DNA from: Rubrivivax sp.
GTDB taxonomy: Bacteria > Pseudomonadota > Gammaproteobacteria > Burkholderiales > Burkholderiaceae
Assembly (NCBI GenBank): GCA_016790225.1
Contig: JAEUOZ010000002.1
Span: 124,001-188,000 of the forward strand
Length of the DNA: 64,000 nt
Direction: 5' to 3'
The notes under the pieces were generated by a model. It saw only the letters and a program-made list of their open reading frames with translations, made no database searches and was not told where the DNA came from. Below are positions 1-64,000 of the stretch, one piece after another. The translations under genes and the position numbers were made by a program. Positions within the stretch are counted from its first letter, which is position 1, and each line of letters opens with the position of its first letter.

Positions 1-1556
1 TCGACCTCCAGCGCCTCGATGCGCGCGGTGTTGAAGACCTTGCTGGTGTCCTTCAGGCCGATGGCCTTGACGCGCTCGGCCAGGGCCTCGATCTTGCCCA
101 CGCCTTCGTCCATGCTGGCCTGCGTGCGGAAGACACCGGCATGCTGCTGCATGCAATCGCGGATGTCGTTGGCGACGTCCTGGGCGTACTCGCCGGAGCT
201 GGCGGCCTCGAGCTTGGCGATGCGCTCGAGCGAACGATCGGCGGCATCGGCCGGCAGCGGCTTGTGGTTCTTCGTCTTGCCGATGTGATCGACGATGTGC
301 AGGCCCGCTGCGCGGCCGAAGACCAGCAGGTCCAGCAGCGAATTGGTGCCCAGGCGGTTGGCGCCGTGCACGCTGACACAGGCGCACTCACCCACCGCGT
401 AGAGCCCGTTGACCAGGGTGCTGGGGTTGCCGTTCTTGGGCGCCACCACCTGACCGTGGATGTTGGTGGGGATGCCACCCATCTGGTAGTGGATCGTGGG
501 CACCACCGGAATCGGCTCCTTCGTGATGTCCACATTGGCGAAGTTGTGGCCGATCTCGAAGACGCTGGGCAGGCGCTTCATGATGGTGTCGGCGCCCAGG
601 TGGGTCATGTCGAGCTGGATGTAGTCCTTGTTGGGACCGCAGCCACGCCCTTCCTTGATCTCCTGGTCCATGCAGCGGCTGACAAAATCCCGCGGCGCCA
701 GATCCTTCAGCGTGGGGGCATAACGTTCCATGAAACGCTCGCCATTCACGTTGCGCAGGATGGCGCCTTCGCCGCGGCAGCCTTCGGTGAGCAGCACGCC
801 CGCGCCGGCCACGCCGGTGGGGTGGAACTGCCAGAACTCCATGTCCTGCAGCGGAATGCCGGCACGGGCCGCCATGCCCAGGCCATCGCCGGTATTGATG
901 AAGGCGTTGGTGCTGGCCGCATAGATGCGACCCGCGCCGCCGGTGGCAAACAGCGTGGTCTTGGCTTCGAGGATGTGCACCTCGCCCGTTTCCATCTCGA
1001 GTGCCGTGACGCCCAGCACATCACCTTCTGCGTCGCGGATGATGTCCAGCGCCATCCATTCGACGAAGAAATTGGTGCGGGCCTTGACGTTCTGCTGGTA
1101 CAGCGTGTGCAGCATCGCGTGGCCGGTGCGGTCGGCCGCCGCGCAGGCGCGCTGCACCGGCTTTTCGCCGTAGTTGGCCGTGTGGCCGCCGAAGGGGCGC
1201 TGGTAGATCGTGCCGTCCGGATTGCGGTCGAAGGGCATGCCGAAGTGCTCGAGCTCGTAGACCACCTTCGGCGCCTCGCGGCACATGAACTCGATCGCGT
1301 CCTGGTCACCCAGCCAGTCACTGCCCTTGACGGTGTCGTAGAAGTGATAGTGCCAGTTGTCCTCGCTCATGTTGCCCAGCGAGGCGCCGATGCCACCCTG
1401 GGCGGCCACCGTGTGCGAGCGCGTGGGGAAGACCTTGGACAGCACGGCCACATTCAGGCCGGCACGGGCCAGGCGCAGCGAGGCCTGCATGCCGGAGCCG
1501 CCTGCGCCGACAATGACGACGTCAAACTTGCGCTTGGGGAGGTTCTTGGTTGACAT
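1..1556 (-). CDS. sdhA: Succinate dehydrogenase flavoprotein subunit (C-terminus outside window)
   Basis: Catalytic subunit of complex II: it oxidises succinate to fumarate with covalently bound FAD at the inner face of the membrane. The reverse strand opens with MSTKNLPKRKFDVVIVGAGG, which contains the Rossmann dinucleotide motif, and then TRSHTVAAQGG, whose His48 is the usual covalent FAD attachment site. About 518 codons are present; the usual length is about 590, so the end and presumably sdhB lie beyond base 1. The start codon is 5 bases downstream of the sdhD stop, in the order sdhC-sdhD-sdhA. Identity is certain; only the truncation limits the entry. Confidence 0.97.
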   Translation of the reverse strand, partial: MSTKNLPKRKFDVVIVGAGGSGMQASLRLARAGLNVAVLSKVFPTRSHTVAAQGGIGASLGNMSEDNWHYHFYDTVKGSDWLGDQDAIEFMCREAPKVVYELEHFGMPFDRNPDGTIYQRPFGGHTANYGEKPVQRACAAADRTGHAMLHTLYQQNVKARTNFFVEWMALDIIRDAEGDVLGVTALEMETGEVHILEAKTTLFATGGAGRIYAASTNAFINTGDGLGMAARAGIPLQDMEFWQFHPTGVAGAGVLLTEGCRGEGAILRNVNGERFMERYAPTLKDLAPRDFVSRCMDQEIKEGRGCGPNKDYIQLDMTHLGADTIMKRLPSVFEIGHNFANVDITKEPIPVVPTIHYQMGGIPTNIHGQVVAPKNGNPSTLVNGLYAVGECACVSVHGANRLGTNSLLDLLVFGRAAGLHIVDHIGKTKNHKPLPADAADRSLERIAKLEAASSGEYAQDVANDIRDCMQQHAGVFRTQASMDEGVGKIEALAERVKAIGLKDTSKVFNTARIEALEV

Positions 1557-1561
1557 GAGGA

Positions 1562-1924
1562 TCACAGCCTCCAGAGCACTTGCACGGCCCAGCCGGCACA
1601 GCCGACCAGCCAGACGAGGGTGAATACCTGCAGGGCCAGGCGCAGGCCCACGGGCTTGACGTAGTCCATCCAGATGTCGCGCACACCGACCCATGCATGC
1701 CAGGCGAGCGAGACGACGACGACGAAGGTGAGCACCTTCATCCACTGCGTCGCGAAGATCGCCGACCAGCGGTAGTAGTCCAGCGGCCCCCCGAAGAGCA
1801 CCTGGGCCAGCAGCACCAGGGTGAACAGGGCCATCAGCACGGCCGTGATGCGCTGGCTGAGCCAGTCCCGCATGCCGTAGTGCGCACCCACGACGATGCG
1901 CTTGGATCCGTAGTTCTGTGCCAT
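1562..1924 (-). CDS. sdhD: Succinate dehydrogenase membrane anchor subunit
   Basis: 120-residue membrane anchor of complex II that, with SdhC, binds heme b and forms the ubiquinone site. Three hydrophobic segments are visible (about 28-45, 61-80 and 95-115). The SLAWHAWVGVRDIWMDYVKP stretch is the family signature and holds the likely heme-ligand or quinone-site His. It lies 17 bases after sdhC and 5 bases before sdhA, clearly in one transcript. Length is normal for the family. Confidence 0.94.
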   Translation of the reverse strand: MAQNYGSKRIVVGAHYGMRDWLSQRITAVLMALFTLVLLAQVLFGGPLDYYRWSAIFATQWMKVLTFVVVVSLAWHAWVGVRDIWMDYVKPVGLRLALQVFTLVWLVGCAGWAVQVLWRL

Positions 1925-1941
1925 TTGCAGCTCGCCTCGAA

Positions 1942-2370
1942 TCAGAACAGGCCGAACAGCTTGGCGCCCAGCGCCAGCGTCAGCAGCACACCCAGCCCCA
2001 GCGTGACCAGGGCTGAACTGTGGCCCTGTTCCTTGGTCACGCTGTGCGTCGCGTCCATCCAGAGGTGACGAACGCCGGCGATGAAGTGATGCAGATAGGC
2101 CCAGATCAGGCCCAGCACGATCAGCTTGATGAACCAGCCCGGCAGGCCCAGTGCGCCGGCGGCAAAGACCGCCGTGAAGCGTTCGTAGCTCATCTCCGAA
2201 CTGACGCTGACGTCGAAGAGCCAGACCAGGAAGGGCAGCATCAGGAACAGCGCCGCCCCGCTGACACGGTGCAGGATGGACACGATGCCGGCCGGCGGCA
2301 GCCGGTAGGCGACGATCTGGCTGATGTGGATGTTCCGGAACTCCGGACGTGGCTTGGTGGTCTCGGCCAT
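1942..2370 (-). CDS. sdhC: Succinate dehydrogenase cytochrome b556 subunit
   Basis: 142-residue first gene of the sdh operon and cytochrome b subunit of complex II. The N-terminus carries the family pattern around residues 20-40 (YRLPPAGIVSILHRVSG), where the His of HRVSG marks the SdhC family and is close to the quinone site. HHFIAGVRHLWMD near residue 92 is the second signature, with the probable heme b ligand. Three transmembrane helices are visible. The upstream 253 bases must carry the operon promoter. Confidence 0.94.
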   Translation of the reverse strand: MAETTKPRPEFRNIHISQIVAYRLPPAGIVSILHRVSGAALFLMLPFLVWLFDVSVSSEMSYERFTAVFAAGALGLPGWFIKLIVLGLIWAYLHHFIAGVRHLWMDATHSVTKEQGHSSALVTLGLGVLLTLALGAKLFGLF

Positions 2371-2623
2371 CGATGATCCTTGGTCTTGTCGTCGTCCTGT
2401 GTGGGGCGCCTTCGCCGCAGCGGCTGCAGCGGGCCCTCGTTCACGTGCGCCTGGGCAAGCAGCGCGAAAAACTTGTGGAGTTTATTGCATCGCAACAAGC
2501 TGACATGGCGGATACGAATCGTTTACGGTTGCTGTCCACGCGGCTCCCAAGGAACCGACGATGGCCGGAGTCTCCTGGGCTGCGGCGGTGAGCGGGTTGG
2601 GCGCCATGCGGCCGCAAGGGTGA
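2371..2623. other. Intergenic region upstream of sdhC; sdh promoter region
   Basis: This stretch separates the end of the GntR gene from sdhC and has no convincing gene. It is locally AT-richer around 2465-2490, as expected of a promoter region. That part contains the inverted repeat AAACT-N5-AGTTT (2469-2483), which loosely resembles the TCTT-N4-AAGA palindromes near the GntR gene and acnB but has a different spacing. I would not call it an operator without binding data. Confidence 0.3.
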
Positions 2624-3424
2624 TCAGATGAGCTCGTTGCGATAGTGATGGCACTCGGTGCGATAGAGGCCGCGACGCAGTTCGACGGCGCGGTCGCCAT
2701 AGGTGAAGGACAGCCGATCGACCGACAGCAGCGGCGCGCCCGCCTGCACCCGCAGCAGTTCGGCCTGTGCGGCGTCGGCCGCGATCGCGCGGATCTTCTC
2801 TTCGGCACGCACCATGTGCACGCCGAATTCGGCCTCGAAGAGCCGGTACATCGGACCCTTGTAGGCGCTCATGCGCTCGGCGCTGAGCCCCTTGAAGAGC
2901 GCGCCGGAGAGGTAGATGTCGTCCAGGACAACCGGCGTTCCTTCGACAGGACGCGTGGTCAGCAGCATGCGGCGCACCCAGACCACCGGGTCGCCGCTCT
3001 TCAGGCCCAGCGCGCGCGCCACATCGGCGGGCGCGCGCAGACGCCGGCACACCAGCAGGTGGCGCTGCAGACCGGCCGCATCGCCCTCATCGGGCGTGAG
3101 ACGCAGAAAGCGGTACTGCGTGCGTTCCTCGGCGTGCGTGGCCACGAAGGTCCCCTTGCCCTGCCGGCGCACCAGCAGGTGCTCGGTCGCCAGCTCGTCG
3201 ACCGCCTTGCGCACCGTGCCCTGGCTCACGCGGAAGCGCGCCGCCAGCTCCATCTCGCTGGGAATGGCCTCACCGGGCTTCCACTCGCCGCTTTGCAGAC
3301 TGCGGGTGAGCAGTTCCTTGATCTGCTGGTAGAGGGGGCTGAACGCGGGCGCGGATGCCGAGCCGCCAGCCTCGGGCAGGCGATCGGCCGATGGCGCGGC
3401 GGGCGGGGACGGCATGGCCGCCAT
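2624..3424 (-). CDS. GntR-family (HutC/UTRA type) transcriptional regulator
   Basis: 266-residue regulator. Residues about 26-95 form the winged-helix GntR domain (SPLYQQIKELLTRSLQSGEW, IPSEMELAARFRVSQGTVRK), followed by LLVRRQGKGTFVA, the typical wing end. Residues about 110-260 match a UTRA ligand-sensing domain, ending in LRRGLYRTECHHYRN-like sequence. It is divergent from mdh across a 221-base gap that contains a palindrome 27 bases upstream of its own start, so autoregulation and control of mdh are likely. A second in-frame ATG at 3415 is an alternative start. A TCA intermediate as ligand is inferred from position only. Confidence 0.88.
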   Translation of the reverse strand: MAAMPSPPAAPSADRLPEAGGSASAPAFSPLYQQIKELLTRSLQSGEWKPGEAIPSEMELAARFRVSQGTVRKAVDELATEHLLVRRQGKGTFVATHAEERTQYRFLRLTPDEGDAAGLQRHLLVCRRLRAPADVARALGLKSGDPVVWVRRMLLTTRPVEGTPVVLDDIYLSGALFKGLSAERMSAYKGPMYRLFEAEFGVHMVRAEEKIRAIAADAAQAELLRVQAGAPLLSVDRLSFTYGDRAVELRRGLYRTECHHYRNELI

Positions 3425-3450
3425 TCCAGCACAGGCCGCGAGTGCAGGGC

Positions 3451-3476
3451 AAGATATCTTGTAGAAGATATAAGAC
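3451..3476. promoter_or_regulatory. Probable GntR operator between gntR and mdh
   Basis: Perfect inverted repeat ATATCTT-GTAG-AAGATAT at 3454-3471, overlapped on the left by the palindrome AAGATATCTT (3451-3460) and on the right by a TATAAGAC half-site. HutC-type regulators bind such short AT-rich palindromes. The core TCTT-N4-AAGA recurs as TCTT-ATAT-AAGA in front of acnB. The position, just upstream of the GntR start and facing mdh, supports autoregulation. Confidence 0.65.
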
Positions 3477-3645
3477 CGGCCGTGGCCTTGTCAGGACGGA
3501 GCAGGCCGCGCCGCCGTACACTCGCCGCCGTTTCCGCCAGCCGTGACGTGCGCCCCGGGCGATTGAACGAGAAGGACGCCGCGCGGTCAATGACCCTGCT
3601 GCCGGGTCACCTGATTCGCAACCCCCTCCCCCGAAGGAGCCCCTG

Positions 3646-4632
3646 ATGAGCAAGAAACCCGTTCGCGTCGCTGTCACCGGTGCCGCCGGCCAGATCGGCT
3701 ACGCCCTGCTGTTCCGCATTGCCAGCGGTGAGATGCTGGGCAAGGACCAGCCCGTGATCCTGCAGCTGCTGGAGATCCCGGACGAAAAGGCCCAGAAGGC
3801 GCTCAAGGGCGTGATGATGGAGCTGGACGACTGCGCCTTCCCGCTGCTGGCCGGCATGGAAGCCCACGGCTCCCCGGACACGGCCTTCAAGGACACCGAC
3901 TACGCGCTGCTCGTGGGCGCCCGCCCGCGCGGCCCCGGCATGGAGCGCGCCGATCTGCTGGCCGCCAACGCGCAGATCTTCACCGCGCAGGGCAAGGCGC
4001 TGGACAAGGTCGCCAGCCGCGATGTGCGCGTGCTGGTCGTGGGCAATCCGGCCAACACCAATGCCTACATCGCGATGAAGAGCGCGCCCAGCCTGAAGCG
4101 CGGCAACTTCACCGCCATGCTGCGCCTGGATCACAACCGCGCGCTGAGCCAGATCGCCGCCAAGACCGGCAAGCCGGTGGCCGCCATCCGAAAGCTCGCC
4201 GTGTGGGGCAACCACTCGCCGACCATGTACGCCGACTACCGCTTCGCCACCATCGACGGCGCCAGCGTCAAGGACATGATCAACGATCAGGTCTGGAACA
4301 AGGACACCTTCCTTCCCACCGTGGGCAAGCGCGGCGCAGCGATCATCGAGGCCCGCGGCTCGTCGTCGGCGGCTTCCGCCGCCAATGCCGCCATCGACCA
4401 CATGCGCGATTGGGCGCTGGGCACGAACGGCGAATGGGTCACCATGGGCGTGCCCAGCAACGGCGAATACGGCATCCCGAAGGATGTGATGTTCGGCTAC
4501 CCGGTCACCTGCGAAGGCGGCGAGTACAAGATCGTCGAAGGCCTGCCCATCGATGCCTTCAGCCAGGAATGCATCAACAAGACGCTGGCCGAACTTCAGG
4601 GTGAGCAGGACGGCGTGAAGCACCTGCTGTAA
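3646..4632 (+). CDS. mdh: Malate dehydrogenase
   Basis: 328-residue NAD-dependent malate dehydrogenase of the TCA cycle, cytoplasmic. The nucleotide-binding loop is TGAAGQIGY (residues 11-19). The [15 protein letters not shown] segment is the mobile active-site loop with substrate-binding arginines. LDHNRA (Asp162) and GNHSP (His190) form the catalytic relay. Length and sequence are of the proteobacterial mMDH type 2. The start has a strong GAAGGAG ribosome-binding site. It is divergent from the GntR gene with a palindrome between them, and followed by an intrinsic terminator. Confidence 0.97.
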
Positions 4633-4667
4633 GGACACTCCCTTTGGCCTGCAAGGGCCGCCTGACG

Positions 4668-4692
4668 AGCCGGCCCGCGAGGCCGGCTTTTT
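4668..4692 (+). terminator. Intrinsic terminator after mdh
   Basis: A 7-bp perfect stem AGCCGGC / GCCGGCT (4668-4674 and 4682-4688) with a 7-base loop runs straight into TTTTT. It lies 36 bases after the mdh stop and separates mdh from the convergent gnd gene. Confidence 0.85.
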
Positions 4693-4720
4693 CTTGCCCT
4701 GGGCTCATGTCTTTACGAGC

Positions 4721-6178
4721 TCAGCCGGGCAGCGTCTCCAGCACCGTCTGTTCGATGATCTCCGGCCACACCGTGTGGAAGAACTCGCCCTCGGCCCGGT
4801 CGATGCGCTCATAGGTGTGGGCGCCGAAGAAATCGCGCTGGGCCTGCAGCAGGTTGGCGGGCAGCCGCGCGGTGCGCAGGCTGTCGTAGTAGGCCAGCGA
4901 GGCGCTGAAGGCCGGCACGGGGATGCCTTCGCTCACCGCCAGGGCCACCACCTCGCGCCAGGGCTGCTGCGCGCGGTTGAGCAGGTCCCTGAAAAAGGGC
5001 GCCAGCGCCAGGTTGGTCAGCCCCGGTTCGGCGCGGCAGGCCTCGGTGATGCGGTTCAGGAAACGCGCGCGGATGATGCAGCCGCCGCGCCAGATGGCCG
5101 CGATGGCGCCCAGATCCAGGCCCCAGGCCTTCTTCAGGCTCATCGTGTGCATCAGGTCCAGGCCCTGGGCATAACTGATTACCTTGGAGGCATACAGCGC
5201 CTCGTGCACGGCATCGATCAACTGCTGGCGCGGCCAGCGTGAGGCCACACCGGTGCCGGCCGGCCCCTGCAGCAGCTCGCTGGCCCGCACGCGCGTGGCC
5301 TTCAGGGCCGACAGCACGCGCGCCTCCACGGCGGCATTGATGGTGCTCACGACCACGGCGTTTTCCGCCGCGTTCATCAGCGTCCAGCGACCGGTGCCCT
5401 TCTGCCCCGCCTTGTCCAGGATCAGCTCGACGATGGGCTGTCCGGTTTCGGGGTCGAGCTGCTCCAGCGCCTTGCCGGTGATCTGGATCAGGTAGCTCTG
5501 CAGCGGACCTTCGTTCCAGCGGTTGAAGACCGTCGCCATCTCCGCCGAAGAGAGGCCCGCGGACTTGAACAGCTGGTACGCCTCGCAGATCAGCTGCATG
5601 TCGCCGTACTCGATGCCGTTGTGCACCATCTTCACGTAGTGGCCTGCGCCACCGGGGCCGATGTGCGTGACGCAGGGCTCGCCCTCGGCACGCGCCGCAA
5701 TGGCCTCGAAGACCGGGCGCAGCTCGGCCCAGGTGGAGGCCGGGCCGCCGGGCATGATCGATGGCCCCTTGCGCGCGCCCTCTTCGCCGCCGGAGACCCC
5801 CGTGCCGACAAAGCGCAGGCCCAGCGGCGCGAGCCAGGCATCGCGCCGCTCGGTATCGGTGTAGAGGCTGTTGCCGCCATCGATGACGATGTCGTCCGGC
5901 TCCAGCAGCGGCAGCAGCTGTTCGATCACCGCATCGACCGCCGCGCCGGCCTGCACCATCAGCATCACGCGGCGCGGTCGCTTCAGGCTCTGCACGAAGT
6001 CCGCCAGCGTGCGTGCCGGTGCGAGGGCCTTGCCCGGATTCTGCGCGACGAATGCGGCCGTGGTCTCCCAGGTGCGGTTGAACACCGCCACGCGAAAGCC
6101 CCGGCTCTCGATGTTCAGCACCAGGTTCTGGCCCATCACGGCCAGGCCGATCAGGCCGATGTCGCTGTTGTCGTTCAT
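4721..6178 (-). CDS. gnd: 6-phosphogluconate dehydrogenase, decarboxylating (NADP-dependent type)
   Basis: 485-residue enzyme of the oxidative pentose phosphate pathway that converts 6-phosphogluconate to ribulose 5-phosphate, CO2 and reduced cofactor. The N-terminus has IGLIGLAVMGQNLVLNIESR (Rossmann fold). VSGGEEGARKGPSIMPGG and GPGGAGHYVKMVHNGIEYG hold the catalytic Lys and Asn of the family. The long form of about 470-485 residues is the usual NADP enzyme. The start at 6178 is chosen because it follows GGAG at good spacing; an ATG 18 codons upstream lacks a site and gives a non-family extension. It stands alone, convergent with mdh. Confidence 0.96.
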   Translation of the reverse strand: MNDNSDIGLIGLAVMGQNLVLNIESRGFRVAVFNRTWETTAAFVAQNPGKALAPARTLADFVQSLKRPRRVMLMVQAGAAVDAVIEQLLPLLEPDDIVIDGGNSLYTDTERRDAWLAPLGLRFVGTGVSGGEEGARKGPSIMPGGPASTWAELRPVFEAIAARAEGEPCVTHIGPGGAGHYVKMVHNGIEYGDMQLICEAYQLFKSAGLSSAEMATVFNRWNEGPLQSYLIQITGKALEQLDPETGQPIVELILDKAGQKGTGRWTLMNAAENAVVVSTINAAVEARVLSALKATRVRASELLQGPAGTGVASRWPRQQLIDAVHEALYASKVISYAQGLDLMHTMSLKKAWGLDLGAIAAIWRGGCIIRARFLNRITEACRAEPGLTNLALAPFFRDLLNRAQQPWREVVALAVSEGIPVPAFSASLAYYDSLRTARLPANLLQAQRDFFGAHTYERIDRAEGEFFHTVWPEIIEQTVLETLPG

Positions 6179-6403
6179 CGTGTCTCCTCGACGGCTGCCG
6201 AGACGGCCGCCGGGCGGCGCGTCGGTCACCACGCGGTCGACGATAGCGCATAGCGGGCAGTGCGCCTTCCAGGCGACCGCTCATCGGGTAGCGCAGGTCG
6301 CTGGCTTCAGCGCAGAGACTTGCGTGAGCCACGCGCCAGGTCCTGCCCGGCTCCCGCTTCTGGACGCGCTGCGCCGGCCTCTTGCCGTCGCCAGCGGCAC
6401 AGC

Positions 6404-7819
6404 TCAGGAACAGGCCGGATCGGGCGAAGCTTGGTCCAGCACGGCAGCCAGGGCATCCACGCCGAGGAAGGATGTGGCGCAGAGCTTGCCGCCCCGATCC
6501 TTCAGGCGCTTGACCACCTCTTCGGGCACCCACTGCCGGATCGGCGGCTTGCCAGGGTCGGCGCTGGCAGGCCGTGTGGACATCAGCAGGGCCGCCGTGC
6601 CGGCCACCCAGGGGGTTGCCATGGACGTACCGCTCCAGGTGCCGTAGCCTCCACCAGGAACCGTGCTGACGATCCGGTCACCGGGTGCCGAGATGCCGAT
6701 CCAGCTGCCCCAGTTGGCAAAGCCCGCCAGCTTGCGCTGCGCGTCGTGCGCCGTCACGGCCAACGTCCCCTTCACCTCTTCGGCGGCCGGGTAGGTGCGC
6801 TCCTGATCGCTGCCGCCGTTGCCGGCCGCCGCCAGCACCACGGCGGCAAAGCCGTTGTCGCAGCGTGCACGGTCGGCCGCGAAACCGGCGTCCTGCATGA
6901 AGTCGTCATCGTCGTCGGACTCGCACGTGGCCATCTCGGCCACGCGCTTGAGCAGATCGGTGGGCGTGGTGGCGCTCAGGCTGAGATTGATGATGTGCGC
7001 GCCATCATCGGTGCTCGGGTCGCCATCGGGGTCGAGTGCCCAGGCCAGTGCCTCGGCCAGGACCCAGGCATTGCCTACGCCGTTGGCGTCGAGCACCCGC
7101 ACCGGCATCAGGCGTGCACCCGGAGCCGTGCGGGCCACGATGCCCGCCACGTGAGTGCCGTGCCCAAAGCCGACACGCCCCAGGGTCCCGCCCTCGGCGG
7201 GTACGAGATCGTCGTCGACAAAGTCGCGGCCAAGCACGCGGCCGAGCGGGTCGCGCGCCCAGCGTGCGGCGAGGGCTGGGTGCTCCAGGTCTGCACCCGT
7301 ATCCAGCACCGCCACGCGCACGCCGCCGCCACGGGTGAGCTCCAGGGCCGCATCCAGGTTGATCAGCCCTGGCGCGTACTGGGTTGCATAGCCTTGCGCA
7401 CTCTCGCCGACCGCCCAGACCGAAACGCGCCGGCTCTCGGGGTTGGCCACTGCGACGTTCAGCTCGGCAGCCCGCACCGACGTCTCGCCGCGCAAGCGCT
7501 CCACCAGGACTGAAAGCTGGGTACCAGGGGCGGCGCGCAACCGGTAGATCGGCCGCTGGCCAAACTGTTCGGCCAAGGTCAGGCGGTATCGGCGCAGCAA
7601 GGGCTGGAGGGGGTAGCCGGGCTTGAGCATGAGCACGACATCGGTATTCAAGGCCACCGACAAGGGCGGCACGGACCTTGTCGACAGTGCGCGCTGCTCG
7701 GGGACAGCCGCCAGCGCCGCGGGAGCTTCAGCCGTCGGCTCGCCCCCGCCGCCGCAGGCAGCCAGCAGAGATACGGCGCACACTGCGGCCAACCTGCGCA
7801 TCGTTGTCATGCAGCTCAT
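6404..7819 (-). CDS. Subtilisin-like (S8) serine peptidase lipoprotein of the CHAT cassette
   Basis: 471 residues. The N-terminal signal peptide ends in the lipobox LLAAC (lipidated Cys22), so it should be anchored in the cell envelope. Residues about 60-130 look like an inhibitor-type propeptide. The peptidase domain covers about 165-460, with the full triad: Asp173 in VAVLDTGAD, His220 in GFGHGTHVAG and Ser399 in GTSMATP, plus oxyanion Asn334 in AAGNGG. It is therefore expected to be active. A promoter identical in form to those of the sigma, CHAT and lipoprotein genes lies 37 bases upstream. The neighbouring TPR-CHAT gene is the likely functional partner; whether either protease cleaves the other is unknown. 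Confidence 0.9.
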   Translation of the reverse strand: MSCMTTMRRLAAVCAVSLLAACGGGGEPTAEAPAALAAVPEQRALSTRSVPPLSVALNTDVVLMLKPGYPLQPLLRRYRLTLAEQFGQRPIYRLRAAPGTQLSVLVERLRGETSVRAAELNVAVANPESRRVSVWAVGESAQGYATQYAPGLINLDAALELTRGGGVRVAVLDTGADLEHPALAARWARDPLGRVLGRDFVDDDLVPAEGGTLGRVGFGHGTHVAGIVARTAPGARLMPVRVLDANGVGNAWVLAEALAWALDPDGDPSTDDGAHIINLSLSATTPTDLLKRVAEMATCESDDDDDFMQDAGFAADRARCDNGFAAVVLAAAGNGGSDQERTYPAAEEVKGTLAVTAHDAQRKLAGFANWGSWIGISAPGDRIVSTVPGGGYGTWSGTSMATPWVAGTAALLMSTRPASADPGKPPIRQWVPEEVVKRLKDRGGKLCATSFLGVDALAAVLDQASPDPACS

Positions 7820-7855
7820 GGCCGCCCTTTCCTTGTGGGTGGATGCCCGTCCCTC

Positions 7856-7884
7856 ACAGAGACCCCAACGGCACTACCGATACA
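7856..7884 (-). promoter_or_regulatory. ECF-type promoter of the S8 peptidase gene
   Basis: On the reverse strand, TGTATC (7879-7884) and CTCTGT (7856-7861) are separated by exactly 17 bases, preceded by CCGA. It is one of four copies with the same blocks and spacing around the cassette. The distance from the downstream block to the start codon is 37 bases, normal for a promoter. Assignment to the cassette's own sigma factor is inferred. Confidence 0.8.
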
Positions 7885-7916
7885 TCGGCAACCCGGAATT
7901 TTTCGCCTGCCTTCGA

Positions 7917-10769
7917 TCATCCCGGGCCGAACAAGGTCATTGCGGCCCAGCGGAAGGGGTGCTCGCCCTCGGCGATCGCCTGCCGGTGTGCCATCTGAAC
8001 GGCCTGCGCGGGCATGTGTCCTGAGGCCAGCGCCGAGTGGAAACGGCGCATCCACACCGCCGTGCTGGCATCGTCCACGGCCCACTGGCTGGCCAGCACC
8101 CGCCGCGCACCTGCCAGCACAAACCCCCTCACCAGGCCGATCAGCTCGTCGCCCGGCGCCACGCGGCTCAATCCGGTTTCACAGGCGGACAGCACCACCA
8201 GCGACGCCCGCAGGCGCAGCGCCCGCACATCGTTCAGCGTGAAGGGCCCGTCGGCCAGCGCCAGCGCCGAGAAGGCAGGGTTGTCCGCGCGAAACCGGCC
8301 ATGACAGGCCAGGTGCAGCACGTCGGCTGCGGGTGCGCGCTCGCGCAAGCTGGCCGCGTCGCAAGCGAAATCCACGCTCACCTGCGCGTGCGTACCGAAG
8401 GCCCCGCGCACCGCCTGCAGTTCCTCGCGCACATGGTGCAGAAGCTCGCCACCAGCCCCCAGCGCCACGACGACCCCCGGCGTCTGCCAGGGCACCGACA
8501 CCTGGGAGAGCCAGCCCTGCACGCTGGGCAGCTGCGTCAGGGCCATGCGCTCGATGAGCCACTGCCGGCCATCGTGCAGGCAGCTCCACGGCACGTAGTG
8601 CAGCACGCGGTGCGGCACCACCATCAATCGGGCAACGCCCACGAGATCCGGCTCTGCGGCTGCGAGCAGGTGCTGGTAGACCTCCTGCGCCTGGCGACGC
8701 ACACGTTGCTGCAGCTGCTTCTGGTGGGCATGAAGCCCGGCCGCCGGGTAGCGAGGCGTGTCGATCTGGAAGCGCAGGCTCTCGATGGCGCGGGCCAGCT
8801 GCGGTGCTTTCAGGCGGAGGACGCGCACCGCTTCGCGACGCACCAGCACCAGCGTGAGCTCGTCTCCATCCTGATGCGCACTCAGCAGCGCGTCGTCGGC
8901 CGCCAGTCGCTGCTGGGTTCGCATCAGGAGGGCCGCTTCGCCGTTGAGCGCGCCGTCGGGGCTGCGCGACATTCCGGCACCGGCACCGCCCAGCAGGGCC
9001 TGCCGGCGCGCGGCCTCCAGCCACGCGGCCTCTGCCGCGCGCAGTGCCACCGCCTGCGCGGACGCGCCTGAGGCCTCGCCCTGCAGCACCGTCTCGCGCC
9101 AGCGGTCCCTCAGCAATCGCAGCCGCGCTGCGGAGGCCTCATCCTCCGGCACCTGCTGGCCAGGTGCATCCGCCGCCGCCGACAGGGCGGTGGCCAACGC
9201 CCGCGCGCGGCCGCGCTCGATGGCGCCCAGCACCGCGCCTGGGTCGGGCGCCGCAGCCGCTGACGTCGCCCGCACCAGCACGTCATGCGCGCGCTCGGCG
9301 AGTGCCGCGATCGCCGAACGGAACTCGTCACCCGGCAGCGCATCGCGCGCCCGCTCCACCAGATCCATGGCTTCGCCCAGCGGCACCACAGCGTCCTCGT
9401 GACGCCCTTGCTGCCAGTACCACTCACCCAGGCCCACACACGCCGCCAGCTGCAGCGACAACACACCCTGGGTGCGACCCGCGTCCAACAGCTGCTCGAA
9501 GTCGACGCGTGACTGCACGTGATCGCCCAAAGCCAGGCGCGCCTGGGCCACCAGGCTCAGCGCCTGCCCGTGCGCGCCGCTCATGTGCAGGGCAGCCAGG
9601 GTCTCGCTCGCCCTCAGCGCCAGCGGCAAGGCCGTCTGCGCCTGCCCCGCCGACAGCTCGAGCGCCGCCTCGGCGACGTCGGCGTCGGCCAGGGCTGCCA
9701 GGTTGCCCGCCTCCAGGAAGATGGCGCGTGCATCCTGCAGGCAGCGCCGCGCGAGCACCAGATGGTTCAGGCGGCCGTGCGCACGCGCCTTCTCGATCAG
9801 CGCCCGCGCACGCTCGGTGGGCAGCTCGAGCTCATGCGTGGCCGCGATGACCTGGTCATACAGGTTGACCGCCTCGGGCAGCAGGTTCAGCGCGAGATAG
9901 GTGTCGGCCAACGCACTCGAGGCCTCCATCAGCTGCTGCGGCGCAGCCCCCACCTGCTCGAGCTGGCGTACCGCCTGCACCAGATGGGCCAGCGCGGTGT
10001 GCCACTGGCCGCGCAGCAGCTCGATGCGCCCGATCGCCAGCTGGGCCTGGCCTTGCAGCGGCCCCAGCCCGCGGGCCTCGGCCCGCTGGCGCGCGCGCTC
10101 GTTCACCCGCAAGGCCTCGGCAAACTGGTACTGCCAGGTCAGTGCCTGCGCCAGGCCGATGTCGGCCTGGATCGACAGCACGGCATTGCCCACACGCGCA
10201 CCGCGCACGCTGGCGCTGCGGTAGTGGCGTGCTGCCTGATCGTGCAGATCCAGGCGGGTGAGCAGTGTGCCCAGGTTGATCTCCACCTTGCCCGCACCCA
10301 GCTGGTCACCCGCAGCCAGCAGTCGGTCACGGGCATCCTCGCCACAGTGCAGCGCGTCGTCGTGACGCCCCAACATGGCCAGGGCGATCACCTTCGGCAC
10401 GCGCGCCTGCGCGCCATCCAGCGCCAGGCCTTCTCGCTCGAACAGGCCGCAGGCCTGGTCCAGCCGTGCCAGGGTGTCTTCAAGGCGCCCTTCCACCAGC
10501 ATGGCAATGGCGGCCGTCCAGTCACTCATCGCCTGCACGACCGGGCTCTCGCCGTGGCGCTCGGCCAGCGCGGCGGCGGCCGCGGCGCAGCGCAGCGCAC
10601 GCGGAGGATCCTGCGTCCACGACTGGAGTGCCGCGTCCTTCAGGGCGCGTGCAAGCCCCATGGCCTGCAGCGGCTGCAACCGCGCAAGCTCCGCTGGCGC
10701 CGGGGCTGCGTCCGCGTCCGTCAGGGATTGCGCCAGCGAACGAAGGTCAGCAACGAAAGGGTCGGACAC
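7917..10769 (-). CDS. TPR-repeat protein with C-terminal CHAT (caspase-like) protease domain
   Basis: 950 residues from a GTG that lies 2 bases after the stop of the upstream gene, implying translational coupling. Residues about 60-560 are helical tetratricopeptide-type repeats rich in Leu/Ala. A coiled linker follows, and the CHAT domain occupies about 670-950. The caspase-type dyad is visible as His823 in HLACHGRF and Cys863 in VLSACETG, so catalytic activity is plausible. CHAT proteins with TPRs include gingipain-like and separase-like peptidases and the CRISPR-associated TPR-CHAT; no CRISPR is near here. An ECF sigma factor, a subtilase and two lipoproteins share its regulation. The long in-frame extension upstream of 10769 overlaps the preceding gene and was rejected. 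Confidence 0.9.
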   Translation of the reverse strand: MSDPFVADLRSLAQSLTDADAAPAPAELARLQPLQAMGLARALKDAALQSWTQDPPRALRCAAAAAALAERHGESPVVQAMSDWTAAIAMLVEGRLEDTLARLDQACGLFEREGLALDGAQARVPKVIALAMLGRHDDALHCGEDARDRLLAAGDQLGAGKVEINLGTLLTRLDLHDQAARHYRSASVRGARVGNAVLSIQADIGLAQALTWQYQFAEALRVNERARQRAEARGLGPLQGQAQLAIGRIELLRGQWHTALAHLVQAVRQLEQVGAAPQQLMEASSALADTYLALNLLPEAVNLYDQVIAATHELELPTERARALIEKARAHGRLNHLVLARRCLQDARAIFLEAGNLAALADADVAEAALELSAGQAQTALPLALRASETLAALHMSGAHGQALSLVAQARLALGDHVQSRVDFEQLLDAGRTQGVLSLQLAACVGLGEWYWQQGRHEDAVVPLGEAMDLVERARDALPGDEFRSAIAALAERAHDVLVRATSAAAAPDPGAVLGAIERGRARALATALSAAADAPGQQVPEDEASAARLRLLRDRWRETVLQGEASGASAQAVALRAAEAAWLEAARRQALLGGAGAGMSRSPDGALNGEAALLMRTQQRLAADDALLSAHQDGDELTLVLVRREAVRVLRLKAPQLARAIESLRFQIDTPRYPAAGLHAHQKQLQQRVRRQAQEVYQHLLAAAEPDLVGVARLMVVPHRVLHYVPWSCLHDGRQWLIERMALTQLPSVQGWLSQVSVPWQTPGVVVALGAGGELLHHVREELQAVRGAFGTHAQVSVDFACDAASLRERAPAADVLHLACHGRFRADNPAFSALALADGPFTLNDVRALRLRASLVVLSACETGLSRVAPGDELIGLVRGFVLAGARRVLASQWAVDDASTAVWMRRFHSALASGHMPAQAVQMAHRQAIAEGEHPFRWAAMTLFGPG

Positions 10770-10771
10770 GC

Positions 10772-11284
10772 TCAGGCCGGCACGTCGATCGTCGGCAGCG
10801 CCAGCTCCCACGCTGCGGTCTTCAACACCAGCAAGCAGGGCCCCTGGGGCACGCCATCGAAGCTGAACTCGCTCAGCTCGTCCCAGCTGGCCTGCCGCAT
10901 TTCCTGCCCCGCCCGCAGCTCGGCCGTGCCGGCCGTGTCCGGGCCCAGCACCTGTCCGGACAGCCGCCACTGGCGGCCCTTTGGCGTGTGCATGGGGCTG
11001 ATGCGGATGTCGATGTCCCGACCCTCGCTGAAGAACAACAACTGGCGGGTGCCTTCCGCATCGCTGCGCAGACCGAAGGCCTGCTCGCTGCCCGAGGCGC
11101 TGTCGAAGCGCAGCTCCGCGCTCAGGCGCTTGAGCAGCCCCGCATGCACCGGTTCGGGCAGGCGTGCGCTGAACAGGCCGATGGCCTGCTGGATCAGCCG
11201 CTCCGGCGCCTCGTCCAGGCCGCGCATCCGTGACAGACGCGCAACCAGTTCATCATCTTCGGATTCAGGCGGTCGCGGGCTCAT
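10772..11284 (-). CDS. Cassette protein of unknown function between sigma factor and TPR-CHAT
   Basis: 170 residues, acidic at the N-terminus (ESEDDELVARLSRMRG), no signal peptide and no membrane segment, so cytoplasmic. Residues about 1-60 look helical. The rest looks like beta strands ending in WELALPTIDV, which suggests a small Ig-like or beta-sandwich domain. It lacks the usual membrane anti-sigma architecture, although its place after the sigma gene would fit a cytoplasmic regulator or an adaptor or substrate for CHAT. It is coupled to the CHAT gene (2-base gap) and has its own cassette promoter 30 bases upstream. I do not recognise the family. Confidence 0.75.
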   Translation of the reverse strand: MSPRPPESEDDELVARLSRMRGLDEAPERLIQQAIGLFSARLPEPVHAGLLKRLSAELRFDSASGSEQAFGLRSDAEGTRQLLFFSEGRDIDIRISPMHTPKGRQWRLSGQVLGPDTAGTAELRAGQEMRQASWDELSEFSFDGVPQGPCLLVLKTAAWELALPTIDVPA

Positions 11285-11313
11285 GGCGGAGGATGGAAGG
11301 GTGATGCTGCGAC

Positions 11314-11342
11314 ACAGAGGACCATCGACACCGTCTGATACA
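11314..11342 (-). promoter_or_regulatory. ECF-type promoter of the 170-residue protein/TPR-CHAT unit
   Basis: On the reverse strand, TGTATC (11337-11342), 17 bases, then CTCTGT (11314-11319), preceded by ACGA. The bases between and after the blocks also resemble the S8 promoter, which suggests duplication of one promoter. The start codon is 30 bases beyond the downstream block. Confidence 0.8.
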
Positions 11343-11356
11343 TCGTTGGTGGAAGA

Positions 11357-11953
11357 TCATGCGCGCTCGCGAGACAGCTTGTCCATCAGGACGCGCAGCT
11401 TGTCGAGAACCCGGGCGCGGGTCGGTCCGATGCTGCCTTCGGCAATGCCCAGGCGCAAAGCGATCTCGGCATAGGGCAGCGGCTCAGCCTGCAGGAACAT
11501 CAGTTCCACCAGCTGCCTGCCGCGCGGATCCAGGCGCTCGACCGCCAGGCTCATCAGGTGTTGCTGCTGCAGATCAGCCAGCAAGGCCTCGGGCAAGGGA
11601 TCCGGCGAAGGCAGCTGGTCGAAGGGATCACCGCCCTCCCCTTCGGGCTCATCCGGGCGCGGGTCCAGCATGCCGACACGTGACTGCGCCTGCAAGCAGC
11701 GCAAGGTCTCCCGGCGCGCGGTGGTGACGAGCCAGGCCCGCACGCGGGAGGCATCCTCGATGCGATCCAAGTACTCCACCAGGCGAGCAAAGCAGGCCTG
11801 GAACACATCGGCCGCGGCCTCTTCGCTCAAGCCTGCCCTGCGCGGCACGGTGTAGATCAGGCGCTGATAGCGACGCACAAGCGTGCTCCATGCTGCGTGG
11901 CGGCCGGCCCTGCACTGAGCGATCAGTTCTGCATCGTCGAGCTCGTCGTACAC
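11357..11953 (-). CDS. ECF-type sigma-70 family RNA polymerase sigma factor
   Basis: 198 residues from GTG 11953 (VYDELDDAELIAQCRAGRHA). Region 2 spans about 8-80, with RRYQRLIYTVPRRAGLSEEA, ADVFQACFARLVEYL and the RAWLVTTARRE signature. Region 4 spans about 135-190, with LDPRGRQLVELMFLQ and the helix-turn-helix YAEIALRLGIAEGSIGPTRA. The order and length are those of an ECF sigma. No transmembrane anti-sigma gene adjoins. A copy of the cassette promoter lies 108 bases upstream, so the gene probably activates itself. An open frame runs far upstream on the same strand but only this part has family similarity. The exact start is uncertain because the GTG has only a weak GGGA site. Confidence 0.87.
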   Translation of the reverse strand: MYDELDDAELIAQCRAGRHAAWSTLVRRYQRLIYTVPRRAGLSEEAAADVFQACFARLVEYLDRIEDASRVRAWLVTTARRETLRCLQAQSRVGMLDPRPDEPEGEGGDPFDQLPSPDPLPEALLADLQQQHLMSLAVERLDPRGRQLVELMFLQAEPLPYAEIALRLGIAEGSIGPTRARVLDKLRVLMDKLSRERA

Positions 11954-12060
11954 ACACCATCCCGCAGGCGGAGAACCCCATTTGCCGCTGTGGACATCAT
12001 GCCATCGCTGCGGACACGGGCTGCGCAGGGCCCATGCGTGCGGCCTCAGGGCGGCCGAAG

Positions 12061-12089
12061 ACAGAGCGCGCAACTCGCCCATCGATACA
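12061..12089 (-). promoter_or_regulatory. ECF-type promoter of the sigma factor gene
   Basis: On the reverse strand, TGTATC (12084-12089), exactly 17 bases, then CTCTGT (12061-12066). The four bases before it differ (ACTT rather than CGA), making this the most divergent copy upstream of the first block. The implied leader to the GTG start is about 108 bases. Self-activation is typical of ECF sigma genes. Confidence 0.72.
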
Positions 12090-12124
12090 AGTCGTCTCCC
12101 TGGGGATGGGTGCGGCAGCTTCGA

Positions 12125-12153
12125 TGTATTTCCGCGCCTTGGCCCCGCTCTGT
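12125..12153 (+). promoter_or_regulatory. ECF-type promoter of the divergent lipoprotein gene
   Basis: TGTATT (12125-12130) preceded by TTCGA, exactly 17 bases, then CTCTGT (12148-12153). It points toward the lipoprotein gene that starts 134 bases downstream. It sits 36 bases from the sigma gene promoter, so the 333-base gap between the two genes is a divergent promoter pair. I see no other element in that gap. Confidence 0.72.
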
Positions 12154-12286
12154 GGGCCAGCGCCCACCGCACCCGACATGCGGATGACGCCAGTCCCGCG
12201 ACCGGCCTCGAGAGATGCACGACCGTCATGCCGAAACGGCTGCCGGCCTCCCGCACCGGTACTCCAACTTTTGACATGAGGATCAC

Positions 12287-13477
12287 ATGATGAACCGCAC
12301 CCGCACTCCCCGAGGACAGCTCCTCGCCCTGGGCCTGGCCGCGATGCTGGCCGCCTGCGGCGGCGGCGGCGGCGACGAACCCCTGGCCGACACCGAGCAG
12401 CCCCTCGACGCCGACGGGCGACAGGAAGCCCTGGCCGTCATCCCCACCGGACTGCGCGCGGCACCGGCCGGCCTGAGCGGCAACGTGGTCTGCACCAACT
12501 GGCGCATTGGCGCCGTGGTGCTGGACAACGTGGAAGTCGCCCCTGGCGCGGCCTGCCAGCTCAACGGCACGATCATCCGCGGTTCGCTGCAGGCGCAGCG
12601 TGCGGCGGTCATCGATGCCAACCGCGTTCAGGTCGCCGGCGACGTGCAGTCCGAACAAGGCGCCTACATCACCGTTCGCAATGCCAGCCGGGTCTCCGGC
12701 AACATCGAGGTGATCGAGGGCGGCGGCGTCGATGTGCGCGCGAGTAGCGTGGGCGGCGGCATCCTGATCGATGGCCTGACCGGCGTGGTCCTGCTGAGCG
12801 GCAACCAGGTCATCGGCAACGTGCAGGTCACCGACAACCTGGGTGGCGGCTCGATCGTCAACAACCGCATCACCGGCGCGCTGCAATGCACGGGCAACTT
12901 GCCGGCTCCGCTGGCCAGGGGCAACACCGCCTCCATCATCGAAGGCGACTGTGCGGCCGGTGGTGGCAACCCGCCGCCACCACGGCTCACAGGCAACGTC
13001 ACCTGCGTGGGGCTGACCATCGGCGCCATCCCGCTGGACAGCGTGATCGTCCCGGCCGGTGCGACCTGCTCCCTGGTGGGCACGCGCCTGAACGGCAGCA
13101 TCGAAGTGGGCGCAGGTGCCAGCCTGGTTGCCGATGGCGTGACGGTGACCGGCGGCCTGATCGCCGACGGTGCAGCCCGCCTCACGCTCGGCGGCACCAG
13201 CACGATAGGCGGCTCCGTGCAGGTGCAGCGCGGCGGGGCCACCAGCATCGTCGGCGCCACGGTCCGTGGTGACCTGCAGATCGATGCCATGGCCGGCCCT
13301 GTCGTGGCCTCGGTAAACCAGGTCTCGGGCAACCTGCAGGCGATGGCCAACCGTGGCGGCGTGACCCTGTCGGCCAACCGCATCGTCGGCGTGATGCAGT
13401 GCAAGGACAACCTGCCCGCCCCCGCCGGCAGCGGCAACGCCGCCAGCCTGAAAGAAGGCCAGTGCCGGGGCCTGTGA
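12287..13477 (+). CDS. Lipoprotein with two tandem Cys-containing beta-helix-like domains
   Basis: 396 residues with a signal peptide ending in the lipobox MLAAC followed by five Gly, so envelope-anchored. The mature part is a near-exact architectural duplication. Unit 1 covers about 63-222 and unit 2 about 234-394. Both begin GNVVC/GNVTC, continue with IGAVVLDNV/IGAIPLDSV, have a second Cys in AACQL/ATCSL, and end LQCTGNLPAP/MQCKDNLPAP and EGDC/EGQC, giving four matched Cys per unit. Between them are short repeats with hydrophobic alternation like a right-handed beta-helix or bactofilin. GAGG precedes the start. It shares the cassette promoter and ends in a strong terminator. The family is not recognised; possible roles are a peptidase substrate or a surface sensor. 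Confidence 0.82.
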   Translation: MMNRTRTPRGQLLALGLAAMLAACGGGGGDEPLADTEQPLDADGRQEALAVIPTGLRAAPAGLSGNVVCTNWRIGAVVLDNVEVAPGAACQLNGTIIRGSLQAQRAAVIDANRVQVAGDVQSEQGAYITVRNASRVSGNIEVIEGGGVDVRASSVGGGILIDGLTGVVLLSGNQVIGNVQVTDNLGGGSIVNNRITGALQCTGNLPAPLARGNTASIIEGDCAAGGGNPPPPRLTGNVTCVGLTIGAIPLDSVIVPAGATCSLVGTRLNGSIEVGAGASLVADGVTVTGGLIADGAARLTLGGTSTIGGSVQVQRGGATSIVGATVRGDLQIDAMAGPVVASVNQVSGNLQAMANRGGVTLSANRIVGVMQCKDNLPAPAGSGNAASLKEGQCRGL

Positions 13478-13555
13478 CCTGACGCGCGGGTGCTGCGCAC
13501 CCGACGGCAGCCCGGCGCGCAGCAGCGAATTTTCCCCGGGCTCCCAACCCGATGT

Positions 13556-13590
13556 GGCTGGAGGCAAGTAAGCTTGCCTCCAGCCTTTTT
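13556..13590 (+). terminator. Strong intrinsic terminator closing the CHAT cassette
   Basis: A perfect 13-bp stem (13556-13568 with 13573-13585, starting GGCTGGAGGCAAG), a TAAG loop and TTTTT directly after. It lies 79 bases beyond the lipoprotein stop and isolates it from the CitE-like gene. Confidence 0.93.
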
Positions 13591-13630
13591 CGCTTTCGGG
13601 CGGCCGAACCGACAGCGCCTCCCCACCGCC

Positions 13631-14635
13631 ATGACCGCAGCCCATCCGCGCCAGGCCCTCTTCGACCCCGGCGAACCCAACGCCACACCCCTGCCCGTGT
13701 GTGATCACTACTGCGGCGTCGAAGCCCGCATGCGCAAGAGCCTGGAACTGCAGGCGGAGATGGGCCCCGTCTTTGATGTCACGCTGGACGGCGAGGACGG
13801 CGCGCCCGTGGGCGCAGAGATCGAGCACGCGCACCTGATCAACGAGCTGATCAATGGCAGCACCAACCGCTTCGGGCGGGTCGCGGTGCGCGTGCAGCCG
13901 ATAGACCACCCGCGTTTTGAGGACTTTCTGGATCTCGTCGTGCGCGGTTCGGGCGAACGCGTGCCCTTCCTGATGATTCCCAAGCCGCGAGGCCTGGCCG
14001 ACATCCAGCGTGCCGCACAGGCGGTGGACGACGCCTGCCGGCGCCATGGCATCGATCGCACGATCCCCTTGCACGCACTGGTAGAGACCCATGGCGCACT
14101 GCGCGAGGTGGATGCGCTGGCGGCGCATCCGCGCATCGAGTCGCTGTCCTTCGGGTTGATGGACTTCGTCTCCGCGCACCGCGGCGCGCTGCCCCAGTGG
14201 GCGATGAGCGTGAAGGGCCAGTTCGAGCATCCGCTGGTGCTGCGCGCCAAGCTGGAGATCGCAGCGGCCTGCCATGCGCACGGCAAGACCCCTTCGCACT
14301 GTGTGGTCACCGAGTTCAAGAATGTCACGGCCCTGCAGCAGGCGGCCGAGCAGGCGGCACGACGTCTGGGCTATACGCGGATGTGGAGCATCCACCCGGC
14401 GCAGATCCGCCCGATCGTGGATGCCTTTGCGCCGACAGTCGCGGAGATCGACCAGGCCATCGAGATCCTGCAGGTGGCGCAGGCGGCGCACTGGGCGCCC
14501 GTGCGCCACCAGGACACGCTGCATGACCGGGCCAGCTACCGCTACTTCTGGCACGTGCTGGAGCGCGCTCAGCGCACGGCCTTCAGCGGCGGGCCGCAGC
14601 TGCCGCAGGCGATACGCCAGGCCTGGTTTGCCTGA
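13631..14635 (+). CDS. HpcH/HpaI aldolase / citrate lyase beta-like (CoA ester lyase) protein
   Basis: 334 residues with a CitE-like TIM-barrel fold. FDVTLDGEDGAPVG (about 43-56) carries the acidic metal-binding residues, FLMIPKPRG and LHALVETHGALREV carry the acidic site, and SFGLMDFVSAHRG is the family's phosphate/CoA loop. SIHPAQIRPI near 257 is the typical C-terminal CoA-binding segment. Substrate could be malyl-CoA, citramalyl-CoA or a similar beta-hydroxyacyl-CoA; the sequence does not decide. As I recall, related Burkholderiales keep this gene between mdh and acnB, so here the neighbourhood has been split. The start at 13631 gives the family N-terminus; upstream in-frame codons run through the terminator. 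Confidence 0.88.
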   Translation: MTAAHPRQALFDPGEPNATPLPVCDHYCGVEARMRKSLELQAEMGPVFDVTLDGEDGAPVGAEIEHAHLINELINGSTNRFGRVAVRVQPIDHPRFEDFLDLVVRGSGERVPFLMIPKPRGLADIQRAAQAVDDACRRHGIDRTIPLHALVETHGALREVDALAAHPRIESLSFGLMDFVSAHRGALPQWAMSVKGQFEHPLVLRAKLEIAAACHAHGKTPSHCVVTEFKNVTALQQAAEQAARRLGYTRMWSIHPAQIRPIVDAFAPTVAEIDQAIEILQVAQAAHWAPVRHQDTLHDRASYRYFWHVLERAQRTAFSGGPQLPQAIRQAWFA

Positions 14636-14786
14636 CCCTGCCCCGCGCGGCGCTGAAGTGTTCGCAAGCGTTTCGGCCGCTGTCGCCCCGGTTGCGACTG
14701 GTTGCCAGCGGTTGCACCAAGAACTAGGGGGCCTCCCGGGAAGACCCTCACAATCGCGGCTCCCTGTACCAGAAGGAGTCAGCCCC

Positions 14787-15341
14787 ATGCTGAACAAGAC
14801 CTCTCTGTCGTTGGCCCTCGCGGTGGCTGCACTCGCCAGCGGGACGGCGCTGGCCAATCAGCCGGCCAAACCCGCAGCCGCTGCCAGCCCCAAACCCACG
14901 GCCGCCACACCTTCCGGCGCCACCGCAGCCGCGCCCGCCCGGCCGGCGGCTCAGGCCCCCGCCAGGCCCGCTGCCAGGCCGGCGACGACCGCGGGCACGG
15001 CCCGGCCCGCTGCGGCGGCTGCAGCGGCCGCGCCCGTGGTGGCGCTCACCGCAGGCCAGATGGATGCTGCGCAGCGCGTCTTTGTCGGCAAGGCGGATTG
15101 CGAATTCGGCGAAAAGATCGACGTGACCGCGGTCGATGGTCGCCCGGGCCACTTCCAGCTCAAGCACAAGGCCGCCACCTACAACCTCGTGCCGGAAGAG
15201 ACCACCACCGGCGCCGTACGGCTGGAGGACAAGCGCGCCGGCATCGTCTGGCTGCAGATCCCGTCCAAATCCATGCTGATGAATGCCAAGATCGGCCAGC
15301 GGGTGGCCGACAACTGCCAGATGACGCAGCAGAAATCCTGA
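14787..15341 (+). CDS. Secreted Ala/Pro-rich protein of unknown function
   Basis: 184 residues. A Sec signal peptide (MLNKTSLSLALAVAALASG, cleaved near TALA) is followed by about 65 residues of Ala/Pro/Lys-rich low-complexity linker. A compact domain then covers about 90-180 with two Cys (KADCEFGEK and VADNCQM) likely to form a disulfide. AAGGAG lies 8 bases before the start. The gene sits between the CitE-like gene and acnB and ends in its own terminator. Homologous small periplasmic proteins next to acnB occur in relatives, as far as I recall. No function can be assigned. Confidence 0.8.
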   Translation: MLNKTSLSLALAVAALASGTALANQPAKPAAAASPKPTAATPSGATAAAPARPAAQAPARPAARPATTAGTARPAAAAAAAAPVVALTAGQMDAAQRVFVGKADCEFGEKIDVTAVDGRPGHFQLKHKAATYNLVPEETTTGAVRLEDKRAGIVWLQIPSKSMLMNAKIGQRVADNCQMTQQKS

Positions 15342-15368
15342 CGGCAGGCTGGCGCCTGCGCCCGTCCC

Positions 15369-15391
15369 GGCCCGCCTCGGCGGGCCTTTTT
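15369..15391 (+). terminator. Intrinsic terminator between the secreted protein gene and acnB
   Basis: GGCCCGCC / GGCGGGCC inverted repeat (15369-15376 with 15379-15386) followed immediately by TTTTT. It implies that acnB has its own promoter. Confidence 0.85.
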
Positions 15392-15434
15392 CGTGCCCGC
15401 AACCCGTGCAGCATGTCGGGATAGCCCTTGTTAA

Positions 15435-15448
15435 GTCTTATATAAGAC
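15435..15448. promoter_or_regulatory. Probable GntR operator in the acnB promoter region
   Basis: Perfect 14-bp palindrome GTCTTATATAAGAC. It shares the TCTT-N4-AAGA core and the string ATATAAGACC-like half-site with the palindrome beside the GntR gene and mdh. It stands out in an otherwise GC-rich gap, 82 bases before the acnB start, and follows the terminator, where a promoter would be expected. Confidence 0.62.
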
Positions 15449-15529
15449 CTAAACTACGGGTTTGCACCGAATCCCCCGCCCGCCCCTGCAGGCTGGCCAT
15501 GCTGTCCGCCCTCTTCCTGGAGCTTCTCG

Positions 15530-18121
15530 ATGCTTGCTGCCTACCGCCAACATGCCGCCGAACGTGCTGCCCTCGGCATCCCCCCGCTGCCGCTGGATGC
15601 CAAGCAGGTCGCCGCGCTGATCGATCTGATCAAGAGCCCCCCCGCCGGCGAAGAGGCCTTTCTGCTGGACCTGCTCACGCACCGCGTGCCGCCGGGCGTG
15701 GACGATGCCGCCAAGGTCAAGGCGAGCTTCCTGGCCGCCGTCGCCCATGGCGATCTGGCCGTCGCCCTGATCGGCAAGGCCAAGGCCACCGAGCTGCTGG
15801 GCACGATGGTCGGCGGCTACAACGTGCACCCCTTGATTGAACTGTTGGACGATGCCGAAGTCGCCCCGGTGGCCGCCGCCGCGCTGAAGAAGACGCTCTT
15901 GATGTTCGATTACTTCAACGACGTCGCCACCAAGGCGCAGGCCGGCAATGCACACGCCCAGGCCGTGATGCAGAGCTGGGCCGATGCCGAGTGGTTCACC
16001 AGCCGCCCGGAAGTGCCGCGCACCATCACGGTCAGCGTCTTCAAGGTGCCTGGCGAAACCAATACCGATGATCTCTCCCCGGCGCCCGATGCCTGGAGCC
16101 GCCCGGACATCCCGCTGCACTACCTGGCGATGCTGAAGAATACGCGCCCGGACGCCGCCTTCAAGCCCGAGGAAGACGGCAAGCGCGGCCCGATGCAGTT
16201 CATCGACGACCTGAAGAAGAAGGGCCACCTGGTGGCCTATGTCGGCGATGTGGTCGGCACCGGCTCCAGCCGCAAGAGCGCCACCAACAGCGTGATCTGG
16301 GCCACGGGCCAAGACATCCCCTTCGTGCCCAACAAGCGCTTCGGCGGCGTCACGCTCGGCGGCAAGATCGCACCGATCTTCTTCAACACGCAGGAAGACT
16401 CCGGCTCACTGCCCATCGAGGTGGACGTGGGCCAGCTGCAGATGGGCGACGTGATCGACGTCATGCCCTACGACGGCAAGCTGGTGAAGAACGGCAGCAC
16501 CGTCGCCGAGTTCAAGCTCAAGAGCGACGTGCTGTTCGACGAAGTGCGCGCTGGCGGCCGCATCAACCTGATCATCGGCCGCTCGCTCACCGCCAAGGCA
16601 CGCGAGTTCCTGGGCCTGCCCGCCAGCACGGTCTTCCGCCTGCCGCAGCCGCCGGCCGCCACCAACGCCGGCTTCACGCTCGCGCAGAAGATGGTCGGCC
16701 GTGCCTGCGGCCTGCCTGAAGGCCAGGGCATCCGCCCGGGCACCTACTGCGAGCCGCGCATGACCACCGTCGGCAGCCAGGACACCACCGGCCCGATGAC
16801 GCGCGACGAACTGAAGGACCTGGCCTGCCTGGGCTTCAGCGCTGATCTGGTGATGCAGAGCTTCTGCCACACCGCGGCCTACCCGAAGCCCGTGGACGTG
16901 AAGACGCACCGCGAGCTGCCGGCCTTCATCTCCAGCCGCGGCGGCGTCAGCCTGCGCCCGGGCGACGGCGTGATCCACAGCTGGCTCAACCGCCTGCTGC
17001 TGCCCGACACCGTGGGCACGGGCGGCGACAGCCACACGCGCTTCCCGATCGGCATCAGCTTCCCGGCCGGCTCCGGCCTGGTGGCCTTCGGTGCCGCCAC
17101 CGGCGTCATGCCGCTGGACATGCCTGAGAGCGTGCTGGTTCGCTACAAGGGCGAGATGCAGCCGGGCGTGACGCTGCGCGATCTTGTGCACGCCATCCCG
17201 CTGGCAGCCATCAAGGCCGGCCTGCTGACCGTGGCCAAGGCCGGCAAGAAGAACATCTTCTCCGGCCGCGTGCTGGAAATCGAAGGCCTGCCCGATCTGA
17301 AGGTGGAGCAGGCGTTCGAACTCAGCGATGCCAGCGCAGAGCGCAGCGCAGCCGGCTGCACGATCAAGCTGAACAAGGAACCGATCATCGAGTACCTGAA
17401 CAGCAACGTCGTGCTGATGAAGAACATGATCGCCGACGGCTACCAGGACAAGCGCACGCTGGAGCGCCGCATCCGCAACGTGGAAGCCTGGCTGGCCAAC
17501 CCGCAGCTGCTGGAGGCCGACAAGGACGCGGAGTACGCCGCCGTCATCGAGATCGACCTGAACGAGCTCAAGGAACCGGTGCTGTGCTGCCCGAACGATC
17601 CGGACGATGCCAAACTGCTGAGTGAAGTCGCCGGCACGAAGATCGACGAAGCCTTCATCGGCTCGTGCATGACCAACATCGGCCACTTCCGCGCTGCCGC
17701 CAAGCTGCTGGGCAACCAGCGCGACATCCCGGTCAAGCTGTGGGTCGCGCCGCCCACCAAGATGGATCAGAACGAGCTGATCAAGGAAGGCCATTACGCC
17801 GCCTTCGGCACCGCCGGTGCGCGCACCGAGATGCCCGGCTGCAGCCTGTGCATGGGCAACCAGGCCCAGGTCCGTGAAGGCGCGACGGTCGTCTCCACCA
17901 GCACGCGCAACTTCCCCAACCGCCTGGGCAAGAACACCAATGTGTTCCTTGCCTCGGCCGAGCTGGCGGCGATCGCCTCCAAGCTGGGCAAGCTGCCCAC
18001 CGTGGCCGAGTACCACGAAGCCATGGGCGTCGTGAACAAGGACGGCGCCTCGATCTACAAGTACATGAACTTCGACCAGATCGAGGAATACGCCGACACC
18101 GCCAAGGCCGTGACGGTCTGA
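15530..18121 (+). CDS. acnB: Aconitate hydratase B (bifunctional 2-methylisocitrate dehydratase type)
   Basis: 863 residues, the normal AcnB length. It isomerises citrate to isocitrate with a labile [4Fe-4S] cluster. The N-terminal HEAT-like domain begins [20 protein letters not shown]; the swivel domain ([29 protein letters not shown]) precedes the cluster domains, the domain order that defines AcnB. Cluster ligands are in [12 protein letters not shown] and [14 protein letters not shown] precedes the ATG. A palindrome related to that near the GntR gene and mdh lies in its promoter region, consistent with joint control of TCA genes. Confidence 0.97.
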
Positions 18122-18130
18122 CAGCAGGGT

Positions 18131-18155
18131 CGCCCGCGGCTTCAGGCCGCGGGCG
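18131..18155. terminator. GC hairpin between convergent acnB and the hybrid kinase gene
   Basis: A perfect 10-bp stem (CGCCCGCGGC / GCCGCGGGCG) with a 5-base loop covers the junction of the two genes and includes the kinase stop codon. There is no T-run, so intrinsic termination is only possible, not proven. Confidence 0.45.
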
Positions 18156-20370
18156 CGCCGCCCAGCGCCTCGCGGATGGCGCGCGCCAGTTCCATGCGGC
18201 GGTAGGGCTTGGCCAGCAGATGGACACCCGGGTCGAGCCGCCCGTGGTGGACGATGGCATTCTCGGTGTAGCCCGAGGTGTACAGCAGCTTGATCGCCGG
18301 GCGCAGCTGCCGCGCGGCATCGGCCAGTTCGCGTCCGCTCATGCCGGGCATGATGACATCGGTGAACAGCAGCGCGACGTCCTCTCGCTGGGACAGCAGC
18401 GCCATCGCCGCCGCGCCGCCTTCGGCTTCCAGCACGCGATAGCCCAGCGAGCGCAGTTCGTTGCAGGCGTAGCGGCGCACCAGTTCGTCGTCTTCGACCA
18501 CGAGGATGGTCTCCGCGCCTCCTTGCACGACCTGCTCCGCCACCGCGGGCAGTTCGGCGCTCAACAGCCGCTCCGCGCGCGGCAGATACAGCTTCACCGT
18601 GGTGCCCTGGCCCGGCTCGGAATAGATGCTGACATGGCCTGCAGACTGCTTGATGAAGCCGTAGACCATGGCCAGCCCGAGCCCCGTCCCCTTGCCCTTG
18701 GCCTTGGTGGTGAAGAAGGGTTCGAAGACCTGATCCAGGTGCTCTGGCGCGATGCCTTCACCGGTGTCGGAAACCGCCAGCAGCACATACTGGCCGGGCG
18801 CCAGATCCTGGTAGCGATCGGTGTAGGCCCGGTCCAGCGAGGCATTGGCCGTCTCCAGCGTGAGGCGGCCGCCACCCGGCATCGCATCCCGCGCATTGAG
18901 ACACAGGTTGAGCACCGCGTTCTCCAGCTGCCCCGGATCCACCTGGGCCTGCCACAGGCCGGCCCCGCGAACGGACTCGATCTCCACCTGGGCGCCCAGC
19001 GTGCGGCGCAGCAAGGGGTCCAGGGCCGCCAGCAGCTGGTTGACATCCACCGCACGAGGTGCCAGCGGCTGCTTGCGCGCGAAGGCCAGCAGCTGCTGTG
19101 TCAGCTCAGCCCCGCGCTGCGCAGCCTGCTGGATCATGCCGGCCAGCGCCTGCTGATCGGGCCGATCGGCATTCATCTCGGCCAGCAGTTCCGCATTGCC
19201 CAGCACCACGGTGAGCAGATTGTTGAAGTCATGCGCCACGCCGCCCGTGAGTTGCCCCACCGCCTGCATGCGCTGAGACTGGCGCAGACGGTTGTTCAGC
19301 CGCGTGATGTCGTCGCGCTGCTCCTGCAGGGCTTGAGCAGTCCGGTTCATCACCCCCATCAGATCGCCCAGTTCGCCCCGCGGCAGCGGCGGCGCGATGC
19401 GCGTCTCCAGCCGCCCGGCCGCCAGCTCGCGGGCCATCGCCGACAAGCGGCTGATCTGGCGCCGCAGGGCCACTTCCGACAAGGCCCAGAGCAGCGCAAA
19501 GAGCAGCACGGCCGCGATGGCCAGGCCGAACAGGTCCTGCGCAAAGCGCCGGTTGGCGGTCTGCACCAGCACGCTGCGCGGCGCGCCCGTCAGCACGTAC
19601 AGATCGGCTTCCGCGGTGAGCCGGCGGTCGGCCACGGCCCAGCGAAAGGTCTCGCCATCCGGGCCCGGCAGATCGGCGCTGTCCAGCGCCTGTTGCGAGG
19701 CCATCGCAAACAAGGGTGAATCGGCGATCGAGCCACCGCCGGACATTGCCGTGCCATCGGCCCGCGTGCTTGCCAGCACGCTGCCCTTGCGGTCCACCAG
19801 CAGCACCTGCATCCCGGGCAGGCGCCGCAAATCGCTGGCCGCCAGCAGCTTCAGGTTCAGCGAGGCCAGCAGCACGAAGCGCAGTTCGCCCGCCGGCGAG
19901 CGCACCGGGTGCGCCACCTGCAGCACCGGCGTGCCGGTGAGGCGGCCGAATACAGGCTCCAGGATCACGCCGCCCCGGGACGTCAGCGCGGTCTTGAAGT
20001 AGGCACGGTCCTTCAGATCCAGCTCGCGCCCGGAGCGCAGCGAGTCGCAGAAGAGCCGCCCGTCCGGACGGATGGTGATGATGCCGGTGTACTGCGGATA
20101 GGCTTCGCGCACCTCGGACAGGAAGGTCGAGCAGGCCTCGCGGTCTTCGGTCTGCAGCACGCCGGCACGCGCCAGCCCGTAGAGCAGTTGCGCCGTGCCT
20201 TGGCTGCGGTCGTTCAGTTCCTCGGCCAGCCGATTGGCTGCCGAGACCAGGGCGGCCGTCTCGTCCCTGACCTCGTTCTGCCGGTCCTGCGCGAAGCGCA
20301 GCACCACCAGCAGCGCCGGCACGGCGACCGCCAGCAAGGCGATGAGGAGGAGTCTCGCGCGGGTTCCCAT
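18142..20370 (-). CDS. Membrane hybrid sensor histidine kinase with C-terminal receiver
   Basis: 742 residues. TM1 covers about 6-25 and a periplasmic Cache-type sensor about 30-275 (includes GRLTGTPVLQVAHPV, typical of double-Cache folds). TM2 is about 280-299 and HAMP about 300-355. The HisKA phospho-acceptor is His380 in GGVAHDFNNLL, the ATPase domain has NLCLNARDAM, DTGEGIAPEHL and GKGTGLGLAMVYG, and the receiver has Asp671 in FTDVIMPGMSG. The HDFNN box and receiver match the family of soluble-output hybrid kinases that pass phosphate to a partner. The divergent lone receiver gene at 20508 is the obvious candidate partner. The ligand is unknown. Confidence 0.93.
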   Translation of the reverse strand: MGTRARLLLIALLAVAVPALLVVLRFAQDRQNEVRDETAALVSAANRLAEELNDRSQGTAQLLYGLARAGVLQTEDREACSTFLSEVREAYPQYTGIITIRPDGRLFCDSLRSGRELDLKDRAYFKTALTSRGGVILEPVFGRLTGTPVLQVAHPVRSPAGELRFVLLASLNLKLLAASDLRRLPGMQVLLVDRKGSVLASTRADGTAMSGGGSIADSPLFAMASQQALDSADLPGPDGETFRWAVADRRLTAEADLYVLTGAPRSVLVQTANRRFAQDLFGLAIAAVLLFALLWALSEVALRRQISRLSAMARELAAGRLETRIAPPLPRGELGDLMGVMNRTAQALQEQRDDITRLNNRLRQSQRMQAVGQLTGGVAHDFNNLLTVVLGNAELLAEMNADRPDQQALAGMIQQAAQRGAELTQQLLAFARKQPLAPRAVDVNQLLAALDPLLRRTLGAQVEIESVRGAGLWQAQVDPGQLENAVLNLCLNARDAMPGGGRLTLETANASLDRAYTDRYQDLAPGQYVLLAVSDTGEGIAPEHLDQVFEPFFTTKAKGKGTGLGLAMVYGFIKQSAGHVSIYSEPGQGTTVKLYLPRAERLLSAELPAVAEQVVQGGAETILVVEDDELVRRYACNELRSLGYRVLEAEGGAAAMALLSQREDVALLFTDVIMPGMSGRELADAARQLRPAIKLLYTSGYTENAIVHHGRLDPGVHLLAKPYRRMELARAIREALGGAPAA

Positions 20371-20507
20371 GGTCGACCGATGCTAGCCCAAGGGTGCACC
20401 AGCCCCGAACGCGCGCGGCCCGAAGCCGAAGCGCGCTGGCATCCCTCCCGTGACACACAATCGACGGCCCCAAGGAAGCGCCTGACCGCTCACGGGCAAC
20501 CCCTGCC

Positions 20508-20885
20508 ATGACCGAGCGCCGACTGCTGATCCTCGATGACGACGCGACCATCGCGCAGATCCTGCTCGCCAGTGCGCGTGCTGCCAGCCTGGCGGCGCGC
20601 TGGCACGCGCGGCTGGCGCCCTTCCTGGAAGACGCTGCCGACTGGCAGCCCACTCATCTGCTGATCGACCTGACGCTGCCGGAACAGGAACCGTCGCAGG
20701 TGATGCAGGCCCTGGCACACCAGCGCTGCACGGCGCAGATCATCATCTGCAGCGGCAGGGATGCCGGCGAGTGCCAGGCTGCGCTGGCGCTGGCCGGCAG
20801 CCTGGGCTTGAGGCCGGGCGGCGTGCTGACCAAGCCCTTCACGCAGCAGCAGTTCCGGGCCTTGCTGGCGCCGGCCGGCGCCTGA
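20508..20885 (+). CDS. Single-domain response regulator (receiver only)
   Basis: 125 residues with no output domain. The acidic pocket is LILDDD (Asp10-12), the phosphorylated residue is Asp54 in LLIDLTLP, and the conserved Lys is in LTKPF near 109. It lies 137 bases from, and divergent to, the hybrid kinase, so the two probably form a phosphorelay pair. The loop after Asp54 (EQEPSQ) lacks the usual Pro-Gly, which may weaken phosphorylation. Confidence 0.85.
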   Translation: MTERRLLILDDDATIAQILLASARAASLAARWHARLAPFLEDAADWQPTHLLIDLTLPEQEPSQVMQALAHQRCTAQIIICSGRDAGECQAALALAGSLGLRPGGVLTKPFTQQQFRALLAPAGA

Positions 20886-20901
20886 GAGCACCCCCAGGGC
20901 C

Positions 20902-20997
20902 GGGCTGCGCCCAGCCCGCCCCCCGCGGGGGGTTCAAGCAAAGTGGCAAAGCCACATTTGCTTCTGAGCCTCAGCCTACGGCTCGCCCTGCGGGCGA
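20902..20997. repeat. Cluster of small intergenic palindromes
   Basis: Three stem-loops are packed into this gap: CCCCCC-GC-GGGGGG (20919-20932), GCAAAGTGG / CCACATTTGC with one bulge (20938-20961) and TCGCCC-TGC-GGGCGA (20983-20997). Such strings resemble dispersed REP-like intergenic repeats of Burkholderiales, from memory. A terminator role for the receiver gene is also possible. Confidence 0.4.
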
Positions 20998-21035
20998 CGT
21001 TCGCCAAGGTGCTGCGCCGTCCTCCGGTCTGCGCA

Positions 21036-21080
21036 CAGGCTCACCGCTTGCAGGCTCACCGCTTGCCGCCTCACCACTTG
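21036..21080 (-). repeat. Three tandem 15-bp repeats at the 3' end of the proline-rich gene
   Basis: CAGGCTCACCGCTTG occurs twice in direct succession (21036-21050, 21051-21065), followed by a copy with four changes (21066-21080) that contains the gene's stop codon. Each unit carries an in-frame stop on the reverse strand, so the protein end is unaffected. It looks like slippage duplication of the gene end. Confidence 0.8.
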
Positions 21081-22870
21081 CAGCCGCTGTCCTTCTTCAT
21101 GCTGTCTGCCGCAATCGCCACGGCGCCGAGCAGGCCCTTGTCCGCGTGGGCCTTGCGGCAGTCCTCCTTGGCAGACTTCTCGATGTCGCGCGCCAGGCGC
21201 GTGCGTGTCTCTGGCGGTGGCGGCAGCAGGCGCAGTGCATTCGGGTTGCTGCCAGGCGGCAGCAGCGGGGGCTCACCCGGCCGTGCGCGGGGCAGTTCCA
21301 GCTGCAGCCGCCCCGGCACCGCGGCCGACGCTGCAGCGGCCGCGGCTGTTGGCGGAGGTGGGAGGTTGATGATTCCGCGCAGGGCAGGATCCACGCCGGC
21401 CGGCCCTGGCTGAGCGGTCAGCGCGCCCGTGGCCGGGCCGGGCACGGGCCGGGCAACCGGCGCTGCCTCGCGCGGGGACGTGACCGCCGACGGCCCCCCC
21501 GACCCCGCGACGGAGGGCACCGGGCTGGCGGGCGAGGTCTGGGTGGGGCTGGCCAGCGAAGGCGGCAAGGCCGGCGGCGGGCTGGGGGGCGCGGCAGCCG
21601 CGGCAGGCTGTGGCGCGACGCTGGCCGGCGCCGCGGTGGGCGGCGGCAGCACCGGGCTCACCACCGCCGCCGCACGCGGAGCCGCCTGCGGCACGGCAGC
21701 GGGTGCTGCCGGCAACGGCAGCGGGGGCGGGATCGCGGCCAGCGGCGGCGCAGGGGGTGCCACGGGTGCCGGCGTCGGGCGCGGCGCAGGCGGCACGGCG
21801 ACCGGCGGCAGCGCCACCGGCGGCAGCGCCACCGGCGGTGTCGCCAGCGGCGGCGGCGCCAGCGGTTCCACGATGCGTGTCTGCGTCTCCAGGCTCTGCA
21901 GGGCCGGCAGCGCACGCGGGATCTCGGGCTCGCGGGCCGGTGCCGGGGTTGGCGCGGCCACTGCGGGGGCGGGCTCGGCCAGGGCCGGCGGCAGGGGCGT
22001 GCTCACCACCGCCGGCGGCGCCGCGGGCGGCACCTGGGGCGCCGCGGCGGGCGCCGAGGCCGGGGCCGCGGCGAGCGGGGTCGCCACCGGCCCGAGGCTC
22101 GGCGCCACCGGCGTCTTGCGGGCGGCCTCCGGCAGGCCCTGGGTCGGCCGTTCGGAGGCCGGCAGGCTCGGCCGCTCGGCTTCCACCAGCGCCGGCATGC
22201 GGCGGCCGGTCGCCTCGATCGTTTCGCGCGAGGGCAAGGCCGGCGCCGGTGGCGTGGTGCGGGCCGGCACCGCCGGTCCGGTGCGTGCCGGCGCTGCAGC
22301 AGCCGGCACGGCGATCAAGGCCGGGGGCTCAGGGGCGGGCGGCTCGACGGCGGGTGGCAGGGGTACGCGCGGGGCCGGCGGCAGCGACAAGGGCGCGGGC
22401 GGCGGGGCCTGGAGGTCCGCAAGGTCGGGCGCGGCGGGCAGGCCGGAATCCAGGCCGCGCAGCAAGGCGCCTTCTGCGGCCTGGCCGGCCAGCGGATCCG
22501 TGGCCGGCCCCAACTCGGGGGCGGTGTCGCGGCGGTCGCTGTCGGGCGCCACCGCCGCACGCGGCTGGGCGCGAGGGTCAGCCTGCGGCCGGGCTTCGGC
22601 CCAGGGCCGCGGCGCTGCGACGCTGTCCGTCACGCCCGGTGCCGCAGCGCCGGGCAACTGCAGCTGCAGCTCGGAGACCGGCCCGGCCCAGCCGCCCGCC
22701 GAGCCGCCGTCGCCGCTGCCAGACTCCGTGCCTACCCACAGCAGCATCAGCGCGTGCAGCAGCCCGGCCAGCAGCAGACAGCGCATCAAGGAGACATCCG
22801 CCGGCCCGTCGGGCAGCAGGACCGGCTCTCGGATGTCAAGGAAGCGGCTGTCGATCGTCGCGGTACTCAT
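21071..22870 (-). CDS. Long Ala/Pro-rich single-pass envelope protein, TonB-like N-terminus
   Basis: 599 residues. One transmembrane segment at about 36-50 (LLLAGLLHALMLLWVG) resembles the TonB anchor. About 480 residues of Ala/Pro-rich sequence follow, long enough to span the periplasm. The C-terminus is a short conserved-looking piece with two Cys (KEDCRKAHADKG and DSGCKW) in place of a recognisable TonB C-terminal fold. The start at 22870 is preferred to one 8 codons earlier because the longer N-terminus is Arg/Cys-rich and unlike a protein. It is divergent from trhO. A TonB-like coupling role is only a guess. Low complexity makes homology calls unreliable. Confidence 0.7.
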   Translation of the reverse strand: MSTATIDSRFLDIREPVLLPDGPADVSLMRCLLLAGLLHALMLLWVGTESGSGDGGSAGGWAGPVSELQLQLPGAAAPGVTDSVAAPRPWAEARPQADPRAQPRAAVAPDSDRRDTAPELGPATDPLAGQAAEGALLRGLDSGLPAAPDLADLQAPPPAPLSLPPAPRVPLPPAVEPPAPEPPALIAVPAAAAPARTGPAVPARTTPPAPALPSRETIEATGRRMPALVEAERPSLPASERPTQGLPEAARKTPVAPSLGPVATPLAAAPASAPAAAPQVPPAAPPAVVSTPLPPALAEPAPAVAAPTPAPAREPEIPRALPALQSLETQTRIVEPLAPPPLATPPVALPPVALPPVAVPPAPRPTPAPVAPPAPPLAAIPPPLPLPAAPAAVPQAAPRAAAVVSPVLPPPTAAPASVAPQPAAAAAPPSPPPALPPSLASPTQTSPASPVPSVAGSGGPSAVTSPREAAPVARPVPGPATGALTAQPGPAGVDPALRGIINLPPPPTAAAAAASAAVPGRLQLELPRARPGEPPLLPPGSNPNALRLLPPPPETRTRLARDIEKSAKEDCRKAHADKGLLGAVAIAADSMKKDSGCKW

Positions 22871-23016
22871 CGGGACCCGGCAGCGCCTGCACACCGGTCG
22901 GCGGCAGGGCTCGCGCCGTGCGTGGCCATGTCAGATGGCCCGCAGTATGGCGCCGCACGGCCTGCCCACGGCGATGAGCCGCGGCCGGCCCCGCCCGGCT
23001 TCCTAGAATCCGTGGC

Positions 23017-23799
23017 GTGAGCGCCACCATCCTGAACCTCAGTGCCTACCGCTTCGTGCCGCTGGACGGCCTGCCGGCGCTGCAGGCGCGCATCCGCGAA
23101 GCGGCCGAAGCAGCCGGCCTGCGGGGCACCGTGCTGCTGGCGGCCGAGGGCATCAACCTGTTCGTGGCCGGCCCGATCGCCGCGGCGCGCGCCTGGCTGG
23201 AGGCGCTGCGTGAAGATCCGCGCCTGGCCGGGCTGCAGGCCAAGGAAAGCCTCAGCGAGACCCTGCCCTTCCGGCGCCTGAAGGTGCGCATCAAGCGCGA
23301 GATCATCCGCATGGACATGCCGGTGATCCAGCCGGCCGAAGGCCGTGCGCCCGCGGTCGCGCCGCAGACGCTGGCGCGCTGGATCGAACAAGGCCAGGAC
23401 GACGCCGGGCGCCCGCTGCGCCTGCTGGATACGCGCAACGCCTTCGAGGTGGATGCGGGGGCCTTTGCCGACGCCATCGACTGGCGCCTGAACCGCTTCA
23501 GCGAGTTTCCCGCCGCGCTGGCCGCCCACCGCGACGAACTGCAGGGCTGCACGGTGGTGAGCTACTGCACCGGTGGCATCCGCTGCGAGAAGGCCGCCCT
23601 GGTGATGCAGCAGCTGGGGCTCGACCACAGCTACCAGCTCGAAGGCGGCATCCTGCAGTACTTCCAGGCCACCGGGGGCCGGGCACCGGGCTGGCAAGGC
23701 CGCTGCTTCGTCTTCGACGAGCGCGAGGGCCTGGACCCCCAGCTCAGGCCTGTTGCCGGCCTCCCCACCCCCGACCCCACTGCGCCGAGACCAGCATGA
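23017..23799 (+). CDS. trhO: tRNA uridine(34) hydroxylase (rhodanese-domain, YceA family)
   Basis: 260 residues. The N-terminal acylphosphatase-like domain contains GTVLLAAEGINLFVAGP. The C-terminal rhodanese domain has SYCTGGIRCEKA with active-site Cys184 and second conserved Cys190. The family makes 5-hydroxyuridine at tRNA position 34 in an O2-dependent reaction. Translation starts at GTG; no ATG gives the family N-terminus. The stop overlaps the start of the next gene by four bases (ATGA), so they are co-translated, with no obvious functional link. Confidence 0.93.
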   Translation: MSATILNLSAYRFVPLDGLPALQARIREAAEAAGLRGTVLLAAEGINLFVAGPIAAARAWLEALREDPRLAGLQAKESLSETLPFRRLKVRIKREIIRMDMPVIQPAEGRAPAVAPQTLARWIEQGQDDAGRPLRLLDTRNAFEVDAGAFADAIDWRLNRFSEFPAALAAHRDELQGCTVVSYCTGGIRCEKAALVMQQLGLDHSYQLEGGILQYFQATGGRAPGWQGRCFVFDEREGLDPQLRPVAGLPTPDPTAPRPA

Positions 23800-24956
23800 A
23801 CCCCAACGCCGAACATCCGCCGCACACCCTGGCCGATCTGGAAACCCCGGTGGCGCTGCTGGATCTGCCGCAGATGGAGCGCAACATCCGCCACATGCAG
23901 ACCGCGGCCGATGCGCTGGGCGTGCGGCTGCGCCCGCACGTGAAGACGGCCAAGTGCGTGCCCGTGGCGGTGCGCCAGCGCGAGGCCGGCGGCCACGGCA
24001 TCACGGTGTCCACGCTGAAGGAGGCTGACGCCTTCTTCGAGGCGGGCTTCGACGACATCCTCTATGCCGTGGGCGTGGTGCCCAACAAGCTGGCGCATGC
24101 GCTGGCGCTGCGCCAGCGCGGCTGCCGGCTGCAGCTGATCGTGGATTCCCTGGCCGCGGTGCAGGCACTGGTGCAGGCGGGCCGGGCGGCTGAGCACGCC
24201 TTCGAGGTGCTGATCGAGGTGGACGTGGACGGCCAGCGTGCCGGCGTGCCGCCGGATGCCGAGCTGCTGCTGGAGATGGGGCGCGCCCTGCTCGCGGGCG
24301 GCCAGCGGCTGCTGGGCGTGATGACGCACGGCGGCGGCTCCTACGGCATGCGGGGCGCAGCGGCGCTGCAGGCCTTCGCCGAGCAGGAGCGCAGCCGCTG
24401 CGTGCAGGCTGCCGAACGCCTGCGCGCCGCCGGCCTGCCCTGCGAGGTGGTGAGCGTGGGCTCCACGCCCAGCGCGCTGAGCGCCCGCAGCGCCGCCGGC
24501 GTCACCGAGATCCGCGCCGGCGTCTACGTGTTCCACGATCTGGTGATGGCCGGTCTGGGTGTGTGCCGCCCCGAGGACATCGCCCTGAGCGTGCTGTGCA
24601 CGGTGATCGGCCATCAGGCGCACAAGGGCTGGGTGCTGGTGGATGCCGGCTGGATGGCGCTGAGCCGTGACCGCGGCACGCAGGGCCAGCCGCTCGACCA
24701 GGGCTACGGGCTGGTGTGCCGCGAGGACGGCCAGCCGCTCATGAACTGGACCGTCAGCGCCGCGAATCAGGAGCACGGCATCATCACCGCGCGCGATGGG
24801 CAGATGCCGCCGGATCTGGCCGAGCGATTCCCGCTTGGCAGCCGGCTGCGCATCCTGCCCAACCATGCCTGCGCCACCGCGGCCCAGTTCAGCGAATACC
24901 TTGTGCTGGGGCCCGAAGGCCCGCAGGCACGCTGGCCGCGATTCGGCGGCTGGTAG
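23796..24956 (+). CDS. D-serine dehydratase-like PLP enzyme (DSD1 family, alanine racemase fold)
   Basis: 386 residues. The fold-type III PLP barrel starts at LETPVALLDLPQMERNI, and the cofactor Lys50 lies in RPHVKTAKC. The C-terminal beta domain ends with LPNHACATAAQF, whose His357 and Cys359 match the metal-binding pair known from eukaryotic-type D-serine dehydratase. This supports a zinc-dependent dehydratase acting on D-serine or a D-threonine analogue (D-threo-3-hydroxyaspartate is another option). It overlaps trhO by four bases. Substrate is not decided by sequence. Confidence 0.85.
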   Translation: MNPNAEHPPHTLADLETPVALLDLPQMERNIRHMQTAADALGVRLRPHVKTAKCVPVAVRQREAGGHGITVSTLKEADAFFEAGFDDILYAVGVVPNKLAHALALRQRGCRLQLIVDSLAAVQALVQAGRAAEHAFEVLIEVDVDGQRAGVPPDAELLLEMGRALLAGGQRLLGVMTHGGGSYGMRGAAALQAFAEQERSRCVQAAERLRAAGLPCEVVSVGSTPSALSARSAAGVTEIRAGVYVFHDLVMAGLGVCRPEDIALSVLCTVIGHQAHKGWVLVDAGWMALSRDRGTQGQPLDQGYGLVCREDGQPLMNWTVSAANQEHGIITARDGQMPPDLAERFPLGSRLRILPNHACATAAQFSEYLVLGPEGPQARWPRFGGW

Positions 24957-24960
24957 CGCG

Positions 24961-27900
24961 TCAGCGCAGCAGCTGGGTACTCGGCTGGACCGTCAGCAGG
25001 TCCAGGCGCGCCGTGGGGCCGATCAGGCCGCTGCCTTGCAGCCGGATGCGGTTCACGCCGGCGACCAGGGAGACGCTGACGGTCGGCGTGCTGGCGTAGC
25101 GTGTCCACGCGCCCGAGGGCGGCAGCACGAATATCGGCTGGGTGGCCACGCTGCGCTGGCGCACGCCGTTGACCCACAGGTCCACCGCGGTCGAGCTGCC
25201 CAGCCCGTTGGCGTAGCGCAGGCTCAGCGTGGCGCGGCCCGCCCGAGAGGTCTTCAGGAACAGGTCCACCGTGGCGGCCGGTCCGCCAAGCTGGCTGACC
25301 ACCGCCCCGCCCGAGGCGCCGGCCACGGTCTCGCGACGCGCCGTCCCGGCCAGCACACCGCGTTCGACTTCCAGGCGCAAGGCGCCGGTGGCGGGCAGCG
25401 CCGGGGGTTCGCCGGGCGGCGGCGGCACGAAGGGATCCGAGGGTCGCGGCGGCGCCGGCGCCGCGCCGGGCGGGCCGCCGAGCTCCTGCAGATAGCGCAC
25501 CAGGGCCTGCAGATCGGCGTCTGTCATCAGCGTCGGCGGATGGGCGAGGATGGCCTCCTGCAGCGTCGGCGCAGAGCCGTCGTGCAGATAGGGGGCGCTG
25601 CTCCAGACGTCGATCAGCGTGGGCACGTCGATGCCGGTCAGCGGCCCGCCGAGCCGTTCTCCGCTGGAGCGCTTGATGGTGCCGATGACTGCGGCAGGCG
25701 CAGCCGCCGAGCCCGTGAACGTGGGCCAGATGTGGCAGTTGATGCAGTACTGCTCGGTGAAGACCTGACGCCCACGCTCAGCCTGCGCGCTGTAGCTGCC
25801 ATCGGCCGGCCGCAAGGGGCTGAAGTCGAAGCTGTCCAGTGACGCGACATAGGCTGCCAGCGCATCCAGATCGGCGCTCACGCCGGCCTTGCGATCGCCC
25901 AGCGGCTGGCTGCGCGTGCCTGTATTGAACTGCGCGTCACTCATCAGACCCGTGCCGCCCGCCAGCTGGCGGATCTGCTGCTCGAAATCCTGCACTTCAT
26001 CGAAGTTGCCGCTCCAGTGCAGCAGCCCGTGCGCGCCCGCACGCCCACGCAGGCTGGTGGTGTTGCGCAAGCCTTCGCCGAACTGCTTGAAGTCCCAGAC
26101 CCGGCCGTCGTGGCCGCCGTCGTTGTGGCAGCTGGCGCAGCTGATGTACTTGTCGCGCGACAGCCGGATGTCGGCCGCGTCGTAGAAGAACTGCTTGCCC
26201 AGCAGCACGGCCGGCGTCAGGCGTTCCGCGCCGATGGCCGCCATCGTGCCCAGCAGCGGCGTGTCCAGCAGACCGGTGTAGAGCGGGCGCAGGTCGTGCG
26301 CCGAGACGCTGCGGTCCATGAAGTTGTTGACGAACAGCGTCAGGCCGTCCGGGGCGATCGCCAGCCCTTGCGGCGCCCGGCCCACATCGATGCGCATCAG
26401 CTGCTGCCCCGAATGCGCATTGACCACCGCCACCTCGCGGCTGGTCTCCAGGGCCACAAAGAGCAGGTTGCCTCGCGGATCGAACACCGCCGCGCTGGCC
26501 ACGCTGGCGTTGTCGTGATCGATGCGGCGCGACAGATCTTCGCTGCGCGAGGCGATCACGACCCGCGAGCTGACGGCCCGCACGGTGTTCTGGAAGTTCA
26601 GCGGCAGGCCATCGCGCTGCTGGCCGCGCAGGATGTTGTCCTGCTTGGACGGCACGAAGCCCTGGCTGCCGTCCGGCGAGATGGCCAGCGCGCCCAGGTA
26701 GTTGGGCAGGCCCCGGCCGGTATTCTCGGTATCGGCCACGGCGCTGTGGCGCAGCGTGACCGTGCCTGCCTGCGACAGCGAGGCCGCATTCACGACGAAC
26801 AGCTCTCCGCCCTGCGTGCCGGGCGTCACGGTGATGGTGCTTTCACCGGGCAGCGGCGCGCTGATGAAGCGCGAGGCGAAGAGCGTCGCGCCATCCCCGC
26901 TGATCGCCAGGTGACGCACGGCAGCGGGCAGCGAGATCTCGCCCGTCTGGGCCGCGCTGGCGGTGTCGAAACGCAGCACCTGGCCTGTGCCCTCCAGGGC
27001 GACAAAGGCGGTCTGCCCCTGGGGCGCCATCACGATGCCGAAGGGCTGGCTGCCGCGCGGCAGGCCGATCGTGCGCAGGAGGTTGCGCGTCTGCGCATCG
27101 ATCACGCTGATGCTGGCCGAGGCCTTGTTGGTGACCCACACCTCGCCCTGCTCCGAGATCGCCAGCGCGCGTGGCGCGGCGCCCACCGGCACCTCGGCCA
27201 GCCGCGTGCGGCCCAGGGCATCGAAGACGCTGACCGAATCGTTGTCCTGGTTCACTACCCACAGCCGCGCACCGGCAGGCTGCAGGGGCTGGTAGGCGAT
27301 GTTGGTCGAGGCCCTGGCGGCCTGGGCGGTCAGCGGCAGGTGCACCTGCTGCATGAAGGTGCGGCTGACGATGCCGCCGCGGTCGTCGGTGGCGGATACC
27401 GTCACGAAGAACAGGCCGGCATGGGGGTAGCGGTAGCTGGCCGAGGCGGAGCTGGACCAGGCCGTCGGCGCAGAACCATCGCCCCAGTCCACGCGGTAGC
27501 GCGGGTTCACGCCCGTGGCGCTGGCGGTCACCGTCAGTTCGCTGCCCGACATCACCGCCCCGGCGCTGGACAGGGGCTGCAGCACCAGCGGCACGATGCT
27601 CTCTCCGCTGACCTGCCAGCGAAACGTCGTGACGGCGTTGCTGCTGCCGTCGCTGATCGCGATGACCGGGTCGTAGCTGCCCGGGGTGGTGAGCATGCCG
27701 CTGATCACGCCCGTCAGAGGGTCGATGCGCAGGCCGGGCGGCAGGCCCGCTGCAGACCAGCGTACGCCGGCCGCGCCGTTGGGATCGCTGCCCACCACGG
27801 CCAGGTTGATGGTCGTGCCCGTGCTGTGGGTCTGGTGTGCAGGCGGCGTGATCACCGGCACCTGGGCCGCATCGCGCGCCGGCACCGTATTCATGCGCAC

Positions 27901-29418
27901 CGTGCGCGCCACCGACGGCGTGCCCGCCTCGTCGAAGGCAAAGATCAGGTAGAAGCCGGGCGTGACGTCCACGCCGCGCGAAGGCACCTGCACGGTCAGC
28001 TGGCCGTCCGGCTCCCGAACGAAGGGCAGCTCGGTGAAGCGCTGATCGAAATTGAAGCCATGCGAGGTGGAACCCGTCTTGAGCAGCGTGAGGCGCGCGA
28101 CGCTGCGATCGACGCTGAGCGAGAAGGCCGTGCCCGGGTTCAGCACCGTGGGCGCCGCGGTGATCACGGGCCGCGTGGCCAGGCTGCCGTCGTTGTTGTA
28201 GAGGTAGGACGGCGCGTAGATCTCCGCGTTGAACTCGTTGGGTGGCGCGGGCTGAGCGCCCGATCCGGACACCAGCACGCGGGCATCGGGCAGCAGGATC
28301 GCGGTGGAGTGGTAGACACGGCCGCGCTGCGCATTCGGGCCATAGCTCCAGTTGCCGGTGACCGGATCCCACAGCGCCGGCCGCATGGCCAGATCGGCCA
28401 CCGAGAAGAAGGCCTCGCTGCCACCCGTGACCAGCACCCGCCCATCGGCCAGCAGCGTCTGGTTGGATGACACCCGCGTGCGGTCGATCGGTGCGATGGA
28501 CTGCGTGGACGGCGCCGCGCCATCCATGAAGCCATCGATGCGCATCACCTGGGCCGATGAGCCGCTGATGTGCAGCAGGCGGCCCGGACGGTATTGCGAC
28601 GTCGTGCCGAATCCAGCCATCGAGGCGGGCAACTGCCCCAGGGACGCGATGGAGCCCGTGCCCGAAGTGGAGACGACGAACATCCGGCCGTTGGTATCCA
28701 GCCCGAAGACGCGGTTGCCGTTGATCGGAAAGACGCGCGGGTACTCGAAGTACAGGCTGCTGGTGTCGGCGCCGGAAAGGAAGCGGAAGCTGCCGTCGGT
28801 CTGCCGGACCTCCGGGTTGGTGTTGCCGCCGCTGTTGCCACCTTGCAGGTAGATCTCGCCACCGGGCAGCATGATGGCCGAGCCGTACCAGCGCTTGGAC
28901 CACATCGAAGGGCCGCGGCTCATCTGGTTGTTCGACGGCGTGAACAAGGTGATCTCGCGGTTGCCGGAATTGCCGGCCGAAGGCCCGCCGAACCAGGTAT
29001 CGCCACCGGCGATGAAGACCTGCCCGGTGCTGGGCAGCAGCAATTGCCCGCTGCAGAACAGATCGTTGCCGGTGGTGTTCAGCAGCGTGGTGTGTCCGCC
29101 TTGCAGGCCACCCGCGGGATCCCACACGTCGTACTCGAAGCTGCCGGTCTGGAACCCGGCCGCGTTGCTGCCGAAGGTCAGCACCCGGCCATCGGGCAGC
29201 AGCGTCATGTGCACGGCGATGATCGGCCAGGGCCCGATGCCCTGCCACAAGCCCTGGGCCGCCGGCCCGCTGCTCGCGCCGAGCGCACGTTGCCTGCCTT
29301 CGGTCGGCGCGGCGGTGGGCGGATCCGACTCGTCGGCCCCTCCGCAGGCCGTGAGCAGACCGCCGGCGGCAAGAAGCAAGCCGGCAAGGACCAGACGACG
29401 ACAGGCAGACAGCAGCAC
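24961..29418 (-). CDS. Giant lipoprotein: copper-radical (galactose oxidase-like) domain, beta-propeller, MauG-like di-heme cytochrome c, CBM-like end
   Basis: 1485 residues from a GTG with GGGAG 9 bases upstream; the lipobox LLTAC (Cys25) anchors it in the envelope. Kelch/galactose-oxidase propeller about 55-415: Cys122 (LFCSGQ), Tyr178 (RWYGSA), Tyr369-His370 (RVYHST) and, in the DUF1929-type domain (416-509), His453 (TSHGFNFDQR) match the Tyr-Cys cofactor and copper ligands of galactose oxidase. An Ig-like domain (519-604) and PKD-like domain (614-694) follow, then a YVTN propeller (704-1049). The peroxidase/MauG-type part (1057-1314) has CASCH (1094-1098) and CINCH (1225-1229). After a Pro-rich linker, a CBM6/35-like beta domain ends the protein. 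All domains are in one uninterrupted frame. The substrate is unknown; an alcohol or saccharide is likely by family. Confidence 0.88.
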   Translation of the reverse strand: MLLSACRRLVLAGLLLAAGGLLTACGGADESDPPTAAPTEGRQRALGASSGPAAQGLWQGIGPWPIIAVHMTLLPDGRVLTFGSNAAGFQTGSFEYDVWDPAGGLQGGHTTLLNTTGNDLFCSGQLLLPSTGQVFIAGGDTWFGGPSAGNSGNREITLFTPSNNQMSRGPSMWSKRWYGSAIMLPGGEIYLQGGNSGGNTNPEVRQTDGSFRFLSGADTSSLYFEYPRVFPINGNRVFGLDTNGRMFVVSTSGTGSIASLGQLPASMAGFGTTSQYRPGRLLHISGSSAQVMRIDGFMDGAAPSTQSIAPIDRTRVSSNQTLLADGRVLVTGGSEAFFSVADLAMRPALWDPVTGNWSYGPNAQRGRVYHSTAILLPDARVLVSGSGAQPAPPNEFNAEIYAPSYLYNNDGSLATRPVITAAPTVLNPGTAFSLSVDRSVARLTLLKTGSTSHGFNFDQRFTELPFVREPDGQLTVQVPSRGVDVTPGFYLIFAFDEAGTPSVARTVRMNTVPARDAAQVPVITPPAHQTHSTGTTINLAVVGSDPNGAAGVRWSAAGLPPGLRIDPLTGVISGMLTTPGSYDPVIAISDGSSNAVTTFRWQVSGESIVPLVLQPLSSAGAVMSGSELTVTASATGVNPRYRVDWGDGSAPTAWSSSASASYRYPHAGLFFVTVSATDDRGGIVSRTFMQQVHLPLTAQAARASTNIAYQPLQPAGARLWVVNQDNDSVSVFDALGRTRLAEVPVGAAPRALAISEQGEVWVTNKASASISVIDAQTRNLLRTIGLPRGSQPFGIVMAPQGQTAFVALEGTGQVLRFDTASAAQTGEISLPAAVRHLAISGDGATLFASRFISAPLPGESTITVTPGTQGGELFVVNAASLSQAGTVTLRHSAVADTENTGRGLPNYLGALAISPDGSQGFVPSKQDNILRGQQRDGLPLNFQNTVRAVSSRVVIASRSEDLSRRIDHDNASVASAAVFDPRGNLLFVALETSREVAVVNAHSGQQLMRIDVGRAPQGLAIAPDGLTLFVNNFMDRSVSAHDLRPLYTGLLDTPLLGTMAAIGAERLTPAVLLGKQFFYDAADIRLSRDKYISCASCHNDGGHDGRVWDFKQFGEGLRNTTSLRGRAGAHGLLHWSGNFDEVQDFEQQIRQLAGGTGLMSDAQFNTGTRSQPLGDRKAGVSADLDALAAYVASLDSFDFSPLRPADGSYSAQAERGRQVFTEQYCINCHIWPTFTGSAAAPAAVIGTIKRSSGERLGGPLTGIDVPTLIDVWSSAPYLHDGSAPTLQEAILAHPPTLMTDADLQALVRYLQELGGPPGAAPAPPRPSDPFVPPPPGEPPALPATGALRLEVERGVLAGTARRETVAGASGGAVVSQLGGPAATVDLFLKTSRAGRATLSLRYANGLGSSTAVDLWVNGVRQRSVATQPIFVLPPSGAWTRYASTPTVSVSLVAGVNRIRLQGSGLIGPTARLDLLTVQPSTQLLR

Positions 29419-29576
29419 GCGCGATTTCTCCCGTTGGGCAGGGCATCGTGGCCGCTTCCCATGAACCCACTCACGGAAAAACGCCGGCAATCCCCCCGCG
29501 CTTCCCGAACCGGATTTTGCGAAGCGGCCGCTGCCCGGCACCCAGCCGAGCCCCCCCTAGGATGAAGGTAGCGCTT

Positions 29577-30980
29577 TCAGCCAGCCGCGCGGCAGGCCGC
29601 CGCGGGCGCTTCGCCCAGATCCCACCACAGCCCGGCCATCAGCTGCAGCGCCTCGCGCGCAACGCTGCCCAGCAGGTGCTCGTCCGGGGCGTGCTGAGAG
29701 CAGGCGGGGTAGGAGTGCGGCACCCAGAGCGTGGGCAGGCCCAGGTCATCACTGAAGATGTCGTTGGGCAGCGAGCCGCCCAGGTTGGGCAGGAGCACGG
29801 GTGTCTTGCCGGTGCTCTGCGCCATCGAGTGCAGCGCCCAGCCCACCCAGGGATCGGCCGGATCGAGACGCGAGGCTTCCATGACCGTGCCGCTGGGCGA
29901 GACCTGCACGTCGCTGAAGCCGTGCTGATCCAGGTGCTCGCGCAGGTGGCTCAGAAAGCGGCCGCTGTCGCTGCCCACCACGAAGCGCAGTTGCGCGTGG
30001 CAGCGCGCCTGGCCGGGGATGGCATTCACCGGGGCCTCGGGGTTGCCGGTCTTGAAGGCCAGCACTTCCAGCGCATTCCAGCCGATCACCCGTTCGGCCG
30101 GGCTCAGCCCGGGCTCGCCCCAGTCGGCATCGATGGCTGGATCGCCCGGATCGCCGCCGAAGCTCACCCCGGCCAGGGCCTGCCGGACGACGGCACTCAG
30201 CGGCGGCGGCCTCAGGCCCTCCACGCGGATGGCGCCGCGTTCGTCCACCAGCGAAGCGATGGCGTGCGCGAGCCGCGTGCCCGGATTGCGCAGCAGGCCG
30301 CCCCAGTTGCCCGAGTGGTGGCCCCCGGCGCGCAGATCCACGCTCAGATCGAAGTTGAAGGCTCCGCGCGAGCCCAGGAAGAGCGTGGGCCGCCCCGCCG
30401 CCAGGCGCGGCCCGTCGGAAGCCAGGAAGAGATCCGCCGCCAGTGCCTCACGCTGGGCCAGGCAGAACTCGCGCAGGCCGGGCGAGCCCGTCTCCTCGCC
30501 CATCTCGACCAGCAGCGTGAGCGAAAAGCCCAGCTGCCCGCCGCGCGCGGCCAGCACCTGCTGCAGCGCCAGCAGGTTGATGCTGTGCTGGCCCTTGTTG
30601 TCGGCCGTGCCGCGGCCATACCAGCGATCCCCTTCGACCTGCAGCCGCCAGGGATCGCGCCCGTTGCGCCATTGCGGCGCGTAGCCGCGCACCACGTCGC
30701 CGTGTGCATAACTGAGCACCCGAAGGGACGCGCCGGGCTCCTGCCGCGTCGCGATCATCAGCGGCGGATGGCCCGCAATCGGGTTGTCGAAGACCTGGGT
30801 CGCAAAGCCCAGCGACTGCAGCTGCGGCGCGAGGCCTTCATCCAGGTACGCCCGCCACAACGGCGCGCGGCTGGGCTCCTGGCTTTCGCTGGCCAGGGCC
30901 ACACGCGGCGCCAGCTGGGCCAGCAGGGTGCCGTCGTCGAAGGCGCTGGCCGCGCGGGCCAGGGCATGGGCGCGTGTCAT
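29577..30980 (-). CDS. M20 family metallopeptidase / dipeptidase
   Basis: 467 residues, cytoplasmic. Di-zinc ligands are visible: His in LSYAHGDVV, the bridging Asp in GRGTADNKGQH, the general-base Glu pair in EMGEETGSPG, Asp in LASDGPR, and the late His in CSQHAPDEH. The lid/dimerisation domain contains AGGHHSGNWGG. The start at 30980 follows AGGAG with good spacing. It is divergent from the TPR-methyltransferase gene across 117 bases. Substrate could be a dipeptide or N-acyl amino acid. Confidence 0.9.
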   Translation of the reverse strand: MTRAHALARAASAFDDGTLLAQLAPRVALASESQEPSRAPLWRAYLDEGLAPQLQSLGFATQVFDNPIAGHPPLMIATRQEPGASLRVLSYAHGDVVRGYAPQWRNGRDPWRLQVEGDRWYGRGTADNKGQHSINLLALQQVLAARGGQLGFSLTLLVEMGEETGSPGLREFCLAQREALAADLFLASDGPRLAAGRPTLFLGSRGAFNFDLSVDLRAGGHHSGNWGGLLRNPGTRLAHAIASLVDERGAIRVEGLRPPPLSAVVRQALAGVSFGGDPGDPAIDADWGEPGLSPAERVIGWNALEVLAFKTGNPEAPVNAIPGQARCHAQLRFVVGSDSGRFLSHLREHLDQHGFSDVQVSPSGTVMEASRLDPADPWVGWALHSMAQSTGKTPVLLPNLGGSLPNDIFSDDLGLPTLWVPHSYPACSQHAPDEHLLGSVAREALQLMAGLWWDLGEAPAAACRAAG

Positions 30981-31097
30981 GGCGGGTCTCCTGTCGGGTC
31001 GTCGGGCGGGCCGCCTGGCGCCGCCCGCACAATGGCAGCCAGCATACGGCAGGGCATCGCCCTGCACGCCCCGCATCCACCCTTCCGCCCGGCTTCC

Positions 31098-32441
31098 ATG
31101 GATTCCCGCTTCGAACAGGCCCGCGAGCTCTTTCTGCAAGGCGTGGCGCACCACGAGGCTGGCCGGCCGGCGCAGGCCGAGACGGCGCTGCTGGCCTCGC
31201 TGGCGCTGCTGCCCGGCCGCGCCTCGACGCTGATGAACCTGGGCGCGGCGCGGCTGGCGCTGGGCCGCCCTGCCGAGGCGCTGGAGGTCCTGGAGCAGAG
31301 CCTGGCGGCCGAGCCGCAATCCGCGCTCAGCCGCTGCCACCAGGCCGCCGCACTCGTGGCGCTGCAGCGGCCGCAAGAGGCCTTGCAGGCCTATGAGGCC
31401 GCGCTGCAGATCGAGCCCGGGCTCGCCGCGGCGCGCTTTCACCGGGCGCAGGTGCTGGCCACGCTGCAGCGCCATGACGACGCGCTGGCCGCCCTCGAGC
31501 CCTTGCTGGACGAGGACGATGAGCGTTCGGCACCGGCCTGGCTGTGCGCCGGCCAGGCCTTGCAGGCGCTGGGGCGCCACGCGCATGCGCTGCAGCCCTA
31601 TCGCCACGCTCTGACACTGGATCCGCAGCTGCCGCGCGCCGCGGCCCTGCTGGGCCAGCTGCTGCAGACCCTGGGCCGGCCCGAGGAGGCACGCGCCGTG
31701 CACGCCGAGGCCGTCAGCCGCGGCGTGGACACTGACTTGAATCGTTATCTTCTGGCTGGCCTGGGCGGCGGGGCTGCGCCAGCGCTCAGCCCGGTGGCGT
31801 ACGTTCGCGCGCTCTTCGATCCCTACGCGCAGGGATTCGACGAGCACCTGGTGCAGCAGCTGCGCTACCAGGGGCATGTGGCCGTGGTGCAAGCCGCGCG
31901 GGCAGCCGCCGTGCAGCCCAGCGAGGCGCCGGACCCTGCGACGCCGCTCTGGCCCGCCGTGCTCGACCTGGGCTGCGGCACGGGCCTGTGCGGCCGCCTG
32001 GTGCGCCCCCACACCGGGCACCTGAGCGGCGTGGACCTCTCGCCCACGATGATTGCGACGGCACAGGCCCAGGGCGGCTACGACACGCTGCACCAGGCCG
32101 ACGTGGCCGACCACCTGCATCAGACCGAGGCGCGTTTCGATCTGCTGCTGGCCGCCGATCTGTTCATCTACATCGGCGCGCTGGAACGCGTGATGGCCGG
32201 CGCGCGCCGCGTGCTGCGCCCAGGCGGCCACTTCTGTCTGACGATCGAAACCCCGCTGCCGGGTGAAGCCGCGCCCGCGGGCTTCTGCCTGCGGCCCAGC
32301 CTGCGCTACGCCCAGGAGCCGGCCTATGTCAGCGCCTGTGCCGCGCAAGAAGGCCTGCTGACCCTGTCCTGCCAGCCGCTGGTGCTGCGCGAGGAAGAAC
32401 GCCTGCCTATTGCCGGCATGGTGATCACGCTGCGCGCTTGA
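31098..32441 (+). CDS. TPR-repeat protein with C-terminal class I SAM methyltransferase domain
   Basis: 447 residues. Six or so TPR units cover about 5-215 (for example ALLPGRASTLMNLGAARLAL). The methyltransferase domain covers about 230-445 with SAM motif I VLDLGCGTGLCG, motif II LSGVDLSPTMI and motif post-II FDLLLAADLFIYIG. Such TPR-methyltransferases modify unknown, often surface or small-molecule, targets. The start at 31098 gives a clean TPR beginning; an ATG 22 codons earlier is possible. It stands alone upstream of the nir island. Confidence 0.88.
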   Translation: MDSRFEQARELFLQGVAHHEAGRPAQAETALLASLALLPGRASTLMNLGAARLALGRPAEALEVLEQSLAAEPQSALSRCHQAAALVALQRPQEALQAYEAALQIEPGLAAARFHRAQVLATLQRHDDALAALEPLLDEDDERSAPAWLCAGQALQALGRHAHALQPYRHALTLDPQLPRAAALLGQLLQTLGRPEEARAVHAEAVSRGVDTDLNRYLLAGLGGGAAPALSPVAYVRALFDPYAQGFDEHLVQQLRYQGHVAVVQAARAAAVQPSEAPDPATPLWPAVLDLGCGTGLCGRLVRPHTGHLSGVDLSPTMIATAQAQGGYDTLHQADVADHLHQTEARFDLLLAADLFIYIGALERVMAGARRVLRPGGHFCLTIETPLPGEAAPAGFCLRPSLRYAQEPAYVSACAAQEGLLTLSCQPLVLREEERLPIAGMVITLRA

Positions 32442-32489
32442 GTCGGGCCTTCGGCGGCGCTGAGCCGCGGACGGCCCCTTGCGCCTTCC

Positions 32490-32503
32490 TTGAACCAGTT
32501 CAA
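32490..32503. promoter_or_regulatory. FNR/Dnr-type box upstream of nirS
   Basis: Perfect half-sites in TTGAACCAGTTCAA. The same form recurs at 38631 and 50883. It lies about 168 bases before the nirS start. Crp/FNR-family regulators of denitrification recognise TTGAT-N4-ATCAA; here the inner base pair is A/T-swapped (TTGAA-N4-TTCAA), suggesting a particular regulator not encoded in this window. Confidence 0.75.
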
Positions 32504-32664
32504 TGACGCCCCGCCGGGCGCGTCCGACGATGACTGCCAGTCACCCGAGCGGATGCGGCTCCAGCCGGGCACGGGATGCGGCAGATGTGCGGCATCCAGG
32601 ACAAGCGAGCCGCTGATGGCCAAAGCCCGACGCAGGCCAGGCCAACAAGGACTGGAGAGGACTC

Positions 32665-34359
32665 ATGACACGCTCGACCCTGTCGCGACTGATGCTGGCC
32701 CAGGTGGCCCTCCTGGGCGCGACCTTTGCGGCCGTAGCCCAGACCCCGGCGACTGAAGCACCGGCGATGACCGCTGCCGAGAAGGAGCAGGGCAAGAAGA
32801 TCTACTTCGAGCGCTGCGCGGGCTGCCACGGCGTCCTGCGCAAGGGCGCGACCGGCAAGAACCTGGAGCCGCACTGGACGCGCAAGGCAGCCGACGGCAG
32901 CACCACCGAAGGCGGCACGCTCAAGCTGGGCACCAACCGGCTGGAGAAGATCATTGCGCTGGGCACGGAAGGCGGGATGGTCAACTACGACGACATACTG
33001 ACCAAGGAAGAGATCAACGTGATGGCGCGCTACATCCAGAACACGCCGGATGTGCCGCCCGAGTTCAGCCTCAAGGACATGGAGGCTTCGTGGAAGCTGC
33101 TCGTGCCGGTGTCGGAGCGACCCCGGACGCAGCAGAACAAGATCAACCTGAAGAATGTCTTCGCGGTGACGCTGCGCGACACCGGCAAGCTCGCCCTCAT
33201 CGATGGCGACACGAAGCAGATCTGGCAGATCCTGGATACCGGCTACGCCGTGCACATCTCGCGGCTGTCGGCCTCGGGCCGCTACGTCTACACCGTCGGC
33301 CGCGATGGCCTGGTGACCTTGATCGATCTGTGGTTCGAGAAGCCGCGCACGGTGGCCAGCATCCGCATGGGCAGCGACGCCCGCAGCGTGGACACGAGCA
33401 AGTTCAAGGGCTTCGAGGACAAGTACCTCATCGGTGGCTCGTACTGGCCGCCGCAGTACTCGATCATGGAAGGCGAGACGCTCAAGCCCTTGAAGGTCGT
33501 CTCCACGCGGGGCATGACGGTGGACGGCGAGTACCACCCGGAACCCCGGGTGGCGTCGATCGTGTCGTCGATGATCAAGCCCGAGTGGGTGGTCAACATC
33601 AAGGAGACCGGGCAGATCCTGCTGGTCGACTACAGCGACATCAAGAACCTGAAGACGACCACCATCGAGTCGGCGAAATTCCTGCACGACGGCGGCTGGG
33701 ATGCGAGCAAGCGCTACTTCCTGGTGGCAGCCAACGCCTCGCACAAGATCGCGGCAGTCGACACCAAGACCGGCAAGCTCGCCGCGCTGGTGGACACCAA
33801 GAAAATTCCGCACCCAGGCCGCGGCGCCAACTTCGTCCATCCGAAGTACGGCCCCGTATGGGCCACCGGGCATCTGGGCGATCCTTTCGTCTCGCTGATC
33901 TCCACGCCTTCGGACAAGGCCGCAGACGCCCGCTTCAAGCCCTACAACTGGAAGGTCGTCGAGGAACTGAAGATGCCCGGCGCCGGCAATCTGTTCGTCA
34001 AGACCCATCCGAAGAGCAGCAACCTCTGGGCAGACATGCCGATGAACCCGGAGCGCGAGCACACCGAATCGGTCTACGTCTTCGACCTGAAGGATCTGAG
34101 CAAGCCACCGAAGAAGCTCGACGTCGCCAAGGACTCGGGCCTGCCCGAGACGAAGGCCCTGCGCCGCGTCACGCACCCTGAGTACAACCAGGCGGGTGAC
34201 GAGGTCTGGCTGTCGCTGTGGGGTGGCAAGACGGATCGCTCAGCCATTGTCATCTACGACGACAAGACGCTGAAGCTGAAGAAGGTGATCACCGACCCGA
34301 ACATGATCACGCCGACCGGCAAGTTCAACGTCTGGAACACGCAGCACGACGTCTACTGA
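32665..34359 (+). CDS. nirS: Cytochrome cd1 nitrite reductase (NO-forming)
   Basis: 564 residues with a Sec signal peptide (cleaved near AVAQ), periplasmic. The cytochrome c domain has CAGCH (51-55). The eight-bladed d1 propeller has LDTGYAVHISRLSASGRYVY with the d1-heme ligand His, and FLHDGGWD and PHPGRGANFVHPKYGPVWAT with the two catalytic His. It reduces nitrite to NO. GGAGAGG precedes the start, an FNR-type box lies upstream and nirT-nirB follow. Length and motifs are normal. Confidence 0.97.
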   Translation: MTRSTLSRLMLAQVALLGATFAAVAQTPATEAPAMTAAEKEQGKKIYFERCAGCHGVLRKGATGKNLEPHWTRKAADGSTTEGGTLKLGTNRLEKIIALGTEGGMVNYDDILTKEEINVMARYIQNTPDVPPEFSLKDMEASWKLLVPVSERPRTQQNKINLKNVFAVTLRDTGKLALIDGDTKQIWQILDTGYAVHISRLSASGRYVYTVGRDGLVTLIDLWFEKPRTVASIRMGSDARSVDTSKFKGFEDKYLIGGSYWPPQYSIMEGETLKPLKVVSTRGMTVDGEYHPEPRVASIVSSMIKPEWVVNIKETGQILLVDYSDIKNLKTTTIESAKFLHDGGWDASKRYFLVAANASHKIAAVDTKTGKLAALVDTKKIPHPGRGANFVHPKYGPVWATGHLGDPFVSLISTPSDKAADARFKPYNWKVVEELKMPGAGNLFVKTHPKSSNLWADMPMNPEREHTESVYVFDLKDLSKPPKKLDVAKDSGLPETKALRRVTHPEYNQAGDEVWLSLWGGKTDRSAIVIYDDKTLKLKKVITDPNMITPTGKFNVWNTQHDVY

Positions 34360-34413
34360 TGTCGAGGGTCTGGCGCGGCCGCGTGCCGCGCCAGGCGAGC
34401 CCGCTGGATCAGG

Positions 34414-35022
34414 ATGGAGATGGATGTGCCACAAGACCCGGACACGCGCACTGGCGGTTGGTTCGCGCGCTTGCGCCGGCCCAGCACCCGTTGGTCGCTG
34501 CTCACGCTGCTGATGTTCGGCTTCATCGCCGGCATCGTCTTCTGGGGCGGCTTCAACACGGTGGTCGAGGCCACCAACACCGAGGCGTTCTGCATCAGCT
34601 GCCACGAGATGCGGGACAACGTCTACAAGGAATACGCCGACAACACGATCCACTACACCAATCGCACCGGCGTGCGTGCCGTGTGCGCCGACTGCCACGT
34701 CCCGCGGGCCTGGGGTCCGAAGATGGTGCGCAAGATCCAGGCCTCGCGAGAGCTGTACGGCAAGTTCACCGGCACGATCGACACGCGCGAGAAGTTCGAG
34801 GCCAAGCGTCTCGAACTGGCCGAGCGGGAGTGGGCGCGCATGAAGGCCAATGGCTCGCTCGAGTGCCGCAACTGCCATTCGTCGCAGAGCATGGATCCCG
34901 AGAAGCAGAAGCCGCGCGCCAGGAAATCGCACGAACTGGCCGTGAAGAACAACGAGACCTGCATCGATTGCCACAAGGGCATTGCCCACCACAAGCCCCA
35001 GGGCGCCAAGGAAGATGAATGA
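34414..35022 (+). CDS. nirT: NapC/NirT-type tetraheme cytochrome c
   Basis: 202 residues, one N-terminal membrane anchor (about 28-50, [18 protein letters not shown]), periplasmic heme domain with four CXXCH sites: CISCH, CADCH, CRNCH and CIDCH. NirT-type proteins pass electrons from quinol to periplasmic reductases. The order nirS-nirT-nirB matches Pseudomonas stutzeri as I recall it. The start is ambiguous: ATG 34414, ATG 34420 or GTG 34426; GGAG at 34416-34419 is best spaced for 34426. Confidence 0.92.
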
Positions 35023-35038
35023 ACGAGAGGAATCCGCC

Positions 35039-35908
35039 ATGAAGCGTCAACGTCTCACCCGCATGACCCTGGGCGCACTGCTGACCCTGGCGTCTGCCGC
35101 TGCCCTCGCCGCGGCGCCCGACTGGGCCAAGGTCCCGGCGACGAAGATCACCGTCTTCTACCCCGGCGCCTCGCCGATGGAGTGGATCACCAAGGGCAGT
35201 GAACACGGCGGTGCGCGGGCACTGCGCAAGGGCGAGACCTGCGCCAGCTGCCATCACGAAGAGACCGCCGACATGGGCAAGAAGCTGGTCAGCGGCCAGA
35301 AGCTCGAACCCAAGCCGATCAAGGGCAAGGTGCCCAGCATCCCCGTGCAGGTCCAGGCTGCCCACGACGGCGTCAATCTCTATCTGCGATTCAGCTGGAA
35401 ACAGCCACCCGGCGGTGCCGAGAAGATGGACAAGGACAACGCCGTCAAGCTGGCCCTGATGCTCGAGGACAACAAGGTCACGGGTGCCAACCTGTCCGGA
35501 TGCTGGGAAAGCTGCCACGCCGATGCCCGCACCATGCCCGATGCCAAGGACGACAAGAAGACCAAGTACGTCAAGGAAGGCGCGCTGGCAGGCGGCAAGT
35601 TCTACGACCTCATGCAATGGACCAGCAAGGGCGGCAAGTCGGACGGCCACGTGGCCGACCGGCGCGTGATGGAAGGCGGCAAGGCACTTCAGGATGCCAA
35701 GGGCGAGAGGAAGGGCGACGAGTGGAGCGTGGTCTTCACGCGCAAGCTCTCCGGCGGTGAGGGGGACGTCACGCTGGCCAGTGGCAAGACCGTCAACTTC
35801 GGCTTCGCGATACACGACGACCATGCCATCGGCCGCTTCCACCATGTCTCGCTGGGCTATACGCTCGGGCTCGACGTGAAGGCGGACATCAGCGCCAGCA
35901 AGCAGTGA
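35039..35908 (+). CDS. nirB: Cytochrome c-552 (NirB-type, ethylbenzene-dehydrogenase-like heme domain)
   Basis: 289 residues with a Sec signal peptide (cleaved near ALAAA). It has a normal heme site CASCH (68-72) and an unusual CWESCH (155-160), which is a CX3CH motif. The C-terminal part resembles the cytochrome c-552/DMSO-reductase-like heme-binding domain, with VNLYLRFSW and TVNFGFAIHDDHAIGR. The placement after nirS-nirT and the family agree with NirB, a di-heme periplasmic electron carrier. GAGAGG precedes the ATG. It overlaps the next gene by four bases. Confidence 0.82.
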   Translation: MKRQRLTRMTLGALLTLASAAALAAAPDWAKVPATKITVFYPGASPMEWITKGSEHGGARALRKGETCASCHHEETADMGKKLVSGQKLEPKPIKGKVPSIPVQVQAAHDGVNLYLRFSWKQPPGGAEKMDKDNAVKLALMLEDNKVTGANLSGCWESCHADARTMPDAKDDKKTKYVKEGALAGGKFYDLMQWTSKGGKSDGHVADRRVMEGGKALQDAKGERKGDEWSVVFTRKLSGGEGDVTLASGKTVNFGFAIHDDHAIGRFHHVSLGYTLGLDVKADISASKQ

Positions 35909-36243
35909 GACGGCGAAGACTCACCTTCGGCCTGTCACTGGCCTGGCTGGCGACGCTGCTGCCGCGGCGCGCGCTGTCAGAGGCGACACCAGCCGAGGTG
36001 CGGATGAAGGGAAATCTCTTCGTTCCCGAGTCAGTGACCATCCAACCGGGCACGAGCGTGCGCTGGATCAATGACGAGCGGCGCACGACGCACTCGGTTC
36101 TGTTTGCCCAGGAAGCGGGTCTCGAATCGGAGCGCCTGTTTCCCGGCGACAGCTGGACTCGGCGTTTTGACCAGCCAGGCCACTACCCGTACACCTGCGG
36201 GCCGCACCCGGAGATGAAGGGACTGATCATCGTGCAAGCGTGA
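35905..36243 (+). CDS. Periplasmic type I copper protein (plastocyanin/pseudoazurin-like cupredoxin)
   Basis: 112 residues from a GTG that overlaps the nirB stop (GTGA), so translation is coupled. An Arg-rich start and hydrophobic segment form the export signal. The copper ligands are complete: His63 (TTHSV), Cys98, His101 and Met104 in YTCGPHPEMKG. It is likely an electron donor to NirS or to the CuA subunit of the downstream reductase. Its end overlaps the convergent nirF-like gene by 17 bases. Confidence 0.88.
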   Translation: MRRRRLTFGLSLAWLATLLPRRALSEATPAEVRMKGNLFVPESVTIQPGTSVRWINDERRTTHSVLFAQEAGLESERLFPGDSWTRRFDQPGHYPYTCGPHPEMKGLIIVQA

Positions 36244-37357
36244 AGCTGCCCAGGACTTCACCCGACGCTTCACTCAGGACCTCGACTCGATCTGCATCGC
36301 CGGCCCCGCGGCTGAGCAACAGGACCTGCGTTCCATCGCGCCCCATCTCGAGCACGCTGACACCTTCACCTGGCCGGATGGGCCGGCCGACCGGCTGCAG
36401 CGTGCGCCTGTCCAGCGCCTGAACGTGGTCAGGCCTGCCCCTTGCATCCTGCACCGAGACCCACAGGTTCAGGGCGCCGGTGTGGCCATGCCACGCTTCA
36501 CTGACCCATGGCCACTGTGCCACCGGCGTCCAGCGACGCGCTTCGAGATCCACCCGCAGCAGCCGCGTGCCGGCCGGCAAAGACTGGACGAGCAGCAAAC
36601 GCCCCTGTTCATCGAACACGGCATGGCCCGGCAGGGGCAGCGTCACCGGTACGGCAAGGCTCGCCAGCTCACGCCGCACGTCCAGGTTGATCACCCGCAG
36701 CGCCTCTGCCTGCCTGGCTGCGCCCTGCGCCCCCGCGCTCACGCCCAGCGCATGCATGCCGATCGGATCGGCGATGACTTCAGCCAAGGGCTCGGGCAAG
36801 CGGATGCGCCGCACACCCAGGAAGCCGCGCATCGGCACACCTTCGCCCATGCGGAAGTCGTGCACCAGGCCTTCGTAGATCTCCTCGGCCCGCGGGTTGT
36901 ACGAGATCTCCCAGATCTCCGGCAGGTCCTGCAGAGCCACCAGAAAGCTGCGGCGCGCGGTCGCGTCGACCACGGCGCTGACCCGGGCTGTCAGCAGCCC
37001 GTCGCGCGAACGCAGGGCATGGGTCTGCAGCACGCGCCCTTCACGACTCAGGATCTGCAACACGGGCAGTTGCTCGTGCACCAGCAGCAGGTACAGGCCG
37101 TCGCCGCTGAGCACGCGCAGGCGCCAGGGACCTTCGCCGAGCTGCACCGGCGGGGCTGTGGACAGCCCCGTGTCGTGTCGCCACAGCCGACCCTTCGCAT
37201 CCAGCCAGAAGTGCTCGCGCAGGACTGGCGTGCCCGCCCCGCCCGAAGCCGGATGCTGCGCGGCCGCCCAAGGTGAACACCACCAGGGCAGCGCCCAGGC
37301 CCAACGGAGCAGGCCGCGCCGCGCGGACAGGCTCGTGAGGGGGCGCGGCAAAGTCAC
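36227..37357 (-). CDS. nirF: Cytochrome d1-domain beta-propeller protein, NirF-like
   Basis: 376 residues from GTG 37357, with a Tat/Sec-type N-terminus (SARRGLLRWAWALPWW). No CXXCH is present, unlike NirS or NirN, so NirF (a d1-heme maturation dehydrogenase) is the closest role. The stretches VSAVVDATARRSFLVALQDL, PEIWEISYNP, PGHAVFDEQGRLLLVQ and LEMGRDGTQVLLLSR fit d1-propeller blades, but identity to NirF is not high by eye. Its start lies 5 bases from the end of a 275-bp palindromic element, which may have displaced its ribosome-binding site. Pairs with ctaA on the same strand. Alternative: a NirN-like protein lacking heme c. Confidence 0.62.
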   Translation of the reverse strand: MTLPRPLTSLSARRGLLRWAWALPWWCSPWAAAQHPASGGAGTPVLREHFWLDAKGRLWRHDTGLSTAPPVQLGEGPWRLRVLSGDGLYLLLVHEQLPVLQILSREGRVLQTHALRSRDGLLTARVSAVVDATARRSFLVALQDLPEIWEISYNPRAEEIYEGLVHDFRMGEGVPMRGFLGVRRIRLPEPLAEVIADPIGMHALGVSAGAQGAARQAEALRVINLDVRRELASLAVPVTLPLPGHAVFDEQGRLLLVQSLPAGTRLLRVDLEARRWTPVAQWPWVSEAWHGHTGALNLWVSVQDARGRPDHVQALDRRTLQPVGRPIRPGEGVSVLEMGRDGTQVLLLSRGAGDADRVEVLSEASGEVLGSFTLAR

Positions 37358-37361
37358 TGGA

Positions 37362-37636
37362 CTAGGAGCGTGGGCGGCAGAAATCGGCACCCGCGTTGGG
37401 CTCGATTCGGGGCGAAGGCAAGGCGCGGCGCGCAGCCCGGGCTGGATGCCCGGGCAAGCGCTGCAACGCCGCATGCGCCCCGAATCGAGCCGAACCCGAA
37501 GGGCCGGGGTACCCAAGGCCGCTGGCGGTCGTTGCGTTGCTTGCGCGGGCGTCCAGCCCGCGCCGCGCCACGCGCCTACGCCAGTGGCCTTGGCCACCCC
37601 GGCGCGGGTGCCGATTTCTGCCGCCCACGCTCCTAG
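37362..37636. mobile_element. 275-bp MITE-like palindromic element with 34-bp perfect terminal inverted repeats
   Basis: The first 34 bases (37362-37395) are the exact reverse complement of the last 34 (37603-37636); the ends read CTAGGAGCGTGGGCGG. Inside are two further stems: a perfect 16-bp pair (37399-37414 with 37476-37491) and an imperfect 25-bp pair (about 37503-37527 with 37581-37605). There is no coding sequence; apparent frames read the palindrome on both strands. It fills almost the whole gap between ctaA and the nirF-like gene (4 and 16 bases remain). No target duplication is visible. A non-autonomous element moved in trans is the best explanation. Confidence 0.8.
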
Positions 37637-37652
37637 CCTCCGCTCGGCGCGC

Positions 37653-38561
37653 TCATGCGGGCTCTCGCACCGGCAGTGCCATTCCGCTGACTTCACGGCT
37701 TGGCGTCACGTCGCTCAAGGCACGGCCCGCGATCCAGGCCAGGCCCACGGCTGCGCTGAGGTTGTGCAGCAGTACCACGGCCAGGGTCGGACTCGCGATC
37801 AAGGCCCAGGTCCCCAGCAGAGCTTGCATGCCCAGCAGCGCCAGCAGGACCCGGCCTTCTGACCCAAGGCCTGCAGTGCGCAAGCTCAGGACCAGCCAGA
37901 ACGCCAGCGCGAAGGCGAGCACCGCCAGCAGCAGGTGCAGGATCGGTGCGACGCTGCCCGCACCAACACCGGCCGCACCGGACCAGGCACCGCTGGCGGC
38001 CTGCGCCAGCCACGCCAGCGCGGCCCAACGGGCACGCCGCCGGACCTGTGGTGTGCAGCTCCGGGGACCGGCCAGGCGTCGCACCAGCGTCCAGGCCAGC
38101 GCCAGCATCGAGAGGCCGCCCAGCAGGTTGCCCAGCATCGGCAGCCCTTGACGTGCGCCCGGCACGGCAATGCCCAGCGCCGAGAGGCCGATTGCGAGTG
38201 CCAGCAGGCCCCACAGGCTGCGCTTCAACACGGGCTCGCAGTCCGACGAGAGCGCCCGGCAGCGAATCAACATGACGATGATGACCAGCAGCGCCAGACT
38301 GGCCGAGGCGCGGTGCAAGCCGCGCACTGCCGTTTCGGCCGCAGCAGGCAGGGCCGCTGCTGCGACGCGCTGCGCCACCGGCCCCTGCACCAGCCGGCAG
38401 GTGGGCCACTCCGGGCAGGCCACGCGCGCCTGCGACAAGCGAAGTGCCGCGCTGGAGGCCACCACCAGCAGCATCAGACAGGCACAGACCCAGGCCCAGC
38501 GCCTGAGTCCACGCCGCCGTGCCGCGCACCGCGCGTCTGGAGAGTCTGCATCGTCACTCAT
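37653..38561 (-). CDS. ctaA: Heme A synthase-like protein (short CtaA/Cox15)
   Basis: 302 residues with 7-8 transmembrane helices. It has one Cys pair (CPEWPTC, about 53-59) as in Cox15, and three of the expected heme His in RGLHRASAS, PILHLLLAV and LLHNLSAAVG. It is shorter than the second Cox15 in the window (48591) and lacks the second Cys pair. The divergent position to the heme-copper reductase operon, sharing an FNR-type box, suggests it supplies heme A (or As) for that enzyme. The start at 38561 avoids a Pro-rich upstream extension. Confidence 0.75.
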   Translation of the reverse strand: MSDDADSPDARCAARRRGLRRWAWVCACLMLLVVASSAALRLSQARVACPEWPTCRLVQGPVAQRVAAAALPAAAETAVRGLHRASASLALLVIIVMLIRCRALSSDCEPVLKRSLWGLLALAIGLSALGIAVPGARQGLPMLGNLLGGLSMLALAWTLVRRLAGPRSCTPQVRRRARWAALAWLAQAASGAWSGAAGVGAGSVAPILHLLLAVLAFALAFWLVLSLRTAGLGSEGRVLLALLGMQALLGTWALIASPTLAVVLLHNLSAAVGLAWIAGRALSDVTPSREVSGMALPVREPA

Positions 38562-38630
38562 GTGGTGAGCCGGATGTTGCGGCAGGCAGCTGGGCAGGGG
38601 AAGCCTTTTCAGGCGTGGCCTGCGCAAAGC

Positions 38631-38644
38631 TTGAACTGGTTCAT
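38631..38644. promoter_or_regulatory. FNR/Dnr-type box between ctaA and the heme-copper reductase operon
   Basis: TTGAACTGGTTCAT, one mismatch from a perfect palindrome and the same core as the boxes at 32490 and 50883. It lies 70 bases from the ctaA start and 128 bases from the first gene of the reductase operon, so it could serve both directions. Confidence 0.72.
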
Positions 38645-38771
38645 TTCCGCGCGCGGTTTTCGAACCACAGAATGATTTCCAGCCAGAGCATCGGATGGTT
38701 CGCAGTCACGCCGCGCTGCGCCGCCTGCTGTTCCGCGCTGTTTGCCTGGCTGGCCACATGAGGAGAAGACG

Positions 38772-38930
38772 ATGAGCCCGTCCCCGGACGACAACGATCA
38801 AGACGTGCCCTGGATGCAGCAGCTGCTGGACAACCCCTTCCTGCTGCTGTTCCTTGGCGTTATGGTTCCCATGATTCTGTACACCGCCTGGGGCGTCTGG
38901 GACATCCTGACGCTGCCGATGGCCAAGTGA
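38772..38930 (+). CDS. Small single-pass subunit opening the heme-copper reductase operon
   Basis: 52 residues. Charged N-terminus (MSPSPDDNDQDVPWMQQLLD) then one transmembrane helix (about 23-43, LLLFLGVMVPMILYTAWGVW). AGGAG precedes the ATG. It lies 16 bases before the CuA subunit gene. Small one-helix subunits accompany B-family and related heme-copper enzymes, which is the likely role. No homolog can be named. Confidence 0.75.
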   Translation: MSPSPDDNDQDVPWMQQLLDNPFLLLFLGVMVPMILYTAWGVWDILTLPMAK

Positions 38931-38946
38931 GCGAAGGAGACCCCGC

Positions 38947-39486
38947 ATGAGTGCCATCCTCCCTCCGTCAGAACGCCTCTGGTACAAGCACCCGATCGAC
39001 CGCGTCGAAGGCACGTGGATCGTCATCGCGCTCATCTGGTGCCTCATCATGTTCTTCATGATGATCGGCTGGCACATCTGGGGCAAACAGAACCTCAGCA
39101 CCGAGACCTACCGGACAACGCCCGAACTCTTCATGACGAAGACGCAGGCGATGGTGGACAAGTACACGGTCCGCACCGAGACCGAAGAGAAGATCCCTGT
39201 GGTCAAGCCGCCGCCGGGCAGCGACGTCTACATGCTGGCCCGCCTGTGGGCCTTCTACCCGATCCTCGAACTGGAGAAGGACAAGACCTACCGACTGCAC
39301 CTGACGGCGATGGACTACAACCACGGCTTCTCGCTGCAGCCGGCCAACATCAACATCCAGATGGTGCCCGGCTTCGAGCACGTGGTGACGGTCACTCCCA
39401 ATCAGAGCGGGACCTACTCGGTCGTCTGCAACGAGTTCTGCGGCATCGGCCACCACAAGATGGTGGGTCGCATCTACGTCAAGTGA
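38947..39486 (+). CDS. Heme-copper reductase subunit II with CuA centre
   Basis: 179 residues, one N-terminal anchor (about 24-43), then a cupredoxin domain outside the membrane. The CuA ligands are all present: His126 (DYNHGFS), Cys161, Glu163, Cys165, His169 and Met172 in CNEFCGIGHHKM. The short single-anchor form is that of ba3-type and eNOR-type subunit II, not the two-helix A-type. It accepts electrons from cytochrome c or the cupredoxin encoded nearby. Good GAAGGAG site. Confidence 0.92.
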   Translation: MSAILPPSERLWYKHPIDRVEGTWIVIALIWCLIMFFMMIGWHIWGKQNLSTETYRTTPELFMTKTQAMVDKYTVRTETEEKIPVVKPPPGSDVYMLARLWAFYPILELEKDKTYRLHLTAMDYNHGFSLQPANINIQMVPGFEHVVTVTPNQSGTYSVVCNEFCGIGHHKMVGRIYVK

Positions 39487-39496
39487 GGAGGACGAG

Positions 39497-41191
39497 ATGA
39501 GCACCACTTACCGCACCTGCCCGCGCAGCGGGCTGCAGTTCGAGAAGAACGCCGAAGCCCTGATGAAGGCCAACGCGTTTGTCGCCGTGGTCTGGCTGCT
39601 GATCGGCGGTCTGCTGGCCATCGGCGTGGTGATGACGCGCTGGCCGGCCTTCCGCTGGCTCGAGGCCGACACCTTCTACCAGGTGTTGACGGCGCATGGC
39701 ATCGACATGCTGATCTTCTGGATCATCTTCTTCGAGGTGGCGATCCTCTACTTCGCCAGTTCCACGCTGCTGCGCTGTCGAATCGCCACGCCCAAGGTCG
39801 CCTGGCTCGCCTTCGCGCTGATGCTGATCGGCTCCGTGCTGAACAACGTGACGGTACTGAGCGGCGCATCCAGCGTGATGATGACGAGCTACGTTCCGAT
39901 GATGGCCGAGCCCAACTTCTACCTGGGCCTGATCCTCTTCGCCGTGGGCGCGCTGATCGCGTGTTTCGTCTTCTTCGGCACGCTCGTCGTCGCCAGGAGG
40001 GAGAAGACCTATGAAGGCTCGGTGCCGCTGGTCACCTTCGGCGCCATCACTGCGGCCATCATCGCGGTCTTCACGATCAGCTCGGGCGCCATCATCCTGA
40101 TACCGACCTGGCTCATGTCGCTGGGTGTGGTCAAGGAAGTGGATGCGCTGGTCTACCGCACCATCTGGTGGGCTTTCGGGCACAGCTCGCAGCAGATCAA
40201 CGTGGCCGCGCACATCTCCGTGTGGTACCTGGTGGCGGCGATCGCCTTCGGCGCGAAGCCCATGAGCGAACGCGTCAGCCGTACGGCCTTCCTGCTCTAC
40301 ATCCTGTTCCTGCAGCTGGCCAGTGCCCACCACCTGCTGGCGGACCCCGGTCTGTCGACGGGCTGGAAGGTCGTCAACACCAGCTACTTCATGTACTTCG
40401 CGGTGCTGGCCTCGATGCTGCACGGGCTGACGATCCCGGGTGCGATGGAAGTCGCACAGCGCCAGAAGGGCTTCACCAAGGGCCTGTTCGAATGGCTTCG
40501 CAAGGCGCCCTGGGGCAACCCGACCTTTGCCGGCGTCTTCATCTCGATCATCGGCTTCGGCTTCCTGGGCGGCATCTCGGGCGTGATGATGGGCACCGAG
40601 CAGCTCAACATGATCATCCACAACACGATCTATGTCCCGGGCCACTTCCACGCCACGGTGGTGATCGGCACGACGCTGACCTTCATGGCCCTGACCTACT
40701 ACCTGATTCCCGTGCTGTTCAAGCGCGAGATGATCGCCCCGAGCCTGGCCCGGCTGCAGCCGTACCTCTTCGGCTTCTCGATGTACGCCTTCGCGCTGGT
40801 CATGATGGGCGCCGGCACGCTGGGTGTTTCGCGGCGTCACTGGGACATGGCCTTCCAGGGCGCAGCACTCGCGTACGAGTGGCCGGGCGCGGCCTACCTG
40901 ATGATGGGTCTGGTTGGACTGACCGGCATCGTGGCCATCGTCGGGGGCGCGCTGTACATCTACATCACCGTCGGCTCGCTGCTGTGGGGCCGCAAGCTCG
41001 ACAGCGGCGCAGAGAGCGCGAAGTTCACTCCGGTTCCCCGCGCGGCGCCGACCGTGGTCGCGCAGAGCTACGGCTCGATGGGCTTCGCCGCCCCCGGCAC
41101 CTTCTCGCTGGCGATGGTCTTCCTGGTGGCCTTCGTGCTGTATTACTTCATCAACTGGAAGTACCTGTCCACCCTGTGGGGCTTGAGCTGA
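39497..41191 (+). CDS. Heme-copper reductase subunit I, eNOR-like (active-site Tyr replaced by Gln)
   Basis: 564 residues, about 13 helices. Low-spin heme His67 (TAHGIDM) and His385, high-spin heme His383 (GHFHATV), CuB His229, His278 and His279 (SAHHLLADPG). In O2 reductases the first CuB His starts HPEVY, with a cross-linked Tyr four residues on; here it reads HSSQQ, so Gln233 stands at the Tyr position. Loss of this Tyr is the hallmark of NO-reducing family members, and Gln is what I recall for eNOR. NO reduction fits the adjacent nirS. Together with CuA subunit II and heme A synthesis genes this points to eNOR. A genuine oxidase is unlikely but not excluded. Confidence 0.88.
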   Translation: MSTTYRTCPRSGLQFEKNAEALMKANAFVAVVWLLIGGLLAIGVVMTRWPAFRWLEADTFYQVLTAHGIDMLIFWIIFFEVAILYFASSTLLRCRIATPKVAWLAFALMLIGSVLNNVTVLSGASSVMMTSYVPMMAEPNFYLGLILFAVGALIACFVFFGTLVVARREKTYEGSVPLVTFGAITAAIIAVFTISSGAIILIPTWLMSLGVVKEVDALVYRTIWWAFGHSSQQINVAAHISVWYLVAAIAFGAKPMSERVSRTAFLLYILFLQLASAHHLLADPGLSTGWKVVNTSYFMYFAVLASMLHGLTIPGAMEVAQRQKGFTKGLFEWLRKAPWGNPTFAGVFISIIGFGFLGGISGVMMGTEQLNMIIHNTIYVPGHFHATVVIGTTLTFMALTYYLIPVLFKREMIAPSLARLQPYLFGFSMYAFALVMMGAGTLGVSRRHWDMAFQGAALAYEWPGAAYLMMGLVGLTGIVAIVGGALYIYITVGSLLWGRKLDSGAESAKFTPVPRAAPTVVAQSYGSMGFAAPGTFSLAMVFLVAFVLYYFINWKYLSTLWGLS

Positions 41192-41207
41192 TCGAGGAGC
41201 GGCGATC

Positions 41208-42125
41208 ATGAACTCCACCTCCTCCGTCGCACCGCAAGCGGCCATCGGCATGGCCGCACGGGTCAGGCTGGTGCTGTCTGTCTTCAAGCTGCGCATCGCC
41301 ACGCTGATCATGATCACGGCCCTGGGAGGCGTGGCCGTGGTCCAGGATGGCGCGGCGACGCTGTCCCAGGTGCTCGTCCTGGCGCTGTGCGTGCTGGTGG
41401 CGGCCGGCAGTGCCGGCGGCATCAACCAGTTCGCCGAAGCCGGCAGCGATCGCCTGATGGCCCGCACGAGGGGCCGCGCCTTTGCCAGCGGCGCCCTGCC
41501 GCGCAACTCAGCGTGGCTGTTAGGCATCCTCAGCCTCGGTGTGGGCGCGGTGGCGGTGTGCGCCTGGTGGGTCAATGGCACCGCGGCGTTCTTCGTCGGG
41601 CTGGGCGCCTTCACCTACGCCGGCATCTACACGCTGGGACTGAAACGCCGCACGGCGTGGAACATCGTGATCGGCGGCCTGTCGGGCAGTTTTGCGGTGC
41701 TCGCCGGTGCCGCGACGGCCAGCCCGGCCATCCCGCCCGCTGCCTGGGTTCTGGCGCTGGTGCTGTTCCTGTGGACGCCGCCCCATTTCTGGAGCCTGGC
41801 CATCGCCAGCGAAGCGGAATACCGCGCGGCGGGCGTGCCGATGCTGCCGGTGGTGGTCGGCGCGCAGAGGGCAGCTCACATCGTGCATGCCAGCACCTGG
41901 ATGCTGGTCGCCTCGACACTGCTGCTGCTGCCCTTCGTGATGGTCCATGGCGCCGGTTGGCCCGTTGCGGCAGGGGCCATCGGTGGCGGCGTGGTCTTCC
42001 TGCGCAAGACTGCTGCGCTGCGCCGCGCGCCGAGCCGCAAGACGGCCCTGGCGGCCTTCTTCGCCTCGATGCTGCAGCTCAGCGTGCTGCTCGCGGGGGT
42101 GGCTCTCGATGCTGCGATCCGTTGA
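41208..42125 (+). CDS. ctaB: Protoheme IX farnesyltransferase (heme O synthase)
   Basis: 305 residues, UbiA-type prenyltransferase with about nine helices. First Asp-rich motif NQFAEAGSDRLMARTRGR (variant of NxxxDxxxD...MxRTxxRP) and second region GLKRRTAWNIVIGG. It farnesylates heme B to heme O, the precursor of heme A, and with the two Cox15 genes indicates that the reductase uses an a-type heme. GAGGAG precedes the start. It overlaps the next gene. Confidence 0.93.
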   Translation: MNSTSSVAPQAAIGMAARVRLVLSVFKLRIATLIMITALGGVAVVQDGAATLSQVLVLALCVLVAAGSAGGINQFAEAGSDRLMARTRGRAFASGALPRNSAWLLGILSLGVGAVAVCAWWVNGTAAFFVGLGAFTYAGIYTLGLKRRTAWNIVIGGLSGSFAVLAGAATASPAIPPAAWVLALVLFLWTPPHFWSLAIASEAEYRAAGVPMLPVVVGAQRAAHIVHASTWMLVASTLLLLPFVMVHGAGWPVAAGAIGGGVVFLRKTAALRRAPSRKTALAAFFASMLQLSVLLAGVALDAAIR

Positions 42126-43089
42126 TGCGCCAGCGGCCAGGCCCCGCCCCACGGCCCCCGGCCGACACAGGGCTTCGGGCCGCTGTCGCCTGAGCCTGAT
42201 CGCTGTGCTGCTGGCGTGCGCCTGGCTGCTGCCGGGCACGGCCCGCGCCGCAGCGCAGGGCGATCAGGCCCCCAGCGCCGTGGTCGAGCGACAGCCCGGC
42301 CAGGTGCCGCGGCTGGACGAGCAGGCAGCCCTGGCCCTGGCGCAGGCCGCCATCGGCCGTCAGATCCCCGATCTGATGCTGCTCGATGGCCGTGGTGATC
42401 CCGTGCGACTGGCTTCCTTCAGCGGCAAGCCGCTGCTGGTGAGCTTCATCTACACGGGATGCTTCCAGGTGTGCCCCACGCAGACCCGGGCGCTGCAGGA
42501 AGCCGTGCGTGGCCTGCAGCGCATGCTGGGGGAACACCAGTTCAACGTGGTCAGCATCGGCTTCAATCAGCCTTTCGATTCCCCTGACGCGATGCGCTCG
42601 TTTGCGCGCCAGCACCGCATCCAGGCATCCAACTGGGCCTTCCTGAGTCCGCCCAAGGATGCGGTTCAGCCGCTGACACGGACCTTCGGCTTCAGCTACG
42701 TGCAGACGCCTGCCGGCTTCGATCATGTGCTGGGCGTCACCGTGGTCGATGCGGCGGGCCGGATCCATGAGCAGATCCTGGGCGACAAGCTGCGGGCTGA
42801 GCAGCTGGGCCGACCCCTGCGCCAGTTGCTGCTGGAGACGCCCCTGCCCTCCGTGCCGGTCTCCACCTTGTCTGCCGTGGTCGAGCGCGTGCGCATCCTG
42901 TGCACCGTCTACGACCCCGACACCGGCGAGTACCGCTACGACTGGAAGCTGATCTACGAGCTGATCGGCGGCTCGCTGTTCTTCGGCAGCGTGCTGATCT
43001 ACGGACTGCTGGAATGGCGGTCGCGCCGGCGCACGGCGCGCCAGTCATCATGTCAAGCATCGGCGCCGGACTTGAATCCCCAGGGCTGA
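42109..43089 (+). CDS. Sco1/SenC-like copper chaperone with C-terminal membrane anchor
   Basis: 326 residues, overlapping the end of ctaB by 17 bases. N-terminal signal or anchor (about 28-47), thioredoxin-fold Sco domain about 82-240 with CFQVC (Cys118, Cys122) and His206 in GFDHVLG, the copper ligands. A C-terminal extension carries an additional helix (about 291-306, LFFGSVLIYGLLEW), which is unusual for Sco. It likely assembles CuA of subunit II. The end overlaps the next gene by 40 bases. Confidence 0.87.
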   Translation: MLRSVDAPAARPRPTAPGRHRASGRCRLSLIAVLLACAWLLPGTARAAAQGDQAPSAVVERQPGQVPRLDEQAALALAQAAIGRQIPDLMLLDGRGDPVRLASFSGKPLLVSFIYTGCFQVCPTQTRALQEAVRGLQRMLGEHQFNVVSIGFNQPFDSPDAMRSFARQHRIQASNWAFLSPPKDAVQPLTRTFGFSYVQTPAGFDHVLGVTVVDAAGRIHEQILGDKLRAEQLGRPLRQLLLETPLPSVPVSTLSAVVERVRILCTVYDPDTGEYRYDWKLIYELIGGSLFFGSVLIYGLLEWRSRRRTARQSSCQASAPDLNPQG

Positions 43090-44633
43090 AGACCTGGCGC
43101 AGCGCTGAACGCCTGTTCGATGCCGCGTTCGGCCCGGGTCTGAATCCGCTGCGGCACCTGGGGGCGATCGGCATGCTGGCCTTCGCCTTGCTGCTCGGCA
43201 GCGGCATCGTGCTGTACGTGCTGTTCGACACCTCGGCGCAGCTGGCCTGGCGATCGGTGGATCGGCTCGATGATCTGCCGCTGGCCAGCGGCCGCTGGCT
43301 GCGCGGACTGCACCGCTACAGCGCAGACCTGCTGGTGATCAGCCTGGCCCTGCACCTGCTGCGCGAGTGGCTGCATCACCACGAACGCGGCTTCAGGCGC
43401 TTTTCCTGGCTGACCGGCGTGCCACTGATCCCGCTGGCCTTCGCCGCCGCCATCGTGGGCTTCTGGCTGAACTGGGATGCGCTGGGCCAGTATTCAGCCA
43501 TCGCCAGCGCGGAATGGATCGACAGCCTGCCCGGGCTGGCTTCTCCGCTGGCGCGCAACTTTCTCGTCTCGGCACAGGTCAGCGACCGCCTGTTCTCGCT
43601 GTGGGTCTTCGTGCACATCGGCGTGCCGCTGCTGATGGTCTTCGGCCTGTGGTTCCATGTCCAGCGCATCTCGCGTCCGGCCTGGATGCCGCCCAAGCGC
43701 CTGCTGCTGGGCACTGTGCTGATGCTGTCGGGCCTGGCGCTGCTGCTGCCGGTACGCAGCCATGACCCGGCCTTGCTGGCCGAAGTGCCGCAGGCCCTGC
43801 GCCTGGACTGGATCCTCCTCTTCATCCACCCGCTGGTGGATCTTGTCGGCGGGCCCTGGGTCTGGCTGGGCGTGGCCGGCGCCGCGCTGCTGCTGACCGG
43901 CCTGCCCTGGCTTCCCTCGCGTCGCGTGAGCCTGCCGGTGGCTGTCGTGGATGCGGCCAACTGCAACGGCTGCCAGCGCTGCTTTGCCGATTGCCCCTAT
44001 GCGGCCATCACGATGAGGACCCATCCCAACCAGCGCGTGGGCCGTCTGCTGGCGGTTGTGGACGCCGAGCTGTGCGCAGGCTGCGGCATCTGCGCGGGTG
44101 CCTGCCCTTCGTCGACCCCCTTTCGCAGCGGCGAGACGCTGGTCACGGGCATCGACATGCCGGCCTTGCCCATCCAGGTCCTGCGCCAGCAGCTGCGCGA
44201 AGGGCTGCAGGCGGCACGGCGCAACGCGCCTCAGGCGCCGGGACCGGTGGTGGTCTTCCGCTGCGCCCGCGGTGCCGATCGGGTCGCGGCCGAAGGAACG
44301 CTGACCTTCGACCTCATCTGCGCCGGACAGCTGCCACCGTCTTTCGTCGAATACGCGCTGCGGGACGGGGCCGGCGGCGTGGCCGTGTCGGCCTGCTGCG
44401 ACGGCGCCTGCGAATTCCGCTTCGGCGAACGCTGGACCGCGCAACGCCTGGCGGGCACACGCGAGCCCCACTTGCGCGCCAGCGTGGCGGCGGCGCACTG
44501 GCGCCTGGTGCAGACGCGGCCCGGGGACGAGGCACTCCTTGCCGAGACCATCGATCGCCTGCGCGATCACCCAGCTTCCCTGGCCCGACCCTCACCATCG
44601 GCATCGTCGCCGGCGGGCAACCCGACACCATGA
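43050..44633 (+). CDS. Cytochrome b fused to 2x[4Fe-4S] ferredoxin and MvhD-like iron-sulfur domain
   Basis: 527 residues. Residues about 30-290 form a bc1/b6-type cytochrome b with bis-His pairs His88/His102 and His189/His203, both spaced 14. A ferredoxin segment follows with CNGCQRCFADCP (305-316) and CAGCGICAGACP (342-353). The end (about 397-490) resembles the MvhD/hydrogenase iron-sulfur subunit: VVVFRCARG, LICAGQLPPSFVEYAL, and ACCDGACEFRFGE with its Cys cluster. This architecture could link quinone or heme b to a ferredoxin-like pool. The gene lies inside the NO-reductase operon, coupled on both sides. I do not know a characterised protein of this build. Confidence 0.85.
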   Translation: MSSIGAGLESPGLKTWRSAERLFDAAFGPGLNPLRHLGAIGMLAFALLLGSGIVLYVLFDTSAQLAWRSVDRLDDLPLASGRWLRGLHRYSADLLVISLALHLLREWLHHHERGFRRFSWLTGVPLIPLAFAAAIVGFWLNWDALGQYSAIASAEWIDSLPGLASPLARNFLVSAQVSDRLFSLWVFVHIGVPLLMVFGLWFHVQRISRPAWMPPKRLLLGTVLMLSGLALLLPVRSHDPALLAEVPQALRLDWILLFIHPLVDLVGGPWVWLGVAGAALLLTGLPWLPSRRVSLPVAVVDAANCNGCQRCFADCPYAAITMRTHPNQRVGRLLAVVDAELCAGCGICAGACPSSTPFRSGETLVTGIDMPALPIQVLRQQLREGLQAARRNAPQAPGPVVVFRCARGADRVAAEGTLTFDLICAGQLPPSFVEYALRDGAGGVAVSACCDGACEFRFGERWTAQRLAGTREPHLRASVAAAHWRLVQTRPGDEALLAETIDRLRDHPASLARPSPSASSPAGNPTP

Positions 44634-45163
44634 CGGCATCGACCCCCAAGACCACGCCGGTCGCCTGGCTGGGCCAGGCGCTGCTCTACGGCCTGCTGGC
44701 GGCCTTCATCGGCAGCTTCTCCCAGTGGCCGGTCTACCACCCGCTGGGCGCCGATCAGGCCCTGATCAAGCTCAGCTTCAGCCGGGTGGGCAAGCCGGTG
44801 GGCGACTGCCGCACCCTCAGCCCCGAGGAGATGCAGCACCTGCCGCCGCAGATGCGCAACCCGCTGAGCTGTCCGCGCGAGCGCTCCTCGGTGGCCGTCC
44901 GGCTGGACATCGACGGCCAGCGCGTGCTCGAACGGGTGGCACCGGCCACCGGTCTGTCCAAGGACGGCGCGGCCACGATGTACGAGCGTCTTGTGGTGCC
45001 CGCGGGCGAGCGACGCATCACGGTGCACCTGTCCGACGATGTGCGCGCCCGGGATGCCGGCTGGAGGAAGGACGCCACCGTCAAGCTCAGCGCCGGCCAG
45101 GTGCTGGTCATCGACTTCGACGCCGCCAAGGGCGGCATCACGCTGCAACAGGCACTGCCATGA
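44630..45163 (+). CDS. Membrane-anchored protein of unknown function
   Basis: 177 residues, start and stop both overlap neighbours by four bases (ATGA). One N-terminal helix (about 15-30) is followed by an extracytoplasmic beta-rich domain with two Cys (VGDCRTLS, PLSCPRE), possibly a disulfide. No heme or metal motif. Its fixed place between the cytochrome b fusion and the second heme-copper protein implies a structural or assembly role in that complex. Family not recognised. Confidence 0.72.
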   Translation: MTASTPKTTPVAWLGQALLYGLLAAFIGSFSQWPVYHPLGADQALIKLSFSRVGKPVGDCRTLSPEEMQHLPPQMRNPLSCPRERSSVAVRLDIDGQRVLERVAPATGLSKDGAATMYERLVVPAGERRITVHLSDDVRARDAGWRKDATVKLSAGQVLVIDFDAAKGGITLQQALP

Positions 45164-46593
45164 ACTCAAGCCTCCTCATGCCTCTGTCCTCGCCCATCAC
45201 CGCGCGCGCGGCGGCGAGCGACTATGCCCTGCCCGAAGTCACGGCCGCCGATCGCCCGCTGGCGCGCGCCTGGCTGCGACTGGCGCTGCTGGCCCTGGTG
45301 GGCTCAGGCCTGTTCTCGGTCCTGCTGGTGCTGGCGCGGACGCCGGGCATCAACCGCTTCCTGCCGGCCGGCGACTTCTTCCGCGTGGCGCTGGTGGTGC
45401 ATGTGGACCTGTCGGTCCTGGTGTGGTTCGTGGCTATTGCCGGCCTGCTGTGGAGCCTGAACCTGCGCCATGACGGGGCACGCTGGCCACGACGCGCGGG
45501 CTGGGCTGCGCTGGCGCTGTGCGGCGCCGGTGCACTGGGCATGGCCCTGGCGGCCTTTGTCGATCCGGGCACACCGGTGATGGCCAACTATGTCCCGATG
45601 CTTGACAGCAGCCTGTTCAAGCTCGCTGTAGGCGTCTTTGCGCTGGGCAGCACCGTCCTGGTCGCACTCGGCCTGCTGCGCCCCGCGCGGGTCGGCTTGC
45701 GGCTGGATGGCCCGGGCGCACTGCGCTTCGGTCTGCATGCCGCCCTGGTGGCCGGCGCCGTGGCCCTGCTGGCCTTCGCCTGGTCGCTCGCCGTCGTGCC
45801 GCGGGATCTGCCGGCCAAGGCCTACTACGAGATCCTCTTCTGGGGGGGCGGCCACGCACTGCAGTTCACCTGGACGCTGCTGATGCTGGTCGGCTGGCTT
45901 GCGCTCGCACAGGCCTGTGGCGGGCGGCTGCCGCTGAGCCCGCGCGTGGTGCTGCTGATGTTCGGCATCGCAGGGGTCAGCGTCTTCGTCACACCCCTGG
46001 CCTACCTCATGCACGATGTGAGCACGGTGGCACACCGTGACATGCACACCTGGGGCATGCGCTTCGGCGGCGGCGTGGCGATCCTGCCGCTGCTGCTGGC
46101 CGCCGGGCTGGCCATCGGCACGGCGTGCTCGCTCTCGCCGAGCCAGCGGCCCCTGCGTGCCGCGCTGCTGTCCTCGATGCTGCTGTTCGTGGCCGGCGGC
46201 CTGATCGGGCTGACCATCAGCGGCAGCAACGTCAAGATCCCTGCCCACTACCACGGCTGCATCGTCGGGGTGACGCTGGCCCTGATGGGCGTCGTCTACC
46301 ACCTGCTGCCACGGCTGGGCTGGGCAACGCCTCAGGGTCGTGGCGCGGTGGCACAGCCCTGGCTGTACGGCGTGGGCCAGTTGCTGCACATCGTGGGGCT
46401 GGTGTGGTCCGGCGGCCATGGCGTGCAACGCAAGGTCGCCGGCAGCGAGCAGGTGCTGCGCAGCAGCGCCGAAGTCGCCGGCATGGCCCTGATGGGCCTG
46501 GGCGGTCTGCTGGCCATTGCCGGGGGACTGTGGTTCGTGATCATCGTCTGGCGCTCGATGCGCCACGTCCCGGCAGAGGCGGCCAGCCGATGA
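45160..46593 (+). CDS. Divergent heme-copper oxidase-superfamily catalytic-subunit-like protein
   Basis: 477 residues, about 12 helices. Retains low-spin heme His81 (VVHVDLSVL) and the HxH pair His363/His365 (IPAHYHGCIV). The helix VI His232 is in GGGHALQF. The usual His-His pair of helix VII is replaced by AHRDMH (His292-Arg293), so CuB may be incomplete or rebuilt with His296. It shares a YVPM motif with subunit I at 39497. It could be a second NO or O2 reductase, or a heme-bearing module without CuB. Coupled to both neighbours by ATGA overlaps. Confidence 0.75.
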   Translation: MNSSLLMPLSSPITARAAASDYALPEVTAADRPLARAWLRLALLALVGSGLFSVLLVLARTPGINRFLPAGDFFRVALVVHVDLSVLVWFVAIAGLLWSLNLRHDGARWPRRAGWAALALCGAGALGMALAAFVDPGTPVMANYVPMLDSSLFKLAVGVFALGSTVLVALGLLRPARVGLRLDGPGALRFGLHAALVAGAVALLAFAWSLAVVPRDLPAKAYYEILFWGGGHALQFTWTLLMLVGWLALAQACGGRLPLSPRVVLLMFGIAGVSVFVTPLAYLMHDVSTVAHRDMHTWGMRFGGGVAILPLLLAAGLAIGTACSLSPSQRPLRAALLSSMLLFVAGGLIGLTISGSNVKIPAHYHGCIVGVTLALMGVVYHLLPRLGWATPQGRGAVAQPWLYGVGQLLHIVGLVWSGGHGVQRKVAGSEQVLRSSAEVAGMALMGLGGLLAIAGGLWFVIIVWRSMRHVPAEAASR

Positions 46594-48539
46594 TGTCGAT
46601 CGTGCAGCGCTCCCTGCGCGCCGGATTCCTGCAGGTCGAGGGCCTGTTCAACCGCGCCTTCGGCGACAAGCTCAACCCGTTCTACCACCTGGGCGCGATC
46701 AGCTTCTTCCTGTTCTGGGTGGTCTCGGTCACCGGCATCGTGCTCTATGCCTTCTTCGATACCAGCGTGGCCGGCGCCTATCCGTCGGTGCAGCGCATCA
46801 CCAGCGGCGGCTTCGGCACGGGCCGCGTGTTGCGCACGATCCACCGGCACGCCACGGATGCCATGCTCCTGATGATGCTCATCCACCTGGCGCGCTACTT
46901 CGCGCTCGACCGGCTGCGCGGCTTCCGCTGGTTCTCCTGGCTCACCGGTGTCATGCTGTTGTGGCTGGCCTATGTGGCTGCCGCCAACGGCTACATGCTG
47001 CCCTGGGACAGGCTGGCGCAGTTCGTCACGCAGACCAGTTTCGAGTGGCTGGACTGGCTGCCCGGCTTCCGCGGCACCTTGATCCGCAACTTCATTGCCA
47101 ACGAACATGTCAGCGACCGGCTCTTCTCGCTGCTGGTCTTCATCCACATCGGTGTGCCCCTGGCCATGCTGCTGCTCGCCTGGGTGCATGTGCAGCGCGT
47201 CCCCAAGGCCAGCACCCAGCCCCCGAGGCCCATCGCCCTGGCGCTGCTGGCGATGCTGTTGGTACTGGCGCTTGTGGTGCCCGTGAGCAGCCACGCCCCG
47301 GCCGACTTGAGCCACTCGCCGCTGGAGCTGCGGATGGACTGGTTCGTGCTGCCGGTGCTGACCCTGGTGCACCAGTGGCCGATGGCTGCCGTGTGGGCCC
47401 TGGTGGGCGGCGGGACCGCCCTGCTCGCCCTGCTGCCCTGGCTGCCACCCAGACACAGCGGCAGCGCAGACCAGATCACCCTGCACCCAGGCCCGGTGCG
47501 CATCAGCGCGCGCAGCGGCGAAACCCTGCTGGATGCCGGGCTGCGCGCCGGATTGGCGCTGCCCTACGACTGCCGGGCGGGGGGCTGCGGCGTGTGCAGC
47601 TGCACCATCCTGAACGGCAGCGTGGAGCTGGGCGCCTTCCAGGACGCCGCGCTCACACCGGCGATGCGCGCACGCGGCCAGGCGCTGATGTGCTGCGCCA
47701 CGGCGCTTGGAGACGTGGAGCTCGAGATCGGCGGCGTGAGCAGCCTCGCCGAGCCAGCGGCCGCCGATCAACCACGCCGCTTCAGCGCCCACGTCCGGTC
47801 CCTTGAACGTCTGGCGCCCGAGCTGATGCTGCTGCATCTGGCCTTGCCTCCAGGCGAGCATCTGGCCTTCAAGGCGGGCCAGTACCTCAACGTCATCCTG
47901 GAGGACGGCGCCCGGCGCGCCTTCTCCTTCGCGAATGCACCTTCTGCGGAGTCTTCGTCTGTGACCCGCTTCGATGGCGAACGCATCGAACTGCATGTCC
48001 GCCTGATTCCCGGCGGCCGCTTCACCACGCACGTCTTCCACGCCATGAAGCCGGGCGACCGCCTCGACATCGAGGGACCGCTGGGTCGCTTCGCGATGAA
48101 CGACAGCAGCCGGCCCATCCTCTTCGTGGCCGGCGCCACGGGCTTCGCCCCGGTCAAGAGCCTCCTCGAAGACGCCTTCCGTCGTGGCGTTCAGCGTCCG
48201 ATGACCCTCTACTGGGGCGCGCGGCGCCAGCAGGATCTCTACCTGCAGGATCTCGTGCGGGGCTGGGAGCGCGACCACCCCGGCTTCCACTACGTGCCGG
48301 TGCTCTCCGAGGCCGCTGACGATCCGGGCTGGAGCGGCCGCCGAGGGCTGGTCCATCAGGCCGTCCTGGAAGACCACCCGACCCTGGCCGGCCACGAGAT
48401 CTATGCCTGCGGATCCGTGCGGATGGTGCAGGCCGCGGTGCCGGACTTCCTGAACCATGGGCTGGACGAGCAGTCCTGCTTCTCCGACGCCTTCACACCC
48501 AACGCAGCGTCATCGGCCCAGCCAGGGCCTTCTGCGTAG
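46590..48539 (+). CDS. Cytochrome b fused to [2Fe-2S] ferredoxin and NAD(P)H:flavin reductase
   Basis: 649 residues. Cytochrome b part about 1-285 with His85/His99 and His186/His200. Plant-type [2Fe-2S] about 296-385 with DCRAGGCGVCSC (Cys328, 333, 336) and a late Cys near 368. FNR-type reductase about 395-630 with RRAFSFANAP (FAD), GATGFAPVKSLLE (NAD(P)H) and IYACGSVRMV. It could pass electrons from NAD(P)H into the heme b chain, or reverse. It overlaps the preceding gene (ATGA) and closes the operon. Resemblance of the soluble half is to CDP-6-deoxyglucoseen reductase-type enzymes. Confidence 0.88.
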   Translation: MMSIVQRSLRAGFLQVEGLFNRAFGDKLNPFYHLGAISFFLFWVVSVTGIVLYAFFDTSVAGAYPSVQRITSGGFGTGRVLRTIHRHATDAMLLMMLIHLARYFALDRLRGFRWFSWLTGVMLLWLAYVAAANGYMLPWDRLAQFVTQTSFEWLDWLPGFRGTLIRNFIANEHVSDRLFSLLVFIHIGVPLAMLLLAWVHVQRVPKASTQPPRPIALALLAMLLVLALVVPVSSHAPADLSHSPLELRMDWFVLPVLTLVHQWPMAAVWALVGGGTALLALLPWLPPRHSGSADQITLHPGPVRISARSGETLLDAGLRAGLALPYDCRAGGCGVCSCTILNGSVELGAFQDAALTPAMRARGQALMCCATALGDVELEIGGVSSLAEPAAADQPRRFSAHVRSLERLAPELMLLHLALPPGEHLAFKAGQYLNVILEDGARRAFSFANAPSAESSSVTRFDGERIELHVRLIPGGRFTTHVFHAMKPGDRLDIEGPLGRFAMNDSSRPILFVAGATGFAPVKSLLEDAFRRGVQRPMTLYWGARRQQDLYLQDLVRGWERDHPGFHYVPVLSEAADDPGWSGRRGLVHQAVLEDHPTLAGHEIYACGSVRMVQAAVPDFLNHGLDEQSCFSDAFTPNAASSAQPGPSA

Positions 48540-48590
48540 CAGGATGCCGCAGAGCGGCCAGGAGTCAGGGCGGCGCGGGCTGCTGCTGCG

Positions 48591-49730
48591 TCAACACACC
48601 GCTTGCTGCGGCGCCTTCAGCGGCGCAACGGCGGCCTGTCTCGATGGCGCGCACCGGGCCAGCAACAAGCTCAGCAGCAGGACCATGGCCGCCGCGCCGC
48701 CGGCATGGACCAGGGCCGCGGCCAGAGGCCAGCCCAGCACGATGTTGGACAGCCCCGTGAGCAGTTGCAGCAGCGTCAGGCCGATCAGGCCCGCACCGAA
48801 GCGTCGCGCTTCGGGCAGGTCCTGCCGGCGCAGTCTCAGACCCAGCACCAGCAGCGCCAGCGCCGCCACCACGGCAAACCAGCGATGGACAAAGTGGATC
48901 GCCACCAGGGCCTCAAAGGACAGCAACTCGCCATCGGCACGATGGCCCAGTTCTCGAAACGGCGCGAAGCCGTTGCGGAAGTCCATCGAAGGCCACCACT
49001 GCGCGTGGCAGGTCGGAAAGTCCGGGCAGGCCAGTACCGCATAGTTGGTGCTGACCCATCCGCCCAGGGTGATCTGCAGAGCCAGGATTCCCAGCGTCAC
49101 CAGCGCCAGACGGCGCACACCGCACGCCAGTGCGAAGGGACGCGCACGGTAGCGTTCATGCTGCACCGCAAGCAGGGCCAGCAACAGCAAACCCCCCAGC
49201 AGATGGGCGGTGACGATCGCCGGGTAGAGCTTCCAGGTCACGGTGTAGCGGCCGAAGAGCCCCTGAATCACCACCCACAGCAAGGTCAGCGTGGGCCACC
49301 AGGGCGAGTGCGGCAGCTCGCGACGCCGCAGCCAGCTCACGGCTGCCATCACCAGGATCAGCACACCCACGCTCATGGCCAGGTAACGGTGGATCATCTC
49401 GATCCAGGCCTTGTTCCAGGTCACCGGACCCGATGGCATGGCCTGCTCGGCCGCGGCGATCTGCGAGGCTGCACCCAGGGGGCTGGCCTGGCCGTAGCAG
49501 CCAGGCCAATCCGGACAGCCGAGCCCGGAATCCGTCAGCCGGGTGAAGCTGCCGAAGACCATCAGGTCGAAGGTCAGGAAGAGGGTCAAGGCGGTCAGCT
49601 GCGCCAGACGCTGACGGATCGGCGCACCCTGCCGAAGCCAGACCCGCGCCAGAGGAATCATGGCCAGCAGCAAGGCCAGCAGGCCCAGCTTCAAGGCCGG
49701 GGCATAGTTGACGAGCGCGTCACCGTCCAT
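48591..49730 (-). CDS. ctaA: Heme A synthase (Cox15 type)
   Basis: 379 residues, eight transmembrane helices, with both Cys pairs (CPDWPGC and CPDFPTC) and four heme-ligand His (EMIHRYLAM, VTAHLLGG, IHFVHRWFA, ALVHAGGA). It hydroxylates heme O to heme A. The start at 49730 follows GGAG at 6 bases and lies inside the end of the nirDL-like gene, implying coupling to heme d1 synthesis; ATG 49742 is an alternative. It faces the reductase operon convergently. This is the complete Cox15, in contrast to the short one at 37653. Confidence 0.93.
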   Translation of the reverse strand: MDGDALVNYAPALKLGLLALLLAMIPLARVWLRQGAPIRQRLAQLTALTLFLTFDLMVFGSFTRLTDSGLGCPDWPGCYGQASPLGAASQIAAAEQAMPSGPVTWNKAWIEMIHRYLAMSVGVLILVMAAVSWLRRRELPHSPWWPTLTLLWVVIQGLFGRYTVTWKLYPAIVTAHLLGGLLLLALLAVQHERYRARPFALACGVRRLALVTLGILALQITLGGWVSTNYAVLACPDFPTCHAQWWPSMDFRNGFAPFRELGHRADGELLSFEALVAIHFVHRWFAVVAALALLVLGLRLRRQDLPEARRFGAGLIGLTLLQLLTGLSNIVLGWPLAAALVHAGGAAAMVLLLSLLLARCAPSRQAAVAPLKAPQQAVC

Positions 49731-50796
49731 CGGGTGCTCCATCGGCAGCCCCGCGGAGCGCTGCGCCCTGCAGCGGCCGGGCCTCGGACGGGCCTGCGTC
49801 CGGCGGCGGGTCGATGTCGGCAAACAGCAGCGGCTCGTCGCGCACGTGGTAGCTGCGCACGGCCCACAGGTCGTGGCGGCTGTGCTGCAGGCCGGCAGCC
49901 TGCAGCGCACGGCCCAGCAGCGGCAGCGCCACGCCCGGCAGCCAGGCCGCCGTGACCAGGCTGGGTCCGCCATCGCCAGGCCAGGTGCGCAGGCTCAGCA
50001 CGCCCGGAAAGGCCCGCAGCACCTGCTGCGCCGCATCGGAAGGCGGCTCGCCCCACAGCGCCGCGACGGTGTGCAGGCTCTGCGAACGCAAGGGCCGTGG
50101 CGCCAGGCCCATGTGGGCGAGCCGCCCGGCGCGTTGCCAGCGGCGCAGCGTCAGCACCAGATCGCGCTCGCTGCGTTGCAGCTGCCAGGCCGCAGCCCGA
50201 TAGGGGCGGGCCACCACCGGCAAGCCCGTCTCGCACAGGCGGGCCAGCTGCGGGTCGGAACAGGGGCCGTCGCGCTGCCCGCAGGCGCAGCGGTGCTCGG
50301 CAGACAGCTCGGCGCGGGTCGACTGCTGCCAGCCCATCCAGGGTGCGGCCCGCTGCAGAGCCTGAACCTGGGCGTTGGCTGTCTCGGGGCTGCGCGCCAC
50401 CAGATCGAACCACAGCCGCGGAAGGGCGGGCCCGTCGTGGCCGTGGCCGCTGGCCAGGACCTGCTCGCGCTCGTGCCAGGCCGTCAAGCCCGGAAGGGCT
50501 GTCAGCGCAGCCTGCACGGCCGGGGCATCGCCGCCCTGTTGCGTGCTCCACATGCGCCAGCTCTGCAGGTGCAGTGCTTCCGGCCAGTGCGCCGAGATGC
50601 CGGCTGCCAGGCCCTCGGCATCGAGCGCCTGGCACTGGTGCAGGACCTCGCGCACGCTGCTGCCCAGGCGCCGTGCCACGGCACGAAACGGCGTGGGCTC
50701 CAGCGGAAAGCCCTGCTGCCAGTCGTGCAGCAGCGCGTGCTTCAGGCCGGCACGGCGCAAGCGATCGGGCGGGTCTGCACTGGGAAAGTCAGGCAT
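49720..50796 (-). CDS. nirDL: Fused siroheme decarboxylase-like protein (NirDL type), heme d1 biosynthesis
   Basis: 358 residues with two AsnC-like halves, the architecture of fused NirD-NirL. Half 1 starts LLHDWQQGFPLEPTPFRAVA with the NirD-type helix-turn-helix. Half 2 starts LCETGLPVVARPYRAAAWQL and continues to AVRSYHVRDEPLLFAD. The family decarboxylates siroheme on the way to heme d1, required by NirS. AGGAG precedes ATG 50796. No separate nirG, nirH, nirE or nirJ is in the window. It is divergent from the TonB receptor with an FNR-type box between, and coupled to cox15. Confidence 0.82.
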   Translation of the reverse strand: MPDFPSADPPDRLRRAGLKHALLHDWQQGFPLEPTPFRAVARRLGSSVREVLHQCQALDAEGLAAGISAHWPEALHLQSWRMWSTQQGGDAPAVQAALTALPGLTAWHEREQVLASGHGHDGPALPRLWFDLVARSPETANAQVQALQRAAPWMGWQQSTRAELSAEHRCACGQRDGPCSDPQLARLCETGLPVVARPYRAAAWQLQRSERDLVLTLRRWQRAGRLAHMGLAPRPLRSQSLHTVAALWGEPPSDAAQQVLRAFPGVLSLRTWPGDGGPSLVTAAWLPGVALPLLGRALQAAGLQHSRHDLWAVRSYHVRDEPLLFADIDPPPDAGPSEARPLQGAALRGAADGAPDGR

Positions 50797-50882
50797 GGGC
50801 GGTCTCCTCATCGGGAAGACAGGACCGGCTGCGGGGCAGACACGGCGGGGGCCGATGCTGCGTCGCATGGGCCCTGCTTTCC

Positions 50883-50896
50883 TTGAACCGGTTCAA
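50883..50896. promoter_or_regulatory. FNR/Dnr-type box between nirDL and the TonB-dependent receptor
   Basis: Perfect palindrome TTGAACCGGTTCAA, centred 94 bases from the nirDL start and about 176 bases from the receptor start. The remaining part of the 269-base gap shows no other element I can support. Confidence 0.75.
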
Positions 50897-51065
50897 GGGC
50901 AGGTGCGGCCGCGCTGGGCCCGATGCATGCCTTGATGGGGGTCAAGCCGGCATCTCAGGCCGGGGCCTGACGCGCAAAAGGCAAGACAGATCAAGGATCG
51001 CGCCCCGCCTGGCGTCGGATCGTTGCGGCTGTTCAGCCACACGCCACAGCACTGCGAGGAGAGCC

Positions 51066-53114
51066 ATGACGCGCCCGACCCACCCCAGGCTCCACGGCCG
51101 CTTGCCGAAGCGCCGCTCGCGCGGGCTCGCCGGCTGCGTGATGCTGCTCGGCCTGAGCGCGATGGCACAGGCCCAGCCGTCCGGGCCAGCGTCAGCCGAC
51201 AGGACAGCCGGCGAGTCCCTGGCCCAGGCCACAAGCCCCGGTGCGCTGCAAAGCGTCGTGATCACCGCCTCGCGCCATGCGATGCTGGCGATCGATGCGC
51301 CTGCCTCGCTGAGCGTGGTGCCGCGCGAAGCCATCGAGGCGCGCGGCGCCGACAACGTGCTGGAAGCCGTGCGCGGAGAGCCCGGCCTGTCGCTGCAGGG
51401 CCGGGCCATCGGCGGGCGCAAGGTCATGGGCCTGCGCGGCCTGGATGCGCGCCACACGCTGTATCTGGTCAACGGCCAGCGCATCAACGCGAGCGACGGC
51501 ACGGTGGGCGCCAGCGACTTCCAGTACGACTGGCTGGCAGCCGAAGACATCGAGCGCATCGAGATCGTGCGCGGGCCGCTCTCGGTGCTCTACGGCAGCG
51601 AAGCCCTGGGCGGCGTCATCCATGTCATCACGCGCCGGCCCGGCAGCACCTGGCGCCTGGGCGCGTCGAGCGAGGGCAGCGCAGCCGCAGGCGCACGCGG
51701 CGGCGACGGCTGGCGTGCAGCGCTGCGCGCCGACGGGCCGCTGGGCGGCGGCTTCACGCTGAAGCTGGGCGCCTCGGCCAGCTCGCTGGAGCCGCTGGCT
51801 TCGCCTGCCGACGCGCGCCTCAGCGAACTGGAGGGGCGGGACAAGCGCGACGCCTGGCTCGCGCTGGGCTGGCAGCCGGCCCCGGGACATCAGCTGATGC
51901 TGGAGCACCGTGCCGGCGAGGAGACGCGCGAAGCCGGCGCGCGCGAACGCAGCGGACAGCGCCGATACCACACCAGCTGGAATGACCTGCAGCGCGACAT
52001 GAGTGCCTTCGCGTGGGAATCCTCCTGGCCCTCGCTGTCCGCGGGCAGCGCGCCGCTGGAGACGCAGCTGCGCCTGTACCGTGCCGCGCTGGACGTGCGC
52101 AACCGCCGCACGGCGGGCGTGGCCATCAACCCTCACCAGCGCCTGATCGACGAGGTGCTGGATGGACAGGCTCGCCACGAAGCCGCTGCACAGGCCTGGA
52201 CCGGGGGTTTCGAACTGCGGCAGGAATCACTGGAGGATCCAGGCCTGCCGGGCGGGCGATCGCAGGCGCGCCACCGCGCCCTGTACCTGCAGCAGGAGTG
52301 GACACCGCAGGCCGCGCTGACGATCACCAGCGGCCTGCGCCACGACGATCACTCGCTGTACGGCGGGCGGTGGAGCCCGCGCCTCTATGCGGTCTGGCGC
52401 GCGGCGCCCGGCTGGACGCTCAAGGGCGGCTACAGCCACGGTTTCAAGGCACCGAACCTGAAGCAGATCGTGCCCGGTACGCGCGCCGAAGGCCCCAACC
52501 TGGTGATCGGCAATGCGGAACTGCGCCCCGAGAGCAGCGACAGCCTGGAGCTGGGCCTGGGCTGGCAGCGCGGGCCGCAGCAGCTGCAGCTGGTGGCGTT
52601 TGCGCAGCGCGTGCGCGATCTGATCGACCTTCGGCTGGTGCGGGCGGGCAGCGTGCCGGGCACCGGAACCTACCTGTACGAGAACCTCGCCAGCGCCCGC
52701 CTGCAGGGCCTGGAGGCGGTCTGGCAGCAGCCGCTGATGCCGTGGCTGACGCTCAACCTCAGCTACGCGTATCTCGATGCCCGAAGCGCCACGGGCCAGC
52801 GGCTGGACAAGCGGCCGCGCCATGGTGCCACGCTGCGCCTGGAGGCACGGCAGGGGTCCTGGCGCGCAGGGCTGATGGCCGAGTTCAGCGGCAGCCAGCT
52901 GCTGGCCTCGACGACGGTGGGCGCGCCGCCGCAGCCGGTGCCGGATCTCACGCTGCTGGGCGCCCACCTGACACGTGCCCTGCCCCGAGGGCTGGAACTG
53001 GGGCTGGGCGTGCGCAACTTGGGCAATGTGCGGCTGGCCGACAAATCGCCGCTGTTCACGCACGCCGAAGCGCCGCGCACCTGGCGCGTCAGCCTGCGCG
53101 GGCGCTGGCCCTGA
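51066..53114 (+). CDS. TonB-dependent outer-membrane receptor
   Basis: 682 residues. Signal peptide (cleaved near AMAQA), plug domain about 65-185 (SVVPREAIEARGADNVLEA, GLRGLDARHTLYLVNGQRIN, IEIVRGPLSVLYGSEALGGV), then a 22-strand barrel ending WRVSLRGRWP. It matches the BtuB/FepA-type family. The nearby FNR-type box and location at the end of the nir island suggest uptake of a metal or heme cofactor needed for denitrification; copper, iron or cobalamin cannot be told apart. GAGGAG precedes the ATG. Confidence 0.92.
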   Translation: MTRPTHPRLHGRLPKRRSRGLAGCVMLLGLSAMAQAQPSGPASADRTAGESLAQATSPGALQSVVITASRHAMLAIDAPASLSVVPREAIEARGADNVLEAVRGEPGLSLQGRAIGGRKVMGLRGLDARHTLYLVNGQRINASDGTVGASDFQYDWLAAEDIERIEIVRGPLSVLYGSEALGGVIHVITRRPGSTWRLGASSEGSAAAGARGGDGWRAALRADGPLGGGFTLKLGASASSLEPLASPADARLSELEGRDKRDAWLALGWQPAPGHQLMLEHRAGEETREAGARERSGQRRYHTSWNDLQRDMSAFAWESSWPSLSAGSAPLETQLRLYRAALDVRNRRTAGVAINPHQRLIDEVLDGQARHEAAAQAWTGGFELRQESLEDPGLPGGRSQARHRALYLQQEWTPQAALTITSGLRHDDHSLYGGRWSPRLYAVWRAAPGWTLKGGYSHGFKAPNLKQIVPGTRAEGPNLVIGNAELRPESSDSLELGLGWQRGPQQLQLVAFAQRVRDLIDLRLVRAGSVPGTGTYLYENLASARLQGLEAVWQQPLMPWLTLNLSYAYLDARSATGQRLDKRPRHGATLRLEARQGSWRAGLMAEFSGSQLLASTTVGAPPQPVPDLTLLGAHLTRALPRGLELGLGVRNLGNVRLADKSPLFTHAEAPRTWRVSLRGRWP

Positions 53115-53152
53115 GCCGCCGCCTGGGCCGTAGACTCGCGGCCGAAGCAACC

Positions 53153-53590
53153 ATGCAACACCAGAGCAGCATCGACATCGAAGCCCCGGCCGCGACGATC
53201 TACGCCCTGTACCAGGACGTCGCCCGCTGGAACACCTGGGATCCGGATACCCGCTCGGCGTGGCTGGACGGCCCGTTCGGCGTTGGCGCCCGCGGCAAAC
53301 TGGTGCCCACGCGCGGAAGACCCGTCCCCCTGTGCATCACACAAGCCACCGAAAACCGCTCCTTCACGGCGCGCTGCGCCATTCCCGGCTTCTGCATGGA
53401 CTTTGTCCATGAACTGACGCCGCTGTCCACAGGCACGCGCGTGGTTCAGCGGCTGGAGACCTCGGGCTTCCTGGGCTTCCTGCTGAATCCCGTGATCGGC
53501 CCGCAGGTCCGCGAAGGCTTTCCCAAGACCCTGGCCGCGCTGAAGCAGCTCGCCGAGTCGCAGCATGCGGGGGATCGTGTCACGCGCTGA
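53153..53590 (+). CDS. SRPBCC-fold (polyketide cyclase-like) small protein
   Basis: 145 residues with the START/SRPBCC pattern: SIDIEAPAATIYALYQDVARWNTWDP at the N-terminus begins the fold and the long C-terminal helix is VREGFPKTLAALKQLAE. A hydrophobic ligand pocket is expected. It lies 38 bases after the receptor gene and may share its transcript. No specific function can be named. Confidence 0.82.
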   Translation: MQHQSSIDIEAPAATIYALYQDVARWNTWDPDTRSAWLDGPFGVGARGKLVPTRGRPVPLCITQATENRSFTARCAIPGFCMDFVHELTPLSTGTRVVQRLETSGFLGFLLNPVIGPQVREGFPKTLAALKQLAESQHAGDRVTR

Positions 53591-53653
53591 TGGCGGCGGG
53601 CCCGTCCGGCCCGAGCCACACGGGCCACACGGGCCCGGCAGGCCGGCAAGGAC

Positions 53654-55525
53654 TCAGGCCTCCAGCGCCGCCACCTCGCCGGTCAGGTGCGCGATGGTGC
53701 CGCTGGCCTGGCGCAGCACGTTGCGCATCAGGCGCACGCACAGGGCGGGGTAGTCGGCCTCCAGCTGCGCGAAAGCCTCAAGGCTGAGGGTGCCGCAGCG
53801 CACCGAGGTGTCGGCACGCACATCCGCCGTGCGCAGACCCGAATGAAGCAGTGCGGCCTCACCAAACAGCATGCCCGCGGTCAGGGTGGACAGGCGCCGA
53901 TGGCCGCCCTGGGGCAGATCCACGGTGACGCTGACCTCTCCACGCAGCAGCAAGTACAGCGCGCGTGCCGGCTCGCCCTGGCGCACGATGAGCGTGCCGG
54001 GCTCCAGCTCCTGCTGTTCGATGCGGGCTGAGAGCAGTTCCAGCTCCGCCGCGCCCAAGCCATCGCACAGCCGGTGGCCGGCCAGCGCACAGGCGCCGTC
54101 GTCGGTGACCGCCGGCGGGTGCTGCTGCAACAGCGCACGTTCGCACCATTCGAGGCCCAGATCGAGTTGCGGCTGCAGGTTCAACGCACGGGCAAAGCGC
54201 GGGTCCAGCTCTTCGCCCAGGCCGGCCAGCAGCTCACCGCGCCGAACGCGGGTGAAGACCAGCTGCTGCCCGCGCGCCGCACAACAGGCCAGCAGCTGGG
54301 CGAGCATGCGCACGGCCGTCGGATCGGCATGGCTCACGCGCTTGAAGTCCAGCACGGCAAGGTCCAGCCCGGCCGATGGCTCGGTGATGGCTCGCATCAC
54401 CGGTTCCAGCGTGCTCAGGCGCAGATCGCCCTGCAGTTCGAATACCGCGGCGCGATCACCATGCAAGTCCAACATCGCCCGTTCGGCCGCGCGCCGCTGG
54501 CGCTTGGAGCGCACGGCTTTCAGCGTGTAGCGGGCACGGATGGTGGACGCCGCCGCGCGCGGTGGCCGCAGAAAGTGCAGGCCCAGCTCAGTTGACAGCA
54601 GCTCGAAGGCGCGCACGCCCCGGGCGCTGTTGCCCTGCGCGTCCAGGGCCGGCGAGAACACGGCGATCCCCAGCTGCCCAGGCAGCACGGCCATGATGCC
54701 GCCGCCCACGCCGCTCTTGGCCGGCATGCCGACGCGCAGCACCCATTCGCCGCTGAAGTCGTACACGCCGCAGGTCGTCATCAGGCTGAGGATGGCGCCC
54801 ACGTGTTGCTCGTCCACCGCACGCTGGCCGGTCACCGGGTTGACGCCGCCATTGGCCAGCGTGGCCGCTGTCAGGGCCAGGTCACGCGCGTGCACCTGCA
54901 CCGCACACTGCTGGAAGTACAGGTCCAGCGCGGGCTCGGGGTCGCTGCCGATGATCTCGTAGTTGCGCAACAGGTGGCCGATGGCACGGTTGCGGTGGCC
55001 GGTGGCGCGTTCCGATTCGAAGACCGCCGTGTCGATCTGCAGCGGCCGTCCAGCGTAAGCCGAGGTCACGGCCAGCAGTTGCGCCAGCGCATCGCCGCCG
55101 TGCGCGGCCGCGAGCATCGAAGAAATGGCGATGGCCCCGGCATTGATCATCGGGTTCAGGGGCCGGCCGGTGCTGGGCTCCAGGCTGATCGAGTTGAAAG
55201 CCTCGCCCGAGGGCTCGACGCCCACACGCTGGCCAACGGCTTGCGCACCGCAGTCCTGCAGGGCCAGGCCGTAGGCCAGCGGCTTGGACACCGACTGGAT
55301 GGTGAAAGGCACGCGGCTGTCACCCACCTCGTAGACCTGCCCGTCCACCGTGGCGATGACGATGCCGAACCAGCCCGGGTCGGCCTTGGCCAGCTCGGGG
55401 ATGTAGGTGGCCACCTGGCCATCGGTCAGCGGCAGCAGCCGCTCGTGCAGCCCGGCGAGGTAGGCAGCAATGGGGTCCAGGGCCTTCGGTGAAGCGGCCG
55501 CGGCAGGGTGGGTGGATGGCGTCAT
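53654..55525 (-). CDS. glsA: Glutaminase A fused to STAS and cyclic-nucleotide-binding domains
   Basis: 623 residues, about twice the usual 310. Residues 1-325 are a complete serine-dependent glutaminase with QSVSKP (Ser78, Lys81), NPMINAGAI, and late VGGGIMAVLPGQLGIAVFSP. About 340-455 is a STAS domain (AVFELQGDLRLSTLEPVMRA, LAVLDFKRVSHADPTAVRML). About 480-610 is a cyclic-nucleotide-binding domain with GEVSVTVDL and MLFGEAALLHSGLRTADVRA. Glutamine hydrolysis may therefore be gated by a nucleotide or partner. The start gives a normal glutaminase N-terminus. Confidence 0.92.
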   Translation of the reverse strand: MTPSTHPAAAASPKALDPIAAYLAGLHERLLPLTDGQVATYIPELAKADPGWFGIVIATVDGQVYEVGDSRVPFTIQSVSKPLAYGLALQDCGAQAVGQRVGVEPSGEAFNSISLEPSTGRPLNPMINAGAIAISSMLAAAHGGDALAQLLAVTSAYAGRPLQIDTAVFESERATGHRNRAIGHLLRNYEIIGSDPEPALDLYFQQCAVQVHARDLALTAATLANGGVNPVTGQRAVDEQHVGAILSLMTTCGVYDFSGEWVLRVGMPAKSGVGGGIMAVLPGQLGIAVFSPALDAQGNSARGVRAFELLSTELGLHFLRPPRAAASTIRARYTLKAVRSKRQRRAAERAMLDLHGDRAAVFELQGDLRLSTLEPVMRAITEPSAGLDLAVLDFKRVSHADPTAVRMLAQLLACCAARGQQLVFTRVRRGELLAGLGEELDPRFARALNLQPQLDLGLEWCERALLQQHPPAVTDDGACALAGHRLCDGLGAAELELLSARIEQQELEPGTLIVRQGEPARALYLLLRGEVSVTVDLPQGGHRRLSTLTAGMLFGEAALLHSGLRTADVRADTSVRCGTLSLEAFAQLEADYPALCVRLMRNVLRQASGTIAHLTGEVAALEA

Positions 55526-55875
55526 GGGCCCCCATTCGCAAGGACCGTGCAGGCTACTGCACACAGGGCATTTCGTGACGCCGCCCCAGGCCACTGCAAA
55601 CCGCACGCAAAAGGTGCAAGAGCGTACCCAGTCGGTGCGCACCAGGGTGGAGCCAGCCCGCGTGGCCCCTTCAGCACCGGATACGCATCCGGCGGATCGG
55701 AAGCCGCCCGCTGGCGCCAGACGTGCGGCGTGACGTGCCCAGGGGCACCCTGACCGCTGCCCTGTGCCTAAGGTCCTGCCAGAGTCCGGCCTATCATGGG
55801 TTTCCGGCGGCGCCGGCTGCACGGGCCAGGGCCCGCGCCCCACACGCCGCCGCAACCCCCCCGGAGAAACCGAGC
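55526..55875. other. 350-base intergenic region between divergent glsA and a small membrane protein
   Basis: No coding sequence, palindrome or recognisable regulatory site that I can support. It must hold the promoter of glsA on one strand and that of the downstream small membrane proteins on the other. A GGAG at the end serves the gene at 55876. Confidence 0.4.
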
Positions 55876-56151
55876 ATGGGCGCCTTCAGCTACTGGCACT
55901 GGATCATCGTCCTGCTCATCGTGGTGGTGATCATGGTGCTGCCCCAGCGGCGGCCCGGCGGCAGGCCGCGGGATGCCGGCGCGCACCCGGTGTTCTCGGC
56001 CGTCAGCACCCAAGGCCAGGAAGTGGAGCGCATCGACGAGCGCCTGCCCCGCCGTCCCTGGCGCATGTTGGCCCTGATGCTGGCCGTGGCGCTGGTCGCG
56101 GCCATCGGCGGCTTTGCGTTGCGGCACTTCGGCCTGCCGTTCCTGAACTGA
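55876..56151 (+). CDS. Two-helix membrane protein with a TatA-like N-terminus
   Basis: 91 residues. MGAFSYWHWIIVLLIVVVIM closely resembles the TatA/TatE beginning (MGxFSxWHWLIVL), but the Phe-Gly hinge and amphipathic helix are missing. A charged middle (GQEVERIDERLPRRPWR) and a second helix (about 68-85) follow instead. A ribosome-binding GGAG is present. It may be a TatA-derived protein or chance similarity; the function is unknown. The next membrane protein starts 46 bases later. Confidence 0.68.
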   Translation: MGAFSYWHWIIVLLIVVVIMVLPQRRPGGRPRDAGAHPVFSAVSTQGQEVERIDERLPRRPWRMLALMLAVALVAAIGGFALRHFGLPFLN

Positions 56152-56197
56152 GCGGTTCGGCGGCGATCCCGGCTCTCACGGCACCCAGAAGCCACTC

Positions 56198-56629
56198 ATG
56201 TCCTGGCTGCGCGCGTTTCTGCAGTCCTTGCTGAGCGCCAGCTTCATTGCGCTGGTGGCGCCGCCCATCGCGGCTGGCCTGGCGGTGCTCATGATGGTCA
56301 GCCTGAGCGGATGGGCCAGCATCAGCCTGCCGGGCCCGGGGGATCTGCTGCTGGGTGCCCTGGGCGTGGCGATCGGCGGCTACGTGCTGGGCGGCCTGCC
56401 GGCCTTTGCCGCAGGCCTGGCGCTGCCGCTGCTGCGCCGTCATCTGCCGCGTGCCGCCGCCTGCCTGGCCACCGGGGTGCTGGGGATGACGGCCTACTTG
56501 CTGAGCTTCGGGCAGCCGTGGCTGGTCTGGCCGCTCAATCTGCGCAATCTGTCCACCTTCGGCCTGCCGGCCTTGGCCAGCGTGACCCTGGCGGCCTGGC
56601 TGTTCACGCGGCCGGGTAGGGGCAACTGA
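56198..56629 (+). CDS. Four-helix membrane protein of unknown function
   Basis: 143 residues, hydrophobic, with about four helices (6-35, 44-72, 88-108, 118-138), many Gly and Leu and no charged motif. It probably shares a transcript with the TatA-like gene. No family recognised. Confidence 0.62.
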   Translation: MSWLRAFLQSLLSASFIALVAPPIAAGLAVLMMVSLSGWASISLPGPGDLLLGALGVAIGGYVLGGLPAFAAGLALPLLRRHLPRAAACLATGVLGMTAYLLSFGQPWLVWPLNLRNLSTFGLPALASVTLAAWLFTRPGRGN

Positions 56630-56696
56630 AGGCGCGCCGATCTCGGCTGCGGGCGGCTGAGGGCTGCTGAGGGCGGCTCGGGCGGCTCAGCGCAGC

Positions 56697-58277
56697 TCAA
56701 AGGCCCGGCACGCGCACCTTCTGGCCCTGGCGCCTTGCCCAGGTCAGGCTGGCCATGAACTTGGGTGACTTTGCCGGGTCTTCCTCGGCGTACTGCAGCA
56801 GGCCCCAGCTGCCCCACTTGGACCATTGGGCCACGGAATTGAAGTGGCAGTGCAGATCGCCACCCAGTTCGGCCCAGGCGTCGAAGTAGCGCTGGTAGAG
56901 CACGCCCATGCGCGGGTGGGCATTGGCGGCGTGCAGCAGGCGCGTGAGGTTATCGCGGTTCTCGGCCCCGAAGATGCCCACCAGATGCTGGCCGCCTTCA
57001 TAGGCCACCAGCTTCACGCCGTACTGATCGGCCACCGCCTTCTGGGCCTTCATCCAGCCGATGCACTCGGGCAGCGCCTGGCTTTCCAGGTGGTCCAGCA
57101 GCATGTCCACCGACCAGGCCTCCACCTCGGCGGCAGAGAGGCTGGCGCCGCCGCTCTTGTCCGGCGGCAGGTTCAGCGAGAGGTAGGGTGCGATCGCCAG
57201 CGCATCGCAGCTCTTGAAGCCATCGCGGTGCTTGAGCATCTCGTCCGACAAGTATTTGTTGGCCGCCTGCGAAGGCATCACGCGCACCAGGCGCTCGCGC
57301 CCGCCGAAGGCCTGTTCCCAGGTGCTGAAGAGCTGCACCGAGCGCTGCGAGATCCACTGGCCCAACCCCATCTTGGCGGCCTGCGCGGCCATCTGCGCAT
57401 CGCGCGCCTGCTGGAACTGGCCGTTCCAGAGCTCGTTGCTGAACTCCAGGTAGACCTTGAGCGTGGGCTTGAGCTGGGCCTTCACCAGCTTGGCAAACTG
57501 TTGAACATATTCGTCATCGGCGCCGTGCGGCATGCAGAACCAGGCATCGGCCTCCAGCCGGTTGACCAGATCGACCATCAGCTCCACCGGCGTGCCCTTG
57601 ACGGAGAACGTGGCTTCCTGCGGCGTGGGGCGATCCTTCCAGGCCGACTGCCTGGAGTTGTTGGTATGCATCCAGTCCATGAAGCGCACGCAGGCCACGC
57701 CCTGCCAGCGCTCCAGGAAGCCGGGATGAAAGGCGTTGTGCGGCGTGGCGGCGGGCTCGTAGCCGGGGCGCAGCACGCGGATGTTGCGCACCGGATTGGC
57801 CGGATCGGTCTTCTTCAGGCGCAGCCAGATCGGGCCGCGCGACGGGGTCACCTCCACCGTCAGGCTGCCCGGCGCGCTGGCGATCACGCGCCCGCTGCCC
57901 CAGAAATCGATCTCGCCCGCGCCTTCGTAGCTGACCTTGTAGTTGCCCTGCGGGTAGATGCTGCCGGTGGCCGTGCACATGGGCGTATCGGCCCAATGCC
58001 CGGGCTCCAGGGACTTGATCCAGCCCTGCTCGTCCAGCGCCAGCTTGGGGCCCTTGCCCCAATCCCCCGTGGGCAGCTGGCTGATCCACTCGCGGCTCAT
58101 GCGGAAGAAATCGATGAAGGGCAGCTCGGTATTCCAGTCCACCGTCTCGGCCAGGTTGATGCCCAGGCGCGGCATGCCCGGCGGCGCGGGCTGGCTGGCG
58201 CCCTTGCTGCAACTGGCCAGCCAGGGGGCGGCAAGCAGCGGCGCGCTGTGGCGGAGAAAACGGCGGCGTGGCGTCAT
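56697..58277 (-). CDS. Tat-exported lipoprotein, glycoside hydrolase-like (clan A-type) protein
   Basis: 526 residues. N-terminus MTPRRRFLRHSAPLLAAPWL with a twin-arginine motif and LASC lipobox (Cys about 23), so it is exported folded and lipidated. A TIM-barrel-like body is suggested by VYLEFSNELWNGQ (a possible acid/base Glu in an NE motif) and KLVAYEGGQHLVG (a possible nucleophile Glu), the arrangement of clan GH-A enzymes. The N-terminal part contains beta-rich sequence with FWGSGR. Substrate unknown; cellulose or mannan-type glycans are possible. The start at 58277 is the one that begins with the Tat motif. Confidence 0.68.
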   Translation of the reverse strand: MTPRRRFLRHSAPLLAAPWLASCSKGASQPAPPGMPRLGINLAETVDWNTELPFIDFFRMSREWISQLPTGDWGKGPKLALDEQGWIKSLEPGHWADTPMCTATGSIYPQGNYKVSYEGAGEIDFWGSGRVIASAPGSLTVEVTPSRGPIWLRLKKTDPANPVRNIRVLRPGYEPAATPHNAFHPGFLERWQGVACVRFMDWMHTNNSRQSAWKDRPTPQEATFSVKGTPVELMVDLVNRLEADAWFCMPHGADDEYVQQFAKLVKAQLKPTLKVYLEFSNELWNGQFQQARDAQMAAQAAKMGLGQWISQRSVQLFSTWEQAFGGRERLVRVMPSQAANKYLSDEMLKHRDGFKSCDALAIAPYLSLNLPPDKSGGASLSAAEVEAWSVDMLLDHLESQALPECIGWMKAQKAVADQYGVKLVAYEGGQHLVGIFGAENRDNLTRLLHAANAHPRMGVLYQRYFDAWAELGGDLHCHFNSVAQWSKWGSWGLLQYAEEDPAKSPKFMASLTWARRQGQKVRVPGL

Positions 58278-58364
58278 GGCGGGCAGTGCAGGCAAAGGCA
58301 AGGCCGGCATCGTAGACGCCCGCGCCGCGGCGCCGCGGGTCCGACATAGGGAGGCGGCCGCGCC

Positions 58365-59705
58365 TCAGGCCGAGCGCGGCTGCGCTGTCCCCTGGGGCGG
58401 CCGCCCGGACAGCGCGCCGCCGCTGCTGCCGCGGCCGCGCGTGACGCGCCACCACAGCCAGCCGGCGATCAGCAGGTTCAGTGCATTCCAGGCCAGGCCG
58501 TTGGCAAACGCGGCATCGTAGGAGCCGCTGAGATCGAAGATCTTGCCGCTCATCCAGCCGCCCAGCGCCATGCCGAAGAGCGTGAACATCAGCACCGTAC
58601 CCACGCGCGCGCCGGCCTCGGCCGGCGGAAAGTGCTCGCGCACGATGATCGCGTAACTGGGCACGATGCCACCCTGGAACAGGCCGAAGAGCGCGCTGAT
58701 GATGTAGAGCGACACCAGCCCGTCGAAGGGCAGGAAGAGCAGCAGCGCCAGCCCCTGCAGCGCGCTGCCCAGCAGCAGCGTGCGCAGGCCGCCGATGCGA
58801 TCGCAGATCCAGCCGCTGATCAGGCGGCTGGCGATGCCGAAGGCCAGCATCAGCGAGAGCATCTGCGCGCCACGCGCCGCGCCAAAACCCAGATCGCTGC
58901 AGTAGGCCACGATGTGCACCTGGGGCATGCTCATCGCCACGCAGCAGGAGAGCCCGGCCAGGCACAGCAGCGCCTGCGCCTGGTTCAGGCTCAGGCCGAA
59001 AGGCCGGTTGGACGGCACCGGCCGCGCCGTCGGGGCACCCTTGGCCGGCGCTGCCGATGCCTGCACGGCTGGCGCGGCTGGCGCGGCGGGCAGGGCTGGC
59101 TCAGCGGGCAGACGTGCCCGCAGCATCAGCGACAGCAGCGGCATCGTCACGGCGCATACGACGCCCAGCACGACATAGGCGCTGCGCCAGCCGGCCGCCT
59201 CGGTGATGGCCTGCACGATGGGCGGCCACACGGCGCCGGCCAGGTAGTTGCCGCTGGCACAGATGGCCACCGCCACGCCGCGGCGACGCACGAACCACAG
59301 CGAGGTATCGGCCACCAGCGGCGCAAAGGTGGCCGAAGCCCCCAGCAGCCCCAGCAGAATCCCGTGCACCAGCGCGAAGACCAGGATGTTGCCGGCCATG
59401 GCCGCCGCCACAAAACCGAGCGCCAGCCCAACCGTGCCGATCCACACCGGCACGACCACGCCGTGCCGATCGGCCAGGCGGCCCATCAGGATGCCGCCGA
59501 AGCCGAAGCCCAGCATCAGCAGCGTGTAGGGCAGCGAAGCCTCGGAGCGCGCGACGCCGAACTCCTGCTGCACCGCAGGTAGCACGACCGAGACCACGTA
59601 CATCGCGCTGCTGCCCACGGTCATCAGGCCCAGCGCCGCCATCAGGCGCAGCCAGGCGTAGCGGCTGTCGGGCGTGTGCGCGGCCTCGGGGCTCACGCGG
59701 GGCAC
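58365..59705 (-). CDS. Major facilitator superfamily transporter
   Basis: 446 residues, twelve helices in two halves with a cytoplasmic Ala/Pro-rich loop between them (about 200-240). GILMGRLADRHGVVVP is the loop 2-3 signature, and SRLISGWICDRIGGLR repeats it in the second half. Similar to monocarboxylate/oxalate-type carriers (OFA family), so an organic anion is a likely substrate. It ends 87 bases from the Tat lipoprotein start on the same strand. Confidence 0.87.
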   Translation of the reverse strand: MPRVSPEAAHTPDSRYAWLRLMAALGLMTVGSSAMYVVSVVLPAVQQEFGVARSEASLPYTLLMLGFGFGGILMGRLADRHGVVVPVWIGTVGLALGFVAAAMAGNILVFALVHGILLGLLGASATFAPLVADTSLWFVRRRGVAVAICASGNYLAGAVWPPIVQAITEAAGWRSAYVVLGVVCAVTMPLLSLMLRARLPAEPALPAAPAAPAVQASAAPAKGAPTARPVPSNRPFGLSLNQAQALLCLAGLSCCVAMSMPQVHIVAYCSDLGFGAARGAQMLSLMLAFGIASRLISGWICDRIGGLRTLLLGSALQGLALLLFLPFDGLVSLYIISALFGLFQGGIVPSYAIIVREHFPPAEAGARVGTVLMFTLFGMALGGWMSGKIFDLSGSYDAAFANGLAWNALNLLIAGWLWWRVTRGRGSSGGALSGRPPQGTAQPRSA

Positions 59706-59711
59706 CTGAGG

Positions 59712-60701
59712 CTACACACCACCGGCGGCGATGCTGCCGTAGGCGTTGTTGAGCCACAGGCGCAGGCGCTGGCGCTCCATCAGGCTGAGGGACGCGCCGT
59801 CGATGGCGTTGCTGTTCTTGGCGTTCCAGAAGCTCGCGTTGCGCGCATCGATCTTCTGCACGATGCCGTCATGCAGGTGCTTCAGATCGATGACCCGCGC
59901 GCCCAGGCCGCGGGCGCGCACCAGCTGGCCGGAACGATCGAGGATGCTGAAGTCGTCGCCGCGCAGGTGGTTGCGCACGATCACGTAGTGCAGGCGCTGG
60001 CCGAAGCGGTCCAGCAGGCGGCGCAGCAGCTCCACGCTGTCGCGCCCGGCATCCATCACGTGCCAGTACTGCACCGTGATGTCGGAGACCTCGGCCATGT
60101 CCAGCACGCCGGAGTCATCCATCCACCGCACCAGCGGCTCGTGGGTCTGCGCCGCCAGATCGACCAGCACACGACGGCCGGGCTGCTCCAGCGCCGATTC
60201 GACGATGCGGTCCAGCGCCTCGTAGTTCTCCGCGATGGCCGGTTGCGTGTAGTCGGCATAGAAGCGCGCCAGCGTGCCGTGTGAACGGTCGGTGTCGAAG
60301 GCGACAAAGGGCAGGCTGTTGTCGATGCAGTACTGCGCCATCAGGCGCGACAGCATGGATTTGCCGACGCCGCCCTTTTCGCCGCCAATGAAGTGGATGC
60401 GCGAGACACCGCTGACTTCCAGTGTGGGAATCTCGCGGTCGGCGGCGGCCGGCGGCACGACGCCGGGCATGGGGATGTGGATATCGGCCGCGGCCGGCGG
60501 TGCGGGCAGTTCATCGGTCAACTGCGGTGGAAGATTGGGCATGGCCGGCGCCTGGAGCAGGGAGGGCATGGCCGCAGCGGGCTCGTCCCAGACCAGGCCA
60601 GGGCCCGCTTGCACGGCGGCGCCGGGTGTGCCCTCGGCGCCCGCCGGCGGCAGGCCGGTGCTGTCGGGCGAATTCGCCGCATCGGTTTGGGGGTTGTTCA
60701 T
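59712..60701 (-). CDS. ParA/MinD-like P-loop ATPase
   Basis: 329 residues. About 105 residues of Pro/Ala-rich N-terminal tail precede the deviant Walker A motif GGEKGGVGKSMLSRL, which has the ParA-type signature Lys, then a switch region FDTDRSHGTLAR and LVDLAAQTHEPLV as Walker B-like. No parB, conjugation or chemoreceptor gene is next to it, so its cargo is unknown. GGAGGAACAGC gives a good start. It ends 6 bases before the MFS gene start on the same strand. Confidence 0.85.
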   Translation of the reverse strand: MNNPQTDAANSPDSTGLPPAGAEGTPGAAVQAGPGLVWDEPAAAMPSLLQAPAMPNLPPQLTDELPAPPAAADIHIPMPGVVPPAAADREIPTLEVSGVSRIHFIGGEKGGVGKSMLSRLMAQYCIDNSLPFVAFDTDRSHGTLARFYADYTQPAIAENYEALDRIVESALEQPGRRVLVDLAAQTHEPLVRWMDDSGVLDMAEVSDITVQYWHVMDAGRDSVELLRRLLDRFGQRLHYVIVRNHLRGDDFSILDRSGQLVRARGLGARVIDLKHLHDGIVQKIDARNASFWNAKNSNAIDGASLSLMERQRLRLWLNNAYGSIAAGGV

Positions 60702-60766
60702 GCTGTTCCTCCGCAGGGTTCCAGGGGCAGGACCGCCGGCCGGGCGCAGGGCGCCGGCCCGGGGCA

Positions 60767-62212
60767 TCAGGTTTCCGGGGCCACCTGTTCAGCCCAGTCC
60801 ACCAGCCACGATAGCAGTTGCTGCGCCCGTTCGTCGCCCTGCAGCTCCGCGACCTCGTTGAGCTGATCGATGCGGTCCATCCAGGCCGCCAGCGGCGGAT
60901 GCCCGTTCACACCCTCGTGCAGCCGCGCGTGGCGGTGCGCCTGCCAATGCTGCTGTTCCTCGGCGTTCAAGGTCTCGGGGAAGTTGCGTGCGCGGTAGCG
61001 CAACAGCAGTTCGTCCAGCCGCCCATCGGCAAAGCGGGGTCGCTGCAGCGCCAGCTGAGCCGGCGGCAGATCGCGCAGGCGCTGCAGCAGGCGGCGGTCT
61101 TCGTTGCCGACAAAACCGCCGTACAGGTCTTCATCCACGTCCGGCGTCTCGGCCGGGCCTTCGCGCGCAAACACGCCGGGCCAGACACCCGCCATCTCGC
61201 CCGTGATGCGTGCCGCCGTCTGCGCATGCCGATCGCACAGGGCACGGTCCACACCCCAGCGTTCGGCCATCACGGGCGTCAGCGTCTGGAGCTGGCTGAT
61301 GACCACCGGTGACTTGTTGATGTGGATGGTCTTCAAGGGCAGGCGCTCCAGCCCCAGCGCGGCCAGACCTTCGCGCGATGTGAAGAGGCGCTCGCGCAGC
61401 TGCGGCGTGCTCAGCGCCATCAGCTGCGCAGGATCCTGCGCCAGATCCCAGACGATGACCTCGTTCTTGTTCGTCGGGTGCGGCGCAAACGGCCAGACGA
61501 TGGCCAGGCAGCCGCGTTCGGCCGGGATCATGCCGCTGATGTGCAGCACCGGGCGCCCCAGCACCAGCTCGGCCTGCACGGCGGATTTCTGGCGCAGCTT
61601 GAGACAGAAGTCCCACAGCCGCGGCACCCGCGCGCGGACCAGCCGCGCCAGCGCGAGCGTGGCGCGCACATCGGACAAGGCATCGTGCGCCGCCTCATGC
61701 TGCAGGCCGTTGGCCTGCGTGAGCTTTTCCAGGCGGAAGCTGGGCTTGCCCTCTTCGCGCGGCCACTGGATGCCGTCCGGCCGCAGCGCGTAGGCACAGC
61801 GCACGGTATCCATCAGATCCCAGCGGCCGCACTCGTTCTGCCATTCACGGGCGTAGGGATCGATCAGGTTGCGCCAGAACAGGAAGCGCGTCACCTCGTC
61901 ATCGAAGCGGATGCTGTTGTAGCCCACGCCCACCGTGCCCGGGCGGCCCAGCTGCTGCTCGATCTGCGCGGCAAACTGGTGCTCCGGGACGCCTTGCGCC
62001 AGGCAGTGCTGCGGCACGATGCCCGTGAGCAGGCAGCTCTGCGGGTCGGGCAGGCTGTCGGTGGGCGGCTGGCAGTGCAGCATCACCGGCGCATCGATCT
62101 CGTTGAGTTCGGCATCGGTGCGCAGCCCGGCAAACTGCGCCGGCCGATCGCGCCGCGGCGTGCGCCCGAAGGTTTCGTAGTCGTGCCAGAAGAAGCTGAA
62201 GGGGGCAGGCAT
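60767..62212 (-). CDS. sbcB: Exodeoxyribonuclease I
   Basis: 481 residues, the normal length. 3'-5' single-strand exonuclease used in recombination and mismatch repair. DEDDh motifs: FWHDYETFG (Asp, Glu), VGYNSIRFDDEVTRFLFWR with the second Asp, and EAAHDALSDVRAT with His and Asp. C-terminal SH3-like and helical domains include GCLAIVWPFAPHPTNKNEVI. It starts at 62212; the further upstream frame is Ser/Pro-rich and not family-like. Confidence 0.95.
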   Translation of the reverse strand: MPAPFSFFWHDYETFGRTPRRDRPAQFAGLRTDAELNEIDAPVMLHCQPPTDSLPDPQSCLLTGIVPQHCLAQGVPEHQFAAQIEQQLGRPGTVGVGYNSIRFDDEVTRFLFWRNLIDPYAREWQNECGRWDLMDTVRCAYALRPDGIQWPREEGKPSFRLEKLTQANGLQHEAAHDALSDVRATLALARLVRARVPRLWDFCLKLRQKSAVQAELVLGRPVLHISGMIPAERGCLAIVWPFAPHPTNKNEVIVWDLAQDPAQLMALSTPQLRERLFTSREGLAALGLERLPLKTIHINKSPVVISQLQTLTPVMAERWGVDRALCDRHAQTAARITGEMAGVWPGVFAREGPAETPDVDEDLYGGFVGNEDRRLLQRLRDLPPAQLALQRPRFADGRLDELLLRYRARNFPETLNAEEQQHWQAHRHARLHEGVNGHPPLAAWMDRIDQLNEVAELQGDERAQQLLSWLVDWAEQVAPET

Positions 62213-62233
62213 GAGGGGACGATAGCGCAGGCA

Positions 62234-62248
62234 AGGAGCGTGGGCGGC
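62234..62248. repeat. Short sequence matching the end of the 275-bp element at 37362
   Basis: AGGAGCGTGGGCGGC, 15 bases identical to bases 4-18 from either end of the palindromic element near nirF, followed by diverged sequence. It could be the remnant of a second insertion in the gap between sbcB and the glycosidase gene. With 15 bases chance is not excluded. Confidence 0.35.
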
Positions 62249-62412
62249 GGGAACCGTAAGATGCGGCGATGCTGCGATGCCGCGTCCCCGCTGCACGCCT
62301 TCCCGCTGAACCGCAACAAGCGGCCGGATGCCGTGCGCAGCGCTTGCTTCATCAAGATCAGTGCGCCGGGCTGCCGGCACTGCAGCGGCGGGCCGCCGCC
62401 GGTCTTTCGCTG

Positions 62413-63930
62413 ATGCGCTCCGTGACGCCAGGCTTGGTGCTGACCCTGGTGCTGACCCTGGTGCCGAGCCTGACGCCGAGCCTGGCGCTCGCTCGGGTCC
62501 CGACCGCGGGCGCGGGCGCCCAGGCAGCACGCGCCGAGGTCCGCGGCACCTGGCTCACGACCACCGCCAACACCGCCATCGCGACGCCGCAGGACACCGC
62601 GCAGACCATGCGGCGCCTGCGCGAGATCGGCCTGAATACCGTCTACGTGGAAGCCTGGAAGAACGGCACCACGCAGTTCCCTTCCGAGGTGCTGCGGCGC
62701 ACGCTGGGCCTGGCGCAGCGCCCCGCGGCGGCGCTGCAGGATCCGGCCGATCGCGGCAAGGCCGCCGCGCCGGTGCGCGATCTGCTGGAGGAAATGCTGA
62801 TCGAAGGGCACCGCCAGGGTCTGCTGGTGATCGCCTGGTTCGAATACGGCTTCATGGCCGCGCACGGCAGCACGCACAACACGCTGCGCAGCCGCAAGCC
62901 CGAGTGGCTCAGCCGCGATCGGCAGGGCCGCGAGGTGGCGCCCAACGGCTTCGTCTGGATGAACCCGCTGCACCCGCAGGCGCGCCGCTTCCTCACCGAT
63001 CTGACGCTCGAAGCCATGGGACGCTACGATCTGGACGGTGTGCAGTTCGATGACCGCATTGTCTGGCCCCACGTGAGCATGGGTTACGACGACACCACCC
63101 GCGCCGCCTACGCGGCCGAACACCAGGGCCGCGCCCCGCCTGACGACCCGCAGGATCCGGCCTGGATGCAATGGCGCGCCGCGCAGCTGGATCGGCTGGT
63201 GCAGGAGTTTCTGCGCGAGCTGGCCCAGGCCCGGCCCGGGTTGCTGCTGTCACTGAGCCCCGCTGTCTACCCCTGGAGCTGGGAACACTACCTGCTGAAC
63301 TGGCCCGCCTGGTCCACCTGGCCGCGCGGCCAGCGCTGGGCGGAGTGGGTGCCGCAGGCCTACCGCAGCAGCTGGCCCGCCTTCGAGCGCAGCTGGCGCG
63401 AGCAGACGCAGGCGCTGCAGGCGGCTGGCGCCTATCACCCGCAGGAGCTGGTGGCCGGCATCCGCCTGGTCGGCGAAGGGGCGCCGTCCAGCTGGGAGCA
63501 GCTGCAGCGATCGATCGAGCTGGTGCGCAGCCTGGATCAGGGCGGCCATGTGCTGTGGTTCAGCCGCGGCGTGCTGGATCTGCATGCGCAGGCGCTGCAA
63601 GCCTTCTACGCGCGCACCGACGGCGCGGCCGGCCCGGCGCCCTCGCCCCGCTTTGCGCCGCAATGGCGCCGCCCGGCCGTGCCGCTGCAGCGCGATGCCA
63701 CCGAGGGCTTGTGGCGCCTGCCGCCGCAGCACGGGCTGCCCGAAGGGCGCTACCGCGCCATCGCGCACGATGGCCAACGCTGGCGGTATCTCGACGGCAC
63801 GGTCACCGTCGATGCGGCGCTCGCAGCGGCGCAGAGGGTCAAGGCGGAGCCGGGCGATCAAGCGGTGGAGCTGCTGGTGGATCGCCGCGCCGATCTGCGG
63901 CAGGATCCGCTGGCACCCCCGCTTCGATGA
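62413..63930 (+). CDS. Glycosyl hydrolase-like 10 (DUF187, YngK-type) secreted protein
   Basis: 505 residues with an N-terminal signal (PGLVLTLVLTLVPSLTP). Family start EVRGTWLTTTANTA, then LREIGLNTVYVEAWKNG, VIAWFEYGFMA, WMNPLHPQARRFLTDL and VQFDDRI, all typical of the GHL10 TIM barrel. The C-terminal part is an added beta domain with an unresolved role. Members process peptidoglycan- or glycan-related material. The stop overlaps the next start by four bases (ATGA). Confidence 0.87.
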   Translation: MRSVTPGLVLTLVLTLVPSLTPSLALARVPTAGAGAQAARAEVRGTWLTTTANTAIATPQDTAQTMRRLREIGLNTVYVEAWKNGTTQFPSEVLRRTLGLAQRPAAALQDPADRGKAAAPVRDLLEEMLIEGHRQGLLVIAWFEYGFMAAHGSTHNTLRSRKPEWLSRDRQGREVAPNGFVWMNPLHPQARRFLTDLTLEAMGRYDLDGVQFDDRIVWPHVSMGYDDTTRAAYAAEHQGRAPPDDPQDPAWMQWRAAQLDRLVQEFLRELAQARPGLLLSLSPAVYPWSWEHYLLNWPAWSTWPRGQRWAEWVPQAYRSSWPAFERSWREQTQALQAAGAYHPQELVAGIRLVGEGAPSSWEQLQRSIELVRSLDQGGHVLWFSRGVLDLHAQALQAFYARTDGAAGPAPSPRFAPQWRRPAVPLQRDATEGLWRLPPQHGLPEGRYRAIAHDGQRWRYLDGTVTVDAALAAAQRVKAEPGDQAVELLVDRRADLRQDPLAPPLR

Positions 63931-64000
63931 ACCGCCCCCCACTCTCTGCGCCTTCGCCGCCAGGCCTCGGCATCGACGTCGGCGGGCGCGCCACGCGCTG
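63927..64000 (+). CDS. Start of an ATPase/sugar-kinase-type protein (truncated by window end)
   Basis: Only 24 complete codons are visible: MNRPPLSAPSPPGLGIDVGG followed by RATR. GIDVGG is the phosphate-1 motif of the actin/hsp70-like fold, as in BadF/BadG or ROK-type N-acetylhexosamine kinases. The ATGA overlap with the glycosidase gene suggests a joint role in glycan or amino sugar recycling. Too short to be more specific. Confidence 0.55.
   Translation, partial: MNRPPLSAPSPPGLGIDVGGRATR

Follow-up and report, generated by a model that had tools for sequence, protein, structure and literature searches.

In a 64-kb stretch of DNA (the whole stretch analyzed, referred to here as the window), a gene for an ECF-type sigma factor is followed by genes for a 170-residue protein (p170), a caspase-like TPR-CHAT protein, and an S8 subtilase in the order sigma-p170-CHAT-S8, with a predicted lipoprotein gene adjoining (Table 1). 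A preliminary description of this DNA proposed that four copies of one two-block sequence are private promoters of the sigma factor, which would activate its own gene and switch five proteins as one system. We asked whether these four sequences behave as promoters of a dedicated sigma factor and, if so, what might hold that sigma factor back.

The cassette and its four sites

Table 1. Genes of the cassette and two-block sites in the window
Feature	Position	Strand	Remarks
S8 subtilase	6404..7819	-	Peptidase_S8, E 8.8e-35; catalytic motifs D-T-G, H-G-T, and G-T-S-M present
Site 1	7856..7884	-	TGTATC-N17-CTCTGT; 36 nt from CTCTGT to S8 start codon
TPR-CHAT (caspase-like)	7917..10769	-	Pfam CHAT, E 3.4e-56; TPR_12, E 4.5e-14
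p170 (170 aa)	10772..11284	-	By sequence, member of zinc-finger anti-sigma family, without zinc finger in the window
Site 2	11314..11342	-	TGTATC-N17-CTCTGT; 29 nt to p170 ATG at 11284
Sigma factor	11357..11953	-	ECF-type, regions 2 and 4 only
Site 3	12061..12089	-	TGTATC-N17-CTCTGT; 107 nt to sigma GTG at 11953
Site 4	12125..12153	+	TGTATT-N17-CTCTGT; divergent; 133 nt to lipoprotein ATG at 12287
Lipoprotein	12287..13477	+	Tandem duplication; AMLAAC signal (by eye)

Judged by its domain content and its length of about 200 residues, the window sigma factor classifies as an ECF (group IV) sigma factor. It matches Sigma70_r2 (E 2.9e-9) and Sigma70_r4 (E 4e-6) in Pfam and the sigma70-ECF model of NCBIfam (E 1e-22; 80.5 bits with a cut-off of 42.9), and the nearest solved relative of profile A4 is SigW (5wuq, E 9.3e-15). 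The ECF groups were reportedly defined by Casas-Pastor in 2021. The TPR-CHAT gene has a likely GTG start two bases past the p170 stop codon, and the protein contains the His-Cys dyad of TPR-CHAT proteins (HLACHG and VVLSACETG); in the PDB it matches five sequences at E <= 0.01, all named CHAT domain protein. The subtilase has a lipoprotein-type signal (LLAAC, identified by eye) and is predicted to be exported. The two halves of the lipoprotein share 41% identity across 163 residues (E 8e-36), and neither p170 nor the lipoprotein of the window has a Pfam match up to E 1.

Scanning the 64-kb window for TGTATY-N17-CTCTGT returned exactly four copies, where none is expected, with the coordinates and strands that the preliminary description had reported, and 100 dinucleotide shuffles of the window contained no exact site. 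When up to two mismatches were allowed, one extra site was found in the 64 kb (at 26719, with two mismatches), compared to a shuffle mean of 2.0. The trinucleotide CGA, reported to precede three of the four sites, is indeed present at 7884, 11342, and 12125, and in a wider set of 87 aligned sites the bases at -3, -2, and -1 favor C, G, and A (36, 46, and 53 sites, respectively). Site 2 is likely the promoter of a p170-CHAT operon, and the subtilase gene is likely sigma-dependent.

Conservation of the site and its association with the sigma gene

We compared the window with 80 loci fetched through a related sigma gene (two sigma peptide patterns gave 112 confirmed matches, of which the best 80 were used), giving 81 sources and 1,243,706 bases; the collection thus depends on the sigma gene, and loci that are related to each other do not count as independent. 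Across all of these bases the TGTATY and CTCTGT halves are separated by 17 bases in 75 matches and by 18 in seven, and spacings of 10-16 and 19-25 do not occur. A site with at most one mismatch follows the sigma gene in 48 of 81 sources (28 with none, 20 with one), compared to 0.12 expected from 50 first-order Markov sequences per region, a background that ignores relatedness. Two of these 48 sources (L058 and L066) lack p170; where no p170 follows sigma, 300 bp were searched, and one searched region (L031) spans 2.1 kb. Likewise, the gap between CHAT and S8 contains such a site in 29 of 40 cases (19 exact, 10 with one mismatch) compared to 0.08 expected. These positional counts used fixed regions and are slightly low, since real sites were missed in L040, where the site overlaps a long sigma ORF, and in L061, where the end of the region cuts through the site. 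Carriers of the cassette include the named isolates Rubrivivax rivuli (L011) and Piscinibacter defluvii (L006).

The orientation of the site is also consistent with promoter function. Near p170 and S8, 47 exact sites point into the gene and none points away, with the start codon taken as the first in-frame ATG or GTG past the site and with one site allowed to count for more than one matched domain. The site is conserved at homologous places in records of Burkholderiales, Chloroflexi, and Acidobacteria, i.e., in three phyla. Only three of 81 sources have a site in the 400 bp upstream of sigma, and self-activation of the sigma gene thus fails as a general rule. In relatives, DUF4956 and further genes also carry an upstream site, which does not fit the proposal of five fixed proteins forming one system. 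A search for sigma residues that covary with the -10 variant gave one linker column only.

We found that presence of the site is associated with presence of the sigma gene in whole genomes. Among 200 genomes of one family, all nine sigma-bearing genomes contain an exact site (21 matches), compared to 12 of the 191 others (14 matches; Fisher p 2.5e-10), and in one of the nine (G143) both exact matches lie more than 600 kb away from sigma and could have arisen by chance. In a class of Chloroflexi the site occurs in 15 of 31 sigma-bearing genomes (46 matches) compared to 19 of 127 others (26 matches; p 1.6e-4), with a sigma cut-off (E <= 1e-68) that was set once the list was seen and with a set that includes one partial sigma gene with an internal stop (G214). 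Here an exact site is absent from approximately half of the genomes that bear sigma, and a reversed control pattern has 27 matches versus 72. Because scored candidates were limited to 16 per genome in the family and 21 in the Chloroflexi, sigma genes may have been missed.

The preliminary description had set hundreds of scattered matches against its own reading. In 12 whole genomes, chosen among holders of such a sigma locus, we found one to seven exact matches each, 46 in total, compared to three for the reversed control. Nine comparison genomes were chosen by size, and one of them (G037) was already known to contain an exact match. By coordinates, 26 of the 46 matches are within a sigma locus and 20 are outside, so the expectation that matches would lie almost solely before cassette genes was too strict. 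Overall, spacing, orientation, conservation, and co-occurrence with sigma bear out the part of the private regulon that concerns dedicated promoter behavior, and exclusivity to the cassette genes has to be given up. These data indicate that the sites very likely constitute a dedicated regulon of the cassette sigma factor, which would read the four sites of the window as promoters.

We considered two further origins for the sites. That four sequences resemble one another by chance in a GC-rich window has, in our view, practically no probability: the exact sites are absent from shuffles, their spacing is fixed, and cross-phylum conservation refutes it. The sites might instead be operators of another regulator that travels with the cassette, and binding of sigma to them is itself our inference; however, two unequal, non-palindromic blocks with a strict spacing of 17-18, a single orientation, and co-occurrence with the sigma gene make such an operator very improbable.

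p170 belongs to an anti-sigma family

Of the 81 sources, 70 have a p170 homologue downstream of sigma. The preliminary description, correct in that this gene bears a site, had left the 170-residue protein unnamed and missed its anti-sigma family membership. Profile matches of p170 include RsiW (1.3e-5), DdvA (0.003), PDB 3hug (0.0042), and, weakly, ChrR (0.072), and the retained segment of p170 aligns with the final portion of the anti-sigma domain of RsiW. The zinc-binding motif H-x3-C-x2-C is present in 20 of 73 p170 homologues compared to eight of 2419 other ORFs, its carriers being homologues of Acidobacteria, Zixibacteria, and some Chloroflexi; it is absent from window p170 and from all Burkholderiales homologues listed. 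Among 52 p170 homologues, Pfam identified zf-HC2 in seven and CarboxypepD_reg in five, and neither in window p170. An AlphaFold model of one homologue (L028) has four N-terminal helices, with ChrR as its best Foldseek match (E 2.2e-4), and JGI gives the name anti-sigma factor RsiW to a 42%-identical protein in which the zinc finger motif is complete. On the strength of these comparisons, p170 is related to the zinc-finger anti-sigma factors of the RsiW/ChrR type. The homologues have no clear transmembrane stretch.

The window protein itself is reduced. Its model consists of two helices and a beta-sandwich, the anti-sigma domain lacks its first half, and Foldseek gave no match to the model at E <= 0.001. 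Since both this half and the zinc finger are lost, sigma binding may be gone in window p170; our reading would have p170 still bind sigma without the zinc finger.

The presence of p170 coincides with that of CHAT. Among sources that extend 5 kb or more downstream, CHAT follows p170 in 44 of 48, compared to none of the six without p170 after sigma, and p170, CHAT, and S8 are all present in 40 of 54. In one of the six (L033), a p170-like ORF and a fragment of CHAT lie on the upstream side of sigma instead. Three loci (L072, L075, and L080) have sigma and p170 without CHAT, and a fourth (L113) has sigma, p170, and S8 with CHAT absent. At least one dyad pattern is missing from eight of 56 CHAT ORFs (the Cys pattern in seven; one is a 242-aa fragment) and a triad pattern from nine of 49 S8 ORFs, and a lipobox-like pattern is found in only 13 of the 49.

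Comparison with known systems

In the literature surveyed (CC0, CC BY, and CC BY-SA articles of PubMed Central), the closest topics were ECF54, through one review, and Craspase, and a promoter for ECF54 was not seen there. The accessible part of the review lists CHAT, subtilase, and carboxypeptidase or carboxypeptidase-regulatory-like proteins as neighbors of ECF54 sigma factors, states that there is no anti-sigma factor, with the proteases proposed to act on sigma, and describes this type of control as mainly actinobacterial (PMC8999054). Judged from these described gene neighbors, our cassette matches ECF54 by neighborhood: CHAT and S8 lie beside the window sigma gene, although Pfam detects CarboxypepD_reg only in the five p170 homologues mentioned above. 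In contrast to that description, the cassette is found here mainly in Burkholderiales, Chloroflexi, and Acidobacteria records, its third protein traces by homology to the zinc-finger anti-sigma family (the window copy without a zinc finger), and it carries a conserved site.

A second point of comparison is type III-E CRISPR, where, according to the accessible part of one report, the TPR-CHAT protease Csx29 cleaves Csx30, an inhibitor of CASP-sigma (PMC10028731). In both systems a TPR-CHAT protein shares its locus with an ECF sigma factor and an inhibitor of sigma (a candidate one in our cassette), and the locus includes predicted sigma sites. Unlike that system, the cassette has a 170-aa inhibitor candidate and adds a subtilase and a lipoprotein. 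The five cassette proteins gave no match to Cas7-11, the 64-kb window contains no CRISPR-like repeat triple, no chain named Csx30 is among the PDB profile matches of p170, and TPR-CHAT scores 40 bits against the NCBIfam Csx29 model, far under the cut-off of 300.

ChrR is described as a soluble protein whose sensor domain is C-terminal (PMC8999054, in part). Some p170 homologues share with ChrR and RsiW the H-x3-C-x2-C motif and the four-helix anti-sigma domain (helices from the L028 model), and the lack of a clear transmembrane stretch would agree with a soluble protein like ChrR. The C-terminal domain of p170 differs from that of ChrR in being a CarboxypepD_reg-type beta-sandwich rather than a cupin, and window p170 differs from both ChrR and RsiW in the missing zinc finger and the adjoining CHAT gene. 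Finally, EACC2-caspase neighborhoods combine an ECF sigma factor with a TPR protein, and a transcriptional output was proposed for them; they share with our cassette a caspase-fold protease beside an ECF sigma factor, whereas the protease there is a caspase rather than CHAT, and p170 and S8 are unmentioned in the accessible part of that source (PMC8195603).

A proposed circuit and its alternatives

We propose that p170 would hold sigma back until the caspase-like protease removes it. TPR-CHAT would act on p170 and cleave it, freeing sigma, as Csx29 does with Csx30 but without CRISPR, and the signal might be sensed by the TPR part or by the beta-sandwich. Active sigma would then drive production of the brake (p170), the brake-lifting protease (CHAT), and an exported protease (S8); in most relatives a site precedes p170-CHAT and S8 while none precedes sigma, which fits a sigma factor that produces its own brake. 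We give the circuit as a whole, i.e., promoters read by sigma and release of sigma when the CHAT protease cleaves or displaces p170, an even chance of being right. It would turn a listed neighborhood (ECF sigma, CHAT, subtilase, carboxypeptidase-like protein) into a testable circuit with a candidate promoter, anti-sigma factor, and protease, and the site can be used directly as a reporter and to compile likely targets in sigma-carrying genomes. If CHAT cuts p170, caspase-controlled transcription in bacteria would extend far beyond the loci of type III-E CRISPR, making Craspase look like a CRISPR-guided version of an older switch.

A more specific reading, which we put forward tentatively as possible rather than probable, is that the cassette is a CRISPR-free counterpart of the Craspase-sigma system across Pseudomonadota, Chloroflexota, and Acidobacteriota. 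Here an intracellular TPR-CHAT caspase would sense a signal and cut a soluble, dedicated anti-sigma factor whose sensor domain is a beta-sandwich, and the freed ECF sigma factor would read one almost invariant 12-base promoter. In Burkholderiales, shedding of the anti-sigma zinc finger would leave proteolysis as the sole release step. If true, this reading would provide the ECF54 type with its missing regulator and would suggest that type III-E CRISPR took over a pre-existing caspase-sigma switch.

Two alternatives change the role of p170. With the regulon unchanged, Burkholderiales p170 could be an adaptor or substrate of CHAT that no longer has an anti-sigma role, sigma being controlled mainly through transcription of its own gene (site 3). 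The zinc finger motif missing from the window protein and its listed Burkholderiales homologues, the first helices absent from the window model, and the presence of site 3 upstream of sigma would all agree with this; yet a site at that place is rare among the sources, p170 persists after sigma in most of them, and the segment that p170 retains is one that aligns with an anti-sigma domain, and we consider an adaptor unlikely. Alternatively, no anti-sigma step exists and CHAT and the subtilase act directly on sigma. The proposal made for ECF54, which has the same kind of neighborhood, speaks for such direct proteolysis (PMC8999054, in part), but the neighboring protein belongs by homology to a zinc-finger anti-sigma family, and the window subtilase, with its predicted export signal, would not meet a cytoplasmic sigma factor; we regard this as a distinctly poor prospect, below that of an adaptor.

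Returning to the circuit in which CHAT lifts p170 from sigma, the sites before sigma and before the divergent lipoprotein gene would add positive self-activation in the window. At other loci, some homologues of the lipoprotein are also downstream of a site.

Candidate promoter sites beside the sigma gene

The cassette comprises genes for an ECF-type sigma factor, a 170-residue protein (p170), a TPR-CHAT protein, an S8 subtilase, and a duplicated lipoprotein. The preliminary description had placed four TGTATY-N17-CTCTGT sites (TGTATY as candidate -35 block, CTCTGT as -10 block) upstream of its transcription units. We found all four where it had put them and no other exact copy in the 64-kb window; 100 shuffled versions of the window gave 0 matches. 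Allowing up to two mismatches added one further site in the window, at 26719, which is within chance.

Using 22 aligned sigma proteins as query, we scanned genome contigs and took the best 80 of 112 confirmed loci (L numbers; organisms as in record titles), which with the window make 81 sources of 1,243,706 bases. Since these loci were picked via sigma, they show conservation of the site and not its frequency in nature. Across the sources, exact half-sites are spaced by 17 bases in 75 cases and by 18 in 7; all remaining distances in the range 10-25 bases are absent. At up to one mismatch and a spacing of 16-18, a site occurs in the stretch following sigma in 48 of 81 sources and in the CHAT-to-S8 gap in 29 of 40, where Markov sequences predict 0.12 and 0.08, respectively. 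The 400 bp upstream of sigma contain one in 3 of 81 sources, namely the window, L067, and L069, compared to 0.14 predicted. Titles of site-bearing sources include Burkholderiales (or its genera), Chloroflexi, and Acidobacteria. L067 (titled Actinomycetes) and L069 (titled Acidobacteriota) are closely alike in translations and sites; therefore, at least one of the two bins is doubtful and probably mislabelled. Exact sites within 450 bp upstream of p170 or S8 domains point toward the gene in 47 cases and away in 0, and the most upstream in-frame start codon lies at most 63 nt from the site in 23 of 25 p170 cases and 16 of 20 S8 cases.

Locations of candidate sites and of genes discussed in the text
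Feature	Location	Strand	Distance (nt)	Identification
Site before S8 gene	window	minus	36	
Site before p170	window	minus	29	
Site before sigma	window	minus	107	
Site before duplicated lipoprotein	window	plus	133	
Duplicated lipoprotein	window:12287-13477			
zf-HC2 and/or FecR protein	L058:10633-11352			
zf-HC2 and/or FecR protein	L061:9916-11248			
zf-HC2 and/or FecR protein	L066:3084-4595			
Second complete cassette	L112:5479-10783			
Sigma-p170-S8	L113:3508-7101			
Three tandem sites	L035:3117-3265			
DUF4956 gene after site	L013:17872-18513			Pfam-confirmed
DUF4956 gene after site	L002:9169-9762			Pfam-confirmed
DUF4956 gene after site	L036:15572-16171			similarity or by eye
DUF4956 gene after site	L048:4970-5602			similarity or by eye
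DUF4956 gene after site	L059:1-637			similarity or by eye
Pentapeptide-repeat gene	L004:7363-8952			

Cassette proteins and the anti-sigma relation of p170

The sigma factor of the window contains regions 2 and 4 only. Its CHAT protein combines TPR repeats with a CHAT domain (3.4e-56) and has both dyad motifs, HLACHG and VVLSACETG. Five PDB sequences matched it at E <= 0.01, each named CHAT domain protein, which we take to be Craspase TPR-CHAT chains. Against the NCBIfam Csx29 model the protein scored 40 bits, far under that model's cut-off of 300. The likely CHAT start is a GTG at 10769, two bases past the stop codon of p170, making a single p170-CHAT operon likely. The S8 protein and the lipoprotein are predicted to be exported because both have lipoprotein-type signals by eye (LLAAC and AMLAAC, respectively). 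Pfam matched neither the lipoprotein, a tandem duplication with 41% identity over 163 residues, nor p170 of the window.

Seventy of the 81 sources encode a p170 homologue downstream of sigma, at a distance of up to 365 bp in 69 of them. An extra N-terminal stretch with H-x3-C-x2-C is found in 20 of 73 p170 homologues (Acidobacteria, Zixibacteria, some Chloroflexi, and a few other records) compared to 8 of 2419 other ORFs in the 140-400 residue range. Among 52 aligned members, Pfam found zf-HC2 in 7 and CarboxypepD_reg in 5, and neither in p170 of the window. A profile led by homologues with the zinc finger motif matched RsiW (1.3e-5), DdvA (0.003), PDB 3hug (0.0042), and weakly ChrR (0.072), all within this N-terminal stretch; 3hug, named probable conserved membrane protein in the library, is presumably the mycobacterial anti-sigma factor RslA. 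AlphaFold predicts four helices plus a beta-sandwich for the L028 homologue (mean pLDDT 86.5), and Foldseek ranks ChrR first for this model (E 2.2e-4, loose superposition). The p170 of the window retains the sandwich and two helices, which align to the final portion of the anti-sigma domain. Among 22 of its database relatives, nine are called hypothetical protein and two anti-sigma factor RsiW (JGI); one of these two, P0141, carries the zinc finger motif and is 42% identical to window p170 at 91% query coverage.

In three Chloroflexi loci (L058, L061, and L066), no p170 stands after sigma, and the zf-HC2 and/or FecR protein found after sigma and site is again of an anti-sigma type, taking the place of p170. 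L058 and L066, both among the 48 sources with a site after sigma, have enough downstream sequence and lack CHAT. Among sources with 5 kb of readable sequence, 44 of the 48 that have p170 after sigma also have CHAT after p170, compared to 0 of the 6 that lack p170 there. L060, whose CHAT match is on the opposite strand, is an exception, as is L033, with a p170-like ORF and a CHAT fragment both upstream of sigma; L072, L075, and L080 contain no CHAT.

Proposed mechanism and known systems

The comparisons establish the site with its spacing, position, and orientation, its co-occurrence with sigma, the order of the genes, and the family of p170; from them we infer all functional assignments. The sigma factor would read the sites and be held back by p170, which CHAT would remove; active sigma would then raise p170 and CHAT, resetting the system, together with the S8 protease, which is predicted to be exported. 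The window has additional sites in front of the sigma and lipoprotein genes, which would bring in self-activation and a further output.

According to a review, sigma factors of group ECF54 have been proposed to be controlled by proteolytic enzymes and no anti-sigma factor, given the conservation of carboxypeptidase, subtilase, and CHAT proteins beside them (PMC8999054). Since the window fits this neighbourhood, the cassette type is already known. To the ECF54 account in the relevant part of that review, our data may add a kinship of the carboxypeptidase-like protein with anti-sigma factors and a cross-phylum site. In type III-E CRISPR, Csx30 inhibits CASP-sigma, Csx29 cleaves Csx30, and the locus contains three predicted CASP-sigma motifs (PMC10028731). 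The logic is similar to that proposed for the window cassette. Given that we found neither Cas7-11 nor CRISPR repeats here (cassette proteins; window), nor, among PDB matches of p170, a relation to Csx30, we do not claim type III-E membership. A kindred idea links caspase, ECF sigma, and TPR (PMC8195603).

The site in whole genomes

Twelve genomes that we chose from those with a fetched sigma locus contain 1-7 exact sites each, 46 in total (reversed pattern 3). By our reading of coordinates, 26 lie inside a sigma locus, those of L112 and L113 included, and the other 20 are scattered. Thus, the expectation that matches in sigma-bearing genomes be few was borne out, while the expectation that they fall almost only at cassette genes was not. 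Among the scattered sites examined, a few precede a predicted lipoprotein or relatives of site-following proteins (L111, L115, L118, L120, and L127) and many have no obvious target. The Piscinibacter genome contains a second complete sigma-p170-CHAT-S8 cassette (L112), and the Rubrivivax rivuli genome sigma-p170-S8 with no CHAT (L113).

In a draw of 200 genomes belonging to the same family as the Rubrivivax rivuli genome, we found the site in 21 (35 matches; reversed control 9). All nine with a sigma gene (E <= 1e-25) contain it (21 matches), compared to 12 of 191 without (14 matches; Fisher p 2.5e-10). With the first -10 base free, the nine sigma-bearing genomes gave 25 matches compared to 8 in nine others of the family (reversed control 2 and 2). 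In G143, one of the nine sigma-bearing genomes, both exact matches may be chance since they lie >600 kb from sigma; a one-mismatch site (TTCTGT) stands 4 kb after its sigma. Across 158 genomes of the Chloroflexi class there are 72 matches in 34 genomes; chance matches are commoner than in the family sample, as the reversed pattern gives 27. Here, 31 genomes have a sigma gene at E <= 1e-30, and 15 of them contain the site (46 matches) compared to 19 of 127 others (26 matches; p 1.6e-4); at a sigma cut of 1e-68, set afterwards, 12 of 17 contain it.

Site variants and further genes behind the site

Six Acidobacteria loci (L028, L030, L031, L034, L038, and L039) have a common -10 variant, CACTGT, at spacing 17; at the sigma-p170 gap, four of them have TGTATT as -35 block and two have CGTATT. 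L035 contains three tandem copies of the site inside one sigma-to-p170 gap. Lipoprotein homologues, shorter and longer, stand after the site in L010, L022, and L120. In five Burkholderiales loci the site precedes DUF4956 genes (exact in four, one mismatch in L048), a possible extra regulon member. In L004, a 529-residue pentapeptide-repeat protein is encoded behind a spacing-18 copy.
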